Shown piece by piece: positions 1-64,000 of a DNA stretch of 64,000 nt (position 1 is the first letter of the stretch; every line of letters begins with the position of its first letter). The DNA lies in NCBI RefSeq assembly GCF_000317595.1, contig NZ_AEJC01000629.1:1-64000 (forward strand). Direction: 5' to 3'. This stretch comes from Streptomyces ipomoeae 91-03 (GTDB lineage: Bacteria > Actinomycetota > Actinomycetes > Streptomycetales > Streptomycetaceae). Position numbers and translations under genes: made by a program. The notes beneath the pieces are model-generated. The model made no database searches, was not told the origin of the DNA, and saw nothing but the letters and a program-made list of their open reading frames with translations.

Positions 1-1
1 T

Positions 2-1906
2 CTCGCCGTACTGCTCGTCTCCGACCCCCTTCCCGTGATCGACGAACTCGCCCAGGCCAAGGTGAAGTTCGCCGTCGCCTTCGCCTCCGGCTTCGCCGAG
101 ACCGGTGCGGATGGCTCGGCCGCGCAGCAGCGGCTGGCCGCCGCCGTGGCCCGCGCCGACGGCCTGCGGCTGCTCGGCCCCAACACCAACCTCAACGCCT
201 TCGAGCGCTTCCGCGACGATCTCGACGGTCCCGCGATCGCTCTGATCACCCAGTCCGGCCACCAGGGCCGCCCCGTCTTCTCCCTCCAGGAACTCGGTGT
301 CCGTCTCTCCCACTGGGCCCCCACCGGCAACGAGGCCGACCTGGAGACCGCCGACTTCATCTCCTACTTCGCCGAACGCCCCGAGGTGGGCGCCATCGCC
401 TGCTACATCGAGGGCCTCAAGGACGGCCGCGCCTTCCTCCTCGCCGCCGACCGGGCCGCCCGGCGCGGCGTCCCCGTCGTCGCCGTCAAGGTCGGCCGCA
501 CCGAGACCGGCGCCCGCACCGCCGCCACCCACACCGGCAAACTCACCGGCGCGGACGCCGTGGTCGACGCCGCGATGCGCCAGTTCGGCGTCATCCGCGT
601 CGACGGCCTCGACGAACTCCAGGACACGGCGACACTGTTGGCCCGGGCGGCTCGGCCGACGAGCCCCGGCGCCCGCTCACTCGCTGCCGGCGCCCACGGT
701 GACGGTGTCGTCGTCTATTCGATCTCGGGCGGTACGGGCGCGCACTTCGCGGATCTGGCGACCGAGGCCGGGCTGTGTCTCCCCACGCTGTCGGAGGCCA
801 AGCAGGCCGAGCTGCACCAGTGGATCCCGGAGTATCTGAGCGTGGCGAACCCCGTCGACAACGGCGGGCACCCGGTGGGCGACTGGCGTGGCCCCCGCAT
901 CCTGGACGCGATTCTCGACGACCCGGCGGTGGGGGTGCTGATCTGCCCCATCACCGGGCCCTTCCCACCGATGAGCGACAAGCTCGCCCAGGACCTGGTG
1001 GACGCGGCGGAGCGGACGGACAAGCTGGTGTGCGTGGTGTGGGGGTCGCCCGTGGGCACCGAGGCGGCGTACCGCGAGACGCTGCTCGGGTCCTCCCGGG
1101 TGGCGACCTTCCGTACCTTCGCCAACTGCATCACGGCCGTCCGCGCCCACCTCGACCACGCCCGCTTCACCGCCGCCTACCGCTCCCCCTTCGACGAGGC
1201 CCCGCGCTCCCCCTCGCCCTCCTTCCGCAAGGCACGGGCGCTGATGCGGCCGGGACAGCAGCTGAGCGAGCACGCGGCGAAGCAGCTGTTGCGCGCGTAC
1301 GGGATACGTGTGCCGCGCGAGCAGTTGGTGACCAGCGCGGCGGCGGCCGTGCGCGCGGCGAGCCTCGTCGGCTACCCGGTGGTGATGAAGGCGTCCGGCG
1401 CGCGGATCGCCCACAAGACGGAGCTCGGCCTGGTGAAGATCGGGCTGACCTCCGCCAGCCAGATCCGCGACGCCTACCGCGAACTCACCGACATCGCCCG
1501 CTACGAGGACGTCTCCCTCGACGGCGTGCTCGTCTGCCAGATGGTCGAGCGGGGCGTGGAGATGGTCGTGGGCGTCACGCACGACGACCTCTTCGGGCCC
1601 ACGGTCACGGTCGGGCTCGGCGGTGTCCTCGTCGAGGTGCTGCGCGACTCCGCCGTACGCGTACCGCCCTTCGGTGAGGACCAGGCCCGCGCGATGCTCG
1701 CCGAGCTGCGCGGGCGGGCCCTGCTGGACGGGGTCCGCGGGGCTCCCCCGTCCGACGTGGACGCCCTGGTGGAGGTCATCCTCCGGGTGCAGCGCATGGC
1801 GCTCGAACTCGGGGACGAGATCGCGGAGTTGGACATCAACCCGCTGATGGTGCTGCCGAGGGGGCAGGGGGCCGTGGCGCTGGACGCGCTGGCGGTGTGC
1901 CGCTGA
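2..1906 (+). CDS. Acetate--CoA ligase (NDP-forming) family protein, 5' truncated
   Basis: Acyl-CoA synthetase of the ADP-forming superfamily, which makes or cleaves an acyl-CoA through a phosphorylated enzyme. The frame is open to the left edge, so the N-terminal CoA-binding domain is incomplete. Visible parts are the end of the CoA-binding fold (LLGPNTN), the succinyl-CoA-ligase-like region (ITQSGHQG, then ATHTGKLTG) and a C-terminal ATP-grasp domain of about 210 residues (VVMKASGARIAHKTELG, ending in AELDINPLMV). About 75 bp separate it from the enoyl-CoA hydratase gene on the same strand, so the two are probably co-transcribed. By context it activates the acid degraded by the island. The family is clear; the substrate cannot be read from sequence. 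Confidence 0.85.
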   Translation, partial: LAVLLVSDPLPVIDELAQAKVKFAVAFASGFAETGADGSAAQQRLAAAVARADGLRLLGPNTNLNAFERFRDDLDGPAIALITQSGHQGRPVFSLQELGVRLSHWAPTGNEADLETADFISYFAERPEVGAIACYIEGLKDGRAFLLAADRAARRGVPVVAVKVGRTETGARTAATHTGKLTGADAVVDAAMRQFGVIRVDGLDELQDTATLLARAARPTSPGARSLAAGAHGDGVVVYSISGGTGAHFADLATEAGLCLPTLSEAKQAELHQWIPEYLSVANPVDNGGHPVGDWRGPRILDAILDDPAVGVLICPITGPFPPMSDKLAQDLVDAAERTDKLVCVVWGSPVGTEAAYRETLLGSSRVATFRTFANCITAVRAHLDHARFTAAYRSPFDEAPRSPSPSFRKARALMRPGQQLSEHAAKQLLRAYGIRVPREQLVTSAAAAVRAASLVGYPVVMKASGARIAHKTELGLVKIGLTSASQIRDAYRELTDIARYEDVSLDGVLVCQMVERGVEMVVGVTHDDLFGPTVTVGLGGVLVEVLRDSAVRVPPFGEDQARAMLAELRGRALLDGVRGAPPSDVDALVEVILRVQRMALELGDEIAELDINPLMVLPRGQGAVALDALAVCR

Positions 1907-1982
1907 GCACCACCGCACACGCAGAACGTCCATCCACACACCGAGGACATTCATCACTCCCCGTGAGAACAGGAGCATCCAC

Positions 1983-2810
1983 ATGTCCGCTTCCCCCCTT
2001 GAACCTCCCGAAAAATCCCGTGACTCATTGATACTGCACGCCACTGACAACGCCGTCTCGTGGATCACCCTCAACCGCCCCGAGGCGATGAACGCCATCA
2101 CGCCCGACCAGCGGGAACGCCTGATCCGGCTGCTCTCGGACGCGTCCGCCGACCCCGCCGTACGCGCCGTCGTGATCACCGCGACCGGCCGCGGCTTCTG
2201 CGCGGGGGCGGACCTGCGCGGCGCGTCAGCCGGCACCGATGACCGCGTCCCCGGTGACGTGGCCCGCACCATCCGTCTCGGCGCCCAGCGCCTCATCTCC
2301 GCCGTGTTCGACTGCGAGAAGCCGGTGATCGCGGCGGTGAACGGCACGGCGGCCGGCATCGGCGCGCACCTGGCCTTCGCCTGCGATCTCGTACTGGCGG
2401 CCGAAGAGGCCCGCTTCATCGAGGTGTTCGTACGCCGCGGCCTCGTCCCGGACGGCGGCGGCGCCTACCTCCTCCCCCGGCTGATCGGCCTCCACCGCAC
2501 CAAGGAGCTGATGTTCTTCGGCGACGCCCTGCCCGCCGCCGACGCGGAACGCCTCGGGCTGGTCAACCGCGTCGTCCCCGCCCAGGACCTGGAGAAGACG
2601 GCCCGCGACTGGGCCGAACGCCTCGCCACCGGCCCCACCCGCGCCCTCGCCCTCACCAAACAGCTCGTCAACGCCTCCCTCGACACCGACCGCGCCACCG
2701 CCTTCACCGCCGAGGCCGCCGCACAGGAGATCAACATGACGACGGCGGACGCCCGGGAGGGCGTGGCGAGCTTCGTGGAGCGCCGGACCCCGCGCTACGA
2801 GGGCCGCTGA
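1983..2810 (+). CDS. Enoyl-CoA hydratase/isomerase (crotonase) family protein
   Basis: Cytosolic crotonase-fold enzyme of 275 residues, usual family length. Typical elements are LNRPEAMNAI, the oxyanion-hole segment GRGFCAGADL, NGTAAGIGAHLAF and RRGLVPDGGG, where Asp stands at the second acid position. The start is supported by AGGAG seven bases before ATG. The gene follows the NDP-forming ligase and precedes the flavin reductase. Family knowledge suggests hydration or isomerisation of an unsaturated acyl-CoA. The exact reaction is uncertain, because crotonases also include decarboxylases and ring-opening hydrolases. Confidence 0.88.
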   Translation: MSASPLEPPEKSRDSLILHATDNAVSWITLNRPEAMNAITPDQRERLIRLLSDASADPAVRAVVITATGRGFCAGADLRGASAGTDDRVPGDVARTIRLGAQRLISAVFDCEKPVIAAVNGTAAGIGAHLAFACDLVLAAEEARFIEVFVRRGLVPDGGGAYLLPRLIGLHRTKELMFFGDALPAADAERLGLVNRVVPAQDLEKTARDWAERLATGPTRALALTKQLVNASLDTDRATAFTAEAAAQEINMTTADAREGVASFVERRTPRYEGR

Positions 2811-2857
2811 GTCCCGTCCGCCGTCCCCGAACTCCATGACCACCGACCGCTTCACTT

Positions 2858-2872
2858 CTGACGCATCGTCAG
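2858..2872. promoter_or_regulatory. Palindromic operator, copy 1 of CTGACG-N3-CGTCAG
   Basis: CTGACGCATCGTCAG is a perfect inverted repeat (6-bp arms, 3-bp centre) about 17 bp before the preferred start of the flavin reductase. Related sites occur before the SDR operon, the cyclase, the amidohydrolase operon and the acyl-CoA ligase. Size and symmetry fit a TetR-type repressor site; the regulator is not identified. Confidence 0.65.
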
Positions 2873-2889
2873 TTTCAATGGGCGGTGTG

Positions 2890-3564
2890 ATGGGACATGC
2901 GGGAATGGCAGCCGCCGCCGTGCGCTACCTCAAGGCGGACCGGGGTCGCGGTACGGCCGCGAGGCCGGTCGTCGAAGCGCTGCCGCGCCCCGAGCTGCGA
3001 TGCGTCGGCGAGGACGAGCGCGCGCCGGTCGACCAGGCCGAGTTCCGCCGCGTACTGGGCAACTTCCCGACGGGCGTCACGGTGATCACCGCCCCGGCAC
3101 CCGACGACGCCGACGGCCACCCCCACGGCCCCTCCGGCAGCCATTCCGACGGCGGCGGCGACAACCACCCCGCCGGCTTCGCCTGCCAGTCGTTCTCCTC
3201 GCTGTCCCTGGACCCGCCGCTGGTCGTGTTCATGGTCGGTCGTACGTCGACGACCTGGCCGCGCATCGCCCGTGCCGGTGTCTTCTGCGTCAACGTACTC
3301 GGCGCCCACCAGAGCGAGTTGTGCCGCCGCTTCGCGGTGAGCGGCGCCGACAAGTTCGCCGGCGTCGACCACACGCCGGCCCCCGCCACCGGCTCCCCAC
3401 GCCTCACCGGCGCCACCGCCTGGATCGACTGCGCCATCCACGCCGTACACACCGGCGGCGACCACCTGATCGTGGTGGGCCGGGTGGAGGCACTGGGCAC
3501 GGACGACGAGAACACCGCCCCGCTGCTGTTCCACCGCGGTCGGTTCGGGGAGCTCCGGCCCTGA
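2890..3564 (+). CDS. Flavin reductase family protein (FMN-binding split barrel)
   Basis: Predicted NAD(P)H:flavin oxidoreductase that would supply reduced flavin to a two-component monooxygenase. Core motifs are FRRVLGNFPTGVTVIT, the flavin-contacting FACQSFSSLSLDPPLV, and FCVNVLGAHQ. A histidine/glycine/asparagine-rich insert (about 25 residues, GHPHGPSGSHSDGGG type) interrupts the first beta-hairpin and is not usual. A longer frame with ATG at 2836 exists, but it would place the operator inside the coding region, so ATG 2890 (or GTG 2887) is preferred. No monooxygenase partner is seen in the window; it may lie to the left. Confidence 0.82.
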   Translation: MGHAGMAAAAVRYLKADRGRGTAARPVVEALPRPELRCVGEDERAPVDQAEFRRVLGNFPTGVTVITAPAPDDADGHPHGPSGSHSDGGGDNHPAGFACQSFSSLSLDPPLVVFMVGRTSTTWPRIARAGVFCVNVLGAHQSELCRRFAVSGADKFAGVDHTPAPATGSPRLTGATAWIDCAIHAVHTGGDHLIVVGRVEALGTDDENTAPLLFHRGRFGELRP

Positions 3565-3577
3565 CGGATGGTCGCCC

Positions 3578-4135
3578 TCAGGCCACCATCACCCCGCCCA
3601 CCACCATCACGCACACCACCGCCAGCCCACCCCACGTGAGGATCGCCCCGCAGGGCTGCACCGGGCGGCCCTCGTTCGCGCGTACGAGGGTGAAGTGGGC
3701 CGCGAGGGCCGGGGGCAGGACGGTGGCGTAGAGGGCGAGGGCCGGGAGGTGCCAGGAGGGGACGGCAAGGATCGGGAGGACCCAGAGCGTGGCGGCCGGG
3801 GGCACCCACCACCAGCCCGTACGGCCCGTGAGCTGCCGTCCGGTCCAGTGGGCCAGCATCAGGGCGGGCAGGACGTACGCGACGGTCAGGACCGTGCCGG
3901 CGAAGAGGACGAGCAGGAGCAGCAGCGGGGCCAGTACGAGCGTCGCGAGGGCACCGCCGTCGCCCCCCGGGCCCAGCCGGGCGTCGTACCCGACGACGAA
4001 CAGCACCGCGCACGCCAGCGCGCCCTCCACGGACAGCACCGCCATGGACACGGCCGACGGCTCGGCGCCCTTGCGGACCGCCTCCCCGCCTCCGCTCCCG
4101 CCCGCGCTCGGCACACTCCCCGCCGCCATGTACAT
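3578..4135 (-). CDS. Hypothetical multi-pass membrane protein
   Basis: Unrecognised protein of 185 residues with five or six hydrophobic segments, for example LATLVLAPLLLLLVLFAGTV and GGLAVVCVMVVGGVMVA. A Trp-rich turn (GRTGWWWVPPAA) lies mid-protein. Start chosen at the ATG preceded by GGAGGA nine bases upstream; the in-frame ATG 54 bases further up has no such signal. It is convergent with the flavin reductase (13-bp gap) and transcribed like the MFS gene behind it. No function inferred. Confidence 0.6.
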   Translation of the reverse strand: MYMAAGSVPSAGGSGGGEAVRKGAEPSAVSMAVLSVEGALACAVLFVVGYDARLGPGGDGGALATLVLAPLLLLLVLFAGTVLTVAYVLPALMLAHWTGRQLTGRTGWWWVPPAATLWVLPILAVPSWHLPALALYATVLPPALAAHFTLVRANEGRPVQPCGAILTWGGLAVVCVMVVGGVMVA

Positions 4136-4259
4136 CACCAGAAATCCTCCCCGCCCACAGAGAGCGTTCCCCGGCGGGGAAGGTTGCACTTCGGGGCCCT
4201 CGGGTTGCCCATCCTCAGCCCCTCGGGCTGCGGATGCCCGGATCCACCGGGCACCCCGG

Positions 4260-5627
4260 TCAGGCCGTCGCCACTGTCCCCGCCGGCCGCCTCCGTATCA
4301 CCAACGCCATCAGCGCCGCCGCCGCGCACAGCGCGCCCGAGGCGTACCAGACCACGTCGTAGGAGCCGAAGGTGTCGCGGGCGAGGCCGCCGAGGAAGGC
4401 GATGAGGGCGGCGCCGACCTGGTGGGCGGCGAGGACCCAGCCGAAGACGATGGCGCTGTCGTCGCCGTAGTGCGCGCGGCACAGGGCCATGGTGGGCGGG
4501 ACGGTGGCGACCCAGTCGAGGCCGTAGAAGACGATGAAGAAGACCATCGGGAGGTGTACGGCGGGCGCCAGGAGGATCGGGAGGAACAGCAACGACAGGC
4601 CCCTGAACGCGTAGTACACGGCCAGCAGCCGCCGCGGTTCGAAGCGGTCCGTGAACCAGCCCGAGGCGATCGTGCCGAGGACGTCGAAGACACCGATGAC
4701 GGCGAGGAGCGAGGCCGCCGCGGTGATGGGCATGCCGTGGTCGTGGGCGGCGGGCACGAAGTGGGTCTGGATGAGACCGTTCGTCGAGGCGCCGCAGATC
4801 CCGAAGGTGCCGGCCAGCAGCCAGAACGGTCCCGTCCGCATCGCCGAGAACAGAACCTTCACCGCCCTGGCCGCCGCCCCCGGCACCGGCGCCGGCTTCG
4901 GTACGAACTCCGTCGCCCCGTACGGCTTCAGCCCCACGTCCGCCGGGTGGTCACGCAGCAGCAGCCAGACGAAGGGGACGACGGCCAGCGCGGCGAGGGC
5001 CACGGTGACGGCGGCCGGGCGCCAGCCGCGCTCCGCCACGATCCACGACAGCAGCGGCAGGAAGATCAGCTGTCCTGACGCCGAGGCCGCCGTCAGGACG
5101 CCCGACACCAGGCCCCGCCGCTCCGTGAACCAGCGGTTGGTGACCGTCGCCGCGAACGCCAGCGCCATCGAACCCGAGCCGAGGCCCACCAGCAGACCCC
5201 AGCAGAGCATCAGCTGCCAGGCCGACGTCATCCACACCGTCGTACCCGCCCCGATCGAGATCACCGTCAGCGCGACCGCCACCACCCGGCGGATGCCGAA
5301 GCGGTCCATCAGCGCGGCGGCGAAGGGTGCCGTCAGGCCGTACAGCGCCAGGTTGATCGACACCGCCGAGGCGATCGTGCCGCGCGACCAGTGGAACTGC
5401 TGGTTGAGCGGATCGATCAACAACCCCGGCAACGAACGGAAGGCCGCCGCCCCGATGATCGTCACGAAGGTGACGGCCACGACGAACCATGCGCGATGGA
5501 TACGCGGGCGCCTGAGACGAGGGGTGCGGCGGGACTCGGTGGGCTCCTGGTCGGTGGTACGGACGTCGGCGGTACGGGCGTTGGTGGTGCGGGCGTCAGC
5601 GGTACGGGCGTCGGCTGTCTGGCTCAT
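4260..5627 (-). CDS. MFS transporter
   Basis: Major-facilitator transporter of 455 residues with twelve predicted helices, resembling the monocarboxylate/oxalate-antiporter-like group (FRSLPGLLIDPLNQQFHWSRG, GLGSGSMALAF, ADVGLKPYG in the central loop). The N-terminal tail is a degenerate repeat (TADARTADARTTNAR), unusual and probably cytosolic. Start taken at ATG 5627; upstream in-frame codons run into the divergent promoter region. It is divergent from the GlxA-type regulator 70 bp away, which suggests control by that protein. It probably imports the acid degraded by the island, or exports an intermediate. Confidence 0.85.
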   Translation of the reverse strand: MSQTADARTADARTTNARTADVRTTDQEPTESRRTPRLRRPRIHRAWFVVAVTFVTIIGAAAFRSLPGLLIDPLNQQFHWSRGTIASAVSINLALYGLTAPFAAALMDRFGIRRVVAVALTVISIGAGTTVWMTSAWQLMLCWGLLVGLGSGSMALAFAATVTNRWFTERRGLVSGVLTAASASGQLIFLPLLSWIVAERGWRPAAVTVALAALAVVPFVWLLLRDHPADVGLKPYGATEFVPKPAPVPGAAARAVKVLFSAMRTGPFWLLAGTFGICGASTNGLIQTHFVPAAHDHGMPITAAASLLAVIGVFDVLGTIASGWFTDRFEPRRLLAVYYAFRGLSLLFLPILLAPAVHLPMVFFIVFYGLDWVATVPPTMALCRAHYGDDSAIVFGWVLAAHQVGAALIAFLGGLARDTFGSYDVVWYASGALCAAAALMALVIRRRPAGTVATA

Positions 5628-5698
5628 GTCATCAAGCGTCCGACCTGCGGTCATCGCAAACGAGTGGCCGGAAGGACAGCATTCGTTAGGATCGGGCC

Positions 5699-6778
5699 AT
5701 GGGCACTGAGCGAGCCGACCGAGCCAGCCGAGCCGACCGACCCGACCGAACCGACCGCCGCCGCCGGCTGGGCCCTGCTTCCGATCCCGGACCGGCACTC
5801 CACCGCGTCGTCGTGCTCGCGCTCGACGGGCTGCTCCCCTTCGAACTCGGCATCCCGCAGCGGATCTTCGGCAAGGCGCGGGACGCGGACGGTAGGCGGT
5901 TGTACGAGGTCGTCACCTGCTCGATCCGGCCGCCCGGCCCGGTCGGGACGGACGCCGACTTCGACATCCTCGTCGAGAACGGCCCGGAGGCCCTCGCCAC
6001 CGCCGACACGGTCGTCGTCCCCGCGTCGTACGAACTCGGCCCGGTGTACGAGGAGGGGGTCCTCACCCCGGAACTGGCCGCCGCCTTCGCCCATGTCCGC
6101 CCCGGCACCCGGCTGGTCTCCATCTGCACCGGCGCCTACATCCTGGCCGCCGCCGGTCTCCTCGACGGCCGCCCGGCCACCACGCACTGGTACCACACCG
6201 AGCACTTCCAGCGGCTCTTCCCGAAGGTCGAGGTCAACGCGGACGTCCTCTTCGTCGACGACGGCGACGTCCTGACCTCCGCGGGCGTCGCGGCCGGGAT
6301 CGACCTGTGCCTGCATGTCGTACGACGTGACCACGGCACCGGGGTCGCGAACCGCGTGGCCCGGCGTACGGTGGTGCCGCCGCACCGGGACGGGGGGCAG
6401 GCGCAGTACATCCAACGGCCGCTGCCGGAGCCGCAGTCGGCCACCACGACCGCCGCCCGCGCGTGGGCGCTCGGGCGGCTCCACGAGCCGATCCAGCTCC
6501 GGGACATGGCCGAGCAGGAGTCCATGTCCGTACGCACCTTCACGCGCCGCTTCCGCGAGGAGGTCGGCGTCAGCCCCGGCCAGTGGCTCACCCAGCAACG
6601 CGTCGAACGGGCCCGCCACCTCCTCGAATCCACCGACCTCTCCATCGACCAGATAGCCCACGCCGCGGGCTTCGGCACGGCCCAGTCGATGCGGCAGCAT
6701 TTGCAGGGGGCACTTGGCGTGACGCCGACCGCGTACAGGCGAACCTTCCGTACAGCGGCACCCTGCACGCGCCGGTGA
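5699..6778 (+). CDS. GlxA-type AraC-family transcriptional regulator (DJ-1/PfpI + AraC HTH)
   Basis: Two-domain regulator of 359 residues. Residues about 35-200 form a DJ-1/PfpI-like sensor (LDGLLPFELGIPQRIFG, VSICTGAYILAAAGLLDG with the nucleophile-elbow Cys, ATTHWYHTE). Residues about 255-350 carry two AraC helix-turn-helix motifs (QESMSVRTFTRRFREEVG and SIDQIAHAAGFGTAQSMRQH). The Arg/Asp-rich N-terminus is encoded by a degenerate GAGCGAGCC/GACCGA repeat, so translation may start further in. The last codons run into a dispersed intergenic repeat also found near 11,770. It is divergent from the MFS gene, its most likely target. Confidence 0.88.
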   Translation: MGTERADRASRADRPDRTDRRRRLGPASDPGPALHRVVVLALDGLLPFELGIPQRIFGKARDADGRRLYEVVTCSIRPPGPVGTDADFDILVENGPEALATADTVVVPASYELGPVYEEGVLTPELAAAFAHVRPGTRLVSICTGAYILAAAGLLDGRPATTHWYHTEHFQRLFPKVEVNADVLFVDDGDVLTSAGVAAGIDLCLHVVRRDHGTGVANRVARRTVVPPHRDGGQAQYIQRPLPEPQSATTTAARAWALGRLHEPIQLRDMAEQESMSVRTFTRRFREEVGVSPGQWLTQQRVERARHLLESTDLSIDQIAHAAGFGTAQSMRQHLQGALGVTPTAYRRTFRTAAPCTRR

Positions 6779-6828
6779 GCGGAACCCCGCCCGGCCGGCA
6801 CCAGCCCAGGACGCCGAGGAACCCCGGC
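6756..6828. repeat. Dispersed intergenic repeat, segment copy (see 11655-11836)
   Basis: The stretch beginning CGGCACCCTGCACGCGCCGG and continuing to AACCCCGGCCC is nearly identical to the end of the repeat near 11,768-11,836. It overlaps the last seven or so codons of the GlxA-type regulator, so that protein's C-terminus derives from the repeat. Confidence 0.6.
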
Positions 6829-6832
6829 CCTG

Positions 6833-7909
6833 TCAGAACGTGAGTACCGCCCGCGCCACCCTCCCCGCCTCCGCGTCCGCCCGCGCCTTCGCGAAGTCCT
6901 CCACCGGATACGTGGCCGTGACCAACTCGTCCAGCAGCAACCGCCCCTCCCGGTACAGCTCGGCGTAGAGGGCGATGTCGCGTTGCGGTCTCGACGATCC
7001 GTACCGGCAGCCGAGGATGGACTTGTCGAGGTAGAGGGAGGAGACAAGGAAGGACGCCTCGGCGGTGGCGGCCGGAACACCGAGGAGCACCGCCTGGCCC
7101 CGCCGGTCGAGCAGATCGATGGCCTGGCGGATGAGTTCGACGCGACCGACGCACTCGAAGGCGTGGTCGGCACCGGTGGGAAGGACATCCCGCACGCCCC
7201 CCACCGACGTCAGGAAGTGCGTGGCCCCGAACCGCCTGGCCACCGCCTCCTTCTCCGGATTCGCGTCCACCGCGACGATCCGCACTGCCCCCGCGATCCG
7301 CGCCCCCTGGATGACATTGAGCCCGATCCCCCCGGCGCCGATCACCACGACACTGTCGCCCCGGTCCACCCGCGCCCGGTTCAGAACCGCCCCCACACCC
7401 GTCAACACCCCGCACCCGATCAACGCGGCGGACGGCAACGGAATCTCCTTCGGAATCCGCACCGCCTGCACGGCCTTGACCACGGTCCGCTCTGCGAAGG
7501 CGGAGTTGGCGGCGAACTGGAACAGTCCCCCCGTACCCCGCTCGCCACCGGTGGTTCCCTCCCCCCGTGCGAACGGCCGTTCCGGGCGACCGATCGCCCG
7601 GCGGCACATCGTCGGCCGGCCCCGGCCGCAGTCGGCGCAGGTCCCACAGTTGGCGAGGGTGGACAGCGCCACATGGTCACCGGGCCGGACATGGGTGACC
7701 CCGGCCCCCACCGCCTCGACAACCCCGGCTCCCTCATGCCCCAGCACCACCGGCACCGGGAACGGAATCGTCCCGTCCACCACCGACAGATCGCTGTGAC
7801 AGAGTCCGGTCGCCGCAATGGCCACCAGCACCTCACCGGGCCCCGGATCCCGTACCACCAGGTCATCGACGACCTCGACCCGAGCACCGTCGAACACCAC
7901 ACCTCTCAC
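6833..7909 (-). CDS. Zinc-dependent alcohol dehydrogenase (MDR superfamily)
   Basis: Medium-chain dehydrogenase of 358 residues. Catalytic zinc ligands are the Cys in TGLCHSD, the His-Glu of GHEGAG, and a second Cys in LIGCGVLTG. The structural-zinc lobe shows four Cys (CGTCADCGRGRPTMC). The NAD-binding motif is GAGGIGLNVIQ followed by VAVDANPEK, whose acid favours NAD over NADP. A GTG start is used with GGGGGT six bases upstream. It lies 12 bp after the acyl-CoA dehydrogenase stop, in the SDR operon. It probably oxidises an alcohol intermediate of the pathway. Confidence 0.9.
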   Translation of the reverse strand: MRGVVFDGARVEVVDDLVVRDPGPGEVLVAIAATGLCHSDLSVVDGTIPFPVPVVLGHEGAGVVEAVGAGVTHVRPGDHVALSTLANCGTCADCGRGRPTMCRRAIGRPERPFARGEGTTGGERGTGGLFQFAANSAFAERTVVKAVQAVRIPKEIPLPSAALIGCGVLTGVGAVLNRARVDRGDSVVVIGAGGIGLNVIQGARIAGAVRIVAVDANPEKEAVARRFGATHFLTSVGGVRDVLPTGADHAFECVGRVELIRQAIDLLDRRGQAVLLGVPAATAEASFLVSSLYLDKSILGCRYGSSRPQRDIALYAELYREGRLLLDELVTATYPVEDFAKARADAEAGRVARAVLTF

Positions 7910-7921
7910 ACCCGCACCCCC

Positions 7922-9103
7922 TCAGCCCTTCGGCTCTCCCGGCCCTCGCGGACCCCTCGGCCCTCTCGGCTCCTTCGGCAGACCGAGCACCCGCTCGGCG
8001 ATGATCGTGCGCTGCACCTCGTCCGAACCGCCGTAGATGGTGTCGGCCCGGCTGAACAGGAACAGATGCTGGAGCGGGTCGAGCCGGTACGGCTCGGTCG
8101 GCGACCAGTCGGCCGGCCCGACCGCCGCCCGCGCTCCCCGTACCTCCATGGCCAGCTCCCCGAGCCGCTGATGCCACCGCCCCCACAGCAACTTGGCCAC
8201 GCTCGGCGCGCCGGGCTCCTCCGGACCGCCCAGCGTCCGCAGGGCGTTCCACCGCATCACGCGCAGCTCGGCCCACTGCCGTACGAGCCGATCGCGTACG
8301 ACGGGGTCGGCGGCGGCACCGCTCTCCACAGCCGTACGCGTGACCGTACGCAACTCCTCCGCGAAGCCGATCTGTTGGGCGAGGGTCGACACCCCGCGCT
8401 CGAAGCCGAGCAGCCCCATGGCGACGCTCCAGCCGTTGCCCTCACCGCCCACCACGTGCTCCACGCGCGCGTGCGCCCCGTCGAAGAACACCTCGTTGAA
8501 CTCGCTGGTCCCGGTCATCTGCCGGATCGGCCGTACCTCGATGCGGCCGGGCTGGTCCATGGGGACGAGCAGGAACGACAGCCCGTGGTGCCGCGTGGAC
8601 CCGGCCTCCGTACGGGCCAGTACGAAGCACCAGTCGGCCTCGTGGGCGAGCGAGGTCCAGATCTTCTGCCCGGTGATCCGGTACGACCCGTCCCCAGCGC
8701 GCTCGGCCCTGGTGCGCACCCCGGCGAGGTCCGACCCGGCGCCCGGTTCGCTGTATCCCTGGCACCACAGCTCCTCGCCCCGCGCGACCGGCGGCAGAAA
8801 CCGCCTCTTCTGTTCCTCCGTCCCGAACGCGATCAGCGTCGGCGCCAGCAGCTTCTCCCCGATGTGTCCCGACCTCGCCGGTACGTCGGCGCGGGCGTAC
8901 TCCTCGGCCCATACGACCTGCTGGATCAGGCCGGCGGTGCGGTTGCCGTAACCGGCCTCACCCCAGCCGAGGCCGATCCACCCGGCGGCGCCGAGGGTCC
9001 GCTCCCAGGTACGCCGGTCCTGGCCGCCCCCCGCATGAGCGGCAAGCCAGGCCTTGACCTCCGCCCGGAACCCCTCGTCCTCTTCGCTGAACCCGAACTC
9101 CAT
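7922..9103 (-). CDS. Acyl-CoA dehydrogenase
   Basis: FAD-dependent dehydrogenase of 393 residues, full family length. N-terminal helical domain EFGFSEEDEGFRAEVKAWL; FAD/substrate loop WCQGYSEPGAGSDLAGVRTRA; middle beta-domain ITGQKIWTSLAHEADW; C-terminal YGGSDEVQRTIIAERVLGLP. GGSDEVQ replaces the commoner GTSEIQ, seen in actinobacterial FadE-type enzymes that may work as heteromers. The ATG at 9103 starts exactly at the conserved N-terminus; an upstream extension would read through an intergenic repeat. It lies between the SDR gene (203 bp upstream, across that repeat) and the alcohol dehydrogenase. Confidence 0.9.
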   Translation of the reverse strand: MEFGFSEEDEGFRAEVKAWLAAHAGGGQDRRTWERTLGAAGWIGLGWGEAGYGNRTAGLIQQVVWAEEYARADVPARSGHIGEKLLAPTLIAFGTEEQKRRFLPPVARGEELWCQGYSEPGAGSDLAGVRTRAERAGDGSYRITGQKIWTSLAHEADWCFVLARTEAGSTRHHGLSFLLVPMDQPGRIEVRPIRQMTGTSEFNEVFFDGAHARVEHVVGGEGNGWSVAMGLLGFERGVSTLAQQIGFAEELRTVTRTAVESGAAADPVVRDRLVRQWAELRVMRWNALRTLGGPEEPGAPSVAKLLWGRWHQRLGELAMEVRGARAAVGPADWSPTEPYRLDPLQHLFLFSRADTIYGGSDEVQRTIIAERVLGLPKEPRGPRGPRGPGEPKG

Positions 9104-9306
9104 GCGTGCCGCCCTAGGTTGGCCGACTGGAACCTTTGCCCTGAACGTTGTCGCCCCAGCGGCACGACTGCCCGCAGTGAAGCGGGACTTGGAGCCGCCG
9201 GATACCAAAGGGGCGCGGGACGGCACTGAATCCGCGGCTACCGCCGCGCGGGCGCGACCAGCCACACACCACCCGCAGTCGCCGATTCACCCGTACCCCC
9301 GAGCCA
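9104..9306. repeat. Composite dispersed intergenic repeat between SDR and acyl-CoA dehydrogenase genes
   Basis: No gene is seen. Read on the minus strand, the segment begins with the same roughly 40 bases as the repeat at 11,655. It continues with a GGTCGCGCCCGCGCGGCGG to CCCGCGCCCCTT module seen also near 31,400 and 45,640, then GCGGGCAGTCGTGCCGCTGG as at 11,735 and 21,790. It may fold into transcript-ending or processing hairpins inside the operon. Confidence 0.7.
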
Positions 9307-10218
9307 TCAGGCGTTCGGTCGTTGCCCGGTCGCCGCCGCCCGGGCCATCTCCTCCACCCGCTCCAGCATCGGCATGGGATCCACCCCCACCACCCCCGGC
9401 AACGCCTCCGCGATCCGCTCGGGCGTCCACCCTCCGTCCGCGTACGCCGAGCGCAGCTCCCGCGGCTGCGCCCACACCGCGATCTTCGGCCCGGCAACCG
9501 TGTACACCTGCCCGGTGATCCGCTCCTCCCGAGCCCGATCCGACAGCAGGTACACCACGAACGCGGCCACATCCTCCGGCTCACCGATCTCGGTCAACTC
9601 GACCGGCACACCGGCCGACATCCGCGTACGGGCAACCGGCGCCACCGCGTTCGCGGTCACCCCGTACCGATGCAGCCCGAGCGCGGCGCTCCGTACGAGC
9701 GAGATCACCCCACCCTTGGCGGCGCTGTAGTTGGCCTGCGAGACGGACCCCTGGTGATTGCCGCTCGTGAACCCGATCAAGGTTCCGGCCCGCTGCTTCC
9801 GCATGACGGCGGACGCGGCCCGGAACACCGTGAACGTGCCTTTCAGATGTGTGGCGACGACCGGATCCCACTCCTCCTCGGTCATGTTGAAGAGCATCCG
9901 CTCACGCAGAATCCCGGCGACGCACACGACCCCGTCGATCCGCCCGAAGGACTCAATCGCCGTGTCGACGACCCGCTGCCCACCCGCCATCGTCGACACG
10001 TCATCGGCCACGGCGACCGCCTCGCCCCCGGCCGCCTCGATCTCCTTGACCACCGTCTCGGCGACGGAACTGGTCGGTTCGGAGCCGTCGACGGACACCC
10101 CGTAGTCGTTGACGACGACGCGCGCGCCCTCGGCCGCCGCGCCGAGGGCGACCGCGCGGCCGATCCCCCGCCCCGCGCCCGTGACGGCGACGACCTTGCC
10201 TGCCAAGAAGTTTCCCAC
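9307..10218 (-). CDS. SDR family oxidoreductase (3-hydroxyacyl-CoA dehydrogenase-like)
   Basis: Short-chain dehydrogenase of 303 residues. Cofactor motif TGAGRGIG; catalytic Ser in GFTSGNHQGS with YSAAK supplying Tyr and Lys. The insertion VVNDYGVSVDGSEPTS and the C-terminal extension (WTPERIAEALPGVVGVD) resemble the dehydrogenase unit of multifunctional beta-oxidation enzymes. The GTG start has AAGGGG upstream. It is first gene of the unit SDR, acyl-CoA dehydrogenase, alcohol dehydrogenase. It is divergent from the cyclase gene, with operator copies between them. Confidence 0.9.
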   Translation of the reverse strand: MGNFLAGKVVAVTGAGRGIGRAVALGAAAEGARVVVNDYGVSVDGSEPTSSVAETVVKEIEAAGGEAVAVADDVSTMAGGQRVVDTAIESFGRIDGVVCVAGILRERMLFNMTEEEWDPVVATHLKGTFTVFRAASAVMRKQRAGTLIGFTSGNHQGSVSQANYSAAKGGVISLVRSAALGLHRYGVTANAVAPVARTRMSAGVPVELTEIGEPEDVAAFVVYLLSDRAREERITGQVYTVAGPKIAVWAQPRELRSAYADGGWTPERIAEALPGVVGVDPMPMLERVEEMARAAATGQRPNA

Positions 10219-10245
10219 CCCGGCCCCTTCCCCTCATCGCGGTTT

Positions 10246-10294
10246 CTGACGGACCGTTAGATCTGCACGCACGGCGATTCTACGACCCGTCAGA
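10246..10294. promoter_or_regulatory. Divergent operator region, copies 2 and 3 of the CTGACG-type motif
   Basis: CTGACGGACCGTTAG (10246-10260) differs by one base from the perfect palindrome. CCCGTCAGATA (10287-10297), preceded by an imperfect partner arm, is a further half-site. They lie in the 105-bp gap between the divergent SDR and cyclase genes, so one regulator could control both directions. Confidence 0.6.
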
Positions 10295-10323
10295 TACACC
10301 CACACAAGCCCCGGGGAGGGCCG

Positions 10324-11268
10324 ATGTCACCGCCCACCGAGTTCGCCGCGTTCACCGATATCGCCAAGCGCGTGAACAACTGGGGCCGGTGGGGAACGGA
10401 CGACGAGATCGGCACGCTCAACCTGATCACCGACGAGGTGGTACGAGAGGCCGCCGCCCGCGTCCGCTCAGGGCGCCGCGTCCCGCTCGCACTCCCTCTC
10501 CAGCAGGACGGCGTGCAGACCGGGATGATGCCGGGCCGGGTCAACCCGCTGCACGTCATGGTGCAGATCAACCAGGAGATCTTCGGCCCGGGCACGGTCG
10601 CGTGCAGCGACGACGCCGTGACCATGGGGCTGCAGGCGGCCACCCACTGGGACGCCCTCACCCATGTCTCCCACTCGGGCCGCGTCTACAACGGCCGCCC
10701 GGCCGGCACGATCACCCCGCACGCCGGCGCCACGTTCGCCGGCATCGACAAGGCCCGCCACATCGTCTCGCGCGGCGTCCTCCTCGACGTCCCCCGAGCG
10801 CTCGGCCTGTCGTCCGGCGACCGTCTCCCCTCCGATCACGCCGTCACGCCCGAAGACCTCGACGCGGCCGAGGAGTTGACGGGCACCCGCGTTCGCGCCG
10901 GCGACATCGTCCTCGTCCGCACCGGACAGATCCAGGCCTACCTCACCGGCGACAAGCACGCGTACGCGTACCCCTCGCCCGGCCTGTCCCTGCGCACCCC
11001 TGAGTGGTTCCACGCACGCGATGTCGCCGCCGTCGCCAATGACACCCTGACCTTCGAGATCTTCCCACCGGAGATCGAGGACCTGTGGCTACCGGTGCAC
11101 GCGCTCCATCTGGTCGAAATGGGCATGCCACAGGGTCAAAACTGGAATCTCGAAGAATTGTCCACAGCCTGTGGACAATCCGGCCGCTATGACTTCCTGC
11201 TCTCCGCGATGCCGGAACCGTTCACAGGCGGCACGGGAACCCCGGTGGCGCCGGTGGCGATCCTGTAA
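10324..11268 (+). CDS. Cyclase family protein (kynurenine-formamidase-like metal hydrolase)
   Basis: Protein of 314 residues in the putative-cyclase family. The family metal-binding motif is recognisable as ATHWDALTHVSHSG (His, Asp and His positioned as in HxTHxDxxxH). VLLDVPRALG, DIVLVRTG and a C-terminal HALHLVEMGMPQGQNWNLEEL segment complete the fold. GGGAGGG lies a few bases before ATG. Known relatives hydrolyse N-formylkynurenine, isatin and other cyclic or amide substrates, so this could open a ring or hydrolyse an intermediate. Its place in the CTGACG regulon ties it to the acyl-CoA genes; the substrate is unknown. Confidence 0.85.
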   Translation: MSPPTEFAAFTDIAKRVNNWGRWGTDDEIGTLNLITDEVVREAAARVRSGRRVPLALPLQQDGVQTGMMPGRVNPLHVMVQINQEIFGPGTVACSDDAVTMGLQAATHWDALTHVSHSGRVYNGRPAGTITPHAGATFAGIDKARHIVSRGVLLDVPRALGLSSGDRLPSDHAVTPEDLDAAEELTGTRVRAGDIVLVRTGQIQAYLTGDKHAYAYPSPGLSLRTPEWFHARDVAAVANDTLTFEIFPPEIEDLWLPVHALHLVEMGMPQGQNWNLEELSTACGQSGRYDFLLSAMPEPFTGGTGTPVAPVAIL

Positions 11269-11877
11269 CCCGTACGACTCTGCGTTCCCCTGGGATTCCG
11301 GGTCGGCTGGCGGCGCGCCTCTGCCCGCCCCGAGCACGGCACCGCGCGCCGCCATCCGGCTTCGGCGTACCCGCCCTGCTTCCCGGGCCCAGTCGGGAGC
11401 CGACGCCGAAACACGACCCACACTCGTCGAGGGCCTGCGTCACCGAAGCCCTCGTCGTCCCCTCACGGCGAATCGATGAACACAAGCGTGATCAAATGGA
11501 CATGGCGCGTCAACACCCCTTCGGGGATTTACCGTTCGGCAGCTGCGCCGCGGCGCCGCGTACAGAAGCACGCGGCGGCGCACTCCGCCCCGGGCTCCGC
11601 CGACCCCATGCCACAACGCGCCGTACGCCGACGCCGCGCGCCGCCAAGTAGCTCGGGGGTACGGGTGATTCGGCGACTGCGGGTGGCGTGTGGCCGATCA
11701 CGCAGCTCCCCGCGCCCACATAGCTGCGGGCAATCGTGCCGCTGGGGCGGCACGGGTGGGCGCAGCGGCACCCTGCACGCGCCGGTAAGCGAAACCCCGC
11801 CCCGGCCGGCACCACCCCCGGGCGCCAAGAAACCCCGGCCCAACCGAACCCAACGCCCAGCCGAACCCCGGCGGCGG
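11269..11877. other. Noncoding stretch with hairpins
   Basis: About 600 bases without a convincing gene. An 8-bp inverted repeat TTCGGCGT/ACGCCGAA (11361-11368 and 11403-11410) could end cyclase transcription. The right half is filled by a dispersed repeat described separately. Confidence 0.55.
11655..11836. repeat. Dispersed composite intergenic repeat, most complete copy
   Basis: It starts near CTCGGGGGTACGGGTGATTC, continues GGCGACTGCGGGTGGC, then GTGCCGCTGGGGCGGCAC, and ends in GCACGCGCCGG to CCCCGGCCC. The first 40 bases recur inverted at 9262-9303. The last 70 recur at 6756-6828. The central module recurs near 9160 and 21,790. All copies are intergenic or at gene ends. Confidence 0.7.
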
Positions 11878-12441
11878 CTACACCACCTCGTACGCCAACC
11901 CTTCCCGCACCGCAGCCCACCCCTCCCGGGCCAGCTCCTCGCGGGCCGCAGCCGCCACGCCGGTGACCGCACTGCCCGCCGGATGGACGACCGGCGTCAC
12001 CACATCCCCCGCACCGGACGCACCGACCACCCCCGGCACCACCCGATCCAGCTCGCACCAGATCCGCTTGCCGGCGCCCTCACGACTCCACCCCCACCGA
12101 TCGGCGAGCCCTTCGACGAGGGCGAGCCCCCGCCCCCCGGTCTCGTCCCTGTCGGCACACCGCGGAGCGGGAGCACAGGCACAGTTGTCGGCGACCTCCA
12201 ACCGAACCGTGCCGATGGTCCCGTCCCGCCGCCCGGACATCAACAGCCGCAGCACGGCCGGACGACCGGTGTGCACCACGGCGTTGGTGACCAACTCGGA
12301 GACAAGCAGGATCAACGTCTCGGCCAGCGGCTCATCCGCCCCTATCCCGAACCCCGCGAGCCGTGAACGGGCCCATTTCCGGGCCCGACCCACCTCCGCG
12401 GGGTCGGGCCGGATCTCCAGCTGCACTTGAAGCACCTGCAC
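11878..12441 (-). CDS. ATP-binding protein, RsbW-like anti-sigma/serine kinase family
   Basis: Single GHKL ATPase domain in 187 residues. The N-box is LVSELVTNAVVH, followed by LRLEVADN and GRGLALVEGLADRWG (G1/G2 region). Such proteins in Streptomyces act as anti-sigma switch kinases or developmental regulators, often next to small DUF397 or XRE genes, but no such partner is seen here. The GTG start lacks a strong ribosome site. An alanine/valine-rich tail follows the domain. A 21-bp palindrome lies 100 bp upstream. It sits between two units of the catabolic island without obvious functional link. Confidence 0.85.
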   Translation of the reverse strand: MQVLQVQLEIRPDPAEVGRARKWARSRLAGFGIGADEPLAETLILLVSELVTNAVVHTGRPAVLRLLMSGRRDGTIGTVRLEVADNCACAPAPRCADRDETGGRGLALVEGLADRWGWSREGAGKRIWCELDRVVPGVVGASGAGDVVTPVVHPAGSAVTGVAAAAREELAREGWAAVREGLAYEVV

Positions 12442-12937
12442 CGCTCACACCATCCGAACCGGCGGACACATCTCCGCACGCCCCTCAGGGGCCACGATCG
12501 TGGTCATCTTCCGTCTGGCCGACTCCACCGTCGTCGGCACCGGAATCACGGAACGTGATTCCCTTAAAAGACAGCATGGTTGACGTACAGTCACCCCAAC
12601 AAGCGCTTCGGGCATATTCCAGCGCGAAGGAGTACGCATACGGCATACTGTGCGACGCTCATCGCGGGGAGTCGAACAGACCGGAGCGACGAGGCTCCGA
12701 CCCACTTCACCTGCGGCGCGCATCGCCGATCCCGGGGTCACCACAGGGGCAACACCGGACGGGCTCGACCTCGGAACCGCTCGCATCCCCCAGAAGGTAC
12801 CGGAGCGGAACTCCGACTCCAGGCCGTGACAAGTCACACCTAGGACACAACCCGGTATCAACGCTCGGTAATTCCGGTATGCCACATTCCGCGGCACTCG
12901 GGCGATGCCGTGCCACACACTTCCAAGACGGCCCTGG
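12442..12937. other. Gene-free upstream region of the RsbW-like gene
   Basis: About 500 bases of slightly lower GC. A weak minus-strand frame ends three bases before the ATPase start (last codons ATG ACC ACG ATC GTG), but it has no ribosome site and is not called. A perfect palindrome at 12542-12562 is the only clear element. Confidence 0.5.
12542..12562. promoter_or_regulatory. 21-bp perfect palindrome (GGAATCACG-GAA-CGTGATTCC)
   Basis: Nine-base arms with a three-base centre. It lies about 100 bp upstream of the RsbW-like gene on the minus strand. Length and symmetry suggest a dimeric repressor or activator site; the protein is unknown. Confidence 0.6.
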
Positions 12938-13834
12938 TCAGCGACGATCGCCCGCCTCGATCAACAGTTCCCCCGCCAGCAACTCCTCACTGTCCGTGAT
13001 CGATCCGCCACATTCTGCCCGTACCCACGCACGTTTCAGACACAGATGTACGTCGGCCTCCCAGGTGAACCCCATTCCGCCGTGGACCTGAAGACAGTCG
13101 CGGGCCCCGCGCACCGCGGCCTCGTCGGCCAACAGCCGGGCCGCCGCGATGTCCACGGGGTCGGCCGTCACGGCCGCCGCGTACACCGCCGCCCGAGCCA
13201 CCTCCACGCGTACCAGCAACTCCGCGCACAGATGCTTGACCGCCTGGAACGCCCCGATGGGCCGCCCGAACTGCTCCCGGGTCCGCGCATGTTGCACGGC
13301 CGCCTCACAGCACCGCACGGCGGTACCGAGCTGTTCGGCGGCGGTCAACAGCACGAAGAGGGGATCCGGCTCCCCCGAGAGGCCACCCCCCGGCACCCGA
13401 TGCAACGGCGTCAACGGATCGACCGACCGCAGCGGTACGGCCCCGCCCGCGTCCCCCCGTACGACATCCGCCGCGTCCAACCACGCCACCAGTCCCCCGG
13501 GCCCGACGACGGTCACCACGACCTCCCCGGTGGCCGCCCCCGGCACCGCGCCCGCCGCGAGATGCGTGGCCACCAACGGCCCCGGCACCAACGCCCGCCC
13601 CACCTCCTCGAACACCAACACGGCCTCGGGCAACCCGAGCCCCACCCCACCGTCGGTCTCAGGCACGCACAGAGCGAAAACCCCGGCGGCCCCCAACTCC
13701 CGCCAGAGCGCCCGGTCCAGTCGACCGGACTCATCGACGGCCGCCCGCAACGCCTCCCGCCCGAACCGGCGGGCCAGCAGCCCTCGGACGCCGTCCCGCA
13801 ACGCCCGCTGATCCTCGCTGAGTTGAAACCGCAT
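12938..13834 (-). CDS. Short acyl-CoA dehydrogenase family protein (probable partner subunit)
   Basis: Only 298 residues, about 90 shorter than the family norm: the middle beta-domain is largely missing. The N-terminal helical part (FQLSEDQRALRDGVRGLL) and C-terminal four-helix part (HARTREQFGRPIGAFQAVKH, LQVHGGMGFTWEADVHLCLKR) remain. Actinobacterial steroid-type dehydrogenases form alpha2beta2 complexes of one full and one short subunit. This gene lies 59 bp after a full-length partner in the amidohydrolase operon, so heteromer formation is likely (inference). AAGGGG nine bases before ATG supports the start. Confidence 0.85.
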   Translation of the reverse strand: MRFQLSEDQRALRDGVRGLLARRFGREALRAAVDESGRLDRALWRELGAAGVFALCVPETDGGVGLGLPEAVLVFEEVGRALVPGPLVATHLAAGAVPGAATGEVVVTVVGPGGLVAWLDAADVVRGDAGGAVPLRSVDPLTPLHRVPGGGLSGEPDPLFVLLTAAEQLGTAVRCCEAAVQHARTREQFGRPIGAFQAVKHLCAELLVRVEVARAAVYAAAVTADPVDIAAARLLADEAAVRGARDCLQVHGGMGFTWEADVHLCLKRAWVRAECGGSITDSEELLAGELLIEAGDRR

Positions 13835-13893
13835 GACGAAAGAGCCCCTTGTCAGTGCCGAGTACGACCGCGCGCCCCCAACGAACCGTCACG

Positions 13894-15045
13894 TCACCCC
13901 TTCGGCAACCCCAAGATCCGCTCCCCCACGATGTTCCGCTGAATCTCAGAGGTGCCCGCAGCGATCGTGTACGACAACGAACCGAGCCGATCCAGCACCC
14001 ACGGCCGCTCGAGATCCAGCGAGGCCGGCCCGAGAACATCCGCCGCCACGTCGTACAGCTCCTGACGCGCGCGCGAGTACCTCAGTTTGAAAACCGAACC
14101 CCCCACCCCCGGCACCCCTCCGGAGGACTCCGCCTCGCTCACGTTCCACTGGGTCAGCCGCCACAACGCCCGGAACTCGGCGTTCAACCGCCCCAGCCGC
14201 CGCCGTACGGCAGAGTCGTCCCAACGCCCGTTCGCCCGCGCCTCCCGCGCGACCTCCCCCAACACCCGTCCGCAGGCGACCACTTCACCCACGAAGGCCG
14301 TGCCCCGCTCGAACGACAGGGTCACCATGGTCACGCGCCAGCCGTCGTTCTCGTCCCCCACCCGGTTGGCCACCGGCACCCGTACCTCGTCGAGGAAGAC
14401 CTCGGCGAACTCGGTGGACCCGGCGAGGGTGCGCAGGGGCCGTACGGTGACGCCGGGCGCGTTCATGGGCATGGCCAGCCAGGAGATACCGCGGTGCTTG
14501 GGGGCGTCCGCGTCCGTGCGGACCAGCAGCTCGCACCAGTCGGCGACTTCGGCGTGGGACGTCCAGATCTTGGACCCGGTCACCACGTACTCGTCGCCGT
14601 CCCGCCACGCGCGCGTGCGCAGCGCCGCGAGGTCGGAGCCGGCGTCCGGTTCGCTGAAGCCCTGGCACCAGACCTCCTCCCCGCGCAGGATCGGCGGCAG
14701 CCAGCGCGCCCGCTGCCCGGCCGTGCCCTCGGCGGCGATGGTGGGCCCGGCGTGCAGCAGCCCGACGAAGTTGGCGCCGACGTACGGGGCGCCCGCCTTC
14801 TCGGTCTCCTCCAGGTAGATCAGGTGCTGGGTGGGGGTGGCGCCCTGGCCGCCCGCGTCCACGGGCCAGTGCAGGCCGGCGTACCCGGCGTCGTACAGCA
14901 TCCGCTGCCAGCCGAGGTCGTACGCGCGCCGTCCCGGCCAGTCGTCGGGCGACGGCTTCGGCGGCAGCGACGGGAGCGCCTTCGCCAGCCACTCCCTCAG
15001 CCTCGCCCGGAACTCCTCCTCCTCGGGCGTGTACGCGAGATCCAT
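13894..15045 (-). CDS. Acyl-CoA dehydrogenase
   Basis: FAD-dependent dehydrogenase, 383 residues. DLAYTPEEEEFRARLREWL opens the protein. WCQGFSEPDAGSDLAALRTRA and VTGSKIWTSHAEVADWC form the FAD/substrate site, and AAGTSEIQRNIVGERILGLP closes it. The same frame continues upstream through the amidohydrolase gene, but ATG 15045 matches the conserved N-terminus and the intergenic position. It is second gene of the unit amidohydrolase, full dehydrogenase, short dehydrogenase. It probably forms a complex with the short subunit downstream. Confidence 0.9.
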   Translation of the reverse strand: MDLAYTPEEEEFRARLREWLAKALPSLPPKPSPDDWPGRRAYDLGWQRMLYDAGYAGLHWPVDAGGQGATPTQHLIYLEETEKAGAPYVGANFVGLLHAGPTIAAEGTAGQRARWLPPILRGEEVWCQGFSEPDAGSDLAALRTRAWRDGDEYVVTGSKIWTSHAEVADWCELLVRTDADAPKHRGISWLAMPMNAPGVTVRPLRTLAGSTEFAEVFLDEVRVPVANRVGDENDGWRVTMVTLSFERGTAFVGEVVACGRVLGEVAREARANGRWDDSAVRRRLGRLNAEFRALWRLTQWNVSEAESSGGVPGVGGSVFKLRYSRARQELYDVAADVLGPASLDLERPWVLDRLGSLSYTIAAGTSEIQRNIVGERILGLPKG

Positions 15046-15065
15046 GACAGCCGACCCGCCCGGGG

Positions 15066-16259
15066 CTACTTGTCGAAGTCCAGGTCGAGCATGCGGATCG
15101 CGTTGCCGCGCATCAGCTTGTAGACCGTCTCGTCGTCGAGGCCCTTCACATGGTCGAGGGCGACCTCCTTGGTGTGCGGGAAGGTCGAGTCGACGTGCGG
15201 GTAGTCGGTCTCGAAGGTCGCGTTGTCCCGCCCGACGACGTCCAGCGAGGCGACCCCGTGCTTGTCGCGGAAGAAGCAGCAGAACATCTGCCGGTAGTAG
15301 TACGTCGACGGCGGCTCGGGGATCAGATCCCGCACCCCGCCCCAGGCGCGGTGCTCCTCCCAGACGTCGTCGGCGCGTTCGAGGGCGTACGGGATCCAGC
15401 CCATCTGCCCTTCGCTGTAGGCGAGTTTGAGGCGCGGGTACCGCACCAGGACCCCGCTGAAGAGGAAGTCCATCATCGAGGCCATCGCGTTGTTGAAGGA
15501 CAGGGACGCCTGGACGGCGGGGGGTGCGTCGGGCGAGGCGGCCGGCATCTGCGAGCTGCTGCCGATGTGCATGTTGATGACCGTGCCCGTCTCCTCGCAG
15601 ACGGCGAAGAAGGGGTCCCAGTAGCCCGAGTGGATGGACGGCAGCCCGAGGTGGGTCGGGATCTCGGAGAAGGTGACCGCGCGGACGCCACGGGCGGCGT
15701 TGCGGCGGATCTCCGCCACGGCCAGGTCGATGTCCCACAGCGGGATCAGGCACAGCGGGATCAGCCGGCCGCCGCTGTCGCCGCACCACTCCTCGACCAT
15801 CCAGTCGTTGTAGGCGCGCACGCAGGCCAGCGCGACCTCCTTGTCGTGCGCCTCGGCGAAGGTCTGCCCGCAGAAGCGGGGGAAGGAGGGGAAGCAGAGG
15901 GACGCCTCGACATGGTTGAGGTCCATGTCCGCCAGCCGCGCCTTGGGGTCCCAGCAGCCGCGCCGCATCTCCTCCCGGGTGATCCCCTCCAGCGTCATCT
16001 CGTCCCGGTCGAAGCCGACGGCCGCGATGTTCCGCTTGTACGGGAACTTCAGGTCCTCGTAGATCCACCAGTCGGTCGGCTGCCCCTCCGGGTCCATCGT
16101 GATCCGGTACTTCCCGGCGATGTACGCGAGCTCACCGATCCCGGCGGTGAGCGGCTGGGGCCCCCGGTCCCGGTACTTCGCCGGCAGCCAGGTCTCGAAG
16201 AGGTGCGCGGGCTCGATCACATGGTCGTCGACGCTGATGATGCGGGGCAGTTCGGTCAT
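15066..16259 (-). CDS. Amidohydrolase family protein (amidohydrolase_2)
   Basis: Metal-dependent TIM-barrel protein of 397 residues. Candidate metal/active-site residues lie in VDDHVIEP (first strand), TVINMHIGSSS (His) and FETDYPHVDSTFP (Asp/His). Relatives include ACMSD-type decarboxylases and hydrolases of ring-derived acids. First gene of its operon, directly behind a 27-bp palindrome containing the CTGATG-N3-CGTCAG motif. It likely performs ring cleavage, decarboxylation or C-C hydrolysis in the island's pathway; which one is not evident. Confidence 0.87.
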   Translation of the reverse strand: MTELPRIISVDDHVIEPAHLFETWLPAKYRDRGPQPLTAGIGELAYIAGKYRITMDPEGQPTDWWIYEDLKFPYKRNIAAVGFDRDEMTLEGITREEMRRGCWDPKARLADMDLNHVEASLCFPSFPRFCGQTFAEAHDKEVALACVRAYNDWMVEEWCGDSGGRLIPLCLIPLWDIDLAVAEIRRNAARGVRAVTFSEIPTHLGLPSIHSGYWDPFFAVCEETGTVINMHIGSSSQMPAASPDAPPAVQASLSFNNAMASMMDFLFSGVLVRYPRLKLAYSEGQMGWIPYALERADDVWEEHRAWGGVRDLIPEPPSTYYYRQMFCCFFRDKHGVASLDVVGRDNATFETDYPHVDSTFPHTKEVALDHVKGLDDETVYKLMRGNAIRMLDLDFDK

Positions 16260-16303
16260 GAGGTCCCCTCCGCCTGGAGTGCGTACCCGACGGGTACCCG
16301 ATG

Positions 16304-16330
16304 ACTTATCTGATGGTCCGTCAGATAAGT
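16304..16330. promoter_or_regulatory. Operator copy 4 (extended palindrome) before the amidohydrolase operon
   Basis: ACTTATCTGA and TCAGATAAGT are perfect 10-bp arms around a 7-bp centre, and the core CTGATG-GTC-CGTCAG matches the other sites. It lies 45 bp upstream of the amidohydrolase start, where a promoter is expected. Confidence 0.65.
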
Positions 16331-16398
16331 CTCCTCAAGAAGGCTAGTGGCCCGCCCCTGGACCGACAAGGCGCCCGGCCCTACGCTCTGCCCACTAA

Positions 16399-16413
16399 CT
16401 GACACTCCGTCAG
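16399..16413. promoter_or_regulatory. Operator copy 5 before the acyl-CoA ligase
   Basis: CTGACACTCCGTCAG lies 22 bp before the GTG start of the divergent ligase gene. With the site about 80 bp away it brackets the intergenic region. Confidence 0.65.
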
Positions 16414-16435
16414 CTCTCTTTGGCAGGGGGCCGCC

Positions 16436-17944
16436 GTGAACGACACCGCCCACGCGCTCAGCGAGTCCCGCACCCTCTGGGAACTGGTCGCCCGTCGCGC
16501 CGACCTCACCCCCGAGCGGCCCGTCCTCCTCCAGGACGACCGCACACTGACCTTCGGCGAGCTGCGCGCCCGCGCCGAACGGGTCGCGGCCGGGCTGTAC
16601 GACAGGGGCGTGCGCCCCGGCACGGTCGTCGCCTGGCAGCTGCCCACCCGTATCGAGACGGTCCTGCTCTCCCTGGCCCTGGCCCGCCTCGGCGCCGTAC
16701 AGTCCCCGGTCATCCCCTTCTACCGCGATCGCGAAGTCGGCTTCGCGCTACGGGAGTCGAAGGCGGAGTTCTTCGCGGTGCCCGGCGAGTGGCGGGGCTT
16801 CGACCACACGAAGATGGCGCGGCGGCTCGACGCCGAGGGGATCTTCGAGGCGTACGACACGCTCCCGGAGGGCGACCCGGACGCGCTCCCCGCCCCGCCC
16901 GTCGACGGCACCGCCGTCCGCTGGATCTACTGGACCTCGGGCACCACCTCCGACCCCAAGGGCGTACTGCACACGGACCGTTCGCTCATCGCGGGCGGCT
17001 CCTGCCTCGCCCACGCGCTGCGGCTCACCCAGGACGACGTCGGCTCGATCGCCTTCCCGTACGCGCACATCGGCGGCCCCGACTATCTGGTGATGCTCCT
17101 GCTGTACGGCTTCCCGGCGGTGCTGTTCGAGCACTTCGCGCTGCCGGCCGCGCTGGAGGGCTACCGCAAGCACGGGGTGACGGTGGCGGGGGGCTCGACG
17201 GCGTTCTACTCGATGTTCCTCGCCGAGCAGCGCAAACAGCCGGGGACCCCGGTCGTCCCGACGCTCCGGCTGCTCGCGGGCGGCGGGGCGCCGAAGCCGC
17301 CCGAGCTGTACCACTGGGTCGTACGCGAGATGGGCGTGCAGCTCACCCATGGGTACGGCATGACCGAGGTGCCGATGATCACGATGGGCGCGCCGGACGA
17401 CACGGTGGAGAACCTCGCGACCACGGAGGGACGGCCGCCGGAGGGGATGGAGATACGGATCGTGGACGGGGAGGTGAGGCTGCGGGGGGAGGCCGTCTGC
17501 CAGGGGTATCTGGATCCGGCCCAGACGGCGGAGGCCTTCGACGCCGACGGGTTCTTCGTCACCGGTGATCTCGGGCGTCTCACCGAGGAGGGCCATCTGG
17601 TCCTCACCGGCCGTCTCAAGGACGTCATCATCCGCAAGGGCGAGAACATCTCCGCGAAGGAGATCGAGGACCTGCTGCACCGCCACCCTGCCGTGGGCGA
17701 TGTGGCGGTGATCGGGCTGCCGGACGCGGAGCGCGGGGAGCGGGTGTGCGCGGTGGTGGAACAGCCGCCGGGGGCGGCCGGGTTGACCCTGGAGGCGGTG
17801 ACCTCGTATCTGCGCGCGGAAGGGCTGTCCGTGCACAAGCTGCCGGAGCGGCTGGAGGTGGTGGACGCCCTTCCGCGCAACGAGACCTTGCGGAAGGTCC
17901 TCAAGTACAAGCTCAGGGAGCGCTATTCCGGCACGGTGAAGTAG
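16436..17944 (+). CDS. AMP-forming acyl-CoA ligase (FadD-like)
   Basis: Adenylate-forming enzyme of 502 residues. Phosphate loop YWTSGTTSDPKGVLH, GYGMTEVPM (A5), TGDLGRL (A7), KDVIIRKGENISAKEIE (A8 hinge), and catalytic Lys near PRNETLRKVLKYKLR (A10). GTG start with AGGGGG seven bases upstream. It activates a carboxylic acid to its CoA thioester and is the likely entry enzyme of the pathway. It is divergent from the amidohydrolase operon across two shared operators. The 3' end overlaps the convergent EF-hand gene by 22 bp. Confidence 0.9.
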   Translation: MNDTAHALSESRTLWELVARRADLTPERPVLLQDDRTLTFGELRARAERVAAGLYDRGVRPGTVVAWQLPTRIETVLLSLALARLGAVQSPVIPFYRDREVGFALRESKAEFFAVPGEWRGFDHTKMARRLDAEGIFEAYDTLPEGDPDALPAPPVDGTAVRWIYWTSGTTSDPKGVLHTDRSLIAGGSCLAHALRLTQDDVGSIAFPYAHIGGPDYLVMLLLYGFPAVLFEHFALPAALEGYRKHGVTVAGGSTAFYSMFLAEQRKQPGTPVVPTLRLLAGGGAPKPPELYHWVVREMGVQLTHGYGMTEVPMITMGAPDDTVENLATTEGRPPEGMEIRIVDGEVRLRGEAVCQGYLDPAQTAEAFDADGFFVTGDLGRLTEEGHLVLTGRLKDVIIRKGENISAKEIEDLLHRHPAVGDVAVIGLPDAERGERVCAVVEQPPGAAGLTLEAVTSYLRAEGLSVHKLPERLEVVDALPRNETLRKVLKYKLRERYSGTVK

Positions 17945-18435
17945 CGGGCGAAGGCCGTCACGATCTCCGTCTCGCTCACCTTGCCGTCGGCGTCGGTGTC
18001 GAGCGCGGCGGCGGTGGCGGAGGCGATGTGCTCGGGGACGCCGAGGGCCTTGAGGACCCGGGCGGTCTCCTCGACCGTGACCGCGCCGTCCCCGTCGGCG
18101 TCCGCGACGGCGAGGGCCGCGTGCAGGAAGGGGCGGGCGATCTCGGCGAACCGGTCGGGGGTGTCGCGCAGCCGCTTGACCGCGCCGTTCACGAACTCGT
18201 CCCGGGTGATGCGCTGGTCGCCGTCCCGGTCCGCTATCCCGGCCATGCCCTGCCAGAAGGCCTCGGCGCCGATGTACAGGGCCTGGCCCTTGTCGGACCG
18301 GGCGGTGGTGCCGAACTCGTTGAGTACCGCCTTGGTCGCCGCGCTGAAGTCCTCGCGGTCGATCCAGCCGTTGCCGTCCTGGTCGAAGGTGGCGAACCGG
18401 GCGGCGATCCTGCGCTCGTACTCGCTGCTGACCAT
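17923..18435 (-). CDS. EF-hand calcium-binding protein (calerythrin-like)
   Basis: Cytosolic Ca2+-binding protein of 170 residues with four EF-hand loops: DQDGNGWIDREDF, DRDGDQRITRDEF, DADGDGAVTVEET and DTDADGKVSETEI. All keep Asp/Asn ligands at positions 1, 3 and 5 and Glu at 12, except that the third and fourth end in less canonical residues. Length and four-hand layout match calerythrin/CabB-like proteins of actinomycetes, thought to buffer or sense calcium. Transcribed alone; it overlaps the ligase gene tail to tail, so the two mRNAs share antisense ends. Confidence 0.9.
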   Translation of the reverse strand: MVSSEYERRIAARFATFDQDGNGWIDREDFSAATKAVLNEFGTTARSDKGQALYIGAEAFWQGMAGIADRDGDQRITRDEFVNGAVKRLRDTPDRFAEIARPFLHAALAVADADGDGAVTVEETARVLKALGVPEHIASATAAALDTDADGKVSETEIVTAFARYFTVPE

Positions 18436-18653
18436 GTGTTTCGGGCCCGCCTTACGTCAAGTGGGGTGCTTCTCGCCAGGGAGCGTACGACGTCGGAGGC
18501 CGGGAGGGAGCACGAAAGCGGCGCTTGTACCAAGACTGCGGGAATTCCAGGACAACAGTGTGGCCACCGGGACATCGTCGGGTGATGGACATCACACCAG
18601 CGCGTGCGGGGGACTTGGCGTACGAGGAGCGCGTCACATCGGCAGGAGCCCGG

Positions 18654-19055
18654 TCACGCCGAGAGGGGGTCGGCCTCGCCGTCGGATGCGGGGGCGACCG
18701 CCGAGTCCACGTCCGGGTGGACGTCGAAGAGGCGGCGGACGCCGAGGGCGGCCATGACGCGGTTGACGTGCGCGCCCTCCGCCGGGCCGCCGCCCGCCCT
18801 GCCGTCGGCCGGGAGGATCAGACGGAGCCGGCCCTGGCAGGAGCGGATGAGGCGGCGGGTGGCGATGAGGACGCCGACACCGCTGGAATCGCAGAAGACG
18901 ACCCCCGACAGATCGAGGACGAGACTTCGGCGGCCGTCCGCCACCGCCTCGTGCACCCGTTGGCGCAGGACCGGAGAGGTGACGAGATCCATCTCTCCTG
19001 ACACACGCAGCACGGCCCACTCACCCTGCTCGCCGTCGGTCACTTCGAACGTCAC
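18654..19055 (-). CDS. STAS-domain anti-anti-sigma factor
   Basis: SpoIIAA/RsbV-like antagonist, 133 residues. The STAS fold starts WAVLRVSGEMDLVTSPVLR and carries DLSGVVFCDSSGVGVL, with the Ser normally phosphorylated by an RsbW-like kinase. GTG 19055 is chosen because GAGAGG lies just upstream and homology begins there; an ATG 114 bases earlier would add an unrelated leader. It is divergent from the ECF-like sigma factor across a region with interleaved inverted repeats. It could pair with any RsbW-like kinase, for example the one near 12 kb (inference). Confidence 0.87.
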   Translation of the reverse strand: MTFEVTDGEQGEWAVLRVSGEMDLVTSPVLRQRVHEAVADGRRSLVLDLSGVVFCDSSGVGVLIATRRLIRSCQGRLRLILPADGRAGGGPAEGAHVNRVMAALGVRRLFDVHPDVDSAVAPASDGEADPLSA

Positions 19056-19126
19056 CGCGATGCCTCTCAGTCGCTGAACCGGAAGCCACAACACCGCTTC
19101 CTGCTGCGCGGCTGCCCCGCCGTCGT

Positions 19127-19195
19127 TCCATGAAACACCCGTATCGCACCGAAAGCGCATGGTAAGCAAGCCATTTCATGGACCTTTTCGGTGCG
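19127..19195. promoter_or_regulatory. Two interleaved inverted repeats upstream of the sigma-factor gene
   Basis: TCCATGAAA (19127-19135) pairs with TTTCATGGA (19174-19182). CGCACCGAAA (19145-19154) pairs with TTTCGGTGCG (19186-19195). The order A-B-A'-B' means the hairpins are mutually exclusive or form a pseudoknot. The surrounding 510-bp gap between the STAS and sigma genes holds no other gene. Confidence 0.6.
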
Positions 19196-19567
19196 TTTTC
19201 CATCGAGTACGGTCGTACGTGATCACATATTGATCGAGAATGGACCAACAGCATTGCCATGTGGTCGATTTCGCGCAGGGTGGATATCGCACAGCGATGC
19301 GAAGAGGCCCGTAAGGGTGGACATGAGGGTGGACAGACGCCCACGTGGGCAGCCGGAAAGCGCTTCGCGGAGGAGCTCGGAGCAGATCCATACCATCTTC
19401 GGCCCCGCGGGGGGGCGCACATTGGCATAAAGGGGCGTGCGCGGTCAGCAGTGCCGACTACATTCGAGAAAGCAGTGCACACAGGCTGGACGCAGGCAGG
19501 ACCGGGGCCGGGTCGATGGCTCGGCGATCAGGAACGGCGCAGGTACGAGCGGGGGCGAGGGGGCCGT

Positions 19568-20149
19568 ATGGCGACGAAGGACGCACCACCCCGCTGGGAC
19601 CGCAGGATGCAACAACGACTGACGCACGGCGAGGCGGCGGCGCTCGGTGAGCTGTACGACCGGTTCGCGTCCCTCGTGCACGGCCTCGCCCACCGCGTCC
19701 TCGACGACGAGCGGGCCGCCGACGGCATCACCCGCGAGGTGTTCGCCCAGGTCTGGGAGAACCCCGAGGCGTACGACCCCAAGGAGGGCCCCCTGCGCTC
19801 CTGGGTCGCGGCACTGACCCACCGCCTGGCCGTGCAGCGGTTGCGCGCCACCGAGACCGCCGCGCTGGCCCAGGGCGGCGAGGGCACCACGGAGGACCTG
19901 GAACGCAAGGTCCACCGCGCCTCGGTCGCCGCCCGCGCCGACTACATAGTGCAGGCCATGCCCACGCCCCTGCGGGCCGCCCTGGAACTGGCCTACTTCC
20001 AGCGCCGCGACTACCGCCAGACCGCCACCGACCTCGGCGTCACCGAGGACGAGGCCCGCCGTCGCCTCCGCCTCGGCCTCCAGCTCCTCGCCACCGCCCA
20101 CGACACCCGCCTCTCCGGCACCCCACCCGAACACGGGGGTGCCGTGTGA
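19568..20149 (+). CDS. ECF-like RNA polymerase sigma factor
   Basis: Sigma factor of 193 residues. Region 2 includes GELYDRFASLVHGLAHRVL and FAQVWENPEAYDPKEG; region 4 HTH is QRRDYRQTATDLGVTEDEARRRLRLG. ATG 19568 follows a purine-rich GGGGGCGAGGGGG stretch; the frame is open about 100 codons further up, but that part has no sigma homology. Its stop overlaps the GTG of the zinc-finger gene (GTGA, 4 bp), a classical sigma/anti-sigma coupling. Confidence 0.9.
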   Translation: MATKDAPPRWDRRMQQRLTHGEAAALGELYDRFASLVHGLAHRVLDDERAADGITREVFAQVWENPEAYDPKEGPLRSWVAALTHRLAVQRLRATETAALAQGGEGTTEDLERKVHRASVAARADYIVQAMPTPLRAALELAYFQRRDYRQTATDLGVTEDEARRRLRLGLQLLATAHDTRLSGTPPEHGGAV

Positions 20150-21738
20150 ACGGCGGCACCCACAGCTTCGACGCGTACGACGAGGGGCCGGAGGGCACCG
20201 ACGGCGGGGCCGGGGAGCCTCGGGCGCCTGGTGGTCCGGCGGGTGGCGGCCCTGGGAGCGGCGGTCCCACCGGTGGGGGTCCTGTGAGCGACGGCCCCCT
20301 GGGTGGTGGTGCCGCGGGCGATGGCCACACGGGCGGCGGTGACGGCGACGAGCCGAGCAGGCCGCCGCGCATACCGCTGCCGCGAACCTCGGTGGAGGAC
20401 ACGGGACTTCCGCTGCCGGACGCGGTACCGGAAACGGCCCCCGCGCCCGAGGCTGAGTCCGAGGCGGAGGAGATGCCGCCCGCGCCGCCGGCACCTCTCG
20501 TACTGCCGCCGCGCATGCCCCACGTACCCCTCGTGCTGGAGCATCCCATACTGAAGGCGCTGCTCGGGGCCTGGGCTCTGACGGCGTGCTCGGCGGAGGA
20601 GGCGCTGGCGGTGGAGGAGCACCTCGGGGTGTGCGGGTCGTGTGCGGACGAGGCCCGGCGGCTACGGGAAGCCGTGGGCCTGCTGCAGCAGCCGGAGAGC
20701 CTCGACCTGGCCCCCTCCCTGCGCAACCAGGTGCTGGACACCTGTCTGGGCCGCCGACCTCCGCGTATCCCGGTACCGCTCTGGGCGGCCCCGTACGACG
20801 CGGAGGCGGCCCGGCTCGACGCGTTGCTCCAGGACATCGACAGCTCGGACTGGCACGCCCCGGTACAGCTGCGCTGGTTCGAGGGCGAGGGGCCGGTGAG
20901 CCGTCGTACGACCGTCGCCGGGGTCATCGCCCACCTGCTGAGCGTCGACGGTCTCGTCGCGACCGCGCTCGGCCTGGAGGACCCGCTCGACCAGCTCAAG
21001 GTGCCGGTCCCGGACGACCGTACGCCCGAGGCGCGCACCGAGGCGTTCTGGAAGGCGTCCCCCTTCCCGCCGAACCGCTCGATCCGGGGACCGTGGCGGG
21101 CGCAGAGCCGTGGCATCGTGCGGACGACGGCCTTCAAGGGCGCCGACGGCGTCGACAAGGCCTATGACACGGAGGGAACCGGTGGGACGGACGGGACCGG
21201 TGTTGTCACCGGCCCCGTGAGCGGGTCATGGGGCCCGGGGCGGCTGTGGGTGTCGTACGGCGGTTTCGAACTGCCGTTGCGGGATGCGCTGCTCGACCGC
21301 GCGTTCGAGTGCTGGATCCATGCGGAGGACATCGCGGAGGCGGTGGACTACCCGTACGAGGCACCCTCCGGGCGCCATCTGCACGGCATGATCGACCTGG
21401 CGGCCCGGATGCTGCCCCTCGTGCTGGCCGAGCGCCGCCGGGCGGGGCTGGCGTCGCCACCGTCCGGCCGCCATCTGACCCCGACCGGTGCGCCCGGCCG
21501 TACCCTCCGCCTGGAGATCGAGGGCTCCGGCGGCGGCGAGTGGCTCATCCCGCTCGACTCCCCCGCGGCCCTGGGCTCCGCCGACCACGAGGTCGCCCAT
21601 GTGGCCCTCGACGGCGTCGAGTTCTGCCGCCTGGCCGCGGGCCACGTACCGCCGGAGGAGGCCGCCGCGGGTCAGCTGGGTGACCGCGCGGCGATCCGAG
21701 ACGTACTGTTCGCGGCGGCGTCGTTGAGCCGCATGTAG
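20146..21738 (+). CDS. Zinc-finger anti-sigma protein fused to a mycothiol-dependent maleylpyruvate isomerase-like (DinB) domain
   Basis: 530 residues in three parts. Residues 1-120 are a low-complexity Gly/Pro/Glu tail. Residues about 140-175 form an anti-sigma zinc finger (TACSAEEALAVEEHLGVCGSC, H-x3-C-x2-C type). Residues about 205-525 form an MDMPI-like helical domain with a C-terminal subdomain. No membrane segment is seen, so it acts in the cytosol. Translationally coupled to the sigma gene, so it presumably holds that factor. The fused thiol-transferase-fold domain might sense a mycothiol or metal signal (inference). Confidence 0.85.
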   Translation: MNGGTHSFDAYDEGPEGTDGGAGEPRAPGGPAGGGPGSGGPTGGGPVSDGPLGGGAAGDGHTGGGDGDEPSRPPRIPLPRTSVEDTGLPLPDAVPETAPAPEAESEAEEMPPAPPAPLVLPPRMPHVPLVLEHPILKALLGAWALTACSAEEALAVEEHLGVCGSCADEARRLREAVGLLQQPESLDLAPSLRNQVLDTCLGRRPPRIPVPLWAAPYDAEAARLDALLQDIDSSDWHAPVQLRWFEGEGPVSRRTTVAGVIAHLLSVDGLVATALGLEDPLDQLKVPVPDDRTPEARTEAFWKASPFPPNRSIRGPWRAQSRGIVRTTAFKGADGVDKAYDTEGTGGTDGTGVVTGPVSGSWGPGRLWVSYGGFELPLRDALLDRAFECWIHAEDIAEAVDYPYEAPSGRHLHGMIDLAARMLPLVLAERRRAGLASPPSGRHLTPTGAPGRTLRLEIEGSGGGEWLIPLDSPAALGSADHEVAHVALDGVEFCRLAAGHVPPEEAAAGQLGDRAAIRDVLFAAASLSRM

Positions 21739-21774
21739 CCACCGGCCACCTGGGCGCCCGGCAGCTTCGGTCGG

Positions 21775-21835
21775 CCGGGCCCCATCGCCCCAGCGGCACG
21801 ACTGCCCGCGGCCAAGAAACCACCCGCAGTCGCAA
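21775..21835. repeat. Dispersed intergenic repeat, short copy
   Basis: CGCCCCAGCGGCACGACTGC followed by an ACCACCCGCAGTCGC module matches the repeats near 9160 and 11,735. It sits between convergent genes, so it may act as a terminator. Confidence 0.55.
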
Positions 21836-21857
21836 ACCCACAACACCCCCCGAGCTG

Positions 21858-22610
21858 CTAGGCGTTGACACCCCGCAACCCCAGATAGCGACTCAGATGC
21901 GTGGCCGCCCCGAGCATGGCCACACCCCGTGCCGTCAGCCTCCGCTGCCAGTCGTCCAGGGCGCTGGACAGGCTGTCCGTACCGCCGACCGTGCGGACCT
22001 GCTGGACCACGGTGGCGATGTGATCCAGCGGATACCCCCCGCGCCGCAGAAGGTGGGCCAGCTCGGCGTCGCGGATATCGGCCGCCCGGAACACGCGGTA
22101 CCCGGTCACGGGGTCGCGCACGGGAGCGAGAACACCGGCCTCCTCCCAGTTGCGAAGGGTCGCCGGCGTGACCCCGAGCCGACGGGCGAGTTCCCCGACG
22201 GTTCGGGCGTCCGGCCCCGGCCCTGCCGTCGGGCCCGACGACGCGGCGACGGCATCGGAGGACCCCACCGCCAGATGGCCCACCCCCAGGTGCCCCACCG
22301 CCCTCCGCACCGCATCCAACGTCTCCCGATCCCGCAGCAACTGACCGTGCCCCCGGTCGATGATCGTCAACGCACCGTCGAGATCGTCCTCATGAACCGC
22401 GTTCATGATCCGGCCCCCGGCGCCATGACCGTACGCCGGAACAAGCGCGAGGAACGCACGCAGCGCCGCCGCGTGCACCTCCGTATAGACCCGGTAGCCA
22501 CTCGGCGTCCGCTCGGCGGGCGGGATGAACCCGTCCCGCTCGTAGTTGCGGACCGCCTGGGTCGAGATCCCGTGCCCACGCGCGAGGTCGACCGGCCGCA
22601 AGCCTCTCAC
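21858..22610 (-). CDS. MerR-family regulator with two HTH domains (TioE-like)
   Basis: 250 residues with two MerR-type winged HTH units in one chain. The first, RPVDLARGHGISTQAVRNYE, is at residues 5-24; the second, TVGELARRLGVTPATLRNWE, is at residues 137-156. Each is followed by a wing ending in a GYRV element (PSGYRV and VTGYRV). TioE-family regulators share this duplicated layout. GTG start without clear ribosome site, possibly leaderless. It is divergent from the erythromycin-esterase-like gene, its likely target. Confidence 0.87.
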   Translation of the reverse strand: MRGLRPVDLARGHGISTQAVRNYERDGFIPPAERTPSGYRVYTEVHAAALRAFLALVPAYGHGAGGRIMNAVHEDDLDGALTIIDRGHGQLLRDRETLDAVRRAVGHLGVGHLAVGSSDAVAASSGPTAGPGPDARTVGELARRLGVTPATLRNWEEAGVLAPVRDPVTGYRVFRAADIRDAELAHLLRRGGYPLDHIATVVQQVRTVGGTDSLSSALDDWQRRLTARGVAMLGAATHLSRYLGLRGVNA

Positions 22611-22615
22611 CGGTT

Positions 22616-22720
22616 TGAAGCTTCACAGCGGCACCAGGACGTTCGTACCCTCAAAGCCCCACGCATCCCACGTATAGCCTTCCCAAAGCCTCAACCGACT
22701 TTTCAAAGATACGCTTGAGG
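22616..22720. promoter_or_regulatory. Divergent control region with two inverted repeats
   Basis: TGAAGCTTCA (22616-22625), a perfect palindrome just before the MerR start, and CCTCAA-N20-TTGAGG (22689-22720) just before the esterase ATG. The wide second repeat straddles the expected promoter position, as in MerR-controlled promoters. Confidence 0.5.
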
Positions 22721-22723
22721 CCC

Positions 22724-23890
22724 ATGACCCAGGACATCCGAACCTTCCTGCCCCCGTCATGCGACCTGCTGGGCCTCGGCGAGCCCACACACCTGGAACC
22801 GGCCTTCGCCCACATCCGCAACGAACTGTTCGCCCAGCTCGTCGACCACGGCTTCCGATCCATCGCCCTCGAAACCGACCGAGTGGCCGCGCTCACCGTG
22901 AACGACTTCGTCCAGGGGGGAACGGGCGACCTCGACACCGTCATGAGCGAAGGCTTCTCCCACGGCTTCGGCGAACTGGCCCCCAACAGGCGACTGATCG
23001 CCTGGATGCGCGACCACAACGAGACCCGCCCACCGGAGGAGCGCCTGTCCTTCCACGGCTTCGACGCCCCCATGGAGACGATGAGCGTCCCCAGCCCACG
23101 CCCCCACCTCGAACACACCCGCGACTACCTGAAGCGCGCCGACCTCGGCCTCGACGGAAGCGACCTCGCGAGCCTCCTCGGCGACGACGAACGGTGGAGC
23201 CGTACGGAGGCGGTCCTGGACCCGGCGATGTCCATCGGCGCCACACCGGAGGCCGACCGGTTGCGTACGATCGCCGACGACCTGCTCACCGCCCTCCACA
23301 TGTACGCACCGGAACTGATCGCGGCGACATCACAGGACGAGTGGTCGCGGGCGAAGACCCACGCCACCGCCGCCCTCGGCCTCCTCCGCCATCACCGGCA
23401 GGCGGCACAACGCGTGCCGGACACCACTCGCTGGACCCGTCTGTGCGCCACCCGGGACGCGCTGATGGCCCAGAACCTCCTCGACATCCGAGCCATCGAG
23501 GCCCGCCGGGGTCCGACGCTGGTCTTCTCCCACAACGTCCACCTGCAGCGAAACCTCAGCAGCATGGACATGGGCCACATGCACCTCGTCTGGTCCTCCG
23601 CCGGCGCCATCGTGAGCGCCCTGCCGGGCAGCCACTCGTACGCCTTCGTCGCGGGCAGCCTGGGCAAGAGCGAGGCGATAGCCCTCGAGGCCCCCGCCCC
23701 GGACACGTACGAGGGCGCTCTGCAGACCCGTATCCCCGCATGGGGCCTGACAACGGCCATCGAGGTCCCGCCCGCCCGGAGCCGCACGGACGCCACCCCG
23801 CAACAGGGCTACTTCCCGCTGGACCGGCCGACCATCGACGCGGCGGACGCGATCCTGCACATCAACACAGGGGCAGCAGGCGCTCCGTAG
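22724..23890 (+). CDS. Erythromycin esterase family protein
   Basis: EreA/EreB-like hydrolase of 388 residues. Family catalytic segments are visible: LGLGEPTHLEPAF (His and Glu), FRSIALETDR (Glu), LSFHGFDAPM and VFSHNVHLQR (His). Most family members in soil actinomycetes do not degrade macrolides and have unknown substrates. The ATG follows TTGAGGCCC, so the ribosome site is weak or the message nearly leaderless. The neighbouring TioE-like regulator suggests induction by a drug-like ligand. Confidence 0.88.
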   Translation: MTQDIRTFLPPSCDLLGLGEPTHLEPAFAHIRNELFAQLVDHGFRSIALETDRVAALTVNDFVQGGTGDLDTVMSEGFSHGFGELAPNRRLIAWMRDHNETRPPEERLSFHGFDAPMETMSVPSPRPHLEHTRDYLKRADLGLDGSDLASLLGDDERWSRTEAVLDPAMSIGATPEADRLRTIADDLLTALHMYAPELIAATSQDEWSRAKTHATAALGLLRHHRQAAQRVPDTTRWTRLCATRDALMAQNLLDIRAIEARRGPTLVFSHNVHLQRNLSSMDMGHMHLVWSSAGAIVSALPGSHSYAFVAGSLGKSEAIALEAPAPDTYEGALQTRIPAWGLTTAIEVPPARSRTDATPQQGYFPLDRPTIDAADAILHINTGAAGAP

Positions 23891-23905
23891 GGGTGCGGGG
23901 TCGCT

Positions 23906-24790
23906 CTACGCGAAAACGACCGTCCGACGCCCGTTCATCAGAATCCGCCGCTCGGCATGCCACTTGACCGCCCGCGCCAGCGCCTGGCACTCCACATCAC
24001 GCCCGATGGCGACAAGCTCCTCCGGCGTCACCCCATGTCCCACCCGCTCGACCTCCTGCTCGATGATCGGCCCTTCATCGAGGTCGGCGGTGACGTAGTG
24101 CGCGGTGGCGCCGATCAGCTTCACACCACGGGCGTGCGCCTGGTGGTACGGCTTCGCGCCCTTGAAGCTCGGCAGGAACGAGTGGTGGATGTTGATGATC
24201 CGGCCACTGAGCTGCTTGCAGAGGTCGTCGGAGAGCACCTGCATATAGCGGGCGAGGACGACCAGCTCGACGTCCTCCTCGCGGACGAGCTGCAGCAGCC
24301 GTGCCTCGGCGTCGGCCTTGGTGTCCTTCGTCACCGGAATGTGGTGGAAGGGGATGTCGTACGACGCGACGAGCTCGGCGAAGTCGGTGTGGTTGGAGAC
24401 GACGGCGGCGATCTCGACGGGCAGCGCGCCGATCCGGGCCCGGAAGAGCAGGTCGTTCAGGCAGTGCCCGAACTTGCTGACCATCAGCAGGACCCGCATC
24501 CTCTCCTCGGCCCGATGGATCTGCCAGTCCATCTGGAAGGAGTCGCCGATCGCCGCGAAGCTGGCCCGCAGCTTGTCCACGGTCACCGGCGGCTCCGCCG
24601 AGAAGTGGACGCGCATGAAGAACAGACCCGTGTCGTGGTCGCCGAACTGCTGGCTGTCCTCGATGTTGCAGCCGGTCATGAAGAGGTAGCTCGACACGGC
24701 GTGCACGATGCCCTGCTTGTCGGGGCAGGCGAGGGTGAGGACGTACTGGTCGGCGGGCGCCGCCGCGGCTCGGGTGGACTGCTCGTTCAT
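23906..24790 (-). CDS. purU: Formyltetrahydrofolate deformylase
   Basis: Hydrolyses 10-formyl-THF to formate and THF, balancing one-carbon pools. 294 residues: N-terminal ACT domain (LTLACPDKQGIVHAVSSYL) and formyltransferase-fold C-terminal half. The catalytic triad is visible as NIHHSFLPSFKGAKPYHQAH (Asn, His) and TADLDEGPIIEQ (Asp). ATG 24790 begins a short Ala/Thr-rich lead-in typical of actinobacterial PurU. Convergent with the esterase-like gene (15-bp gap). Confidence 0.95.
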   Translation of the reverse strand: MNEQSTRAAAAPADQYVLTLACPDKQGIVHAVSSYLFMTGCNIEDSQQFGDHDTGLFFMRVHFSAEPPVTVDKLRASFAAIGDSFQMDWQIHRAEERMRVLLMVSKFGHCLNDLLFRARIGALPVEIAAVVSNHTDFAELVASYDIPFHHIPVTKDTKADAEARLLQLVREEDVELVVLARYMQVLSDDLCKQLSGRIINIHHSFLPSFKGAKPYHQAHARGVKLIGATAHYVTADLDEGPIIEQEVERVGHGVTPEELVAIGRDVECQALARAVKWHAERRILMNGRRTVVFA

Positions 24791-24931
24791 GCCGGACAGG
24801 GTCCCATACGGCCTGCCGATGGCGACAACCGTCCCGAAAGCCGGACCGGGTCGAAAGTCGCCCCCACCCGACCTCGGCTCCCCCACACGGTCCTCAGCTC
24901 CCCCACACGGCCCTCGTCATCCCCAGTGGCC

Positions 24932-25432
24932 CTACGCCGCCCTCGTCATGATCCGCAGCACCTCGAGCGTCCGCGGCGGCGTGTCCGGGTCCTCCCCGTC
25001 GCTCGCCGAGAGGCGCACATGGGCCTCGCGGGCCGCGCGGACCGCCTCGGGCCAGGCGGCGTGGTCGAGGTACGCGGAGACCGGCGCGTCGGGGCCGACC
25101 TGGTGCATGATCCGCAGGACGCGGAGTACGGCCGTGTCGACGAGGGCCGCCTCCTGGGCGTCGCGGAATATGGTGCCCACGTACTTGTCGGCGGACCAGT
25201 TGTCCAGCCAGGTGTCCTCGACCAAGCGGTACACGGCGTCGGTGACGTCACCGTAGCCGTCGACGCCGGCCAGCCAGACGTCCCGCTGGAAGACCGGGTC
25301 GGAGAGCATGTGCAGCGCGGAGCGCACATTGCTGCGCCAGCGCCACCACGGCATGTCGTTGAGTGGCATGCCGCCCATGGTGAATGAGCGACGCCCACGA
25401 CGGGAAGGGGTCTCCGGACCTTGGACGGTCAT
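24932..25432 (-). CDS. Conserved hypothetical protein
   Basis: 166 residues, soluble, rich in Trp/Asp/Ala (MPWWRWRSNVRSALHMLSD, EDTWLDNWSADKYVGTIFRD). No catalytic motif or known domain recognised; it looks helical. GAGAGG lies 13 bases before the chosen ATG, and an internal ATG (25378) is a less supported alternative. It lies 141 bp upstream of purU on the same strand, so it may be co-transcribed. It is divergent from the lipoprotein gene. Confidence 0.65.
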   Translation of the reverse strand: MTVQGPETPSRRGRRSFTMGGMPLNDMPWWRWRSNVRSALHMLSDPVFQRDVWLAGVDGYGDVTDAVYRLVEDTWLDNWSADKYVGTIFRDAQEAALVDTAVLRVLRIMHQVGPDAPVSAYLDHAAWPEAVRAAREAHVRLSASDGEDPDTPPRTLEVLRIMTRAA

Positions 25433-25509
25433 CGATCTCGCATTCCTCTCTCAAACCTCTCGAATATACGATCGTAGCTTCCTGTAATTCACCTCCCGGT
25501 CACCACACG

Positions 25510-25541
25510 TTGACCATCCGTCACTCCCGGGTTGGTGATGT
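25510..25541 (+). promoter_or_regulatory. Possible promoter of the solute-binding lipoprotein gene
   Basis: TTGACC (25510-25515) followed by a TGATGTGACA segment about 19-20 bp downstream. It would start transcription 15-20 bp before the ATG. The -10 is a poor match, so this is tentative. Confidence 0.35.
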
Positions 25542-25560
25542 GACAGAATCGTGCGGAGCC

Positions 25561-26850
25561 ATGACCGGCTTCCAGGCACGACGGAACCCCTTTGCCGAAG
25601 GCCTCGCCAGGGCCCTGGCCAGAGCCACCACACTGGCGGTGTGCGCGTCGCTCGCCGTCGGGTGCGGAGTCATCCCTGGTACCACGGGGGGTTCCGGGGA
25701 CGGCCCCGTCACCGTCATGACCTGGGCGCCGGAGAAGACCGCCGCCACCAACAAGCCCGGCATGCCCGCCATGGCCAAGGCGTACGCCCGCTGGGTCAAC
25801 GCCAACGGCGGCATCAACGGCCATGAGCTGAAGATACTCACCTGCAACGACCGCAACGACACGGTGACCGCCGCCAAGTGCGCCCGCCGCGCGGCCAAGG
25901 AGGACGTCGTCGCGGTCGTCGGCTCCTACAGCCAGTACGGCCGCGCCTTCCTCGCCCCGCTGGAGTCCGCCGGCATCCCGTACATCGGGGGCTACGGAGT
26001 CACCGACGACGAGTTCGCGAGCACCCTGTCCTACCCGGTCAACGGCGGCCAGGCCGCGCTCATGGCAGGCCTCGGCGAACAGCTCGCCAAGGCCTGCGGC
26101 CCCATCGCCCTGATACGCCCTGACTCCATAGCCGGCGACCTGCTCCCGCTGCTGATGAACTCGGGCCTGCGGGCCGGGGGCCACGACGAGGTCTCCGACC
26201 AGCTGGCCGCCGAGGACGCCACCGAGTACTCGAACCACTCCTCCGAGGCCCTGCGGCACGCCTCCACCGACCCGGCCAAGCAGGGCTGCGTGGTGCCCGC
26301 GCTCGGCGACCGCACCTCCACCTTCATGGACTCCTTCCGCCGCGACCGCGGGGACTACCCGGACGTGAGCATCGGAACCGTCATCGGCAGCATCGACCAG
26401 TCGATCATCGACTCGACCGGCGGCAGGAAGAGCCCCTACGAGGGCGCGCACGTCACCGGCTGGTACCCGGTGGAGAGCGACAAGCGCTGGGACAGGATGA
26501 AGGACGTCATCCAGGAGCACGCCTTCGGCGACAACCGCGTCGACCCGGCGGACCCGGGCGTGCAGACCACCTGGATCGCGTACACCGTCCTGACGGCCGC
26601 CATCGAGGCGCTCGGCGACGAGGAGGTGACCTCCGCCTCGATCCGCCGCGTCCTCGACGACGGCCTCAAGGTCGACACCGGCGGTCTGACCCCCACGCTG
26701 AGCTGGCGCTTCGAAGATCTCATCGCCGCCGCGAAGTTTCCCCGCCTGACCAACCCCGAGGTCACCTTCGAGGTCGTGCGCAAGGGGCAGCTGGTCGCCG
26801 CGCGGCGCGGTTTCGTGAACGTGGAGGAGACCCTGGTGGACGCCACCTGA
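25561..26850 (+). CDS. ABC-type substrate-binding lipoprotein (branched-chain amino acid/amide type)
   Basis: Extracytoplasmic type I binding protein, 429 residues. The signal ALARATTLAVCASLAVGC contains a lipobox (LAVGC), so it is lipid-anchored. The fold resembles LivJ/amide receptors: GMPAMAKAYARWVNANGGIN, DVVAVVGSYSQYG, GIPYIGGYGVTDDEF. No permease or ATPase gene adjoins, so it may serve a distant transporter or act as a sensor. GGAG is close to the ATG; an in-frame GTG 21 bases upstream is an alternative start. Confidence 0.87.
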   Translation: MTGFQARRNPFAEGLARALARATTLAVCASLAVGCGVIPGTTGGSGDGPVTVMTWAPEKTAATNKPGMPAMAKAYARWVNANGGINGHELKILTCNDRNDTVTAAKCARRAAKEDVVAVVGSYSQYGRAFLAPLESAGIPYIGGYGVTDDEFASTLSYPVNGGQAALMAGLGEQLAKACGPIALIRPDSIAGDLLPLLMNSGLRAGGHDEVSDQLAAEDATEYSNHSSEALRHASTDPAKQGCVVPALGDRTSTFMDSFRRDRGDYPDVSIGTVIGSIDQSIIDSTGGRKSPYEGAHVTGWYPVESDKRWDRMKDVIQEHAFGDNRVDPADPGVQTTWIAYTVLTAAIEALGDEEVTSASIRRVLDDGLKVDTGGLTPTLSWRFEDLIAAAKFPRLTNPEVTFEVVRKGQLVAARRGFVNVEETLVDAT

Positions 26851-26874
26851 GCGACCACCAAGGGCTGGGCGCCG

Positions 26875-28569
26875 CTACAGCTGCCCCGCCTGGCGTCGCG
26901 TCAGGCCGTACGTGGAGGCGATCGAGTTCCACAGCTCGGCGGCCTTGGTCTTCTCGGTGCTGGCCGTGGTGCTGGCCTTGTTGCCGGCCTGGGTCTGCGC
27001 GGTGGTGCGGGCCTGGCCCTTCTTGCAGCCCTTCTTTCCGGCGACCTGGTCGGCCCACGCGGCGTAGTGGTTGTCGGCGGAGGCGGAGGCCTTCCAGGCG
27101 TTGGTGAGGGAGGTGGTCAGGGCGGCGTGGTCCGGCAGCTTGTCGACGGACAGCTCGCCGAGCTTGGTGACCAGGTCGTTGCGCTGCTTGGCCGCGTTGC
27201 GAAGGTCGGTGGCGGCCTGGCCGAGGTTCTTGCAGCTGCGGATGTTCGAGACGGCCTTGACCACGGTGTTGCGGCTGGCGCCGCTGTCCGCCAGCAGCTT
27301 GTCCAGCGCGACGGCCTGCTCCTTCGCCGGGTCCGCCGACGCGGACGCCGACTCCTCGGGCGCGGCCTCGGTCGCCGACACGGGCAGGTTGTCGCTCTGT
27401 TGATCGCTCCCGGACCCGGAGCTCATCAGGGCGCCCGCCCCGATCCCGAGCGCCGCGATGACCACCCCGACGCCCGCGATCAACGGCACCCGGGACCTCG
27501 GACGACCGCCCCCGCCACCGCCGTCGCGTCTGCCGGAGCCCCGCCCGCCGTGGCCGGGCCCGCCGTGGCCGGGCCCCCGCGGCGGCTGCGGGGCGTCGTA
27601 CGGCTGCTCGATCCGGGGCATCTGCTGCGTGGCCCCGGCGGCTTCCGGCTCACTCCGGAAGAGGCTGTCGAACACATCCGGCTGCTGGGCGTGCGCCTGG
27701 GGCTGCGGCTGCGGAGCCCCGTACGGCTGGGCCTGGGGCTGTGCGGCGACCGGCGGTATGTACTGGGTGGCCTGGGAGTCGGGGTGCATGGGCGGCGCAC
27801 CGTGCGGGGGCTGCCCCGGGTGCCCGGGGTTCGCCGCGGGCGGCAGCGGCCCGGCACCGCCGTTCGGCCCGGCGCCGCTGTTCGGCACCCGACCCAGGAA
27901 CGTCGTCGCGTCGGACGGCGCCTCCGGCGGCAAGGCCCCCGGCCCGACCGGCGGCAGATACTGCGTAGCGGCCTCGGCGCCCGGATCCCCCGCCGCCACG
28001 GGCGGTATGTACTGAGTGGCCGCGTCCTCCACGGGCTGGACCGGCGGCACATACGGGATGTACTGCGTGGCCCCCTCGTCGACCCCGGCGACCGGCGGCA
28101 ACGGCGCACCACCCGGAGCCGGCGGCGCCACGTCCGACGGCAGCGACACCTCCCCGGCGACCGGCGGCAACGGCACCCCGAACCCGGCCCCGCCATAGGT
28201 CTGGACGCCGTACGAGCCCCCGGGCGTCCCCTCGGGCGGCAACGGCACTCCATGCCCGCCCTGAGCGCCCTGGCCCTCCGAATAATCCGGAAGGCCCTGA
28301 GCGCCCTGGCTCCCCCACTCCGGCATGGGAGCAGAACCAGCCCCGTGTACGCCGTCCACGCCGCTCCCGGCGCCCCAGGCATCGCCCGGCGGCTGGGCCG
28401 GAGGGGCCACGGCGTCCTGCCCGGCCCCCCACTGCTGTCGTCCCGTCGGCTGAACCGGAGTCGGAGGCAGATCCCCCGGCATCAGCGGCGCACTCCCGTC
28501 GGAGGGCAGCACGATGCCTTCGCGCGCGGGCCGCGCCGAGGGCTCCTCGCCCTGTCCACTCTGCGCCAC
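26875..28569 (-). CDS. Single-pass membrane protein with Pro/Gly/Gln-rich cytoplasmic tail and ATQY repeats
   Basis: 564 residues. Residues 1-370 are low-complexity and contain about five copies of an ATQYIPPV-like motif (ATQYIPYV, ATQYIPPV twice, ATQYLPPV, ATQQMPRI) plus PLPPVAG repeats. A basic stretch (GRPRSRVPL) leads into one membrane helix (VPLIAGVGVVIAALGIGAG). The outer domain of about 170 residues is helical, with one Cys in NIRSCKNLG and another in KKGCKKG. No function is known to me. Repeated Thr-Gln motifs before a membrane helix look like phosphorylation or FHA-docking sites (inference). Convergent with the lipoprotein gene. Confidence 0.75.
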   Translation of the reverse strand: MAQSGQGEEPSARPAREGIVLPSDGSAPLMPGDLPPTPVQPTGRQQWGAGQDAVAPPAQPPGDAWGAGSGVDGVHGAGSAPMPEWGSQGAQGLPDYSEGQGAQGGHGVPLPPEGTPGGSYGVQTYGGAGFGVPLPPVAGEVSLPSDVAPPAPGGAPLPPVAGVDEGATQYIPYVPPVQPVEDAATQYIPPVAAGDPGAEAATQYLPPVGPGALPPEAPSDATTFLGRVPNSGAGPNGGAGPLPPAANPGHPGQPPHGAPPMHPDSQATQYIPPVAAQPQAQPYGAPQPQPQAHAQQPDVFDSLFRSEPEAAGATQQMPRIEQPYDAPQPPRGPGHGGPGHGGRGSGRRDGGGGGGRPRSRVPLIAGVGVVIAALGIGAGALMSSGSGSDQQSDNLPVSATEAAPEESASASADPAKEQAVALDKLLADSGASRNTVVKAVSNIRSCKNLGQAATDLRNAAKQRNDLVTKLGELSVDKLPDHAALTTSLTNAWKASASADNHYAAWADQVAGKKGCKKGQARTTAQTQAGNKASTTASTEKTKAAELWNSIASTYGLTRRQAGQL

Positions 28570-28934
28570 CGAAACTCCTACGAATGAGCGACTTGCGGAA
28601 TCAACGCCTCACGCTACCGGTTCCCCACAACCGACTGCCACGCAGCACCGCGCCCCCCAAAGGGGGCGCAGGTACCGGACGCCGACCGCGCCCCAAGTCA
28701 AGGGGCGCGGGGCCGTATCAATACGCGGCCCCGCCACGGGATCAATACGCGGCTCCGCCCAGGGATCAATACGCGGCTCCGCCGCGGGGCACGAGCAACC
28801 ACAGACGACCCGCGGCCCGCAACGAACCCCGCCCCCACGGCACATCCCGGCACGGGCCCGCCCCAGCCGACCCGCACGTGCAAGCCGACACCCAGTGAAC
28901 CGACGCCAGTGAACCGCCGCCCCAAGCGGAGCGC
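28570..28934. other. Intergenic region filled by repeats
   Basis: No gene seen. It holds a tandem array (separate entry) and a dispersed GCGGGGCACGAGCAACCAC-type module, the inverted form of the repeat near 31,400. Confidence 0.55.
28717..28788. repeat. Three tandem 24-bp units
   Basis: ATCAATACGCGGCTCCGCCC-type unit repeated three times (28717, 28741, 28765) with few mismatches. The unit is part of the dispersed intergenic repeat family, locally amplified. Confidence 0.75.
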
Positions 28935-30317
28935 CTACGCCGCTTGCAGTTCCATCCGCGCCCCGAACTCCCGAACCACCGCCTCCTCCCTGAACGGCTC
29001 CAACCGCTGCTGGAAGTCCTCCAGATACTCCGCGCCCCGATTCGACCGCAGCGTCCCCAGCAACTCCACGGCCTTCAGCCCCGTACGACAGGCCTCCTCG
29101 ACCTCCCGCTGCTGAACCTGGGCGGTGGCGAGGAGCACATACCCGATGGCCCGCCGCCGAGCACGGGACTCGGGATGCTTGGCCAGCGACTCCTCCGCGC
29201 GCCGTGCCGCAGCCGCGGCCTGCCCCAGATCCCGGTGGCAGTGCGCCAACTCGTCCGCGAGATAGGCCTCGTCGAAGTGCCTGATCCAGGTCGGGTCGTC
29301 CCCCGAGGCCGGATCGGCGGACTCCAACGCCGCCACGGCCCGCCCCGCCGCCTCCTGCGCGGACCGCGCGTCGCCCATCAGCGCATGCCCCCGCGCCTCC
29401 GCCGCGTAGAACATCGACTCCGCACGCGGTGTCACCCGCCCCCGCGCCCCTTCCTGCGCCGCGCGCGCCAACTGCGCGATCTCGCGCGGGTTCCCGAGCT
29501 GCGCGGCGAGGTGACTCATGGACGCGGCGAGCACATAGCCGCCGTACGCGCGGTCGCCGGCGGCCTGCGCGAGCCGTAGCGCCTGGATGTAGTACCGCTG
29601 GGCGAGCCCGGGCTGCCCGGTGTCGACGGCCATGTACCCGGCGAGTTCGGTCAGCCGCGCGACCGCGGCGAACAGCTCACGCCCGACCGCCTCCCGATAC
29701 GACCCGGCCAGCAATCCGGAGACGACACTGTTCAGGTAGTGCACGACGACCGGCCGCACATGCCCACTGCCGTACTGGTGGTCGAGGTCGACGAGCGCCT
29801 GTGTCATCGCGCGTACGGCCGCCACGTCCGCCGACCCCACCCGGGGTCCCGCCGAGCGCGCCACCTGCGAGTCCGGCGCGGAGATCAGCCAGTCACGGCT
29901 GGGTTCGACGAGCGCGGACGCGGCGACGGACGACCCGGAGAGGAAGTCCCGCCGCCCCACGTCGCTGCGCCACAGCTCGCAGACCTGCTCGATGGCCCCG
30001 AGGACCGTCGGCGAGAACTGCAGACCGACACCGGACGCGAGGTTCTTGCCGTTGGCCATGCCGATCTCGTCGATCGTGACCGTACGGCCCAGCTTGCGGC
30101 CGAGCGCCTCGGCGATGATCGCGGGCGCACGGCCCCTCGGCTGTTGCCCCCGCAACCAGCGCGCGACGGACGTCTTGTCATAACGCAGGTCGAGTGCGTG
30201 CTCCGCGCCGCACATGTTGACCCGCCGGGCCAGCCCCGCGTTGGAGCAACCCGCTTCCTGGATGAGCGCCTGCAGTCGTTCGTTCGGCTGCCTGGCGACG
30301 AGCGGCCTTGCGGCCAT
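28935..30317 (-). CDS. HTH/TPR-like transcriptional regulator (NsdA-type family)
   Basis: 460 residues. The N-terminus carries a helix-turn-helix (AGLARRVNMCG and TSVARWLRGQQPRGRAP). The rest is TPR-like alpha-solenoid, e.g. GQPGLAQRYYIQALRLAQAAG and ELAHCHRDLGQAAAAARRAE. Such proteins in Streptomyces influence sporulation and antibiotic production; assignment to the NsdA group is from memory of family layout, not a search. ATG 30317 begins right before the conserved RPLVARQPNERLQALI. Divergent from the prim-pol gene, with direct repeats in the gap. Confidence 0.8.
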   Translation of the reverse strand: MAARPLVARQPNERLQALIQEAGCSNAGLARRVNMCGAEHALDLRYDKTSVARWLRGQQPRGRAPAIIAEALGRKLGRTVTIDEIGMANGKNLASGVGLQFSPTVLGAIEQVCELWRSDVGRRDFLSGSSVAASALVEPSRDWLISAPDSQVARSAGPRVGSADVAAVRAMTQALVDLDHQYGSGHVRPVVVHYLNSVVSGLLAGSYREAVGRELFAAVARLTELAGYMAVDTGQPGLAQRYYIQALRLAQAAGDRAYGGYVLAASMSHLAAQLGNPREIAQLARAAQEGARGRVTPRAESMFYAAEARGHALMGDARSAQEAAGRAVAALESADPASGDDPTWIRHFDEAYLADELAHCHRDLGQAAAAARRAEESLAKHPESRARRRAIGYVLLATAQVQQREVEEACRTGLKAVELLGTLRSNRGAEYLEDFQQRLEPFREEAVVREFGARMELQAA

Positions 30318-30428
30318 GGCGTACCCCCTGTGGCTGTGGTGCCTGCCCACGCACCGAGTTGACGTGTCTTCAGCGGCCGAACCCCTTCGCTCACGCGGTC
30401 ACACGCCACCGGCGCGCACGGCACTCCC

Positions 30429-30473
30429 GCACCGAACACGCGTACCGAAAAGGCGTGCCCACGTATCGAAAAG
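30429..30473. promoter_or_regulatory. Direct repeats in the divergent regulator/prim-pol intergenic region
   Basis: CGTACCGAAAAG (30441) and CGTATCGAAAAG (30462) are spaced exactly 21 bp, two helical turns, with a weaker CGCACCGAACAC at 30429. The spacing suits binding on one face of the DNA, perhaps autoregulation by the divergent regulator. Confidence 0.5.
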
Positions 30474-30686
30474 ATCCGGCCTCGAAGATCAATGCCCCGC
30501 CGACATGACGAAGATGCGAGACATGCCAGGATTGCCGGGGTAAACACGCATGCTGTACCCCACACGTGGCTACCCGGCTCACGCCGCGATCCCTCCCGCG
30601 CGCCCCCGACGGTGCACCCATGCGCCCCAGCTCTGTGAATGATGCTCTCCCCCGCGCATGTGACATCCGTAACCACTGATGACCGC

Positions 30687-30692
30687 TAGAGT
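30687..30692 (+). promoter_or_regulatory. -10 element of a leaderless prim-pol transcript
   Basis: TAGAGT ends 10 bp before the GTG at 30703, so transcription should begin at or within a few bases of the start codon. No ribosome site is present, which agrees. Confidence 0.5.
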
Positions 30693-30702
30693 TGTGTTCA
30701 TC

Positions 30703-31362
30703 GTGGAAGAGACCATCGCGGGCCCTGAAGCTGCCCAAATCCCGAAGCAGCGCGGTGAATCGCTGCTGGACACCGCCGTTCGATACGCCGAAGAGCGCCA
30801 CTGGGACGTTTTCCCGGGCACATGGCTGGAAGCCGTCGACGGGGTGCAGCACTGCTCCTGCGGCAATGCCGCGTGTGCCACCCCCGGCGCGCACCCGGCG
30901 CGCGAGGACTGGGCGACCCAGGCGACAGGCAGTGCGACCGTCGCACGCCGACTGTGGTCGAAGCAGCCGACCGCGTCGATCCTCCTGCCGACCGGCCGTA
31001 CGTTCGACACGATCGATGTTCCCGAGACCGCGGGGCTGCTGGCGCTGGCCCGTATGGAGCGCATGGAGCTGACGCTCGGGCCGGTGACCTGGACGCCGGA
31101 CCGCCGTATGCATTTCTTCGTGCTGCCCGGCGCCTCGGTCAAGGCCCCCGATCTTGTACGGAAGTTGGGCTGGTCTCCGCTTTCGCTCGACCTCAAGGCG
31201 TTGGGGGAGGGCGAGTATGTGGCGGCTCCGCCGACGCGGTATGGATCTCGGGGAGCTGTGCAGTGGGCGCGTCGTCCCACTCCGGCCAACCGGTGGCTGC
31301 CGGACGCCGAGGAGTTGATCTCGCCGCTCGCTTACGCGTGCGGTAGGGATGGGCGCCGGTAA
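30703..31362 (+). CDS. Bifunctional DNA primase/polymerase (prim-pol) domain protein
   Basis: 219 residues with a prim-pol N-terminal-like fold: LDTAVRYAEERHWDVFPGTW, then a Cys motif HCSCGNAACATPGAHPARED, LLPTGRTFDTIDVPE and a C-terminal YVAAPPTRYGSRG. No helicase or replication module follows, unlike phage or plasmid forms. Stand-alone copies are common in Streptomyces chromosomes and their role is unknown. Start taken at GTG 30703 because of the -10 position; the frame extends to ATG 30679. Divergent from the TPR-like regulator. Confidence 0.75.
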   Translation: MEETIAGPEAAQIPKQRGESLLDTAVRYAEERHWDVFPGTWLEAVDGVQHCSCGNAACATPGAHPAREDWATQATGSATVARRLWSKQPTASILLPTGRTFDTIDVPETAGLLALARMERMELTLGPVTWTPDRRMHFFVLPGASVKAPDLVRKLGWSPLSLDLKALGEGEYVAAPPTRYGSRGAVQWARRPTPANRWLPDAEELISPLAYACGRDGRR

Positions 31363-31380
31363 CGCTCCGGGCGGGGGCTG

Positions 31381-31463
31381 CGGGTTGGTTTCACGACCGC
31401 GGGTCGGTCGTGGTGGCTCGCGCCCCGCGGCGGAGCCGCATATCGGCACTGCCCCGCGCCCCT
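31381..31463. repeat. Dispersed intergenic repeat, GCGCCCCGCGGCGG type
   Basis: A GACCGCGGGTCGGTC hairpin, then GCGCCCCGCGGCGGAGCCGC and CCCCGCGCCCCT. The same module occurs at 45,631-45,686 and, inverted, at 28,765-28,815 and 36,860-36,951. It may terminate prim-pol transcription. Confidence 0.65.
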
Positions 31464-31503
31464 GAAAGACTGGAGGCTCCATCGACCGGAAGGAGCCGTC
31501 GGC

Positions 31504-32286
31504 TTGAGTGCTGTCGCCGCCGTACGCGTGCACGGACTCTGGAAGCGGTTCGGGGCCCATGTCGCCGTTGCCGGGGTTGATCTGGAGCTGCCCGCGGGGC
31601 GGTTCATCGGGCTGGTCGGGCCGAACGGGGCCGGGAAGACCACCACGCTCTCCATGGTGACCGGGCTGCTGCGGCCCGATCAGGGGTCCGTCGAGGTCGT
31701 CGGGCACGATGTGTGGCGGGATCCGGTGGAGGTGAAGGCCCGGATCGGGGTGTTGCCGGAGGGGCTACGGCTCTTCGAGCGGCTCACCGGGCGCGAACTC
31801 CTCTCCTACACCGGCCGGTTGCGCGGGCTGCCCGGTGCCGAGGTCGATCGGCGGGCCACCCAACTGCTGGACGTACTCGATCTCGCGGGCGCCCAGCACA
31901 AGCTCGTCGTCGACTACTCGACCGGTATGCGGAAGAAGATCGGGCTCGCCGCGGCCCTGCTCCACAATCCCGAAGTGCTGTTCCTGGACGAGCCGTTCGA
32001 AGGCGTCGACCCGGTGTCCGCACAGACCATCCGGGGCGTGCTGGAGCGGTACACCGCCTCGGGCGCCACGGTCGTGTTCTCCTCCCACGTCATGGAGCTC
32101 GTCGAATCGCTGTGCGACTGGGTGGCCGTCATGGTCGCGGGCCGCATCCGCGCGCACGGCCCGCTCGCCGACGTACGAGGCGACGCGCCCTCGCTGCAGA
32201 AGGCCTTCCTGGAGCTGGTCGGAGCCGGTGAACGGGACGCCGGCGCGGAGCTGGACTGGCTGGGCGGCGGGACGTCACCGCGATGA
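31504..32286 (+). CDS. ABC transporter ATP-binding protein
   Basis: 260-residue ATPase. Walker A GPNGAGKTT, signature region YSTGMRKKIG, Walker B VLFLDEPF followed by EGVDP, and switch His in VVFSSHVMELVE. A TTG start is used: AAGGAG lies eight bases upstream and no ATG or GTG fits. The stop overlaps the permease ATG (ATGA), so the two form one exporter operon. Confidence 0.92.
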   Translation: MSAVAAVRVHGLWKRFGAHVAVAGVDLELPAGRFIGLVGPNGAGKTTTLSMVTGLLRPDQGSVEVVGHDVWRDPVEVKARIGVLPEGLRLFERLTGRELLSYTGRLRGLPGAEVDRRATQLLDVLDLAGAQHKLVVDYSTGMRKKIGLAAALLHNPEVLFLDEPFEGVDPVSAQTIRGVLERYTASGATVVFSSHVMELVESLCDWVAVMVAGRIRAHGPLADVRGDAPSLQKAFLELVGAGERDAGAELDWLGGGTSPR

Positions 32287-33923
32287 GCGCGGCGGGCGGT
32301 ACGAGTACGGGCACGGGTGCTACGGGTACGGGCGCCGCCTCCGTGACCTCCGTCGTCGTACGGCTGAAGCTGTCCCTGTTGCGCAACGGGCTGCGGCAGT
32401 CGGCCGGGCGGCGGGCGGCGTATGTCGCGTCCGCGGTGGTGACGCTGCTGTTCGCGGCGCTCCAGCTGATCGGGTTGATCGCGTTGCGGGGCGACGAGCA
32501 CGCGGCGTCCGTGACCGTGCCGCTGGTGGCGGTGCTGGCGCTCGGGTGGGCGGTGATGCCGCTGTTCTTCCCGAGCGGCGACGAAACCCTCGATCCGACC
32601 CGGCTGGTGATGCTGCCGCTGCGGCCCCGACCGCTCGTACGGGCGCTGCTGGCGGCCTCGCTCGTGGGCATCGGGCCACTGTTCACGCTGTGCCTGCTGG
32701 TCGGGTCGGTGGTGGCGGTGGCACGGGGCGCGGTCGCGTACGTCACCGCCGTGGCCGCCGTGCCGCTCGCGCTGCTCGGGTGCGTGGCGCTCGCGCGGGC
32801 CGTCGCCGCCGCCAACATCCGGCTGCTGAGCAGCCGCCGGGGGCGTGACCTCGCCGTACTGAGCGGGCTGCTGATCGCGGTCGGCGTCCAGATCGTCAAC
32901 TTCGGTGTGCAGCGGCTGGGGGCGGCCGGGCTCGGTCAGCTCGACCCGGCGGCGGACGTACTGAGCTGGGTGCCACCGGCGTCCGCGCTCGGCGCGGTGC
33001 ACTCGATGAGCGAGGGCTCGTACGGCGTCGGGGTGGCCCGACTCACGCTTTCCGCCGGTGCGTTGGTGGTGCTGGTGCGGATGTGGGCGGCGAGTCTGAC
33101 GCGGTTGATGACCTCGCCGGACGGGTCGACGCTGCTGGATGCCGGGGAGAGCTCGGCGGCCCGGACGCGTTCCAGCGGGCTGAGTCGGCTGCTGCCCGCC
33201 GGGCGGACGGGCACGATCATGGAGCGGAGTCTGCGGTACGTCTGGCGGGATCCGAAGACCAAGGCGGCGTGGGTGACGTCGTTGGCGATCGGGCTGATCG
33301 TGCCCGTCTTCAACGCGTTGCAGGGCACCGGGTCGATCTACTTCGCCTGTTTCGCCGCCGGGATGCTCGGGATCATGATGTACAACCAGTTCGGGCAGGA
33401 CACCTCCGCGTTCTGGATGGTCGCCATGACGATCTCCTCCACGCGGGACGCGTATGTGGAACTGCGGGGACGGGCGCTGGCGTTGCTCGTCATCACGTTG
33501 CCGTACGCCACGTTCGTGACCGTCCTGACCACCGCTCTCCTCGGCGACTGGGGTGCCCTGCCCGAGGTGCTGGGCCTTTCGTTCGCGCTGCTCGGTGCGA
33601 TGCTCGCCACCGGTGCCTGGGCCTCCGCCCGCTTTCCGTACTCCATCCCCCAGGAGGGCCACAAGAACGTGGCTCCCGGGCAGGCCGGGCTCGCCTGGAT
33701 CTCCGTCTTCGGGGGGATGGTCGGAGCGGCGCTGCTCTGCGTCCCGGTGATCGCCCTGCTCGTCTGGCTGAACGTGGCGGAGGGTGGCGGTGCGTGGAGG
33801 TGGGTGGCGCTGCCGGTGGGGGCGGCGTACGGGGTGGGGATCACCGTGGCGGGGTTGCGCTTGGCCGCGCCACGGACGGCCAAGCGGCTGCCGGAGATTC
33901 TGGCGGCGGTGAGCAGGGCGTAG
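32283..33923 (+). CDS. ABC transporter permease
   Basis: 546 residues with about twelve hydrophobic segments (VVTLLFAALQLIGLIAL, LVAVLALGWAVMPLFF, AWVTSLAIGLIVPVF, GGMVGAALLCVPVIALLVWL) and a Gly/Thr-rich N-terminal tail. The layout resembles ABC-2-type exporters with a duplicated membrane half. Translationally coupled to the ATPase. Transported substrate unknown. A hairpin follows the stop. Confidence 0.88.
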   Translation: MSAAGGTSTGTGATGTGAASVTSVVVRLKLSLLRNGLRQSAGRRAAYVASAVVTLLFAALQLIGLIALRGDEHAASVTVPLVAVLALGWAVMPLFFPSGDETLDPTRLVMLPLRPRPLVRALLAASLVGIGPLFTLCLLVGSVVAVARGAVAYVTAVAAVPLALLGCVALARAVAAANIRLLSSRRGRDLAVLSGLLIAVGVQIVNFGVQRLGAAGLGQLDPAADVLSWVPPASALGAVHSMSEGSYGVGVARLTLSAGALVVLVRMWAASLTRLMTSPDGSTLLDAGESSAARTRSSGLSRLLPAGRTGTIMERSLRYVWRDPKTKAAWVTSLAIGLIVPVFNALQGTGSIYFACFAAGMLGIMMYNQFGQDTSAFWMVAMTISSTRDAYVELRGRALALLVITLPYATFVTVLTTALLGDWGALPEVLGLSFALLGAMLATGAWASARFPYSIPQEGHKNVAPGQAGLAWISVFGGMVGAALLCVPVIALLVWLNVAEGGGAWRWVALPVGAAYGVGITVAGLRLAAPRTAKRLPEILAAVSRA

Positions 33924-33981
33924 GTCTTTCGCCCCCGGCGACAAGGATCCGGCACCCGAGCCGGCGCCGGCGACGACGTGG

Positions 33982-34018
33982 AAGGGCCCCGGAAGCGGCG
34001 CATTCCAGGGGCCCCTTT
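33982..34018. terminator. Bidirectional terminator hairpin
   Basis: AAGGGCCCC and GGGGCCCCTT arms around an inner GAA/TTC pairing, between the convergent permease and hydrolase genes. One bulged base. Confidence 0.65.
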
Positions 34019-34033
34019 GCTCGGTGCGGCTCC

Positions 34034-34984
34034 TCAGTCGCTGAAGCCGTCCAGGAACGGCTCTATCGCGGCGCGCCAGGCGTCGGGCTGGTCGTAGTGG
34101 ACGAGGTGGCCGGCGTCGGCGACCTCGGCGTACTGGCCGTGCGGGAGGACGCGGACCATTTCCTGGGCCTCGGCGCGGCCCAGTTCGCCGTCGAGGCCGC
34201 GGACGACGAGGGCGGGGCACCTGACCTGGGTCAGCTCCTCCCAGTGCGCGTCGTACACCCAGGTCTCGCGGGTCTTGAGCATCAGCTCGGGCTCGAAGAC
34301 GGGCCGCCAACCGTCGGGGCACTCGTGCATGACCTCGGCGTAGAACTCGCCCCGGGACGGGTTGGGGCGCTCCACCCAGGGGTCGTCCTCGCCGAACCAC
34401 TTGCGCACGTCGGCGAGGGTGGCGAAGGGCAGCGGCCAGGCCTTGAACCAGCTCTCCCACTCACGCTGCGAGGCGGCGCCCAGCGCCGAGGCCCGCATGT
34501 CGCAGATGATCAGGCCGCGCACCAGGTCGGGGCGCTTGGCGGCCAGCTGCCAGGCGGTCAGCGCGCCCATGGCGTGACCGATGAGGACGACGGGGGCGAG
34601 GCCGAGCTGCTCGACGGCCGCCTCGGCGTCCTCCACGTAGGCCTCACGGGTGTACGCGGCCTCCTCGGGCTTCTGGCTCTGCCCGTGGCCGCGCTGGTCG
34701 AGCGCCACGGCGCGGCGCCGCTCGGAGAGCCAGCGGGCGGTGGGTGCCCAGTGCGAGGCGCGGCCCATGAGGCCATGCAATAAGAGCACCCCGGGCCCCG
34801 ACTCGCTCCCGACTCCGGTCCCGCCGTCGCCGGCCCCCGCTCCGGCGCCGGTCCCGGTGCTGATGCCGGTTCCGCCGCCGGTCGGGGTTCCGCCGGCCTC
34901 GTCCCCGGTCTTGGGTGGGTCACCGAACTCCCAGGCAGCAAGGCTCACACCGCCCGCTCCGGTCACGTCGATGCGCCGCACCAT
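34034..34984 (-). CDS. Alpha/beta hydrolase-fold protein lacking the nucleophile Ser
   Basis: 316 residues with the alpha/beta hydrolase core: LLLHGLMGRASHW (oxyanion), VALDQRGHGQS, acid in VVRGLDGELG, His in ADAGHLVHYD. The nucleophile elbow reads IGHAMGA: Ala (codon GCC) stands where Ser is expected in GHSMG. A Gly/Thr/Ala low-complexity insertion of about 35 residues follows the first strand. ATG 34984 has GGGGGG five bases upstream. It may be inactive as a hydrolase or use another mechanism. Confidence 0.85.
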   Translation of the reverse strand: MVRRIDVTGAGGVSLAAWEFGDPPKTGDEAGGTPTGGGTGISTGTGAGAGAGDGGTGVGSESGPGVLLLHGLMGRASHWAPTARWLSERRRAVALDQRGHGQSQKPEEAAYTREAYVEDAEAAVEQLGLAPVVLIGHAMGALTAWQLAAKRPDLVRGLIICDMRASALGAASQREWESWFKAWPLPFATLADVRKWFGEDDPWVERPNPSRGEFYAEVMHECPDGWRPVFEPELMLKTRETWVYDAHWEELTQVRCPALVVRGLDGELGRAEAQEMVRVLPHGQYAEVADAGHLVHYDQPDAWRAAIEPFLDGFSD

Positions 34985-35268
34985 TGGCACCCCCCAGGCT
35001 CCCGCTCGGACCGCTCGCCGCCGCCTCCCGCTCCTCGCTTCGAGGCGGCCGGTCCTTGTCGTCCTACCGCTGTCGTACCGCTGACCTGCTGTTGCTCCCG
35101 CAGTTGTTGCCATCGTGCGCGCCGCTCGGACGGCGAGCACGGTTGTTACAGCGTGCCCATCGGGTGACACGTTACGTATGCGGTGGCTGCGGCGGTACGG
35201 ATACCGGCGGTAGCGCGCCGGTCCGTACGGGTCGTGCCTCGCCGCACCTCGTCACGCCACCCAGGTTA

Positions 35269-35284
35269 TCGAATATGTATTCGA
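35269..35284. promoter_or_regulatory. AT-rich palindrome TCGAATA-TG-TATTCGA
   Basis: Perfect 7-bp arms. It resembles the actinobacterial LexA box (TCGAAC-N4-GTTCGA), with T/A at the inner position. It lies about 285 bp upstream of the hydrolase start, with no other obvious target. Confidence 0.4.
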
Positions 35285-35450
35285 AGATGCCGTTCTCGGC
35301 GACAACACCCCTCGTTCGAGTGACCTCCCCCGAGGATTGCCCGCCGCCGTCGAGGGGAGATCTTCAGCGGGAGGCGGACCGCTCGGGGAAAACGGTCCGA
35401 GGGGGATGACCCTGAGAGCTCGGGGCTCCGGGTCAGCACAGGGGAGGACA

Positions 35451-35478
35451 GGCCCCGGCGCCACACGGCGCCGGGGCC
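35451..35478. terminator. Perfect 12-bp hairpin
   Basis: GGCCCCGGCGCC-ACAC-GGCGCCGGGGCC, flanked by GGGGAGG and CCTCCCC that extend the stem. It has the form of a strong GC-rich intrinsic terminator, although no gene is seen immediately upstream on either strand. Confidence 0.7.
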
Positions 35479-35922
35479 CTCCCCATGTCCACGGCACATG
35501 CACATCCACCCGCCCCTTCCCCTGCCGCCACGCGCTCTCCGTCGCGGGCCGCCGAGAGCCCTCAGGTCATATGCCTCACGCGCAAGCCTCGCACGCGAAC
35601 GGCCCGAGCGCTGCGATTCGGCGTACTGAATCTTGGAGTTGAGGCGGGCACGGCCCCCGCCGACGCACGTCCACACCGGCCGAGCTGGGGGGACGTGGTG
35701 GCCGCGCTTGGCGGGGGGGCCGGGCCCTCGGTCGGTCCGGGGGTGGTCACCCTCGGTCGGGGGCCGGGGTGGTCACCCTCAGCGGGGGGCCGGGATGCGG
35801 GATCGGCGGCCCGGCCGAGGGCGGCGATTGGTGGCCCGCCGACCACGGGAAGCCGATAGCCGGCGGCCTGCCGCCGACACGGACGCCTGCGGTCGGGTGG
35901 TACGCCGACGACCGGGACGCCG

Positions 35923-36687
35923 ATGGTCACGTGGTCGGCCGACGGCACGGAAGCCGGCGGTCGGGTGGCCCGTCGGTGTCAGCGCTTGGCGACGAACACG
36001 TGGGAGGCGACGTCCGCGCCCAGTTCCGCGGCCTCGCCGCCGCTGCCCACGAGGACTCCGCCCGCCGCCTCCGTCACGCTCACCACGGAGCCGGGCTGCA
36101 CGCCGGCCCGCCGCAACGTGTACATCAGCTGCGCGTCCGTCTGGATGGGCTCGCCGATACGGCGTACGACGACGGTCTTGCCCTCCGTACCCGGGTCGAG
36201 GTCCGCCAGCGACACCATGCCCTCGTCCAGGAACGGGTCCGCGCCGTCCTTCTCGCCCAACTCCTCAAGCCCCGGGATCGGGTTGCCGTACGGCGACTCG
36301 GTGGGGTGCCGGAGCAGTTCGAGCACGCGGCGCTCGACGGCCTCGCTCATGACGTGCTCCCAGCGACACGCCTCCGCGTGCACCTGCTCCCACTCCAGGC
36401 CGATCACGTCGACGAGCAGGCACTCCGCGAGACGGTGCTTGCGCATCACACGCGTCGCGAGGCGGCGGCCCTCCTCGGTGAGCTCCAGGTGGCGGTCCGG
36501 GGCGACCGACACCAGGCCGTCCCGCTCCATACGGGCCACCGTCTGGCTCACCGTCGGACCGCTCTGGTCGAGCCGTTCGGCGATCCGGGCGCGCATGGGG
36601 ACCACACCTTCCTCCTCCAGCTCGAGGATGGTGCGGAGATACATCTCCGTCGTATCGATCAGTCCGGACATACGTGCCCCTCGATGA
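35923..36687 (+). other. Antisense open frame across dmdR1 (candidate adm)
   Basis: An uninterrupted plus-strand frame runs opposite dmdR1; a second, in another frame (35769 onward), continues into the SIS gene. In S. coelicolor an antisense gene, adm, overlaps dmdR1 and was reported to affect siderophore and antibiotic production. High GC makes long antisense frames common, so sequence alone does not prove expression. Confidence 0.3.
35979..36671 (-). CDS. dmdR1: DtxR/IdeR-family iron-dependent repressor DmdR1
   Basis: Master iron regulator of 230 residues that represses siderophore and iron-uptake genes when loaded with Fe2+. Winged HTH RIAERLDQSGPTVSQTVARM; metal ligands in MRKHRLAE (His, Glu) and HAEACRWEHVMS (Cys, Glu, His); SH3-like C-terminal domain (RRAGVQPGSVVSV). 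GAGGGG six bases before ATG fixes the start. Neighbourhood (SIS gene divergent) and length fit S. coelicolor DmdR1 rather than DmdR2; this is from memory. No iron box is visible in its own upstream region. Confidence 0.9.
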   Translation of the reverse strand: MSGLIDTTEMYLRTILELEEEGVVPMRARIAERLDQSGPTVSQTVARMERDGLVSVAPDRHLELTEEGRRLATRVMRKHRLAECLLVDVIGLEWEQVHAEACRWEHVMSEAVERRVLELLRHPTESPYGNPIPGLEELGEKDGADPFLDEGMVSLADLDPGTEGKTVVVRRIGEPIQTDAQLMYTLRRAGVQPGSVVSVTEAAGGVLVGSGGEAAELGADVASHVFVAKR

Positions 36688-36859
36688 GATTCCGCCGGAA
36701 GCGTCGCTGTGGCCCACCGGCATGCGCTGGCCCTGGCCTCAATTCTTACGCATCGGACCGACAACGGGGTTATCGCCGCCGATTTCCGGGGGTTGCCGCC
36801 CGAGTACCCCCGCTCGGGGCCATGGGATGGGCGCGGTGCGAGGACATGCGCGGGTTGTA

Positions 36860-36951
36860 TGTGGCTGTTCGCGAGGCTGGATTGATCTGCGGCTCCGCCA
36901 CGTGGGCGCGAGCAACCACGAACCACGGCCCACCCCATGGCCGTATTGACA
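36860..36951. repeat. Dispersed intergenic repeat, inverted copy contributing a -35 box
   Basis: GCGGCTCCGCCACGTGGGCG then CGAGCAACCACGAACCACGG, inverted relative to the copy near 31,400. Its right end, CCGTATTGACA, supplies the TTGACA of the SIS-gene promoter. Confidence 0.6.
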
Positions 36952-36976
36952 CCCCACTGGTCCAGACCTCTAACGT
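36946..36976 (+). promoter_or_regulatory. Promoter of the SIS-domain gene
   Basis: TTGACA (36946-36951), 19-bp spacer, TAACGT (36971-36976). Transcription would start near 36,983, leaving a leader of about 28 bases with GGAGG before the ATG. Confidence 0.6.
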
Positions 36977-37010
36977 GATCCACCGGAACGGACGAAGTGG
37001 AGGATCAGGC

Positions 37011-37769
37011 ATGGTCGAGGGCACCCCCGCAGGCCGGCGTTTCTTCAACTCGGCGATCGAACTGCTGGAGCGCGTACGAGACGAGGAGGCCGAGAACATC
37101 ACCACGGCCGGAAACCTGATCGCGGACACCGTCACCGCCGACGGCCGCCTGTTCGCCTTCGGCGCCGGCCACTCCTCACTCGCCGCACAGGACCTCGTCT
37201 ACCGGGCCGGCGGCCTCGCACTGATGAACCTCCTGCCCGTACCCGGCGCCGTAGGCGTGGACGTCATGCCCGCGACCCTGGGCTCCGCCCTGGAACGCGT
37301 CGACGGCCTGGCGACCGCCGTACTGGACGCGAGCCCCCTGCGCGCCGGCGACCTCCTGGTGATCATCTCGCTCTCCGGACGCAACGCCCTCCCCGTCGAG
37401 ATGGCCATCCACGCCCGCGAACTGGGAGTGAAGGTCATCGGCGTCACCTCCGTCGCATACGCCACCGAGACGAAATCCCGCCACTCCTCCGGCACCTTCC
37501 TCAAGGACCACTGCGACCTCGTCCTCGACTCCAAGATCTCGATCGGCGACGCGGAACTCACCCACGACGCCGTACCCGCGCCCTTCGCCCCGGCCTCCAC
37601 CGTCGTCACCTCCGCCCTCCTCCAGGCGGTCATGGCCACCGCCGCCACCACCCTCGCCGACCGGGGCATCCAGCCCCCGCTGCTCCGCTCCGGGAACGTC
37701 GACGGCGGCCTCGACTGGAACGACCGGGTCATGCGGGAGTACGGCGACCGGATCTTCTACCTGCGCTGA
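37011..37769 (+). CDS. SIS-domain sugar-phosphate-binding protein
   Basis: 252 residues with one sugar-isomerase (SIS) domain: LFAFGAGHSSLAAQDLVYRAGG, LLVIISLSGRNALPVEMA (phosphate-binding Ser cluster) and GVTSVAYATETKSRHSSG. Resembles GmhA/AgaS-like or phosphosugar isomerase-like proteins; substrate unknown. GGAGG eight bases before ATG 37011 fixes the start, although the frame is open much further up, antisense to dmdR1. Confidence 0.87.
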   Translation: MVEGTPAGRRFFNSAIELLERVRDEEAENITTAGNLIADTVTADGRLFAFGAGHSSLAAQDLVYRAGGLALMNLLPVPGAVGVDVMPATLGSALERVDGLATAVLDASPLRAGDLLVIISLSGRNALPVEMAIHARELGVKVIGVTSVAYATETKSRHSSGTFLKDHCDLVLDSKISIGDAELTHDAVPAPFAPASTVVTSALLQAVMATAATTLADRGIQPPLLRSGNVDGGLDWNDRVMREYGDRIFYLR

Positions 37770-37869
37770 CGAGGCCCACGGCGGCTGCGTGCGGCACACA
37801 CGTGCACAGGGGTACGCAGGGGCGCCCAGTGGTCCATGGAAAACCATGAGGAAGAAATCCGGCGCACAA

Positions 37870-37898
37870 CTGTTTCGTCCAAATCTTGCGGGAAACAG
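37870..37898. promoter_or_regulatory. Inverted repeat upstream of the PAS-protein gene
   Basis: CTGTTTC-N15-GAAACAG ends 28 bp before the start. Nearby CATGG-AAAA-CCATG (about 37,832) may be the SIS terminator or a second site. Confidence 0.4.
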
Positions 37899-37925
37899 AT
37901 GTGGGCTGGGTCACGTTCGAGTTGA

Positions 37926-39494
37926 ATGATGGCGAGTGAGCGAACCAACGCGCCGTACATGCCGTACATGCGGACGCAACGCAGCCTGCAGGGGGTTCAG
38001 GTGAGTGCTTCCCGGCGTAGTGGGACCACCGACGAACTCGGACCCGACGAGCCCGAGCGGGACGGTCCGACGGACGAGAACAGCGAGAACAACGAAGAAA
38101 CCGACGACACGGCAGCCGACCCCGAGGACACGGACGGCCTCAAGGACACCGAGGACTCCATGGACTCCGGCGGTTCGGACCTGCTCGCCGCCCTGCTGGA
38201 CGGGATGGACGCGGCGCTGTGCGCCTTCGACGTCGACGGCGTCGTCACCCACTGGAACCGCGAGGCCGAGCGAATCCTGGGCTGGAGCGCCGAGGAAGCG
38301 GTCGGCCGCCGCGGGTTCGCCGGATGGGCCGTACGGACCGCCGACGCCCAGGAGGTCGAGGGGCGGCTGATGGCCGCCATGCACTCCCCCGGACGCCAGG
38401 TCCACGAGTTCGCCCTGCTCACCAAGGACGGCGGACGGGTACTCGTACGGACCCAGTCCGCCGCCGTACCCGGCCCCGACGGCAAGCCCGCCGGACTGTA
38501 CTGCGCCTTCAGCGAGGTCCACGCCCAGATCGACCTCGAACGGTCCATCGCCCTCAGCGAGGCCCTCTTCGACGACGCCTCCTGGGGAGTCGTCCTCGTC
38601 GACGCCGACCTGCGCCCCGCCGTCGTCAACTCCCACGCCGCCCGCTCCCTCGGCATCGGCCGCACGGCGGTCCTCGGGCGCCCGCTCGGCGAACTCCTCA
38701 CCCAGGGCGTCGAGGAACTGGAGAGCGCCCTCACCCACGTACTCGCCGAAGGCGCACCGCCCGCCCCCGCCGAGATCTGGGTCGGCGTCCGCACCCCCGA
38801 CGGGGAGAAACGACGCTGCTGGCGCAGCGGCTTCCTCCGCCTCGCCTCACCGCTGGCCGAGGAACCGGTACCGCTCGGCGTCGGCTGGCTCTTCCAGGAC
38901 ATCACCGAGGCCAAGCAGAGCGAGCAGGAAGCCGCGCTGCTGCGCTTCCGCGTCAACCAGCTCCACCGGGCCTCGCGCGCCGCCGCCGAGTGCGAGGACC
39001 CCGGCGAGGCCGCCACCATCCACCTCGACTTCGCCCTCGCCGGCTTCGCCGACCACGCCCTCATCGACCGGGTCTCCGGCGGCACCCTCATCGACGGCGA
39101 AGGCCCCACCCGCCTCGTACGCGCCGCCGCCACGCCCTCCGGCACGCCCGGCCCCAGCAACCTCACCGGCCACGCCGGCCTCCCCGTCCGCTACGGCCAG
39201 GGCCACCCCGCCCTGCAGTGCGTGGAACGGGCCGGCTCGGTCCGCGCCAGCGCCGGCGCCGCCACCCCCGAGGCCGCCCGCACCTGGGCCACCGACCGCC
39301 AGTGGCCCCCGGACACCGTCCACGCCCTCTGCGCCGTACTCCGCAGCCGCGGTCGCACCCTCGGCGTCGTCACCTTCCTCCGCGGCGCCGGCCGCAACCA
39401 GTTCGAACGCGCCGACGCGGTGTACGCGGAGGACGTGGCGGTACGCATCGCCGCGGCCCTGGATCTGGAGGCACTGGAGAGGTCGTCGGACTAG
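37926..39494 (+). CDS. PAS-domain signalling protein with C-terminal GAF-like region
   Basis: 522 residues, soluble. The acidic N-terminal tail (DEPERDGPTDENSENNEE) is followed by PAS 1 (LDGMDAALCAFDVDGVVTHWNREAERILGW split across residues 90-120) and PAS 2 (EALFDDASWGVVLVDADL). A GAF-like region covers about 330-520. No kinase, phosphatase or GGDEF output domain is present, so it may relay by protein contact. Start: third-position GC is already high from ATG 37926, so that is used; GTG 38001, with AGGGGG upstream, is a real alternative. Confidence 0.82.
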   Translation: MMASERTNAPYMPYMRTQRSLQGVQVSASRRSGTTDELGPDEPERDGPTDENSENNEETDDTAADPEDTDGLKDTEDSMDSGGSDLLAALLDGMDAALCAFDVDGVVTHWNREAERILGWSAEEAVGRRGFAGWAVRTADAQEVEGRLMAAMHSPGRQVHEFALLTKDGGRVLVRTQSAAVPGPDGKPAGLYCAFSEVHAQIDLERSIALSEALFDDASWGVVLVDADLRPAVVNSHAARSLGIGRTAVLGRPLGELLTQGVEELESALTHVLAEGAPPAPAEIWVGVRTPDGEKRRCWRSGFLRLASPLAEEPVPLGVGWLFQDITEAKQSEQEAALLRFRVNQLHRASRAAAECEDPGEAATIHLDFALAGFADHALIDRVSGGTLIDGEGPTRLVRAAATPSGTPGPSNLTGHAGLPVRYGQGHPALQCVERAGSVRASAGAATPEAARTWATDRQWPPDTVHALCAVLRSRGRTLGVVTFLRGAGRNQFERADAVYAEDVAVRIAAALDLEALERSSD

Positions 39495-39870
39495 CACCGT
39501 CGCAGTACTGGATCCGACCGGATCGGATCCAGATCGGCCCAGGCCGGACCGGACGCCGATGGACCTGCGGCACCGCGCGGGCGCACGGCGACGTACGGGC
39601 ACACGGCGACGCGCGGGGTCATGGCGCCGCCAGAGGTCTGCGGCGCCACTGGGGCACGGCGCTGTCACGCGTCAGCGGCACCGCAATGGGCCACGCCGCC
39701 GTCAAGGTCCCCGCCGCCACCAGGGGTTCCGCATCACCGTCACGGGCACCACCGCCAGGGGCGCCGGCACGGGCCCACGCCGCCGGCATGGACGGATCCC
39801 CCGGGGAGGTGGCCGGGCCTCGCCTTAAAGCACTCGCGTCCGTTCATCGGCCCGGCGCAGAATCCCCACC
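39495..39870. other. Intergenic region, no gene seen
   Basis: Contains short repeats of GCACGGCGACG (39,585-39,615) and a GATCC/GGATC-rich start (ACCGGATCGGATCCAGATCGG). No convincing gene. Confidence 0.45.
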
Positions 39871-40509
39871 ATGGCCCTCATCCACCACACCACCCTCAAG
39901 CCCACCAAGCTCGAACTCCTGGCCTCCTGGCTCCCCACCCGCCCGTGGTACGCCGACGGCCCCGGCGAACCCCGGCTCACCAAGGCCGGCGGCTTCCGGC
40001 TCGACGACCCCGAGGGCGAGGTGGGCATCGAGTTCATGGTCGCCACCGACACCTCGGGCTCCACCCCGGTCCACTACCTGGTCCCGCTCACCTACCGCGG
40101 CGCCCCACTCGACGGCGCCGACCACGCCCTCATCGGCACGATGGAACACGGCGTCCTGGGCAAGCGCTGGGCCTACGACGGCTGCCACGACCCCGTCCTG
40201 CTCACCCAGCTCCTGGCCCTCTTCGAGGGCAACGCCGAACCCCAGGCCCAGAGCCTCACCGACACCCCGGACCCCGAGATCACCCGCTCATACACCGGCG
40301 ACGGCTCTCTGTCCCTGGGCGCCCTCACCCCCGCGGACGACGACAAGAGCACCAAGCTCTCGCTACGACCGGGCACGACCCTCCACCTCAACCGAACCCT
40401 CCAGCCCGGCCCGGACACCCTCCCCGAAGGGGCAACGGGACACGTCGCCGGCCACTGGAACCTCCCGGACGACACCCGCGCCCGCGCCGTTTTCGCCGTA
40501 CTGCGGTAA
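39871..40509 (+). CDS. Maltokinase N-terminal cap-like domain protein
   Basis: 212 residues. IHHTTLKPTKLELLASWLPT and RPWYADG, then GGFRLDDPEGEVGIEFMV, match the N-terminal cap of actinobacterial maltokinase (Mak), but the kinase domain is absent. Stand-alone caps occur in Streptomyces and their function is not known to me. The C-terminal half (LGALTPADDDKSTKLSLRPG) is a beta-rich extension. The stop is followed within about 20 bases by a new promoter. Confidence 0.75.
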   Translation: MALIHHTTLKPTKLELLASWLPTRPWYADGPGEPRLTKAGGFRLDDPEGEVGIEFMVATDTSGSTPVHYLVPLTYRGAPLDGADHALIGTMEHGVLGKRWAYDGCHDPVLLTQLLALFEGNAEPQAQSLTDTPDPEITRSYTGDGSLSLGALTPADDDKSTKLSLRPGTTLHLNRTLQPGPDTLPEGATGHVAGHWNLPDDTRARAVFAVLR

Positions 40510-40526
40510 ACCCCTCGAAAAATCGC

Positions 40527-40555
40527 TTGAGCGCCACGAGAACGGTTCTTAAGGT
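40527..40555 (+). promoter_or_regulatory. Strong vegetative promoter
   Basis: TTGAGC (40527-40532), 17-bp spacer, TAAGGT (40550-40555), a good match to the main Streptomyces sigma factor. Start expected near 40,562, leading into a 12-codon ORF. Confidence 0.65.
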
Positions 40556-40588
40556 GTGCGGTACACGAGAAGGGAGGTGGTTCGGCAG

Positions 40589-40627
40589 ATGTATGACAAC
40601 CGGACGCGTGAGGTGGCTGCGGGCTAG
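40589..40627 (+). CDS. 12-codon ORF (MYDNRTREVAAG) behind its own promoter
   Basis: ATG-to-TAG frame of 12 codons with AGGGAGG eight bases upstream and a consensus-like promoter 35-60 bp upstream. No larger plus-strand gene follows; the next gene is convergent citrate synthase, whose terminator hairpin lies 180 bp away. It may be a micropeptide, the translated part of a small RNA, or a leader whose gene was lost. I know of no annotated relative. Confidence 0.45.
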   Translation: MYDNRTREVAAG

Positions 40628-40810
40628 CGGCCTGTCACCACACTCGGTGCGGTGCCGGACCAGTGCGTGAATTGAACGCGCAGCCGGCCCAATCTCAAGC
40701 AGTCACCCGACCCGTGGGCTCGCCGGTACGTCCGGCCGGCTTCTCCGTCGTTGAGATGGGGGACCTGAGCTCGCGGGTCGTCTGCGTTTGTGGGGTGGGG
40801 AGTGAGGGGG

Positions 40811-40840
40811 GCCACGCGGGGCTGGTCGGTCCCGCGTGGC
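40811..40840. terminator. Citrate synthase terminator
   Basis: GCCACGCGGG-N10-CCCGCGTGGC perfect 10-bp stem just beyond the minus-strand stop. It would also end the short plus-strand transcript started near 40,562. Confidence 0.75.
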
Positions 40841-40857
40841 GTGAGGGTCGGATTTCG

Positions 40858-41961
40858 TCAGTGGGCGGCGATGTCCTCGTAGCCCTCGATGTCCCGGGGG
40901 TCGCGGGGGCCCGGGCCGATGTAGCGGGCGGAGGGGCGGACGAGGCGGCCGGTGCGCTTCTGTTCGAGGATGTGGGCCGACCAGCCCGCCGTGCGGGCGC
41001 AGGTGAACATGGATGTGAACATGTGGGCCGGGACCTCGGCGAAGTCCAGGACGATGGCCGCCCAGAATTCGACGTTCGTGGCGAGGACACGGTCGGGGCG
41101 GCGGGCGTGGAGTTCTGCCAGGGCCGCCTTTTCCAGGGCTTCGGCGACCTCGAAGCGGGGGGCGCCGAGGTCGCGGGCGGTGCGGCGGAGGACTCGGGCT
41201 CGGGGGTCCTCGGCGCGGTAGACGCGGTGGCCGAAGCCCATGAGGCGTTCGCCCTTGTCGAGGGCTCGTTTGACATAGGCCTCGGCGTCGCCCGTGCGTT
41301 CGATTTCCTCGATCATGCCGAGGACGCGGGAGGGGGCTCCGCCGTGCAGGGGGCCGGACATGGCTCCTACGGCGCCGGACAGCGCGGCTGCGACGTCCGC
41401 GCCCGTCGAGGCGATCACGCGGGCGGTGAAGGTGGACGCGTTCATGCCGTGTTCCGCAGCCGAGGTCCAGTACGCGTCCACGGCTGCCACGTGCTTCGGG
41501 TCGGGCTCGCCGCGCCAGCGGATCATGAAGCGTTCGACGACGGACTGGGCCTTGTCGATCTCGCGCTGCGGGACCATGGGCAGGCCCTGGCCGCGGGCGG
41601 ACTGGGCGACGTAGGAGAGGGCCATGACGGCGGCGCGGGCGAGGTCCTCGCGGGCCTGTTCCTCGTCGATGTCGAGGAGGGGTTTGAGGCCCCAGACCGG
41701 GGCGAGCATGGCCAGGGCCGACTGGACGTCGACGCGGATGTCGCCGGAGTGGACGGGGATCGGGAACGGTTCGGCGGGGGGCAGGCCGGGGCGGAAGGCT
41801 CCGTCGACGAGCAGGCCCCAGACGTTGCCGAAGGAGACGCGGCCGACCAGGTCCTCGATGTCGACGCCCCGGTAGCGGAGGGCGCCGCCCTCCTTGTCCG
41901 GTTCGGCGATCTCCGTTTCGAACGCTATGACTCCTTCGAGCCCGGGTACGAAGTCGGACAT
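40858..41961 (-). CDS. Citrate synthase family protein
   Basis: Condenses oxaloacetate and acetyl-CoA (or another acyl-CoA) to citrate or a homologue. 367 residues, type II-like short form. Catalytic residues are visible in SAAEHGMNASTF (His), GFGHRVYR (His) and VLDFAEVP (Asp). GAGGAG lies seven bases before the chosen ATG. Actinomycetes carry several citrate/methylcitrate synthases, and sequence alone does not decide which this is. Divergent from pdxH, with an inverted repeat between. Confidence 0.92.
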   Translation of the reverse strand: MSDFVPGLEGVIAFETEIAEPDKEGGALRYRGVDIEDLVGRVSFGNVWGLLVDGAFRPGLPPAEPFPIPVHSGDIRVDVQSALAMLAPVWGLKPLLDIDEEQAREDLARAAVMALSYVAQSARGQGLPMVPQREIDKAQSVVERFMIRWRGEPDPKHVAAVDAYWTSAAEHGMNASTFTARVIASTGADVAAALSGAVGAMSGPLHGGAPSRVLGMIEEIERTGDAEAYVKRALDKGERLMGFGHRVYRAEDPRARVLRRTARDLGAPRFEVAEALEKAALAELHARRPDRVLATNVEFWAAIVLDFAEVPAHMFTSMFTCARTAGWSAHILEQKRTGRLVRPSARYIGPGPRDPRDIEGYEDIAAH

Positions 41962-42048
41962 CAGGCGGCTCCTCTTGATGTGTGCGACAGGGGGCGGCTG
42001 GTGGATGCGGCCGGAGGGGCCCAACCAGAATGTTCCAGCACCTTACGC

Positions 42049-42090
42049 CTGAGTGCCAGGTTTGGGGAGAGTGTGCGGCACTCAGTGCCA
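42049..42090. promoter_or_regulatory. Inverted repeat CTGAGTGCC-N19-GGCACTCAG
   Basis: Perfect 9-bp arms 19 bp apart (42049-42057 and 42077-42085). The right arm also overlaps GGCACT-C-AGTGCC, giving three half-sites. It lies in the gap between the divergent citrate synthase and pdxH genes. Confidence 0.55.
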
Positions 42091-42130
42091 CCAGCCTTCC
42101 GGTCGGCCGTCCATGCGGCAGGATGGCCCC

Positions 42131-42802
42131 GTGAACGATCCCGGTCTCGTACCCATGCCCGATCCCGCTCTGATGCGCAAGCAGTACCGGGCCGACGGGC
42201 TCGACGAGAGCGAGCTGGCCGATGATCCGATGGAGCAGTTCGGGCGGTGGTTCCGGCAGGCCGCGCAGGACGGCGCGATGTTCGAGCCGAACGCCATGGT
42301 CGTGTCGACCGCCGACGCCGAGGGGCGGTCCAGCTCTCGTACGGTGCTGATGAAGGCGTTCGACGAGCAGGGCTTCGTCTTCTACACGAACTACGGCTCC
42401 CGCAAGGCCCTCGATCTCGCCGGGAACCCGTATGTCTCGCTGCTCTTCCCGTGGCATCCGATCGCCCGGCAGGTGATCGTGAGCGGTACGGCGCGGCGGA
42501 CGGGGCGGGACGAGACGGCGGCGTACTTCCGTACGCGTCCGCATGGTTCGCAGTTGGGCGCGTGGGCCAGCGCGCAGTCCTCCGTCATCGCCTCGCGGGC
42601 CGAACTGGACGCCATGTACGAGGAGTTGGCCGCCCGTTATCCGGAGGGCGAGCAGGTGCCGGTGCCGCCGAACTGGGGTGGTTTCCGGGTGGTGCCGCAG
42701 AGTGTGGAGTTCTGGCAGGGGCGGTGGAATCGGCTGCACGACCGGTTGCGGTATGTGGCGGAGCCGGATGGGTCCTGGCGGGTGGAGCGGCTGAGTCCAT
42801 GA
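42131..42802 (+). CDS. pdxH: Pyridoxamine 5'-phosphate oxidase
   Basis: FMN enzyme that makes pyridoxal 5'-phosphate from PNP/PMP. 223 residues. FMN/substrate motifs are [34 protein letters not shown] and C-terminal [17 protein letters not shown] followed by RLHDR. GTG 42131 with AGGATGG upstream gives the usual family length; an earlier GTG would overlap the inverted repeat. Monocistronic, ending in a repeat array. Confidence 0.95.
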
Positions 42803-42806
42803 GGCC

Positions 42807-42960
42807 GGGGATCAGCCTGTCCGTGGTCCGAGGATCAATTCGCCGATGGCCGGGCGCGGTCCGAGGATCAGTTCTCCGATGGCCGGGCGTGGTCTGAGGA
42901 TCAGTTCTCCGATGGTCTGCGGATCGGTTCGCCGACGGCCCGTGCGTGGCCTGAGGATCA
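42807..42960. repeat. GGATCA-centred tandem array between convergent genes
   Basis: GAGGATCAGTTCTCCGATGG-type units begin at about 42807, 42830, 42863, 42896, 42919 and 42953, spaced 23, 33, 33, 23 and 34 bp. The last unit contains the TetR stop codon. Confidence 0.75.
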
Positions 42961-43578
42961 GTCCTTCGATCGGTCCAGCGCCTCGTCGAGGAGTGCCGCC
43001 CACTGGGCGACGACCTTGTCGCGGCGTGCGGTGTCGTCGGTGAGGAGGTTGGCGAGGCCGAGGCCGCGGGCCATGTCGAGCATGCCCTGGACGGTTTCGC
43101 GGACGCCGGGGGCGGTCTCGTCGGCGCCGAGGAGATCGACGGCTATGCGGTGGGTCTCGCGGCCGACGTGGGCCTCCAGTTCGGTGACCCGGGGGCGGAG
43201 CTGGTCCTCGTTGGAGGCGGCGACCCAGAGGTGGAGGGCGGCGCGGAAGAGGGGGCCGGTGTAGAGGTCGACGAGGGCGGCGACGACGGCCCGGCGGTCG
43301 GTGGCGCCTTCGGGGAAGAGGGCGCGCAGGGCGGTGGAGCGCTCTTCGGCGACGTACTCGACGGCGGCGGTGAAGAGGTCCTCGCGGGTGCGGAAGTGGT
43401 GCTGGGCCGCGCCCCGGGAGACGCCGGCGCGTTCGGCGACGACCGACACCGTGGAGCCGGCCCAGCCGTGTTCGGCGAGGCAGGCCACGGCGGCTTGGAG
43501 CAGCCGCTGCCGGGTGGCTCGGCTGCGGTCCTGTTTCGGAGCGGCGGCGCTCGGTCCGGCCGTGTTCACAACACCCAT
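42958..43578 (-). CDS. TetR-family transcriptional regulator
   Basis: 206 residues. The N-terminal HTH is TVSVVAERAGVSRGAAQHHFRTREDLF; the ligand-binding part is ordinary helical. Its start overlaps the enoyl-CoA hydratase 3' end by 13 bp, making it the last gene of the AtuA/carboxylase operon. The natural candidate target is the palindrome before the first gene of that operon, giving feedback control by an acyl-CoA (inference). Confidence 0.9.
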   Translation of the reverse strand: MGVVNTAGPSAAAPKQDRSRATRQRLLQAAVACLAEHGWAGSTVSVVAERAGVSRGAAQHHFRTREDLFTAAVEYVAEERSTALRALFPEGATDRRAVVAALVDLYTGPLFRAALHLWVAASNEDQLRPRVTELEAHVGRETHRIAVDLLGADETAPGVRETVQGMLDMARGLGLANLLTDDTARRDKVVAQWAALLDEALDRSKD

Positions 43579-44324
43579 TCCGGTTCCCGTCTTTCGAGGA
43601 ATGCCGTCATGCCCTCGCGGGCGTCGGCGGAGGCGAACAGCCGGGACGAGAGGCGGGTCAGTTCGCCTGCGTCCAGGTCGAAGCTCTCCAGCACCTTAGC
43701 CGTGAGCAGGTGTTTCGTCTCCGCCAGGGCCGTCGGGGAGGCTCGGCGGAGTCCGTCGAGGACGGGTTCGAGTATGTCGTCGACGTCGGCGCCGGCGGCG
43801 GTGAGCAGGCCGACGCGGGCGGCCTCGGCGGGGCCGAACGTCTCGCCGGTGAGGTAGTAGCGGGCGAGGGCGCGGGGGTCGGTGCGGGGCTGGAGTGTGA
43901 GGGAGATGACGGCGGGGGCGACGCCGATGCGGACCTCGGTGAAGGCGAAGGTGGCCTCGGGGCCGGCGGCGGTGATGTCGCAGGCGCCGAGGAGGCCGAG
44001 GCCGCCGGCCCTGACGTGGCCGGTGACGCGGGCGACGACGGGTTTGCGCAGCTTGAGGATCTGGCGGAGCAGCTTGACCAGGTCCTTGGGGTCGGGCGGG
44101 TCGCGCAGGTCGGCGCCCGCGCAGAACGTGTTGCCGGTGTGGGTGAGGAGGACGGCGCGTGCGTCGTCGTCCTTTCCGCATCGGGTCAGGGCGTCCGACA
44201 GTTCGCTCACCAGTGCGGCCGACAGGGCGTTGCGGTTGGCCGGGGAGTCGAGGGTGAGGGTGGTGATGCCGCGGTGGTGTGCGGAACGGATGAGGGGGGC
44301 GGGGTCCGTCATGGGGTCCGTCAT
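43566..44324 (-). CDS. Enoyl-CoA hydratase family protein
   Basis: Crotonase of 252 residues. LDSPANRNALSAAL, oxyanion segment NTFCAGADLRDP, VTGHVRAGGLGLLGACDI and RIGVAPAVISL, where the usual second acid is not evident. AGGAG six bases before the first of two tandem ATG GAC-CCC repeats fixes the start. In the operon it would hydrate the unsaturated product of the preceding carboxylase/dehydrogenase steps, like AtuE or LiuC. Confidence 0.88.
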   Translation of the reverse strand: MTDPMTDPAPLIRSAHHRGITTLTLDSPANRNALSAALVSELSDALTRCGKDDDARAVLLTHTGNTFCAGADLRDPPDPKDLVKLLRQILKLRKPVVARVTGHVRAGGLGLLGACDITAAGPEATFAFTEVRIGVAPAVISLTLQPRTDPRALARYYLTGETFGPAEAARVGLLTAAGADVDDILEPVLDGLRRASPTALAETKHLLTAKVLESFDLDAGELTRLSSRLFASADAREGMTAFLERREPEWVL

Positions 44325-44403
44325 GGGTGCTCCTGGGTCGCGGCGGGGCTGAGGTCGCGACGGGTTCGCGGTGGGGCTGAGGTCGCGGAGGTTCTTTCTC
44401 GGC

Positions 44404-45573
44404 TCAGTACGACTTGGGCAGGCCCAGGGTCTGGTGGGAGACGTAGTTGAGGATCATCTCCCGGCTCACCGGGGCGATACGGGAGACCCGGGCCGCCGTC
44501 ACCAGTGAGGCGAGGCCGAACTCGTTGGTGAGGCCGTTGCCGCCGAGGGTGTGCACCGCCTGGTCGACCGCCTTCACGCAGGCCTCCCCTGCCGCGTACT
44601 TCGCCATGTTGGCCGCCTCGCCCGCCGCCGCGTCGTCCCCCGAGTCGTACAGGTATGCCGCCTTCTGCATCATCAGACGGGCCAGTTCGAGTTCGATGTG
44701 GGACTGGGCGAGGGGGTGTGCGATCGCCTGGTGGGCGCCGATGGGCTGTCGCCATACGGTGCGGTCACGGGCGTATTCGACGGCCTTGGAGAGGGCGTAG
44801 CGGGCCATGCCGATCGCGAAGGCCGCCGTCATGATGCGTTCGGGGTTGAGGCCGGCGAAGAGCTGCAGCAGGCCGGCGTTCTCGTCGCCGACCAGGGCGT
44901 CGGCGGGGAGCCTGATGTCGTCGAAGGTCAGCTCGAACTGCTTCTCCGCGGCCTGGAGCTCCATGTCGATCTGGCGGTACTCGAAGCCGGGGGTGTCCCT
45001 GGGGACGATGAACAGGCAGGGTTTCAGGGTGCCGTCGCGGGCGTCTTCCGCGCGGCCGACGATCAGGGTGGCGTCCGCCTTGTCCACGCCGGAGATGAAG
45101 ACCTTGCGGCCGGTGAGCAGCCAATCGACTCCGTCGCGGCGGGCCGTGGTGGTGATGCGGTGGCTGTTGGAGCCGGCGTCGGGTTCTGTGATGCCGAAGG
45201 CCATGGTTCGGGTGCCGTTCGCCAGCGCGGGCAGCCAGGTTTGTTGCTGGGCCTCGGTGCCGAAGCGGGCGATGACTGTGCCGCAGATGGCCGGCGACAC
45301 GATCATCATCAGCAGTGGGCAGCCTGCGGCGCCGAGTTCTTCGAGGACGATGGAGAGTTCGGCTATGCCGCCGCCTCCGCCGCCGTATGCCTCCGGCAGG
45401 TTGACGCCGAGGTAGCCGAGCTTTGCCGCCTCGGACCAGAGTTCGTCGGGGTGGCGGCCTTCTTTGGTGACGGTTGTGATGTATTCGCGGCCGTAGCGCT
45501 TGCCGAGGGCGGAGACTGCGGCTCGTAGGGCCTTGTGTTCTTCGGTTTCGATCACAGGGGACACGGAGGACAT
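44404..45573 (-). CDS. Acyl-CoA dehydrogenase
   Basis: 389-residue FAD enzyme. MAFGITEPDAGSNSHRITTTA and LTGRKVFISGVDKAD form the FAD site; the C-terminal segment IAPVSREMILNYVSHQTLGLP supplies the likely catalytic Glu. AGGAG before ATG. It sits between the biotin carboxylase gene (107 bp upstream, across a dispersed repeat) and the enoyl-CoA hydratase. Probably oxidises a branched or terpenoid acyl-CoA, like isovaleryl- or citronellyl-CoA dehydrogenase. Confidence 0.9.
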   Translation of the reverse strand: MSSVSPVIETEEHKALRAAVSALGKRYGREYITTVTKEGRHPDELWSEAAKLGYLGVNLPEAYGGGGGGIAELSIVLEELGAAGCPLLMMIVSPAICGTVIARFGTEAQQQTWLPALANGTRTMAFGITEPDAGSNSHRITTTARRDGVDWLLTGRKVFISGVDKADATLIVGRAEDARDGTLKPCLFIVPRDTPGFEYRQIDMELQAAEKQFELTFDDIRLPADALVGDENAGLLQLFAGLNPERIMTAAFAIGMARYALSKAVEYARDRTVWRQPIGAHQAIAHPLAQSHIELELARLMMQKAAYLYDSGDDAAAGEAANMAKYAAGEACVKAVDQAVHTLGGNGLTNEFGLASLVTAARVSRIAPVSREMILNYVSHQTLGLPKSY

Positions 45574-45630
45574 GGGGCTCCTGAAGGGGAGGGTGCGTCG
45601 GTTCGTTGGAGGGTGCGGGTTTGTGGGGGT

Positions 45631-45686
45631 TGTTCGCGCCCACGCGGCGGGGCCGCATATCGATACGGCCCCGCGCCCCTTCAGCG
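45631..45686. repeat. Dispersed intergenic repeat inside the AtuA operon
   Basis: GTTGTTCGCGCCCACGCGGC to CCCCGCGCCCCTTCAGCGGGG, same module as near 31,400. It overlaps the last codons of the biotin carboxylase and may attenuate downstream expression. Confidence 0.65.
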
Positions 45687-47528
45687 GGGGTTGTCCTCGA
45701 CCATGGCCAGAAGGGCGCCCATTTCCACCTGCTGTCCAATGGCTGCGTGCAGGGCCGTCAGCGTTCCCGCGACCGGGGCCGTGATCTTGTGTTCCATCTT
45801 CATCGCCTCCAGCCAGAGGAGGGGGTCCCCGGCCTTCACCGCGGAGCCCGGCTTCAGGCCCTCTGCCACTCGTACGACCGTTCCCGGCATGGGGGCCAGT
45901 AGGGAGCCGGGTGCCTGGACGGTGGTCGGGTCGGGGAAGCGGGGCAGGGCTGTGAGCCTGGTGGTGTTCACGTAGCGGGCGTCGCCGTACCTCGCCACCT
46001 CGAATTTTCGCCTTACGCCGTCGACCTCCAGTACGACCAAGTGGGCGTCCGCGTGGGCCACCGTCACGCCGTCCGCCTTCAGGCCCCTTCGGGTGTGGCG
46101 GTACGTCGCCTCGTGTTCCTCGCCCGCCATCGTGTAGCGCCTGGTCCGGGGTTGTGAGGGGATGTTGCGCCAGCCGCCGAAGCGGGAGTGGCCCTGGGCG
46201 TCGGCGAGGGCGGCGGCCAGGGGGGCGTACGGGTCCGGGGTCGGGGCGGTCAGGTGGGGCAGGTGGCGGTCGTAGAAGGCCGTGGTCATGCGGGCCTGTG
46301 TGAACTCGTCGTGGCGCAGGGAGCGGATCAGGAGGTCGCGGTTGGTGGTCGGGCCGTGGATCGTCGTGTGCTCCAGGGCGCCGGCGAGGCGGCGGATCGC
46401 CTCCGCGCGGGTGGGGGCGTGGGCGATGATCTTGGCGAGCATGGGGTCGTAGTGGACGCCTATCTCGTCGCCGTCGGTGTAGCCGGTGTCCAGGCGGACG
46501 GCGTCGGGGGCGGTGAGGCGGTGGAGGGTGCCGGTCTGCGGGGACCAGTCGTGGGACGGGTCCTCGGCGTAGAGGCGGGCCTCGACGGCGTGGCCACGCG
46601 CGCGTGGGGGGTCGGTTTCGAGGGCGTGGCCTTCGGCGACGCGGATCTGGAGAGCGACCAGGTCCACGTCGAACACGGCTTCCGTCACCGGGTGTTCGAC
46701 CTGGAGGCGGGTGTTCATCTCCAGGAAGTGGGCCTTGCCGTCGGCGATCAGGAACTCGACGGTGCCCGCGCCGACGTAGTCGACGGCGTGGGCGGCGCGT
46801 ACGGCCAGCTCGTGCAGTTCCGTTTCGAGTGCGGGGGGCAGGGCGGGGGCGGGGGCCTCCTCGATGACCTTCTGGTGGCGGCGTTGGAGGGAGCAGTCGC
46901 GGGTGCCGAGGGTCCAGACCGTGCCGTGGGTGTCGGCGAGGATCTGCACCTCGACATGGCGGCCGTTCTCGACGTAGGGCTCGACGAAGACCTCGCCGTC
47001 GCCGAAGGCGCTGAGGGCTTCGGCGCGGGCCGCGGTCAGTTCCGTGTCCAGGTCCTCCAGGCGGCGTACGACACGCATTCCGCGCCCTCCGCCGCCCGCC
47101 GCTGCCTTCACGAGGACGGGTAGGTCGCCCTCAGTGACCTCATCCAGGGGTTCGAGGCCCATCAGTGCCTTCGCGCGCGTCTTGGAGGCCATCGCCTCGA
47201 TCGCGTCCGGGGGCGGTCCGATCCACATCAGGCCCGCGTCGAGGACGGCGCGCGCGAAGTCGGCGTTCTCGGAGAGGAAGCCGTAGCCGGGGTGGACGGC
47301 GTCCGCGCCGGCGGTGAGGGCGGCCTTGACGATCAGGTCGCTCCGTAGATACGTCTCGGAGGGGGCCGCTCCTGGGAGCCGTACCGTCGCGTCGGCCACG
47401 CGCGCGTGGAGGGCGTTTTCGTCGGCGTCGGAGTGCACGGCGACCGTTTGGATTCCCCACTCACGGCAGGTGCGGAAGATCCGGCAGGCGATCTCGCCCC
47501 GGTTGGCCACGAGGAGTGTCGAAATCAT
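45681..47528 (-). CDS. Acyl-CoA carboxylase alpha subunit (biotin carboxylase + BCCP)
   Basis: 615 residues. Biotin carboxylase domain: LLVANRGEIACRIFRTCRE, HPGYGFLSENADFA, ATP-binding KAAAGGGGRGM, active-site EMNTRLQVEHPVTE. The C-terminal biotinyl domain carries LEAMKMEH. The same frame is open upstream into the beta-subunit gene, but ATG 47528 with GAGGGA fits the conserved N-terminus. Pairs with the carboxyltransferase 8 bp upstream as a methylcrotonyl/geranyl-CoA-carboxylase-like complex. Confidence 0.95.
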   Translation of the reverse strand: MISTLLVANRGEIACRIFRTCREWGIQTVAVHSDADENALHARVADATVRLPGAAPSETYLRSDLIVKAALTAGADAVHPGYGFLSENADFARAVLDAGLMWIGPPPDAIEAMASKTRAKALMGLEPLDEVTEGDLPVLVKAAAGGGGRGMRVVRRLEDLDTELTAARAEALSAFGDGEVFVEPYVENGRHVEVQILADTHGTVWTLGTRDCSLQRRHQKVIEEAPAPALPPALETELHELAVRAAHAVDYVGAGTVEFLIADGKAHFLEMNTRLQVEHPVTEAVFDVDLVALQIRVAEGHALETDPPRARGHAVEARLYAEDPSHDWSPQTGTLHRLTAPDAVRLDTGYTDGDEIGVHYDPMLAKIIAHAPTRAEAIRRLAGALEHTTIHGPTTNRDLLIRSLRHDEFTQARMTTAFYDRHLPHLTAPTPDPYAPLAAALADAQGHSRFGGWRNIPSQPRTRRYTMAGEEHEATYRHTRRGLKADGVTVAHADAHLVVLEVDGVRRKFEVARYGDARYVNTTRLTALPRFPDPTTVQAPGSLLAPMPGTVVRVAEGLKPGSAVKAGDPLLWLEAMKMEHKITAPVAGTLTALHAAIGQQVEMGALLAMVEDNPR

Positions 47529-47536
47529 GTGGTCCC

Positions 47537-49135
47537 TCACATCCGGAAGACGCCGAAGCCACCGCGTGTGCCCTCGTAGGGGGCGGTGTGGATGGCGGAC
47601 AGGCACAGGCCGAGGACGGTGCGGGTGTCGCGCGGGTCGATGACGCCGTCGTCGTACAGCCGTCCGGACAGGAACATCGGCAGGGACTCGGACTCGATCT
47701 GCTGCTCGACCATGGCGCGCAGGGCGGCGTCGGCGTCCTCGTCGTACGGGCGGCCCTTCGCGGCGGCGGACTGGCGGGCGACGATCGACAGGACGCCGGC
47801 GAGTTGCTGTGGGCCCATCACCGCCGACTTGGCGCTGGGCCAGGCGAAGAGGAAGCGGGGGTCGTACGCCCGTCCGCACATGCCGTAGTGCCCGGCGCCG
47901 TACGAGGCGCCCATGAGCACGGAGAGATGGGGCACGCGGCTGTTGCTCACCGCGTTGATCATCATCGCGCCGTGTTTGATGATGCCGCCCTGCTCGTACT
48001 CCTTGCCGACCATGTAGCCGGTGGTGTTGTGGAGGAAGAGGAGGGGGATGTCGCGCTGGTTGGCGAGTTGGATGAACTGGGCGGCCTTCTGGGACTCCTC
48101 GCTGAAGAGGACGCCTTGGGCGTTGGCGAGGATGCCGACCGGGTAGCCGTGCAGGGTGGCCCAGCCGGTGGTGAGGCTGGTGCCGTAGAGGGGCTTGAAC
48201 TCGTCGTAGTCGGAGGCGTCGACGACGCGGGCGATGACCTCGCGGGGGTCGAAGGGCGTGCGGAGATCGCCGGGGACCACGCCCAGCAGTTCCTCCGGGT
48301 CGTACTTGGGTGGGGCGGCCGGGGCCGGGTCGGCGTACGCCTTGCGGTGGTTGAGGCGGGCGACGACGCGGCGGGCCTGGCGCAGGGCGTCGTGCTCGTC
48401 GACGGCGAAGTGGTCGGCGAGGCCCGACACGCGCGCGTGCATGTCGGCGCCGCCGAGCGACTCGTCGTCGCTCTCCTCGCCGGTGGCCATCTTCACCAGG
48501 GGTGGGCCGCCGAGGAACACCTTCGCGCGTTCCTTGACCATGATCACGTGGTCGGACATGCCGGGGATGTAGGCGCCGCCGGCGGTGGAGTTCCCGAAGA
48601 CGACCGCGATGGTCGGGATTCCGGCCGCCGACAGTCTGGTGAGGTCCCGGAAGATGGCGCCTCCGGGGATGAAGATCTCCTTCTGGGAGGGGAGGTCGGC
48701 GCCGCCGGACTCCACGAGGCTGATGCAGGGCAGTCGGTTGGCGAGTGCGATGTCGTTCGCGCGGAGGGCCTTCTTCAGCGACCACGGGTTGCTGGCGCCG
48801 CCGCGTACGGTCGGGTCGTTGGCGGTGATCAGGCACTCGACGCCCTCGACGACTCCGATGCCGGTGACGAGGGAGGCGCCGACCGTGTAGTCGCTGCCCC
48901 AGGCGGCCAGCGGGGACAGCTCCAGGAAGGGGGTGTCGGGGTCGAGGAGCAGTTCGACGCGCTCGCGGGCGAGGAGCTTGCCGCGTTCGCGGTGCCGTTC
49001 GACGTACTTCTCGCCGCCGCCCGCGAGGGCCTTCGCGTGCTCGGTGTCGAGTTCGGCGAGCTGCGCGAGCATGGCCTCGCGGTTCGCCGTGTAGTCGGGG
49101 CCGCCCGTGTCGAGGGCGGAGTTGAGGACCGTCAC
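47537..49135 (-). CDS. Acyl-CoA carboxylase beta subunit (carboxyltransferase)
   Basis: 532 residues, transfers CO2 from biotin to an acyl-CoA. NDPTVRGGASNPWSLKKALR, GGADLPSQKEIFIPGG, GNSTAGGAYIPGMSD and MGASYGAGHYGMCGRAY are hallmarks of the MCC/GCC beta family rather than propionyl-CoA carboxylases. The GTG start overlaps the AtuA stop by 4 bp. With AtuA next to it, geranyl-CoA-like or methylcrotonyl-CoA-like substrates are both possible. Confidence 0.95.
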   Translation of the reverse strand: MTVLNSALDTGGPDYTANREAMLAQLAELDTEHAKALAGGGEKYVERHRERGKLLARERVELLLDPDTPFLELSPLAAWGSDYTVGASLVTGIGVVEGVECLITANDPTVRGGASNPWSLKKALRANDIALANRLPCISLVESGGADLPSQKEIFIPGGAIFRDLTRLSAAGIPTIAVVFGNSTAGGAYIPGMSDHVIMVKERAKVFLGGPPLVKMATGEESDDESLGGADMHARVSGLADHFAVDEHDALRQARRVVARLNHRKAYADPAPAAPPKYDPEELLGVVPGDLRTPFDPREVIARVVDASDYDEFKPLYGTSLTTGWATLHGYPVGILANAQGVLFSEESQKAAQFIQLANQRDIPLLFLHNTTGYMVGKEYEQGGIIKHGAMMINAVSNSRVPHLSVLMGASYGAGHYGMCGRAYDPRFLFAWPSAKSAVMGPQQLAGVLSIVARQSAAAKGRPYDEDADAALRAMVEQQIESESLPMFLSGRLYDDGVIDPRDTRTVLGLCLSAIHTAPYEGTRGGFGVFRM

Positions 49136-50820
49136 AGGAGGATCTCCGGTATGTCCAGGTGGCGGGAGCGCAGCCATTCGCCGAGGGCCTTGGCCTGGGG
49201 GTCGAAACGGTGCTGGGAGGCGACGCCCTCGCCGAGGATTCCCTCGACGGTGAAGTTGAGGGCGCGGAGGTTGGGGAGGGTGTGGCGGGTGACGGGCAAC
49301 TCGGCTGTCTCCGGGAGGAGTTCGCGAATCCGGTCGACGGTGAGGGTGTGCGCCAGCCAACGCCAGGCGTCGTCCGTGCGGGCCCAGAGGCCGATGTTCG
49401 CGTCGCCGCCCTTGTCGCCGCTGCGGGCGCCGGCGACGAGGCCGAGGGGGGCGCGGCGGGTGGGGAGTCCGGTGGGCAGGGGCTCGGGCAGGGGTGGTTC
49501 GGGTACGGCGTCGAGTACGAGGGTGTCGTGCGCCGGGGGGACGGGGAGTCGGCGGCCGTCGTGGAGGACCGCCGTATGGTCCACGGCCCCTTGACCTGTG
49601 TGGATGGCTTCGAAGACCCCGTAGGGCGTGCCCTTTCCGGGTGGGGCGAGGACGTGGAAGCCGGGGTAACTGGCGAGGGCGAGTTCGACGGCGGCTCCGC
49701 TGAGGGCGCGGCCGACCGTGTTCGGGTCGGGGTCGCGTACGACGAGGCGAAGCAGGGCGCTCGCGGTCTCCTCGGTGGGAGCGTCGGGGTGGTCGGTGCG
49801 GGCCAGTTCCCATGTGATGTGCGCGGGGCGGGACTTGGTCAGGGCGTCGGTCAGCTGTTCGCGGACGAGGGCGGCCTTCGCCTCGATGCCGAGGCCGGTG
49901 AGGACGAAGGTGACCTCGCCCCGGTGCCCGCCGAGTCGGTTGAGGCCGACCTTGAGGGTGGGGGGTGGGGCCTCGCCGCGTACGCCGTCGATACGGACGC
50001 GGTCGGGGCCGTCCTGGGTGAGTCGTACGGTGTCCAGGCGGGCGGTGACGTCGGGGCCGGCGTATCGGGCGCCGGACGTCTCGTAGAGCAGTTGGGCCGT
50101 CACGGTGCCGATGTCGACGAAGCCGCCGGTGCCGGGGTGTTTGGTGATGACGCAGCTGCCGTCCTCGTGGAGTTCGGCGAGGGGGAAGCCGGGGTGGCGT
50201 ACGTCGCCTTCGTGGAAGAAGGCGTAGTTGCCGCCGGTGGCCTGTGTCCCGCACTCCAGTACGTGTCCGGCGACGACGGCGCCCGCGAGGCGGTCGTACT
50301 CCCCCGGGTCCCAGCCGAAGTGGGCGGCGGCGGGGCCGGTGACCAGCGCCGCGTCCGTCACCCGGCCCGTGACGACGACGTCCGCGCCCTCGCGCAGACA
50401 GGCGGCGATACCGAAGCCGCCGAGGTAGGCGTGGGCGGCGAGGCTGCCGGGGTGCCGGGCGGTGAGGTCGTCGCCCTCGACGTGGGCCACGCGGACCGGG
50501 ATGCCGAGCCGGTCCGCCAACTGCCGTACGGCATCGGCGAGTCCGGCGGGGTTGAGGCCGCCGGCGTTGGTGACGACGCGGACGCCCCGCTCATGGGCGA
50601 TGCCGAGGCATTCCTCCAGTTGGCGGAGGAAGGTGCGGGCGTGGCCGGCGGTGGGGTCGCCGGGGTTCTTCAGGCGGTCGCGGCCGAGGATCAGCATCGT
50701 CAGCTCGGCCAGATAGTCGCCGGTGAGGACGTCCAGGTCGCCGCCGGTGAGCATCTCGCGCATGGCGTCGAAGCGGTCGCCGTAGAAGCCGGAGGCGTTG
50801 CCTATGCGGAGCACGCTCAC
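49132..50820 (-). CDS. AtuA-family protein (acyclic terpene utilisation, DUF1446)
   Basis: 562 residues. [20 protein letters not shown] opens the conserved domain, then [35 protein letters not shown] and [11 protein letters not shown]. The C-terminal [20 protein letters not shown] segment is the second conserved AtuA block. AtuA is required for acyclic terpene use in Pseudomonas, but its reaction is unproven. GTG start overlaps the upstream stop by 4 bp; the downstream carboxylase overlaps equally, so expression is coupled. Confidence 0.92.
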
Positions 50821-51611
50821 TGGACGGTTCCCTTGGGCGTGCGTCCGGCGCCGGGTGGCCCGGCGAAGGCCTGGGCGATGTCCAGCCACTGGTCGGCGTC
50901 CGTGCCTTCGGCGCGTAGGGCGAGGTCGGTGCGGTGGGCGCGTTGGGTGACCAGGAGGCAGAAGTCGAGGGCGGGGCCGGTGACGCGGTCGGTGGCGTCC
51001 TCGGGGCCATACGTCCACAGCTCGCCGGAGGGGCCGCGGAGTTCGACGCGGAACTCCTCGAACGGTGGGGTCAGTCCCTGTACCCCGAAGGCGAAGTCGC
51101 GGGTGCTGACGCCGAGGCGGACGATGTGCCGGAGCCGGTCGGTGGGGGCGCGGGTCACGCCGAGCGCGTCGGCGATGTCCTGGCCGTGGGCCCAGGTCTC
51201 CATCAACCGGGCGCTCGCCATCGAGGCGGTGGACATGGGCGGCCCGAACCAGGGGAACCGCGCGCCCGCGGGCGCGGCGCGCAGCGCGTCCGCCAGGGCC
51301 CGGCGCCCGGCCCGCCACTCGGCCAGCAACTGGACGGGCGAGGTGCCGGCGCCCTCCTCGGCGCCGTTGTCCACGAAGTCCCCGGGCTGGAGCAGGGCGT
51401 TCTCGACCTCCCCGGCGAAGGCGCCCTCATCGGTGACGGCGAGCAGGGACGCGCGGTCGGTCCAGGCGAGGTGCGCGATCTGGTGGGCGATCGTCCACCG
51501 CGGCGCGGGCGTCGCGAGCGCCCAGCGCTCGGCGGGCACCTCGGCCACGAGCGCGTCGAGTTCATCGCCCTCGGCGCATAGATCGTCGATGACGGGCGTG
51601 GGGTCGGCCAT
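50817..51611 (-). CDS. TIGR03084-type DinB/maleylpyruvate-isomerase-like protein
   Basis: 264 residues, metal-binding helical bundle: [32 protein letters not shown] (His pair), [21 protein letters not shown] (third His), and a C-terminal subdomain. Family members may use mycothiol, but the substrate is unknown. First gene of the operon. No ribosome site precedes ATG 51611; an alternative ATG 51659 would cover the palindromic operator, so the shorter form is preferred. Confidence 0.87.
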
Positions 51612-51644
51612 GGAGGGGAGCTTGGCAGGCGGACCAGAAACAAT

Positions 51645-51656
51645 CAAGCGCGCTTG
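51645..51656. promoter_or_regulatory. Palindrome CAAGCGCGCTTG at the head of the AtuA operon
   Basis: Perfect 12-bp inverted repeat 33 bp upstream of the first gene, where an operator would overlap the promoter or leader. Likely site for the TetR protein encoded at the operon end. Confidence 0.6.
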
Positions 51657-52014
51657 CATTCTTCACTGCGGCACGACAACCGTCATTGGTCAGTGGCCGA
51701 TCCACAACGGGCGTTGACCATGATCTGGCCGCCGGCGGCGAGCGGTCGACGATGCCGGACAGACAGGTCACCACACGGGTCATCAACTCGCGGGTGCGTG
51801 AGGGTCGGCGACGGAGGGGCGGGCACCCAGGACCTCGATGAGGCGTTCGGCGCCGGCGGTGGCGGCGGCGAGGAGGAGGAGGCCGAGCCGGGCGGGGAGC
51901 GGTAGCCGAGGAGGCCGGAGGCGACCATTTGTTCGAGCGGCGTAAGTTGCAAATGAGGTTTACAGGCCTGACAGGGTCCACTATCATGGACTACTCAGCC
52001 CACTAGGCTGAACC
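51657..52014. other. Divergent intergenic region
   Basis: No gene seen. The right end holds the EamA promoter. The left part has Glu/Gly-like GAGGAGG runs without a convincing frame. Confidence 0.5.
51959..51987 (+). promoter_or_regulatory. Promoter of the EamA transporter gene
   Basis: TTTACA (51959-51964), 17-bp spacer, TATCAT (51982-51987). A TCCA-CTATCA-TGGA inverted repeat overlaps the -10, suggesting regulation there. Confidence 0.65.
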
Positions 52015-52998
52015 ATGCTCCATGCCTTGGTTCTCCGCTCATCCTGGACGGCCCCCGTGACACTCCCCAGCGCTGACCGACCCGTGCACGCGTCCGCGGC
52101 CTCGCCCACGCGCACGACCCCGTCGGCTTCCGCGCGGCGGGGCGCTCTCGGGCCGGTGGGGCTGGTGCTGGCCGGGGGGATCTCGGTGCAGTTCGGCGGG
52201 GCGTTGGCGGTGAGTCTGATGCCTCGGGCCGGGGCGCTCGGGGTGGTGGCCCTGCGGCTCGCGGTGGCCGCGTTGGTGCTGCTCGTCGTCTGCAGCCCCC
52301 GGTTGCGCGGGCACTCGCGCACCGACTGGGGCACGGTCGTCGTCTTCGGGATCACCATGGCCGCGATGAACGGCCTCTTCTACCAGTCCGTCGCCCGCAT
52401 CCCCCTCGGCCTCGCCGTCACCCTGGAGGTGCTCGGCCCGCTGGCCCTGTCCGTCCTCGCCTCCCGCCGGGCGGTGAACCTGGTGTGGGCCGGGCTGGCG
52501 CTGTGCGGCGTCTTCCTGCTCGGCGGCGGGGGTGGCGGCGGCTTCGGCGACCTGGACCCGGTCGGCGTGGCGTTCGCGCTCTCCGCCGGGGCGATGTGGG
52601 CCATGTACATAGTCTTCAGCGCGCGTACGGGCCGACGGTTCCCGCAGGCCGACGGGCTGGCGCTGGCCATGGCGGTCGCGGCGGTGCTGTTCCTGCCGCT
52701 CGGGGTGATCGAGTCCGGGACGCGGCTTCTCGACCCGACGACCATGGCTCTGGGTGCCGCCGTCGCCGTACTGTCCTCCGTCCTCCCCTACACCCTCGAA
52801 CTCCTCGCCCTGCGCCGCCTCCCCGCCTCCACCTTCGCCGTCCTCATGAGCCTGGAGCCCGCCATCGCGGCGACCGCCGGGTTCCTCATCCTGAACCAGA
52901 CCCTCTCCATGACCGAGTCCCTGGCGATCGCGCTGGTCATCGGGGCGAGCATGGGGGCGGTACGGACACAGGTGGGGCGGGGGAAGGCGAACCGGTGA
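52015..52998 (+). CDS. EamA/RhaT-family (DMT) transporter
   Basis: 327 residues with ten predicted helices in two EamA repeats (VALRLAVAALVLLVVCS, ARIPLGLAVTLEVLGPLALS; second repeat LRRLPASTFAVLMSLEPAIAA). RhtA-like members export amino acids or purines such as threonine/homoserine. The GLGGGGGGGFGD loop between helices is Gly-rich. ATG 52015 sits about 20 bp after the expected transcription start; GTG 52057 is an alternative that would shorten the leader. Confidence 0.87.
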   Translation: MLHALVLRSSWTAPVTLPSADRPVHASAASPTRTTPSASARRGALGPVGLVLAGGISVQFGGALAVSLMPRAGALGVVALRLAVAALVLLVVCSPRLRGHSRTDWGTVVVFGITMAAMNGLFYQSVARIPLGLAVTLEVLGPLALSVLASRRAVNLVWAGLALCGVFLLGGGGGGGFGDLDPVGVAFALSAGAMWAMYIVFSARTGRRFPQADGLALAMAVAAVLFLPLGVIESGTRLLDPTTMALGAAVAVLSSVLPYTLELLALRRLPASTFAVLMSLEPAIAATAGFLILNQTLSMTESLAIALVIGASMGAVRTQVGRGKANR

Positions 52999-53143
52999 CC
53001 CCTCGGCCCCAGACGGGCACGAGGGACGTTCCAGGTGGAAGCCGCGGGACACATCGCCTCCCACGCCCAATCGTTCAGCGGCGGAATTGACGAGTCGGGC
53101 CAGGTGGGTGGTGTCGCACTGCGCCGCAGGGGCGAACCGGGAC

Positions 53144-53206
53144 GATACACCCCATGGCTCGCAGGCTGCCGATGACGACGTCCGACGGGTCGTCATCATC
53201 GGGCCT
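53144..53206 (-). pseudogene. Remnant of a second small-secreted-protein gene
   Basis: DDDDPSDVVIGSLRAMGC on the minus strand mirrors DDEADVVIGNLQAVEC of the neighbouring gene (53218-53460). No start or signal peptide remains, so this is a decayed tandem copy. Confidence 0.55.
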
Positions 53207-53217
53207 GAGACACGGGG

Positions 53218-53460
53218 TCAATCTTCGACGGGCCCGATGTTGGCCTTGAAGTCCTGATTGCACTCCACGGCCTGAAGGTTGCCGATGACGACGTCGGCCT
53301 CGTCGTCGCGCCTGCGGTCATCGTCGGCGCCGGACCCGATCACCGCGCAGAAGCTGCCGATCGCAGGGTTGTCGTCGGCGTGCGACGTCACCGCGCCGCC
53401 GAGAGCTGTGCCACCGACCATGATCGCTACGGCCGCGGCCGTCTTGAGCTTGTTCGTCAC
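53218..53460 (-). CDS. Small secreted protein
   Basis: 80 residues: signal peptide (TAAAVAIMVGGTALGGAVTSHA) and a mature part of about 50 residues, acidic (GADDDRRRDDEADVV), with two Cys that could form a disulfide. GTG start with AAGGAA upstream. Chaplin-like size and NPAIGSFCAVIGS hint at a surface protein, but the chaplin sequence itself is absent. Its promoter lies in an unusually AT-rich patch. Function unknown. Confidence 0.8.
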   Translation of the reverse strand: MTNKLKTAAAVAIMVGGTALGGAVTSHADDNPAIGSFCAVIGSGADDDRRRDDEADVVIGNLQAVECNQDFKANIGPVED

Positions 53461-53666
53461 GTCTCTGATTCCTTCGTGCGCCGGGTCCTTAGCGGACTAC
53501 ATATGGACAGAAAATGTCTGATTACTTACCTATTGGCGCTTTTATACATGATCTGGAGTAACTGGACACTCTGGAACGCCCGGCAGGACGGCAAGCCACC
53601 CCGGCGGGCAACACCAAGCGAACGGTGACGGCCGTTGCTCTTCTTTCGGGCGTCGTAGCCGCGTGA

Positions 53667-54045
53667 GGCGGCCGGGACGACGACAGGAGCCGGCACGAAT
53701 GGGCTGAGTCCGGCGTCGCCCTCCTGCGGTGCGGGACGCCCTTCGGCGTCATCCGTCTCTCCGCCGAAGTCGTGCACGCGGCGGCCCGGACGGAGGACCC
53801 GGGCGAGGCCGAACTCGCCGCCGAACCGCCGGTGTCCGTTCCCGTCGTACGTCACCTGTCACGCGTCGTGCGCGCAGTTCACGACCCTGTCCCGGGTGCG
53901 GCAGCGCACGGGGCACCTGTTCGTGCACAGCACCGTCAACAAGCACCCGAACGCCACCCAGTGGCGGGCGGGCGACTTCACCCACCGGGCGCACAGGGCG
54001 GCGTTCGGGCCCATTCGTCATCGGTCACGAAAGGGCGCTCCATGA
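53667..54045 (+). pseudogene. Frame-disrupted gene remnant
   Basis: Protein-like sequence starts in one frame (HEWAESGVALLRCGTPFGV and EVVHAAARTEDPGEAE) and appears to switch near 53,820 to another (TGHLFVHSTVNKHPN, WRAGDFTHRAHRAAFGP). The first half resembles Streptomyces hypothetical proteins; the second I do not recognise. A frameshift or two joined fragments would explain it. Confidence 0.35.
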
Positions 54046-54368
54046 CCGGAGCCGGCGGGCCCCGCACGGGGTCCGGGGTCGCACGCAACCCACTGGGCGC
54101 CTCGTACCGTACGCGGCACCCGCGCAAGTTCCGGGCGACGGAGGTGACAGACCGTCGCCCGGATGGTTCCTTCAAGCGGATCAGAACCGCAGACCGGTTC
54201 ATCGACCGCGTCTGCCGCTACTGCCGCTACTGCCGCTACTGCCGCTACTGCCGCTACTGCCGCTACTGCGACAGGATCTCCCGATCGGGGGACACTAGCG
54301 CTGCACGCCGCCCGGTACGAAGTGCACCGGGATGTACTGGTCGTAGAGGCGGCTGTTCGTCGCCGTGA
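54042..54368 (+). CDS. Possible small hypothetical ORF
   Basis: 109 codons starting ATG 54042 (AAGGG eight bases upstream), overlapping the preceding frame by ATGA. It reads NPLGASYRTRHPRKFRATE and FKRIRTADRFIDRV, then a CRY-CRY repeat from the minisatellite, and overlaps the 3' end of the convergent secreted-protein gene. Third-position GC is about 84%. Could be real or fortuitous. Confidence 0.3.
   Translation: MTGAGGPRTGSGVARNPLGASYRTRHPRKFRATEVTDRRPDGSFKRIRTADRFIDRVCRYCRYCRYCRYCRYCRYCDRISRSGDTSAARRPVRSAPGCTGRRGGCSSP
54213..54266. repeat. Minisatellite, six perfect TGCCGCTAC units
   Basis: Six uninterrupted 9-bp units with no mismatch, encoding Cys-Arg-Tyr repeats in the plus frame. It is about 30 bp from the stop of the convergent secreted-protein gene, so copy number may vary between strains. 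Confidence 0.85.
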
Positions 54369-54903
54369 AGTCGGCGCGGGTCACGATGGCGCAGCGTACG
54401 GTCTGGCCGCACACCTTGCCGTCGGCGATCTCGGGCCGGAGGTTCAGTGTCGTACGGAACCGGCCGCCCTCCTCGTACGGGATGGTGATGCCCGGCGTGC
54501 CCGTGCCCGTGTCGGTGATGCGGCGCGACGAGCCGTCCTGGGCCTCACGGCCGCCGAGGCAGGGGCTGGGCAGCGTGGTGTACGTCGAGGGGTCGCCGAC
54601 CTTGACGCCGTCCGGGATGACGCAGAACGCCAGGAAGATGCCCTGGGCCCGGTTGTATCCGGCGCCCTTGACCTTGACGGTGCCGCCGGTGGCGGGCAGG
54701 ACGACGGGGCTGGCCTTCAGCCGCAGCCGGAACGTGTCGCCGTCGGCGGTGGTGACCGTCCGCTGGGCCTTGCCGGACAACGGCGTGGCGCCGGCCGTCC
54801 CCGCCAGCGGAAGCACGGCGGCGAGCCCGGCGGCGGTGACGGCGAGGGCGCCGCGCAGCAGCGCCTTCCTGGACTTCAGGGGCCTCTTGGTGGGGGGTTT
54901 CAT
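54295..54903 (-). CDS. Secreted protein with neocarzinostatin-like (Ig-type) repeat
   Basis: 202 residues. Signal peptide after a basic start (MKPPTKRPLKSRKALLRG, then AVTAAGLAAVLPLAGTAGA). The mature part contains SPVVLPATGGTVKVKGAGY and GIFLAFCVIPDG, resembling the beta-sandwich of neocarzinostatin-family apoproteins, and four Cys. It is exported, not membrane-anchored. ATG 54903 is chosen because the signal peptide starts there; the ribosome site is weak. Function unknown. Confidence 0.75.
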   Translation of the reverse strand: MKPPTKRPLKSRKALLRGALAVTAAGLAAVLPLAGTAGATPLSGKAQRTVTTADGDTFRLRLKASPVVLPATGGTVKVKGAGYNRAQGIFLAFCVIPDGVKVGDPSTYTTLPSPCLGGREAQDGSSRRITDTGTGTPGITIPYEEGGRFRTTLNLRPEIADGKVCGQTVRCAIVTRADFTATNSRLYDQYIPVHFVPGGVQR

Positions 54904-55054
54904 GGGGGCGGAGGCCGTCCCTTCGATTGTGTGTTGCTTGAGATCTGAACTTCTTGATCCCATGCCTAGAACACGACTGATCAGTAGGCAACACCGATCA
55001 AATCCATTCACAACCTGCCCGCAAGACCACCACAACAACGGGCCCCGCCCACGA

Positions 55055-55828
55055 TCACTCTGGCGTGAACTCGTACTGCAACTCGTACAGATGCCCCGCC
55101 TTCACCATCACCGTCGCCTCGATGGGACGTTCGTCGTCGCTGTAGACGACACGGAGGGTACGCAGGACCGGCAGGCTGCTGGGGAGGTCCAGTGCCCGGT
55201 ACTGGCCCTGGGTGGGGATCCTGGCGGAGACTCGGTCGACGCTCAGCCTGGGTGGGTAGCCCAGGTCCGCGAGGAGGGTGGGGGTCCCGCCCTTGATCTT
55301 GCGGTGATCCATCATCGCCGTCCCTCGGGCGATGTCCAACGGGTAGTACGAGTCCACGAGTTCGGCAGGCTCGTCGTCGATCAGGAGCAGTTGCCTGCGG
55401 AGCAGGGCGTGGCCACTCTCCGGGAGACCGAGGGCGGTACGGACGTCGACGGGCGGACGGCTCTCCCTCACGTCGAGAAGCTCGCTGCGGGCGCTCGTAC
55501 CATGCTTGGCCGCTTCCGTGAGCCAGCGGTACGGCTCTCCGGGCGCGGCCGGCGCCATGAAGGCGGCTGGCCGTATGGTGCGCTGACGGTGCTCCCGTAC
55601 GGTGACTGCGGCACCCGCCCGGCCAACAACCAGGCCTTCGTCCTTGAGGAGTTGGAGTGCCTTCTGCACCGTGGCGTTCGAGGCGTCGAATCGCACCTTG
55701 AGGTGGGCGGTGGAGGGCAGCTTGCCTCCCGGCGGGAGTTCGCCGCTCATGATGTCGTCACGCAGGTCGGCCGCGATCCGCTCGTGGAGCGAACGGCGGT
55801 CGGGGGCATCGGGTTCGGCCTTGGGCAC
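55055..55828 (-). CDS. GntR-family (HutC/UTRA) transcriptional regulator
   Basis: 257 residues. N-terminal winged HTH (LHERIAADLRDDIMSGELPPG followed by LKVRFDASNATVQKALQLL), C-terminal UTRA ligand-binding domain (DSYYPLDIARGT, GYPPRLSVDRVSARIP). Two bases separate it from the HTH-less UTRA gene upstream, so they form an operon. Confidence 0.88.
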   Translation of the reverse strand: MPKAEPDAPDRRSLHERIAADLRDDIMSGELPPGGKLPSTAHLKVRFDASNATVQKALQLLKDEGLVVGRAGAAVTVREHRQRTIRPAAFMAPAAPGEPYRWLTEAAKHGTSARSELLDVRESRPPVDVRTALGLPESGHALLRRQLLLIDDEPAELVDSYYPLDIARGTAMMDHRKIKGGTPTLLADLGYPPRLSVDRVSARIPTQGQYRALDLPSSLPVLRTLRVVYSDDERPIEATVMVKAGHLYELQYEFTPE

Positions 55829-55830
55829 GG

Positions 55831-56385
55831 TCAGTCCCGCCCTTTCTCGAGCGTCATCTCGTACCGGAGGCGCTGTCGCAGAGCGGGCATCACCATGCGG
55901 TCGACCTGGATCGGCCGGTCGTCGCGATCCAGGGTGACCCTGGTGAGCCGCAGGACGGGTTCGCCCGGTGCGGTCCGCAGGGCTTCGCGCTCCTGCTCGT
56001 CCGGGACGTCGGCCGTAACATCCTCCCGGACCCAGGCGCCGACATAACCCAGCTCGGCGAGCAGCGTGACGGCTCCACCGCGGATCTTGGCGGTCCCGGC
56101 GAGCCCGGTGCCGCGCGCGATGTCCACGGGGTAGTACGTGTCGGTCAGTTCGTTCGGCTGGTCGTCGAGCAGGATCAGACGACGGCGTACGACCACCGAC
56201 TCGCCCTCGACGAGCCCGAACAGCCGCGCCACCTCGGCGGGAGCCGGCACTTCACCGGCGTGGAGGATCCGCTGGGTGCCTCTGCGCCCCTGGGCCGCCG
56301 CGTCGGCGCCCCACGCATCGCCCTGCTCCTCCCTGCGCGGCGTCAGATACGGCATCGAGGTGCTGGTCCACCTGTTCGCGCTCAT
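55831..56385 (-). CDS. UTRA-domain protein without HTH (GntR paralogue)
   Basis: 184 residues, a UTRA domain only (DTYYPVDIARGT, VTLLAELGYVGAWVREDV). It aligns along its length with the UTRA half of the next gene but lacks any DNA-binding part. The N-terminus (NRWTSTSMPYLTPRREEQG) is typical of a Streptomyces GntR-associated group. GAGAGG precedes ATG. It may heterodimerise with the full regulator. Confidence 0.8.
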   Translation of the reverse strand: MSANRWTSTSMPYLTPRREEQGDAWGADAAAQGRRGTQRILHAGEVPAPAEVARLFGLVEGESVVVRRRLILLDDQPNELTDTYYPVDIARGTGLAGTAKIRGGAVTLLAELGYVGAWVREDVTADVPDEQEREALRTAPGEPVLRLTRVTLDRDDRPIQVDRMVMPALRQRLRYEMTLEKGRD

Positions 56386-56425
56386 GACGTCCTCTCCATA
56401 CGACCGACGATGCGAGCTTGCCGGT

Positions 56426-56493
56426 TTACACGGTAAGCGACGCGATGACGGCCCCTCCCAAGAAGAGATCTCTCCGCAATTCGCGAATAGCGG
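56426..56493. promoter_or_regulatory. Divergent control region of the UTRA/GntR pair
   Basis: CCGC-A-ATTCGCGAAT-A-GCGG (56474-56493) is a 20-bp near-perfect palindrome; AGAGATCTCT (56464-56473) adjoins it. TTAC-ACG-GTAA lies at 56426-56436. Likely GntR sites controlling both directions. Confidence 0.6.
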
Positions 56494-56640
56494 TACGTTG
56501 GTCGGGCGCTGGATGGCCTCCGCTGACCTTGCGCTGGGTCTGCAACTCTCATCAGGCCCACGAAATGACATGCGACCCCGCAACGGGAGCGAGCCGTCCA
56601 GGTAGGGCGGCCACGAGCCGAACCACAAGGAGTTGCTGAC

Positions 56641-56952
56641 ATGACCGATCTCATCCGCCGCCTCGCCACGCGGCTGGGCCTCCTGTCCAAGCCGCACGGC
56701 AGGCATCGCGCTTCGTCTCCCGGCTCACGGCCCACGCTCGCGGTCCCACCCCCACCAGCGCCCGACACCTCCCTTCCCACCCACCGCAGCCCTTACGGTC
56801 TCGCCACCCCCCTCGACGGCGCCGCCACCGTTGCCGTGCGTCCGTACGTCACCGCACACGAACAGCGTCAGCGGCGTCGTGAACTTGCCATGGCGGCCAT
56901 GGGGTTGGACATGCCGGGGCCGCACTGGATCCACGGGACGGAGGTCGCGTGA
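56641..56952 (+). CDS. Small hypothetical protein of the GntR/UTRA locus
   Basis: 103 residues, soluble. Pro-rich middle (LAVPPPPAPDTSLPTHRSPYG) and C-terminal AHEQRQRRRELAMAAMGLD helix followed by GPHWIHGTEV. AAGGAG eight bases before ATG. Homologues (from memory) recur next to such GntR pairs in Streptomyces. Function unknown. Confidence 0.72.
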   Translation: MTDLIRRLATRLGLLSKPHGRHRASSPGSRPTLAVPPPPAPDTSLPTHRSPYGLATPLDGAATVAVRPYVTAHEQRQRRRELAMAAMGLDMPGPHWIHGTEVA

Positions 56953-57263
56953 TGGGGGCTGGAGCGGACACGGACGCGTTCGAGCCCCGAGGCGATGTAC
57001 GTCTGCCGCCTTGGACCAGCCTTGAGGGCAAACCCTGCTACGTCGTCACCGACGAGCAGGGCGGACCGGTCTCCCGGCTCGCCGACGCCACCGAAGCCAT
57101 CCAACTCGGCATGGGCACGGAACTCCTCGCGCACGCCAGGAAGTTGCTCCCGGAAGCACCGCGAGGCGAACTACGGTTCCTCGCCGAGCGGTTGACCAAA
57201 GCGCTCGGGGACGCACTTCGTGTGGCCGAGAGCCGTGGACAGCGGTTGGAGAATCCGAGCTGA
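56952..57263 (+). CDS. Small hypothetical protein, second of the pair
   Basis: 103 residues. FEPRGDVRLPPWTSLEGKPC and YVVTDEQGGPVSRLADATEA form a conserved small domain, followed by a helical tail. Starts overlapping the previous stop (TGATG), with GGAGG upstream. No known function; encoded divergently from the GntR pair. Confidence 0.72.
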   Translation: MGAGADTDAFEPRGDVRLPPWTSLEGKPCYVVTDEQGGPVSRLADATEAIQLGMGTELLAHARKLLPEAPRGELRFLAERLTKALGDALRVAESRGQRLENPS

Positions 57264-57398
57264 GTGCGGTCGCCGACGCGCTTTGCGGGCCGCCTGGCCA
57301 ACCAGGAAAGGTCAGAGGGCGACGTCACGCGCTGGCACAAGACGCACACCAAGTCGTACGTCACCGCAGTCGTACGACATCATCGGGCACCACTGCTG

Positions 57399-57404
57399 TA
57401 TAAC
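57399..57404 (+). promoter_or_regulatory. -10 element TATAAC of a leaderless transcript
   Basis: TATAAC ends six bases before ATG 57411, which places the transcription start at or next to the start codon. No ribosome site is present. Confidence 0.6.
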
Positions 57405-57410
57405 CGGGCC

Positions 57411-57773
57411 ATGATCCATCACGTGGTGACACCGGACGCCTGGGAGTCCGGGCCCGACGAGCCGTACGCCCCTGCCTCCCTCCCCGAGGACGGTTTCGTC
57501 CACTGCTCGCCCGACGAGACGACCACCCTGGCCGTGATCAACGCCTTCTACCGGGAGGCGCCGAAGCCGTTGCGCGTGCTGCTCATCGACGAGGAACGGC
57601 TCGACGCCCGGGTGGAGTTCGAGGCAGCCGCCCCCGCCCCGCCGCCCGGCGTCGGCGACGACGTGCTGTTCCCCCACGTCTTCGGCCCGATCAACCGGGA
57701 CGCCGTCGTACGGATCCAGGAGGTCGAGTGGGACGGGGAGGGCCTGGCGACAGGGCTGACGGATCCGAAGTGA
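57411..57773 (+). CDS. DUF952 family protein
   Basis: 120 residues. IHHVVTPDAWESG, FVHCSPDETTTLAVINAFYRE, DDVLFPHVFGPIN are the family landmarks (His residues, glutathione-S-transferase-like roles suggested but unproven). Probably leaderless. Unrelated to the GntR locus by any visible link. Confidence 0.87.
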   Translation: MIHHVVTPDAWESGPDEPYAPASLPEDGFVHCSPDETTTLAVINAFYREAPKPLRVLLIDEERLDARVEFEAAAPAPPPGVGDDVLFPHVFGPINRDAVVRIQEVEWDGEGLATGLTDPK

Positions 57774-57806
57774 GCCGAGCGCGCGGCGCCGGACCGGCTC
57801 GGGGCC

Positions 57807-58217
57807 TCACATCACCAGGAACGCGAACAGCCAGTACGTCGTCGTGATCGCGATGCCCAGGCGTATGCGGCGGCGTCTGGTCCAGCCCCGGACCATGGGG
57901 CTCTTGTTCCACCAGTAGACGCCGGCGCCCCAGATCACGGTCATCACGAAACCGATCGGCGTCTGCGTCCAGAACCAGGCCATCACACCGATGATGGCGC
58001 CACCGATGACGTGCCCGATCACATGCTCGGCGATCCGGTCCTTCTGGTACTTCTGCAGTCTCGGCTCACCCGGCGCCGTCGGCTCACCCGGCGCCGTCGG
58101 CTCGTTCCGCCCCGTGGGCTGATTCCGCTCCGTCGGCTCGCCCCGTCTCGTCGGCTCATGGCGCTCCTTCGGCTCCTCCTCGCGCTCCTTCTCCATCTCC
58201 CCGTCGTGCTGGTCCAT
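57807..58217 (-). CDS. 2TM-domain membrane protein with EPT-repeat tail
   Basis: 136 residues. A charged N-terminal tail (MEKEREEEPKERHEPTRRG) contains repeated EPT-like units (GEPT, NQPT, NEPT, GEPT twice), then two membrane helices (VIGGAIIGVMAWFW, GFVMTVIWGAGVYWW) with a basic exit. GGAGG precedes ATG. Function unknown. Confidence 0.72.
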   Translation of the reverse strand: MDQHDGEMEKEREEEPKERHEPTRRGEPTERNQPTGRNEPTAPGEPTAPGEPRLQKYQKDRIAEHVIGHVIGGAIIGVMAWFWTQTPIGFVMTVIWGAGVYWWNKSPMVRGWTRRRRIRLGIAITTTYWLFAFLVM

Positions 58218-58421
58218 GCGCCTCCGTCCCGCCGAGAGCTGGGGATGAAACCACCCCGATGCTCCCCGTGTCCGGACGAACACGAACGGTCACCCGGGCG
58301 GCGCGTGGGAGCGCGCAGGCGGAGCCCTCGGCGGGCTGGCGCGGTGCGGTGTCCCCGGCGGGCGGGCGCGGTTCCGCGCCGTCGCCCGCCTCCGGCCACC
58401 GACAGAGTCGTCCGCCTCCCG

Positions 58422-58643
58422 CTACTGGCAGATGAAGGTCTCGCCTGCCGAGTTCGTCACCTGTTCGCCGACGTCGTAGCAGACGTCGCCCTCTTCGGGG
58501 TTGCTGTCGGAGTCGCAGGACGCTCCGATACCCAGGAGGATCGCGATGAACACGATCGAGCAGCCCACTTGACCCAGGCAGCCTCCGATCCGCTCACCGG
58601 CGCTGGAACCGCTGCGGCTGCCGCCAGGCACTCCTGAAGCCAT
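58422..58643 (-). CDS. Small membrane protein
   Basis: 73 residues: a short Gly/Ser-rich part, one hydrophobic segment (VGCSIVFIAILLGIGASC) and an outer tail with paired Cys (DVCYDVGEQVTNSAGETFIC). Could be a Cys-rich surface protein or lipoprotein-like (LGIGASC is not a perfect lipobox). GGGGG upstream of ATG 58643. A 16-bp direct repeat lies just upstream. Confidence 0.6.
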   Translation of the reverse strand: MASGVPGGSRSGSSAGERIGGCLGQVGCSIVFIAILLGIGASCDSDSNPEEGDVCYDVGEQVTNSAGETFICQ

Positions 58644-59015
58644 GGCCTTTCCCCCGTCCGCCTTGTGCGTCGTCCGCCTTGTGCGTCGTCCACCTTCTGC
58701 GCTCATTGACCATTTGCCCTATTCGCAAGGCAGTTCCCATTGAAGGGTGAACCGCGTGCTGGGGCCAGGCATTTGTGCCGCCCATGGATCGCGGCCGTTG
58801 CGACGGGGGTGGGCTCGTGCGGGCAGTTGTTCGGGGGAGTGTTCAGGTGGCTGCCGGGACGCCGCTCCGGTGGCTGTGGACGGCCGGTGGACAGCCCGCG
58901 GACAGCCCGTCCTGCGCGGTCTTGCGGGTTCCGGGCGCCCAGCCGTCAACGGCAGGCGACTGTCGTATCGCCCGTACGTTCCCGAAGCGCGTTTTTCGGA
59001 CGATCTTGAGAGGCC
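58644..59015. other. Intergenic region
   Basis: TTGTGCGTCGTCCGCC/TTGTGCGTCGTCCACC direct repeat (58,660-58,695). Otherwise no gene seen. Confidence 0.5.
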
Positions 59016-60035
59016 TCAGTCCTTCTCCAGTCCCTCCGCCAGCACCTCCGCCAGATGCCGTCCCCTCCTCCCCGCCAGCTGCTCCAGCTGTGTCCGGCAC
59101 GAGAAGCCGTCCGCCAGGATCAGCGCGTCGTCGGGGGCTTCGCGGACCGACGGGAGGAGTTGGTCCTCTGCGCAGGCCACGGAGACGTCGTAGTGGCCCT
59201 TCTCGAAGCCGAAGTTGCCGGCCAGGCCGCAGCAGCCGCCGCTGAGGTCGCCCGTGAGGCCGGCGGCGGCGCGGAGTCGGCGGTCGGGGGCGTCGCCGAG
59301 TATCGCGTGCTGGTGGCAGTGGGTCTGGCCGACGACGGGGCGGTCGAGGGCCGGGGGCGTCCAGTTGGGCGCGTAGCGTTCAAGGGCCTCGGCGAACGTG
59401 ACCACCGAGTCGGCCAGTTGTCGTGCTCTGGGGTCGTCGGGGAGGAGTTCCGGGAGGTCCGTACGGAGGGTGGCGGCGCAGCTCGGTTCCAGGACGACGA
59501 TGGGGATGGGGGGCGGGGCGAGGTCCGGGTCCTCGGCCGGCATGCGGTGCGGGACGGGGTCGAGGAACACGTCCAGCAGGTCGAGCGTGCGGCGCAGGAC
59601 CGCTCGGGCGCGGTCGAGCTGGCCCGTCGAGATGTACGTCAGGCCGCAGCAGACCCGGCCCTGGCGGAGCGTGAACAGGGTCCGGGTCAGCTTCCACTGG
59701 GTCAGGGTGACCTCCTCGCCCGCCTCCCTCTTCTTCAGCCAGGCCGGTTTCCTCCGCATCCGCAGGGTGGGCGGGACGATGACGTGCATCCCGGCGGCTT
59801 CCAGTACGCGTAGGGCCGCCCGGCCGACGGAGGGTGAGAGGTACTCCGTGAAGGTGTCGGTCCAGAGCACGACCACCTCCGGGGGCTCATGGGCCTCGTC
59901 GCCCTCGTTCTCCTCGTCGCCCTCGCCCGGGAAGCCCGCCTCCGCCAGGGCGTCGGCCGTCTCATCGGGGCGGAGCGGGCGGCCCTCGAAGATCCGCTCC
60001 TCACCGATCAGCTCTTCATGTCGGCCACTCCTCAA
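59016..60035 (-). CDS. C-terminal (Fe-S, CCG) part of a D-lactate-dehydrogenase-like enzyme, separate frame
   Basis: Two CCG iron-sulfur cysteine-rich blocks are present (VCCGLTYISTG and GGCCGLAGNFGFEKGHYD), with VVLWTDTFTEYLSP marking the start of the domain and SCRTQLEQLAGRR near the end. This is the C-terminal domain normally fused to the FAD half encoded upstream. Here it lies in a different frame; a TTG at 60035 is a possible start, but a frameshift is more likely. An acidic EGDEENEGDEAHEPPE linker precedes the domain. Confidence 0.75.
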   Translation of the reverse strand: MRSGRHEELIGEERIFEGRPLRPDETADALAEAGFPGEGDEENEGDEAHEPPEVVVLWTDTFTEYLSPSVGRAALRVLEAAGMHVIVPPTLRMRRKPAWLKKREAGEEVTLTQWKLTRTLFTLRQGRVCCGLTYISTGQLDRARAVLRRTLDLLDVFLDPVPHRMPAEDPDLAPPPIPIVVLEPSCAATLRTDLPELLPDDPRARQLADSVVTFAEALERYAPNWTPPALDRPVVGQTHCHQHAILGDAPDRRLRAAAGLTGDLSGGCCGLAGNFGFEKGHYDVSVACAEDQLLPSVREAPDDALILADGFSCRTQLEQLAGRRGRHLAEVLAEGLEKD

Positions 60036-62172
60036 CGGACCTCTTGCGCATCCACCGCCCGTACCACCGCGTGAACGGCACCGGCGCCGGCCTCGGCAGC
60101 TCCCGTTCCTCCGCGATCCCGCCCAGCCGCTTCGCCGGCCGTGCCAAAGGACGCACCCCGGCAAGGAAGTTGACCAACCCCGCCGTACGCGTACGGGCGA
60201 CCAGGCGGAGCCACACCGGCAGCCACCCCATCGCGTAGTGGGCCGCCGGGCGGCGACGGCCGGCGTAGTGGTGGTGGAGGAACTCCGCCTTGTACGTGGC
60301 CATGTCGACGCCGACCGGGCAGTCGGAGCGGCAGCCCTTGCAGGACAGACAGAGGTCGAGGGCGTCGCGTACCTCGGGCGAGCGCCAGCCGTCCGTCACC
60401 ACCTCTCCCGCCAGCATCTCGTGCAGCAGCCGGGCCCGGCCTCGCGTGGAGTGCTCCTCCTCCCCCGTCGCCCGGAACGAGGGGCACATCACGGCCCCGG
60501 ACGCCGGACTCACCTCGGTCGTACGGCACTTGGCCACGCCCACGCACCGCCGTACCGCCGCCGAGAAGTCGCCGCCGTCCTCCGGGTACCCGAACACCAC
60601 CGGCACCGGGGGCTCGCCACGCGGCAGCACCGCGAAGCGGAGGTTGGAGTCCAGCGGGGCGGGGCGTACGAGCATGCCGGGGTTGAGGAGGTCGTCGGGG
60701 TCCCAGACCGCCTTCACCTGCTCGAACAGCCCGACCATCGCGGCACCGTACATCTTCGGCAGCAGCTCGGCCCGTGCCTGTCCGTCGCCGTGTTCGCCGG
60801 AGAGCGAACCGCCGTGGGAAACGACCAGCTCCGCCAGTTCCTCCGAGAAACGGCGGAAGCGGGCGATGCCCGGGCCGGTCAGCAGGTCGAAGTCGATGCG
60901 GACGTGGATGCAGCCGTCGCCGAAGTGGCCGTAGGGCGTGCCGCGCAGGTCGTGTTCGCGGAGGAGGGTCCGGAAGTCGCGCAGGTACGCGCCCAGTCGG
61001 GTGGGCGGCACCGCGCAGTCCTCCCAGCCGGGCCAGGCCTCGCTGCCGTCCGGCATACGGGTCGCCGTACCGCTCGCGTCCTCCCGGATCCGCCACAGCG
61101 CGCGCTGCGCGGCGGCGTCCGTCACCACCAGCGAATCCACCAGGGAGCCGCCCGGGCCCGCCGCCCGCACCATCGCCTCGGCGTTCGCCCGCGCCTCGCC
61201 CGGCGTATCCCCACCCGTCTCCACGAACAGCCAGGCCCCGCCTCTCGGCAACCCCGCCGACCCCGGCGGTACGAGGTCCGCCGCCATCCCCTCCACCGTC
61301 AGTGGGCCGTACGGCAGCAGCTCCGGTGCCGCCTCGGCCGCCGCGCTCTCATCGGCGTACGCCAGGACGGCCAGGGCACGGGCGCGGGGTGCCTCGACGA
61401 GTCGTACGACCGCCTCCGTGAGGATCCCCAGCGTGCCCTCGGAGCCGCAGAACGCGCGGGCCACGTCCGCGCCCTTCTCGGGGAGCAGGGCATCGAGGGC
61501 GTAGCCGGAGATACGGCGGGGGAGGTCGGGGAAGCCGGTGCGCAGGCGGGCCAACTCCCGTGCCACCAGCGGGCGGAGGCCGTCCGGCGCGCCCGCCCAG
61601 CCCTGGCCCGGTCTCAGCCGCTCACCCCTGCCGCTGAGCACCGACAGCTCGCGCACGCTGTCGGCGGTGGTGCCCCAGGCGACCGAGTGGGAGCCGCAGG
61701 AGTTGTTGCCGATCATGCCGCCGAGGGTGCAGCGGCTGTGGGTGGACGGGGCGGGGCCGAAGCGGAGGCCGTGCGGGGCGGCGGCCTCCTGGAGGCGGTC
61801 CAGGACGAGGCCCGGCTGGACGACCGCCGTACGGGCCTCGGGGTCGAGCGACATCAGTCGGTTCATGTGCCGGGTGAAGTCCAGCACCACGCCCGTACCC
61901 GTGGCCTGCCCGGCGATCGACGTGCCGCCGCCGCGCGCCACGACCGGCACGCCCTGCTCCCCGCACACCGACAGCACGGCCGCCACGTCGTCCGCGTCCC
62001 TGGGCGCGACCACACCGAGCGGTACACGCCGGTAGTTGGACGCGTCCATCGTCATCAGCGCCCGCGCGGTCGTGTCGAAGGCGACCTCGCCACGCACGGC
62101 AGCCTCCAGCGCGGCCCGCAGCGCACGCGCGTCCACGCCCCCGGCCCTCGTCCTGCCCCCGAATTCCGTCAT
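60016..62172 (-). CDS. FAD-linked oxidase/Fe-S half of a D-lactate-dehydrogenase-like enzyme
   Basis: 718 residues. The FAD-binding PCMH domain includes VVARGGGTSIAGQATGTG and GGMIGNNSCGSHSVAWG; GTPYGHFGDGCIHVRIDFD belongs to the oxidase C-terminal domain; 4Fe-4S cysteines CLSCKGCRSDCPVGVDM follow. Family members oxidise D-lactate, glycolate or D-2-hydroxy acids and donate electrons to the quinone pool. The stop comes right after the Fe-S part (RKRSVEEWPT), where homologues continue into the CCG domain. Confidence 0.88.
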   Translation of the reverse strand: MTEFGGRTRAGGVDARALRAALEAAVRGEVAFDTTARALMTMDASNYRRVPLGVVAPRDADDVAAVLSVCGEQGVPVVARGGGTSIAGQATGTGVVLDFTRHMNRLMSLDPEARTAVVQPGLVLDRLQEAAAPHGLRFGPAPSTHSRCTLGGMIGNNSCGSHSVAWGTTADSVRELSVLSGRGERLRPGQGWAGAPDGLRPLVARELARLRTGFPDLPRRISGYALDALLPEKGADVARAFCGSEGTLGILTEAVVRLVEAPRARALAVLAYADESAAAEAAPELLPYGPLTVEGMAADLVPPGSAGLPRGGAWLFVETGGDTPGEARANAEAMVRAAGPGGSLVDSLVVTDAAAQRALWRIREDASGTATRMPDGSEAWPGWEDCAVPPTRLGAYLRDFRTLLREHDLRGTPYGHFGDGCIHVRIDFDLLTGPGIARFRRFSEELAELVVSHGGSLSGEHGDGQARAELLPKMYGAAMVGLFEQVKAVWDPDDLLNPGMLVRPAPLDSNLRFAVLPRGEPPVPVVFGYPEDGGDFSAAVRRCVGVAKCRTTEVSPASGAVMCPSFRATGEEEHSTRGRARLLHEMLAGEVVTDGWRSPEVRDALDLCLSCKGCRSDCPVGVDMATYKAEFLHHHYAGRRRPAAHYAMGWLPVWLRLVARTRTAGLVNFLAGVRPLARPAKRLGGIAEERELPRPAPVPFTRWYGRWMRKRSVEEWPT

Positions 62173-62475
62173 GCCCCCAGGATGCCCCCGACCACTGACA
62201 GTGACCATCCCGTGACGCCTCGACGGAGGTGGTGGCGGTCACCGGGTACGTTGGCCGGATTCCGGGGAGCTAACGGGAAACCAGCCAACCCCAGTCATGA
62301 ACTCCCATATAGTGACGGCCAATTGAGCACCATGCGGCGCTTCTCGTTCAGCGGCCGACCATCAGCAGCCGACCACGTTGGCGAGTACGGAGTTCAGGAA
62401 CGGACTGAGTCACCAAGTACAGAGTTCAGAACCGTCACCGATACGGCGTTCGGAACCGACCGAGGACAACAGCCC
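62173..62475. other. Intergenic region upstream of the CvnA-type kinase
   Basis: A TATAGT -10-like element at 62,308 and three imperfect direct repeats (separate entry). No gene seen. Confidence 0.5.
62384..62458. repeat. Three imperfect direct repeats
   Basis: AGTACGGAGTTCAGGAACGG (62384), AGTACAGAGTTCAGAACCG (62416) and GATACGGCGTTCGGAACCG (62440), end about 18 bp before the start of the kinase gene. Likely regulatory or a duplication in the leader. Confidence 0.6.
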
Positions 62476-64000
62476 ATGACCGCGCCCAACCCCCCGCACT
62501 CACCACGCGAACGCCCGGCCCTGCGCTCCCTCCTGCCCGCGCCCCTGCTCACGGCCGTGCTCGGCGCGCTCGCGGTCGGCGGGGCGGTCGCGCTGGCTCC
62601 GGAGTCCGTACGGCTGCCGCTGGCGGGCGGCGCGGGCGCGGCCGTACTGCTACTCACCGTCACCGTCACGGCCGCCGTCCACGCCCGGTCGTCGGCGCGA
62701 TTGTTGCGCCGGCGCCTCGATGCCGTGGCCCGGGACGCCGGGCTGCTGCTCCAGGAACGGGCGCGGATGACGGAGGAGTTCGGGCGTGAACGGGGCCGGC
62801 TGACCGAGGAGTTCGTGCAGGAGCGGGCGCGGATCGCGGCGGAGTACGCGCGGGAACGGGCCCGCATGACCGCCGAGTTCGAACGCGAGCGCGAGCGGCT
62901 GGCCGAGGAGCGGTCCCGGGAGGCCGGGGAACAGGCCCAGGCGACGGAAGAGGCCGAGCGGGAGAAGGCCCGTCTCGTCGAACGCGCCCGGCAGGCCGAG
63001 GCCGACCGCACCGCCGCGCTCGCCGTCACCGCCAACGTGGCCGGACGGATGCAGGCCCTCGCCACCGGCACCCTCGCCGATCTGCGCGCCATGGAGGAAC
63101 GTCACGCCGACGAGGACGTCCTCGCCGACCTCCTCCACATCGACCACCGCACCGCCCAGGCGGGCCGTCTCGCCGACTCCGTCGCCGTGCTCGCGGGCGC
63201 GCGCTCGGGCCGCCGCTGGGCGCGGCCGATCCCGATGGAGTCGATCCTGCGTGGTGCGATGGGCCGCATCGGCGCGTACCGCCGGGTCCGGCTGCACTCC
63301 TCCAGCGAGTCCGCCGTCGCCGGGCACGCCGCCGAGGGCGTGATGCACGCGCTCGCCGAACTCCTCGACAACGCGGCCAACTTCTCGCCGCCGACCGCAG
63401 AGGTCCACGTCTACGTCGAGGAGGTGCCGGCCGGGGTCATCGTCTCCGTCGAGGACGCGGGGCTGGTCATGAGCGACGTCCAGCTGCGCCGCGCCGAGCG
63501 CGCCGTCTCCGGCGAGGGCGCCGCCGACATCACCGGCCTCAGCGGCACCCGCCTCGGCCTCGCCGTCGTCGGCCGCCTCGCCCGCAAACACGGCCTGAAG
63601 GTCTCCTTCCGCCCGTCCGCCCGCGGCGGTACGGGAGTGCTGATGCTCATTCCGCAGGACATCCTGGCGGGGGCGGTGCCGGGGAGTGGCGTACCGGCGG
63701 GTGGAGTGCCTGCGGGGACGGTGGATGTGGATGGGGTCGGCAGGGTCACTGCGGCCGAGGAGGCGGTCGGGGCCACTGCGGCCGAGAATGGGGTCGGGGC
63801 CACTGCGGCCGAAGGGTTGTACGGCGCCGCCCGCGCGCCCCACGACCTGGACGCGGGAGCCACGGGTACGTCGTACGCCGCCGCACGCGCCTCTCACGAC
63901 CCGGATACGGCCACGTCGTACGCCGCCGCCCGCGCCCCCTACGACCCGGATACGGCCACGTCGTACGCCGCCGCCCGCGCCCCCTACGACCTGAACGCCG
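62476..64000 (+). CDS. CvnA-type sensor histidine kinase-like protein, 3' truncated by window edge
   Basis: First 508 residues are visible. Two membrane helices (LLTAVLGALAVGGAVAL, AAVLLLTVTVTAAV) are followed by a long charged coiled coil (RARMTEEFGRERGRLTEEF and similar heptads). The GHKL ATPase domain has N-box LAELLDNAANFSPPT and ITGLSGTRLGLAVVGRLARKHG. The C-terminus turns into repeats (TSYAAARAPYDPDTA). In S. coelicolor conservons, CvnA sits at the head of CvnB-CvnD; those genes would lie to the right. The frame is open to the edge. No classical H-box is evident before the ATPase. Confidence 0.87.
   Translation, partial: MTAPNPPHSPRERPALRSLLPAPLLTAVLGALAVGGAVALAPESVRLPLAGGAGAAVLLLTVTVTAAVHARSSARLLRRRLDAVARDAGLLLQERARMTEEFGRERGRLTEEFVQERARIAAEYARERARMTAEFERERERLAEERSREAGEQAQATEEAEREKARLVERARQAEADRTAALAVTANVAGRMQALATGTLADLRAMEERHADEDVLADLLHIDHRTAQAGRLADSVAVLAGARSGRRWARPIPMESILRGAMGRIGAYRRVRLHSSSESAVAGHAAEGVMHALAELLDNAANFSPPTAEVHVYVEEVPAGVIVSVEDAGLVMSDVQLRRAERAVSGEGAADITGLSGTRLGLAVVGRLARKHGLKVSFRPSARGGTGVLMLIPQDILAGAVPGSGVPAGGVPAGTVDVDGVGRVTAAEEAVGATAAENGVGATAAEGLYGAARAPHDLDAGATGTSYAAARASHDPDTATSYAAARAPYDPDTATSYAAARAPYDLNA

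Follow-up and report, generated by a model that had tools for sequence, protein, structure and literature searches.

Ms_IGR-5 of Streptomyces ipomoeae, a small RNA with a conserved mini-ORF and an extended Shine-Dalgarno leader, as a candidate translation-gated RNA

Bacterial small RNAs that are also translated, such as SR1, SgrS and RNAIII, are known as dual-function RNAs, and leader-peptide attenuators combine a strong Shine-Dalgarno (SD) sequence and a short ORF with alternative pairings and a terminator-like hairpin. Ms1 and 6S RNA are widespread structured RNAs that bind RNA polymerase, Ms1 being present in the Actinobacteria. This group is also rich in leaderless mRNAs, whose translation does not involve the 3' tail of the 16S rRNA.

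The available text of a study on Staphylococcus aureus (PMC13009471) describes extended-SD sites with weak or non-canonical start codons (AUU, AUA) that are conserved and low-yielding. The small RNA Ms_IGR-5 (Rfam RF02471) is named in the available text of three papers, in which the S. lividans homologue was validated by RNA-seq (PMC8079986), the S. avermitilis homologue is an sRNA transcription unit (PMC8780764) and the M. abscessus and M. smegmatis homologues are ribosome-protected, with the caution that footprints can also occur on non-coding RNAs (PMC4974804). The literature on Ms_IGR-5, within the text available and supplements apart, gives no function and contains no account of the ORF, of the complementarity to 16S rRNA or of the long-range pairings reported below. 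Of two names considered for the S. coelicolor homologue, scr2736 was rejected, since in the text available it belongs to another family, RF02831 (PMC8079986), and scr4389 is not claimed, as it fits by number alone and is listed without a location (PMC8388888).

The present analysis concerns a locus in a 64-kb stretch of DNA (64,000 nt, hereafter the window) of Streptomyces ipomoeae 91-03. The plus strand gave a covariance-model match to RF02471 of 91.9 bits (gathering cut-off 45), spanning model positions 1-184, i.e. the full length, and RF02471 was the only Rfam family to reach its cut-off anywhere in the window. Our own model, R1, scored 136.2 bits at 40561-40786, the window being one of its 45 training sequences. 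The locus is a member of the known RNA family Ms_IGR-5 and a stand-alone RNA gene. An earlier note on this DNA had proposed it as a candidate undescribed regulator, which the RF02471 match and the papers naming the family contradict; its description of a small RNA with an orphan promoter, a ribosome site and a 12-codon ORF is borne out by the sequence and by RF02471, the ribosome site being strong and the ORF real, with TTGAGC, TAAGGT, AGGGAGG (40571-40577), the ORF and the inverted repeat all in the places where it had put them. The coordinates are collected in Table 1.

Table 1. Features of the Ms_IGR-5 locus in the window (positions counted from its first nucleotide)
Feature	Position	Strand	Details and basis
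Whole small RNA, RF02471 Ms_IGR-5	40563..40786	+	covariance-model match, 91.9 bits
A-tract (UP-like)	40518-40522	+	sequence; A-rich block upstream in 218 unique loci
-35 region TTGAGC	40527-40532	+	sequence; TT(G/T) upstream in 218 unique loci
-10 element TAAGGT (TAnnnT)	40550..40555	+	sequence; T/A pattern in relatives
Extended Shine-Dalgarno, 16 nt	40568..40583	+	can pair (G-U allowed) with whole 16S 3' tail GGAUCACCUCCUUUCU
12-codon ORF MYDNRTREVAAG	40589..40627	+	ATG 40589, TAG 40625-40627; kept in relatives; shuffle test
GGAC inside ORF	40602..40605	+	proposed partner: loop GUCC 40730-40733
Helix PL, 5' strand GGTGGCTGC	40612..40620	+	ORF codons 8-11; overlaps GAGGTG 40610-40615; RNAalifold, pair counts
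Helix PL, 3' strand GCAGTCACC	40699..40707	+	78 nt after 5' strand in window; pair counts
P3, own terminator-like hairpin	40708..40780	+	arms 40708-40721/40767-40780; loop GUCC 40730-40733
Separate inverted repeat beside citrate synthase	40811..40840		sequence and fold of surrounding 51 nt; outside RF02471 match

Like SR1, SgrS and RNAIII, the locus is a small autonomous RNA with a short ORF, here predicted to be translated; unlike them, its peptide is apparently not conserved, and its ORF and 3' domain can pair together. All the features listed above for the leader-peptide attenuators recur in it, but no co-directional gene comes next in the window, where citrate synthase is convergent, and the neighbours vary among relatives (a co-directional ORF is next in some of 19 chosen loci). 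An extended SD, weak or non-canonical starts and conservation are shared with the S. aureus sites, but these drive protein genes (PMC13009471, available text), whereas here they belong to a stand-alone RNA with an ORF of 10-15 codons. Like Ms1 and 6S RNA, it is a widespread structured RNA, but those two bind RNA polymerase, and the Rfam model of neither reached its cut-off in the window. To RF02471 itself, of which the locus is a full-length member and whose Rfam structure holds neither the helix PL nor the loop contact, the analysis would add these two predicted pairings together with the ORF, the 16S complementarity and the putative relatives in the Spirochaetota.

On balance, Ms_IGR-5 is probably a structured RNA gated by translation, its leader serving to capture 30S subunits. 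When no ribosome is present, the ORF would be tied up by the 3' domain through PL and GGAC:GUCC. A 30S subunit caught by the very strong leader would initiate at the mini-ORF, and the translating ribosome would open both contacts, free GCAGUCACC and the GUCC loop, and terminate a few codons later. Pairing of the ORF with the 3' domain and occupancy by a ribosome would exclude each other, and the conformation, stability or partner binding of the RNA would therefore report ribosome loading. The output, on which we can only speculate, might be 30S titration, pairing with mRNAs or the timing of the RNA's own decay. If this is true, selection on an ORF but apparently not on its peptide, combined with a leader complementary to the entire 16S tail, would constitute a distinctive readout of ribosome status, an RNA filed as non-coding would be a mini-mRNA, and the mechanism would matter for the Actinobacteria, given the leaderless mRNAs there.

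RF02471 was matched in 38 of 41 genomes comprising the own genome and relatives, in none of 14 control genomes and in 249 of the 394 genomes of the class; an RNA already named and so distributed thus gains a testable architecture. A total of 264 loci were assembled, 260 with the RNA and four 16S loci. The unique loci number 218, made up of 123 RF02471 hits and 95 loci from a pattern scan, which yielded at least 120 stretches (80 with titles among the matches listed). Removal of a Spirochaetia locus to the set of other classes leaves 217, and removal from the 218 of two loci that are too short gives the 216 of the full alignment. Alignment A2 consists of 45 diverse sequences picked by script, and set B of 44 unique loci from other classes and the Spirochaetota; of 40 other-class loci taken up, one (L322) gave no match. 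GGAGGTG, GGAY and GAGGTG are constant or nearly so by construction in the 95 pattern-found loci, and GGAGGTG and G[AG]GGT[GC] were demanded by the script in the other 123 of the 218.

From base complementarity, the leader is predicted to pair with the single-stranded 3' tail of the 16S rRNA along its entire length; the tail sequence, GGATCACCTCCTTTCT, occurs five times in the own genome. Thirteen of its 16 positions are able to pair in all 140 loci compared and the remaining three in 118, 135 and 139 of them, the differences being mostly A/G or C/T exchanges that convert a Watson-Crick pair into a G-U pair or the reverse. The pairing runs uninterrupted over 16 nt in 173 of the 218 unique loci, with a median duplex energy of -29.5 kcal/mol and -22.7 kcal/mol for the weakest. 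The window leader (-26.7 kcal/mol) surpasses all 577 control ORFs, which are uncurated, heuristically chosen long ORFs with GC bias and up to eight start choices each; their longest run reaches 14 nt and their strongest duplex -25.1 kcal/mol, and only two of the 218 loci are weaker than this duplex.

Such complementarity beyond that of the control ORFs is what would be expected of an RNA that merely titrates 30S subunits or covers the 16S tail, with the mini-ORF serving to clear active ribosomes. The frequent TTG start (95 of 218 loci) and the occasional CTG, ATT and ATC starts would suit this as well, in view of the low-yield starts of S. aureus in the available text of PMC13009471. A trap of this kind is nevertheless unlikely to be the whole account, as it leaves PL, the loop contact and P3 unexplained, and it overlaps the explanation by translation gating, for which it could be the output.

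The structure of the RNA beyond the leader bears on the gate itself. In the RNAalifold prediction from alignment A2, GGUGGCUGC (codons 8-11) pairs with GCAGUCACC, which lies past a variable domain, and the 3' domain can, on these comparisons, pair with the body of the ORF at two places, PL and GGAC:GUCC. All nine base pairs of PL are possible in 185 of the 216 aligned loci, and its pairing lies above all 300 shuffles at four positions (kinship ignored). PL and the loop contact together give 18 double-changed cells against 5.5 after shuffling and at most 6 when slid, and among the five measures used, two weaker ones were equalled in 22 and 26 of 500 shuffles. A bulge-tolerant automated search for PL, which is noisy, gave a mean best of 9.8 pairs against 8.0 for shuffled sequences in the class and of 8.4 against 7.2 elsewhere, and is not taken as proof. 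One locus (L017) with an enlarged middle domain has only five of the nine PL pairs in the alignment, where its placement may be off by one or two bases.

For the loop contact, the 216 loci comprise 200 with GGAC-GTCC, 12 with GGAT-ATCC, three with GGAT-GTCC (a G-U pair), one with GGAC-GTCA and none with GGAC-ATCC; the corresponding figures for the first three among the 123 loci found by RF02471 are 117, 4 and 2. The change from GGAC:GUCC to GGAU:AUCC probably arose more than once, since the GGAU-AUCC loci among the matches listed include Streptomyces, Kitasatospora and Nocardioides records. Examples from other classes also fit the contact (GCGACC:GGUCGC in L319, GUGACC:GGUCAC in L321), but outside the Actinomycetes, where the loops were picked by script, only one position of the six has loop pairing above all shuffles (34 of 42 loci, shuffled maximum 29).

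Thermodynamic prediction is less favourable to PL. The RNA is more stably folded than each of 200 shuffled sequences (z -3.5), but PL lies outside the minimum-energy fold of the window RNA (-109.9 kcal/mol when forced against -115.0) with pair probabilities of 0.0, and GCAG has an alternative partner in CUGC at the base of the terminator. The loop contact is likewise one of two alternatives, because the GGAC of the ORF can also pair next to the SD (in 98.3% of cells; covariation matched by 65 of 500 shuffles). The RF02471 structure line pairs the SD with GCUGCC of the ORF and leaves GCAGUCACC unpaired, and no double-changed cell was found for this Rfam helix. At a possible start hairpin, the base after UCC can pair with the first base of codon 5 in 132 of the 218 loci, where 105.2 would be expected (p 9e-6 in a chi-square test that takes no account of kinship), while the hairpin helix 21-24/45-48 was equalled by 63-67 of 500 shuffles.

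The RNA appears to carry its own transcription signals. The spacer between TTGAGC and TAAGGT is 17 nt, and the transcription start is predicted near 40562. In the 218 unique loci, an A-rich block lies at -54 to -51 and TT(G/T) at -46 to -44 relative to GGAGGTG, followed by a T/A pattern about 23-17 nt upstream of it; the A-tract, TTG/TTT and TAnnnT -10 of the relatives thus resemble strong promoters, and the window promoter falls under the sigma-70 thresholds of a promoter tool. At the other end, changes on both sides were seen at 12 of the 12 P3 pairs counted in A2, P3 has pair probabilities of 0.8-1.0 in the window and is not followed by a T-run, and a search for hairpins with a T-run in 40300-41000 found none. 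The earlier note had let the RNA end at a hairpin common with citrate synthase and given it roughly 250-280 nt. The end is more probably marked by the RNA's own hairpin P3, the inverted repeat at 40811-40840 being a second structure and perhaps a convergent terminator, and the RNA is probably only about 225 nt long, since the RF02471 match stops at 40786, after this long hairpin.

The gene content around the RNA was compared by tblastn over the 260 loci; the flanking DNA covered 1.5 kb for most of the initial 140 loci and up to 8 kb for the others. In the window, citrate synthase (citA) lies on the minus strand, convergent with the RNA, its ORF ending at 40858, and pdxH lies beyond it (40858-42802 for both). 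Within the flanks, citA was found in 57 loci, pdxH in 70 and the upstream 212-aa ORF in one, the window itself; neither citA nor pdxH was found in the 22 loci L031-L052 of another genus, which reads as mycobacterial from its resemblance to named Mycobacterium loci. Other flanking proteins, named from their sequences in the 19 chosen loci, are YgfZ-, Fur-, aminotransferase- and nitrobindin-like. A link with citrate synthase, and with it the role at a central-metabolism gene pair proposed in the earlier note, is unsupported because the neighbours differ between families, and for the same reason the RNA looks autonomous. Among loci with both genes, more have pdxH first and citA oppositely oriented, which suggests a local inversion or rearrangement of citA/pdxH in this clade.

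A promoter and hairpin end of its own, variable neighbours and a conserved GCAGUCACC would also characterise an ordinary trans-acting base-pairing sRNA, with GCAGUCACC or the GUCC loop as the seed and translation merely setting its stability. This is considered improbable, as the conservation of GCAGUCACC is accounted for by its pairing with the ORF, with which it co-changes.

Translation gating further requires that the mini-ORF be read. The comparison of relatives supports selection to preserve an initiation site, an uninterrupted frame and a stop codon. ATG, GTG or TTG (91, 27 and 95 loci, respectively) stands exactly seven codons upstream of GAG in 213 of the 218 unique loci, 6 to 11 nt from the SD, and the first stop follows exactly 12 codons from the start position in 216, as TAG (191), TGA (14) or TAA (13) over the whole set. 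The variable codons 2-4 contain no stops, against 41.9 by shuffling. A frame-free criterion, namely ATG/GTG/TTG 5-11 nt after GGAGGTG opening an ORF of 9-16 codons, was applied with 20 rounds of dinucleotide shuffling, kinship being ignored. The lack of ORF conservation that the earlier note had named as fatal to its own proposal is not what was found: the ORF is strongly kept, 213 of the 217 unique relatives passing against a shuffled mean of 17.4 and a maximum of 26. In set B, 34 of the 44 loci pass against 3.6 shuffled, rising to 43 against 5.9 when CTG, ATT and ATC starts are admitted, with ORF lengths of 10-15 codons. Within the ORF, GAGGTG forms a further site resembling an SD, which lies 9 nt upstream of the stop codon and could hold a terminating ribosome.

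The peptide behaves differently from the frame. With changes counted as departures from the commonest codon, non-synonymous against synonymous departures amount to 64/11, 45/6, 137/0 and 97/2 at codons 7, 10, 11 and 12, respectively. Clade f63 (L297, L303, L304 and L310) keeps GAGGUGGC with a 10-codon ORF in another frame, first codon TTG in three and ATT in one, and its peptides are unrelated and glycine/serine-rich (MHSTSGGGSS-type). Translation thus seems to be selected, and the peptide is probably not the target, because codons 7 and 10-12 drift non-synonymously and f63 uses another frame.

An RNA that acts both as such and through a functional 12-residue peptide is, on these grounds, quite improbable. 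Its case rests on the peptide pattern within the class, approximately M-x-x-x-[RW]-T-[RC]-E-V-[AT]-[AV]-[RSG], with T6 in 203 and E8 and V9 in all 218 loci (the latter partly by construction), on the many relatives in other classes that keep E-V with T or P two places upstream, and on codon 6, where departures are mostly synonymous (127 against 15), codon 5 being about even (73 synonymous, 62 non-synonymous). The codons for E8-V9, however, are constant also at their wobble bases, partly by construction, and overlap the PL strand and the SD-like GAGGUG. Codon 6 fits either view, as the loop contact constrains AC, its first two bases, but not the third; in 15 loci AC co-changes with the loop to AT, replacing T by M or I. 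Codons 5 and 6 alone would allow a conserved peptide, which the drift elsewhere and the f63 frame contradict. The suggestion of a dual-function RNA in the earlier note accordingly stands for a translated ORF under selection and fails for a conserved peptide. Nor do the peptides resemble the hydrophobic membrane peptides of type I toxin-antitoxin systems, being by eye 10-15 residues long with several charged or polar ones. That the RNA is purely non-coding and the ORF incidental is very improbable, for its cataloguing as an sRNA and the dominance of non-synonymous change at codons 7 and 10-12 are outweighed by a retention of start, frame and stop far above shuffles, by the use of three stop codons and by an ORF that in f63 has moved to another frame and not been lost.

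The distribution of the RNA extends beyond the class. R1 matches 66 of 98 genomes of the class; across the phylum it was found in 71 of 198 genomes, of which 56 belong to other classes. No widening was seen within the class in the 20 listed genomes without RF02471 (of 145 without it), which also lack R1, and viral contigs contained no exact match to the RNA pattern. The matches listed in the pattern search include a Spirochaetia contig, and in its phylum R1 matches four of 198 genomes, one of them the source of that contig. The four loci concerned (L285-L288) show, by eye, TTGAC-type -35 elements and T-run terminators, and their parts are arranged in the same order.

It is therefore conceivable, if doubtful, that translation gating forms part of a cross-phylum ribosome-sensing RNA, in which 30S capture, a clearance test by the mini-ORF and a closed/open switch set by the success of initiation would adjust the free 30S pool or the balance of leadered and leaderless translation, the clearance test being a mini-ORF that is sequence-independent and has often weak start codons. 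One genome (G123) carries two copies of the RNA, on contigs C110 and C118, and thus offers a natural test of copy divergence.
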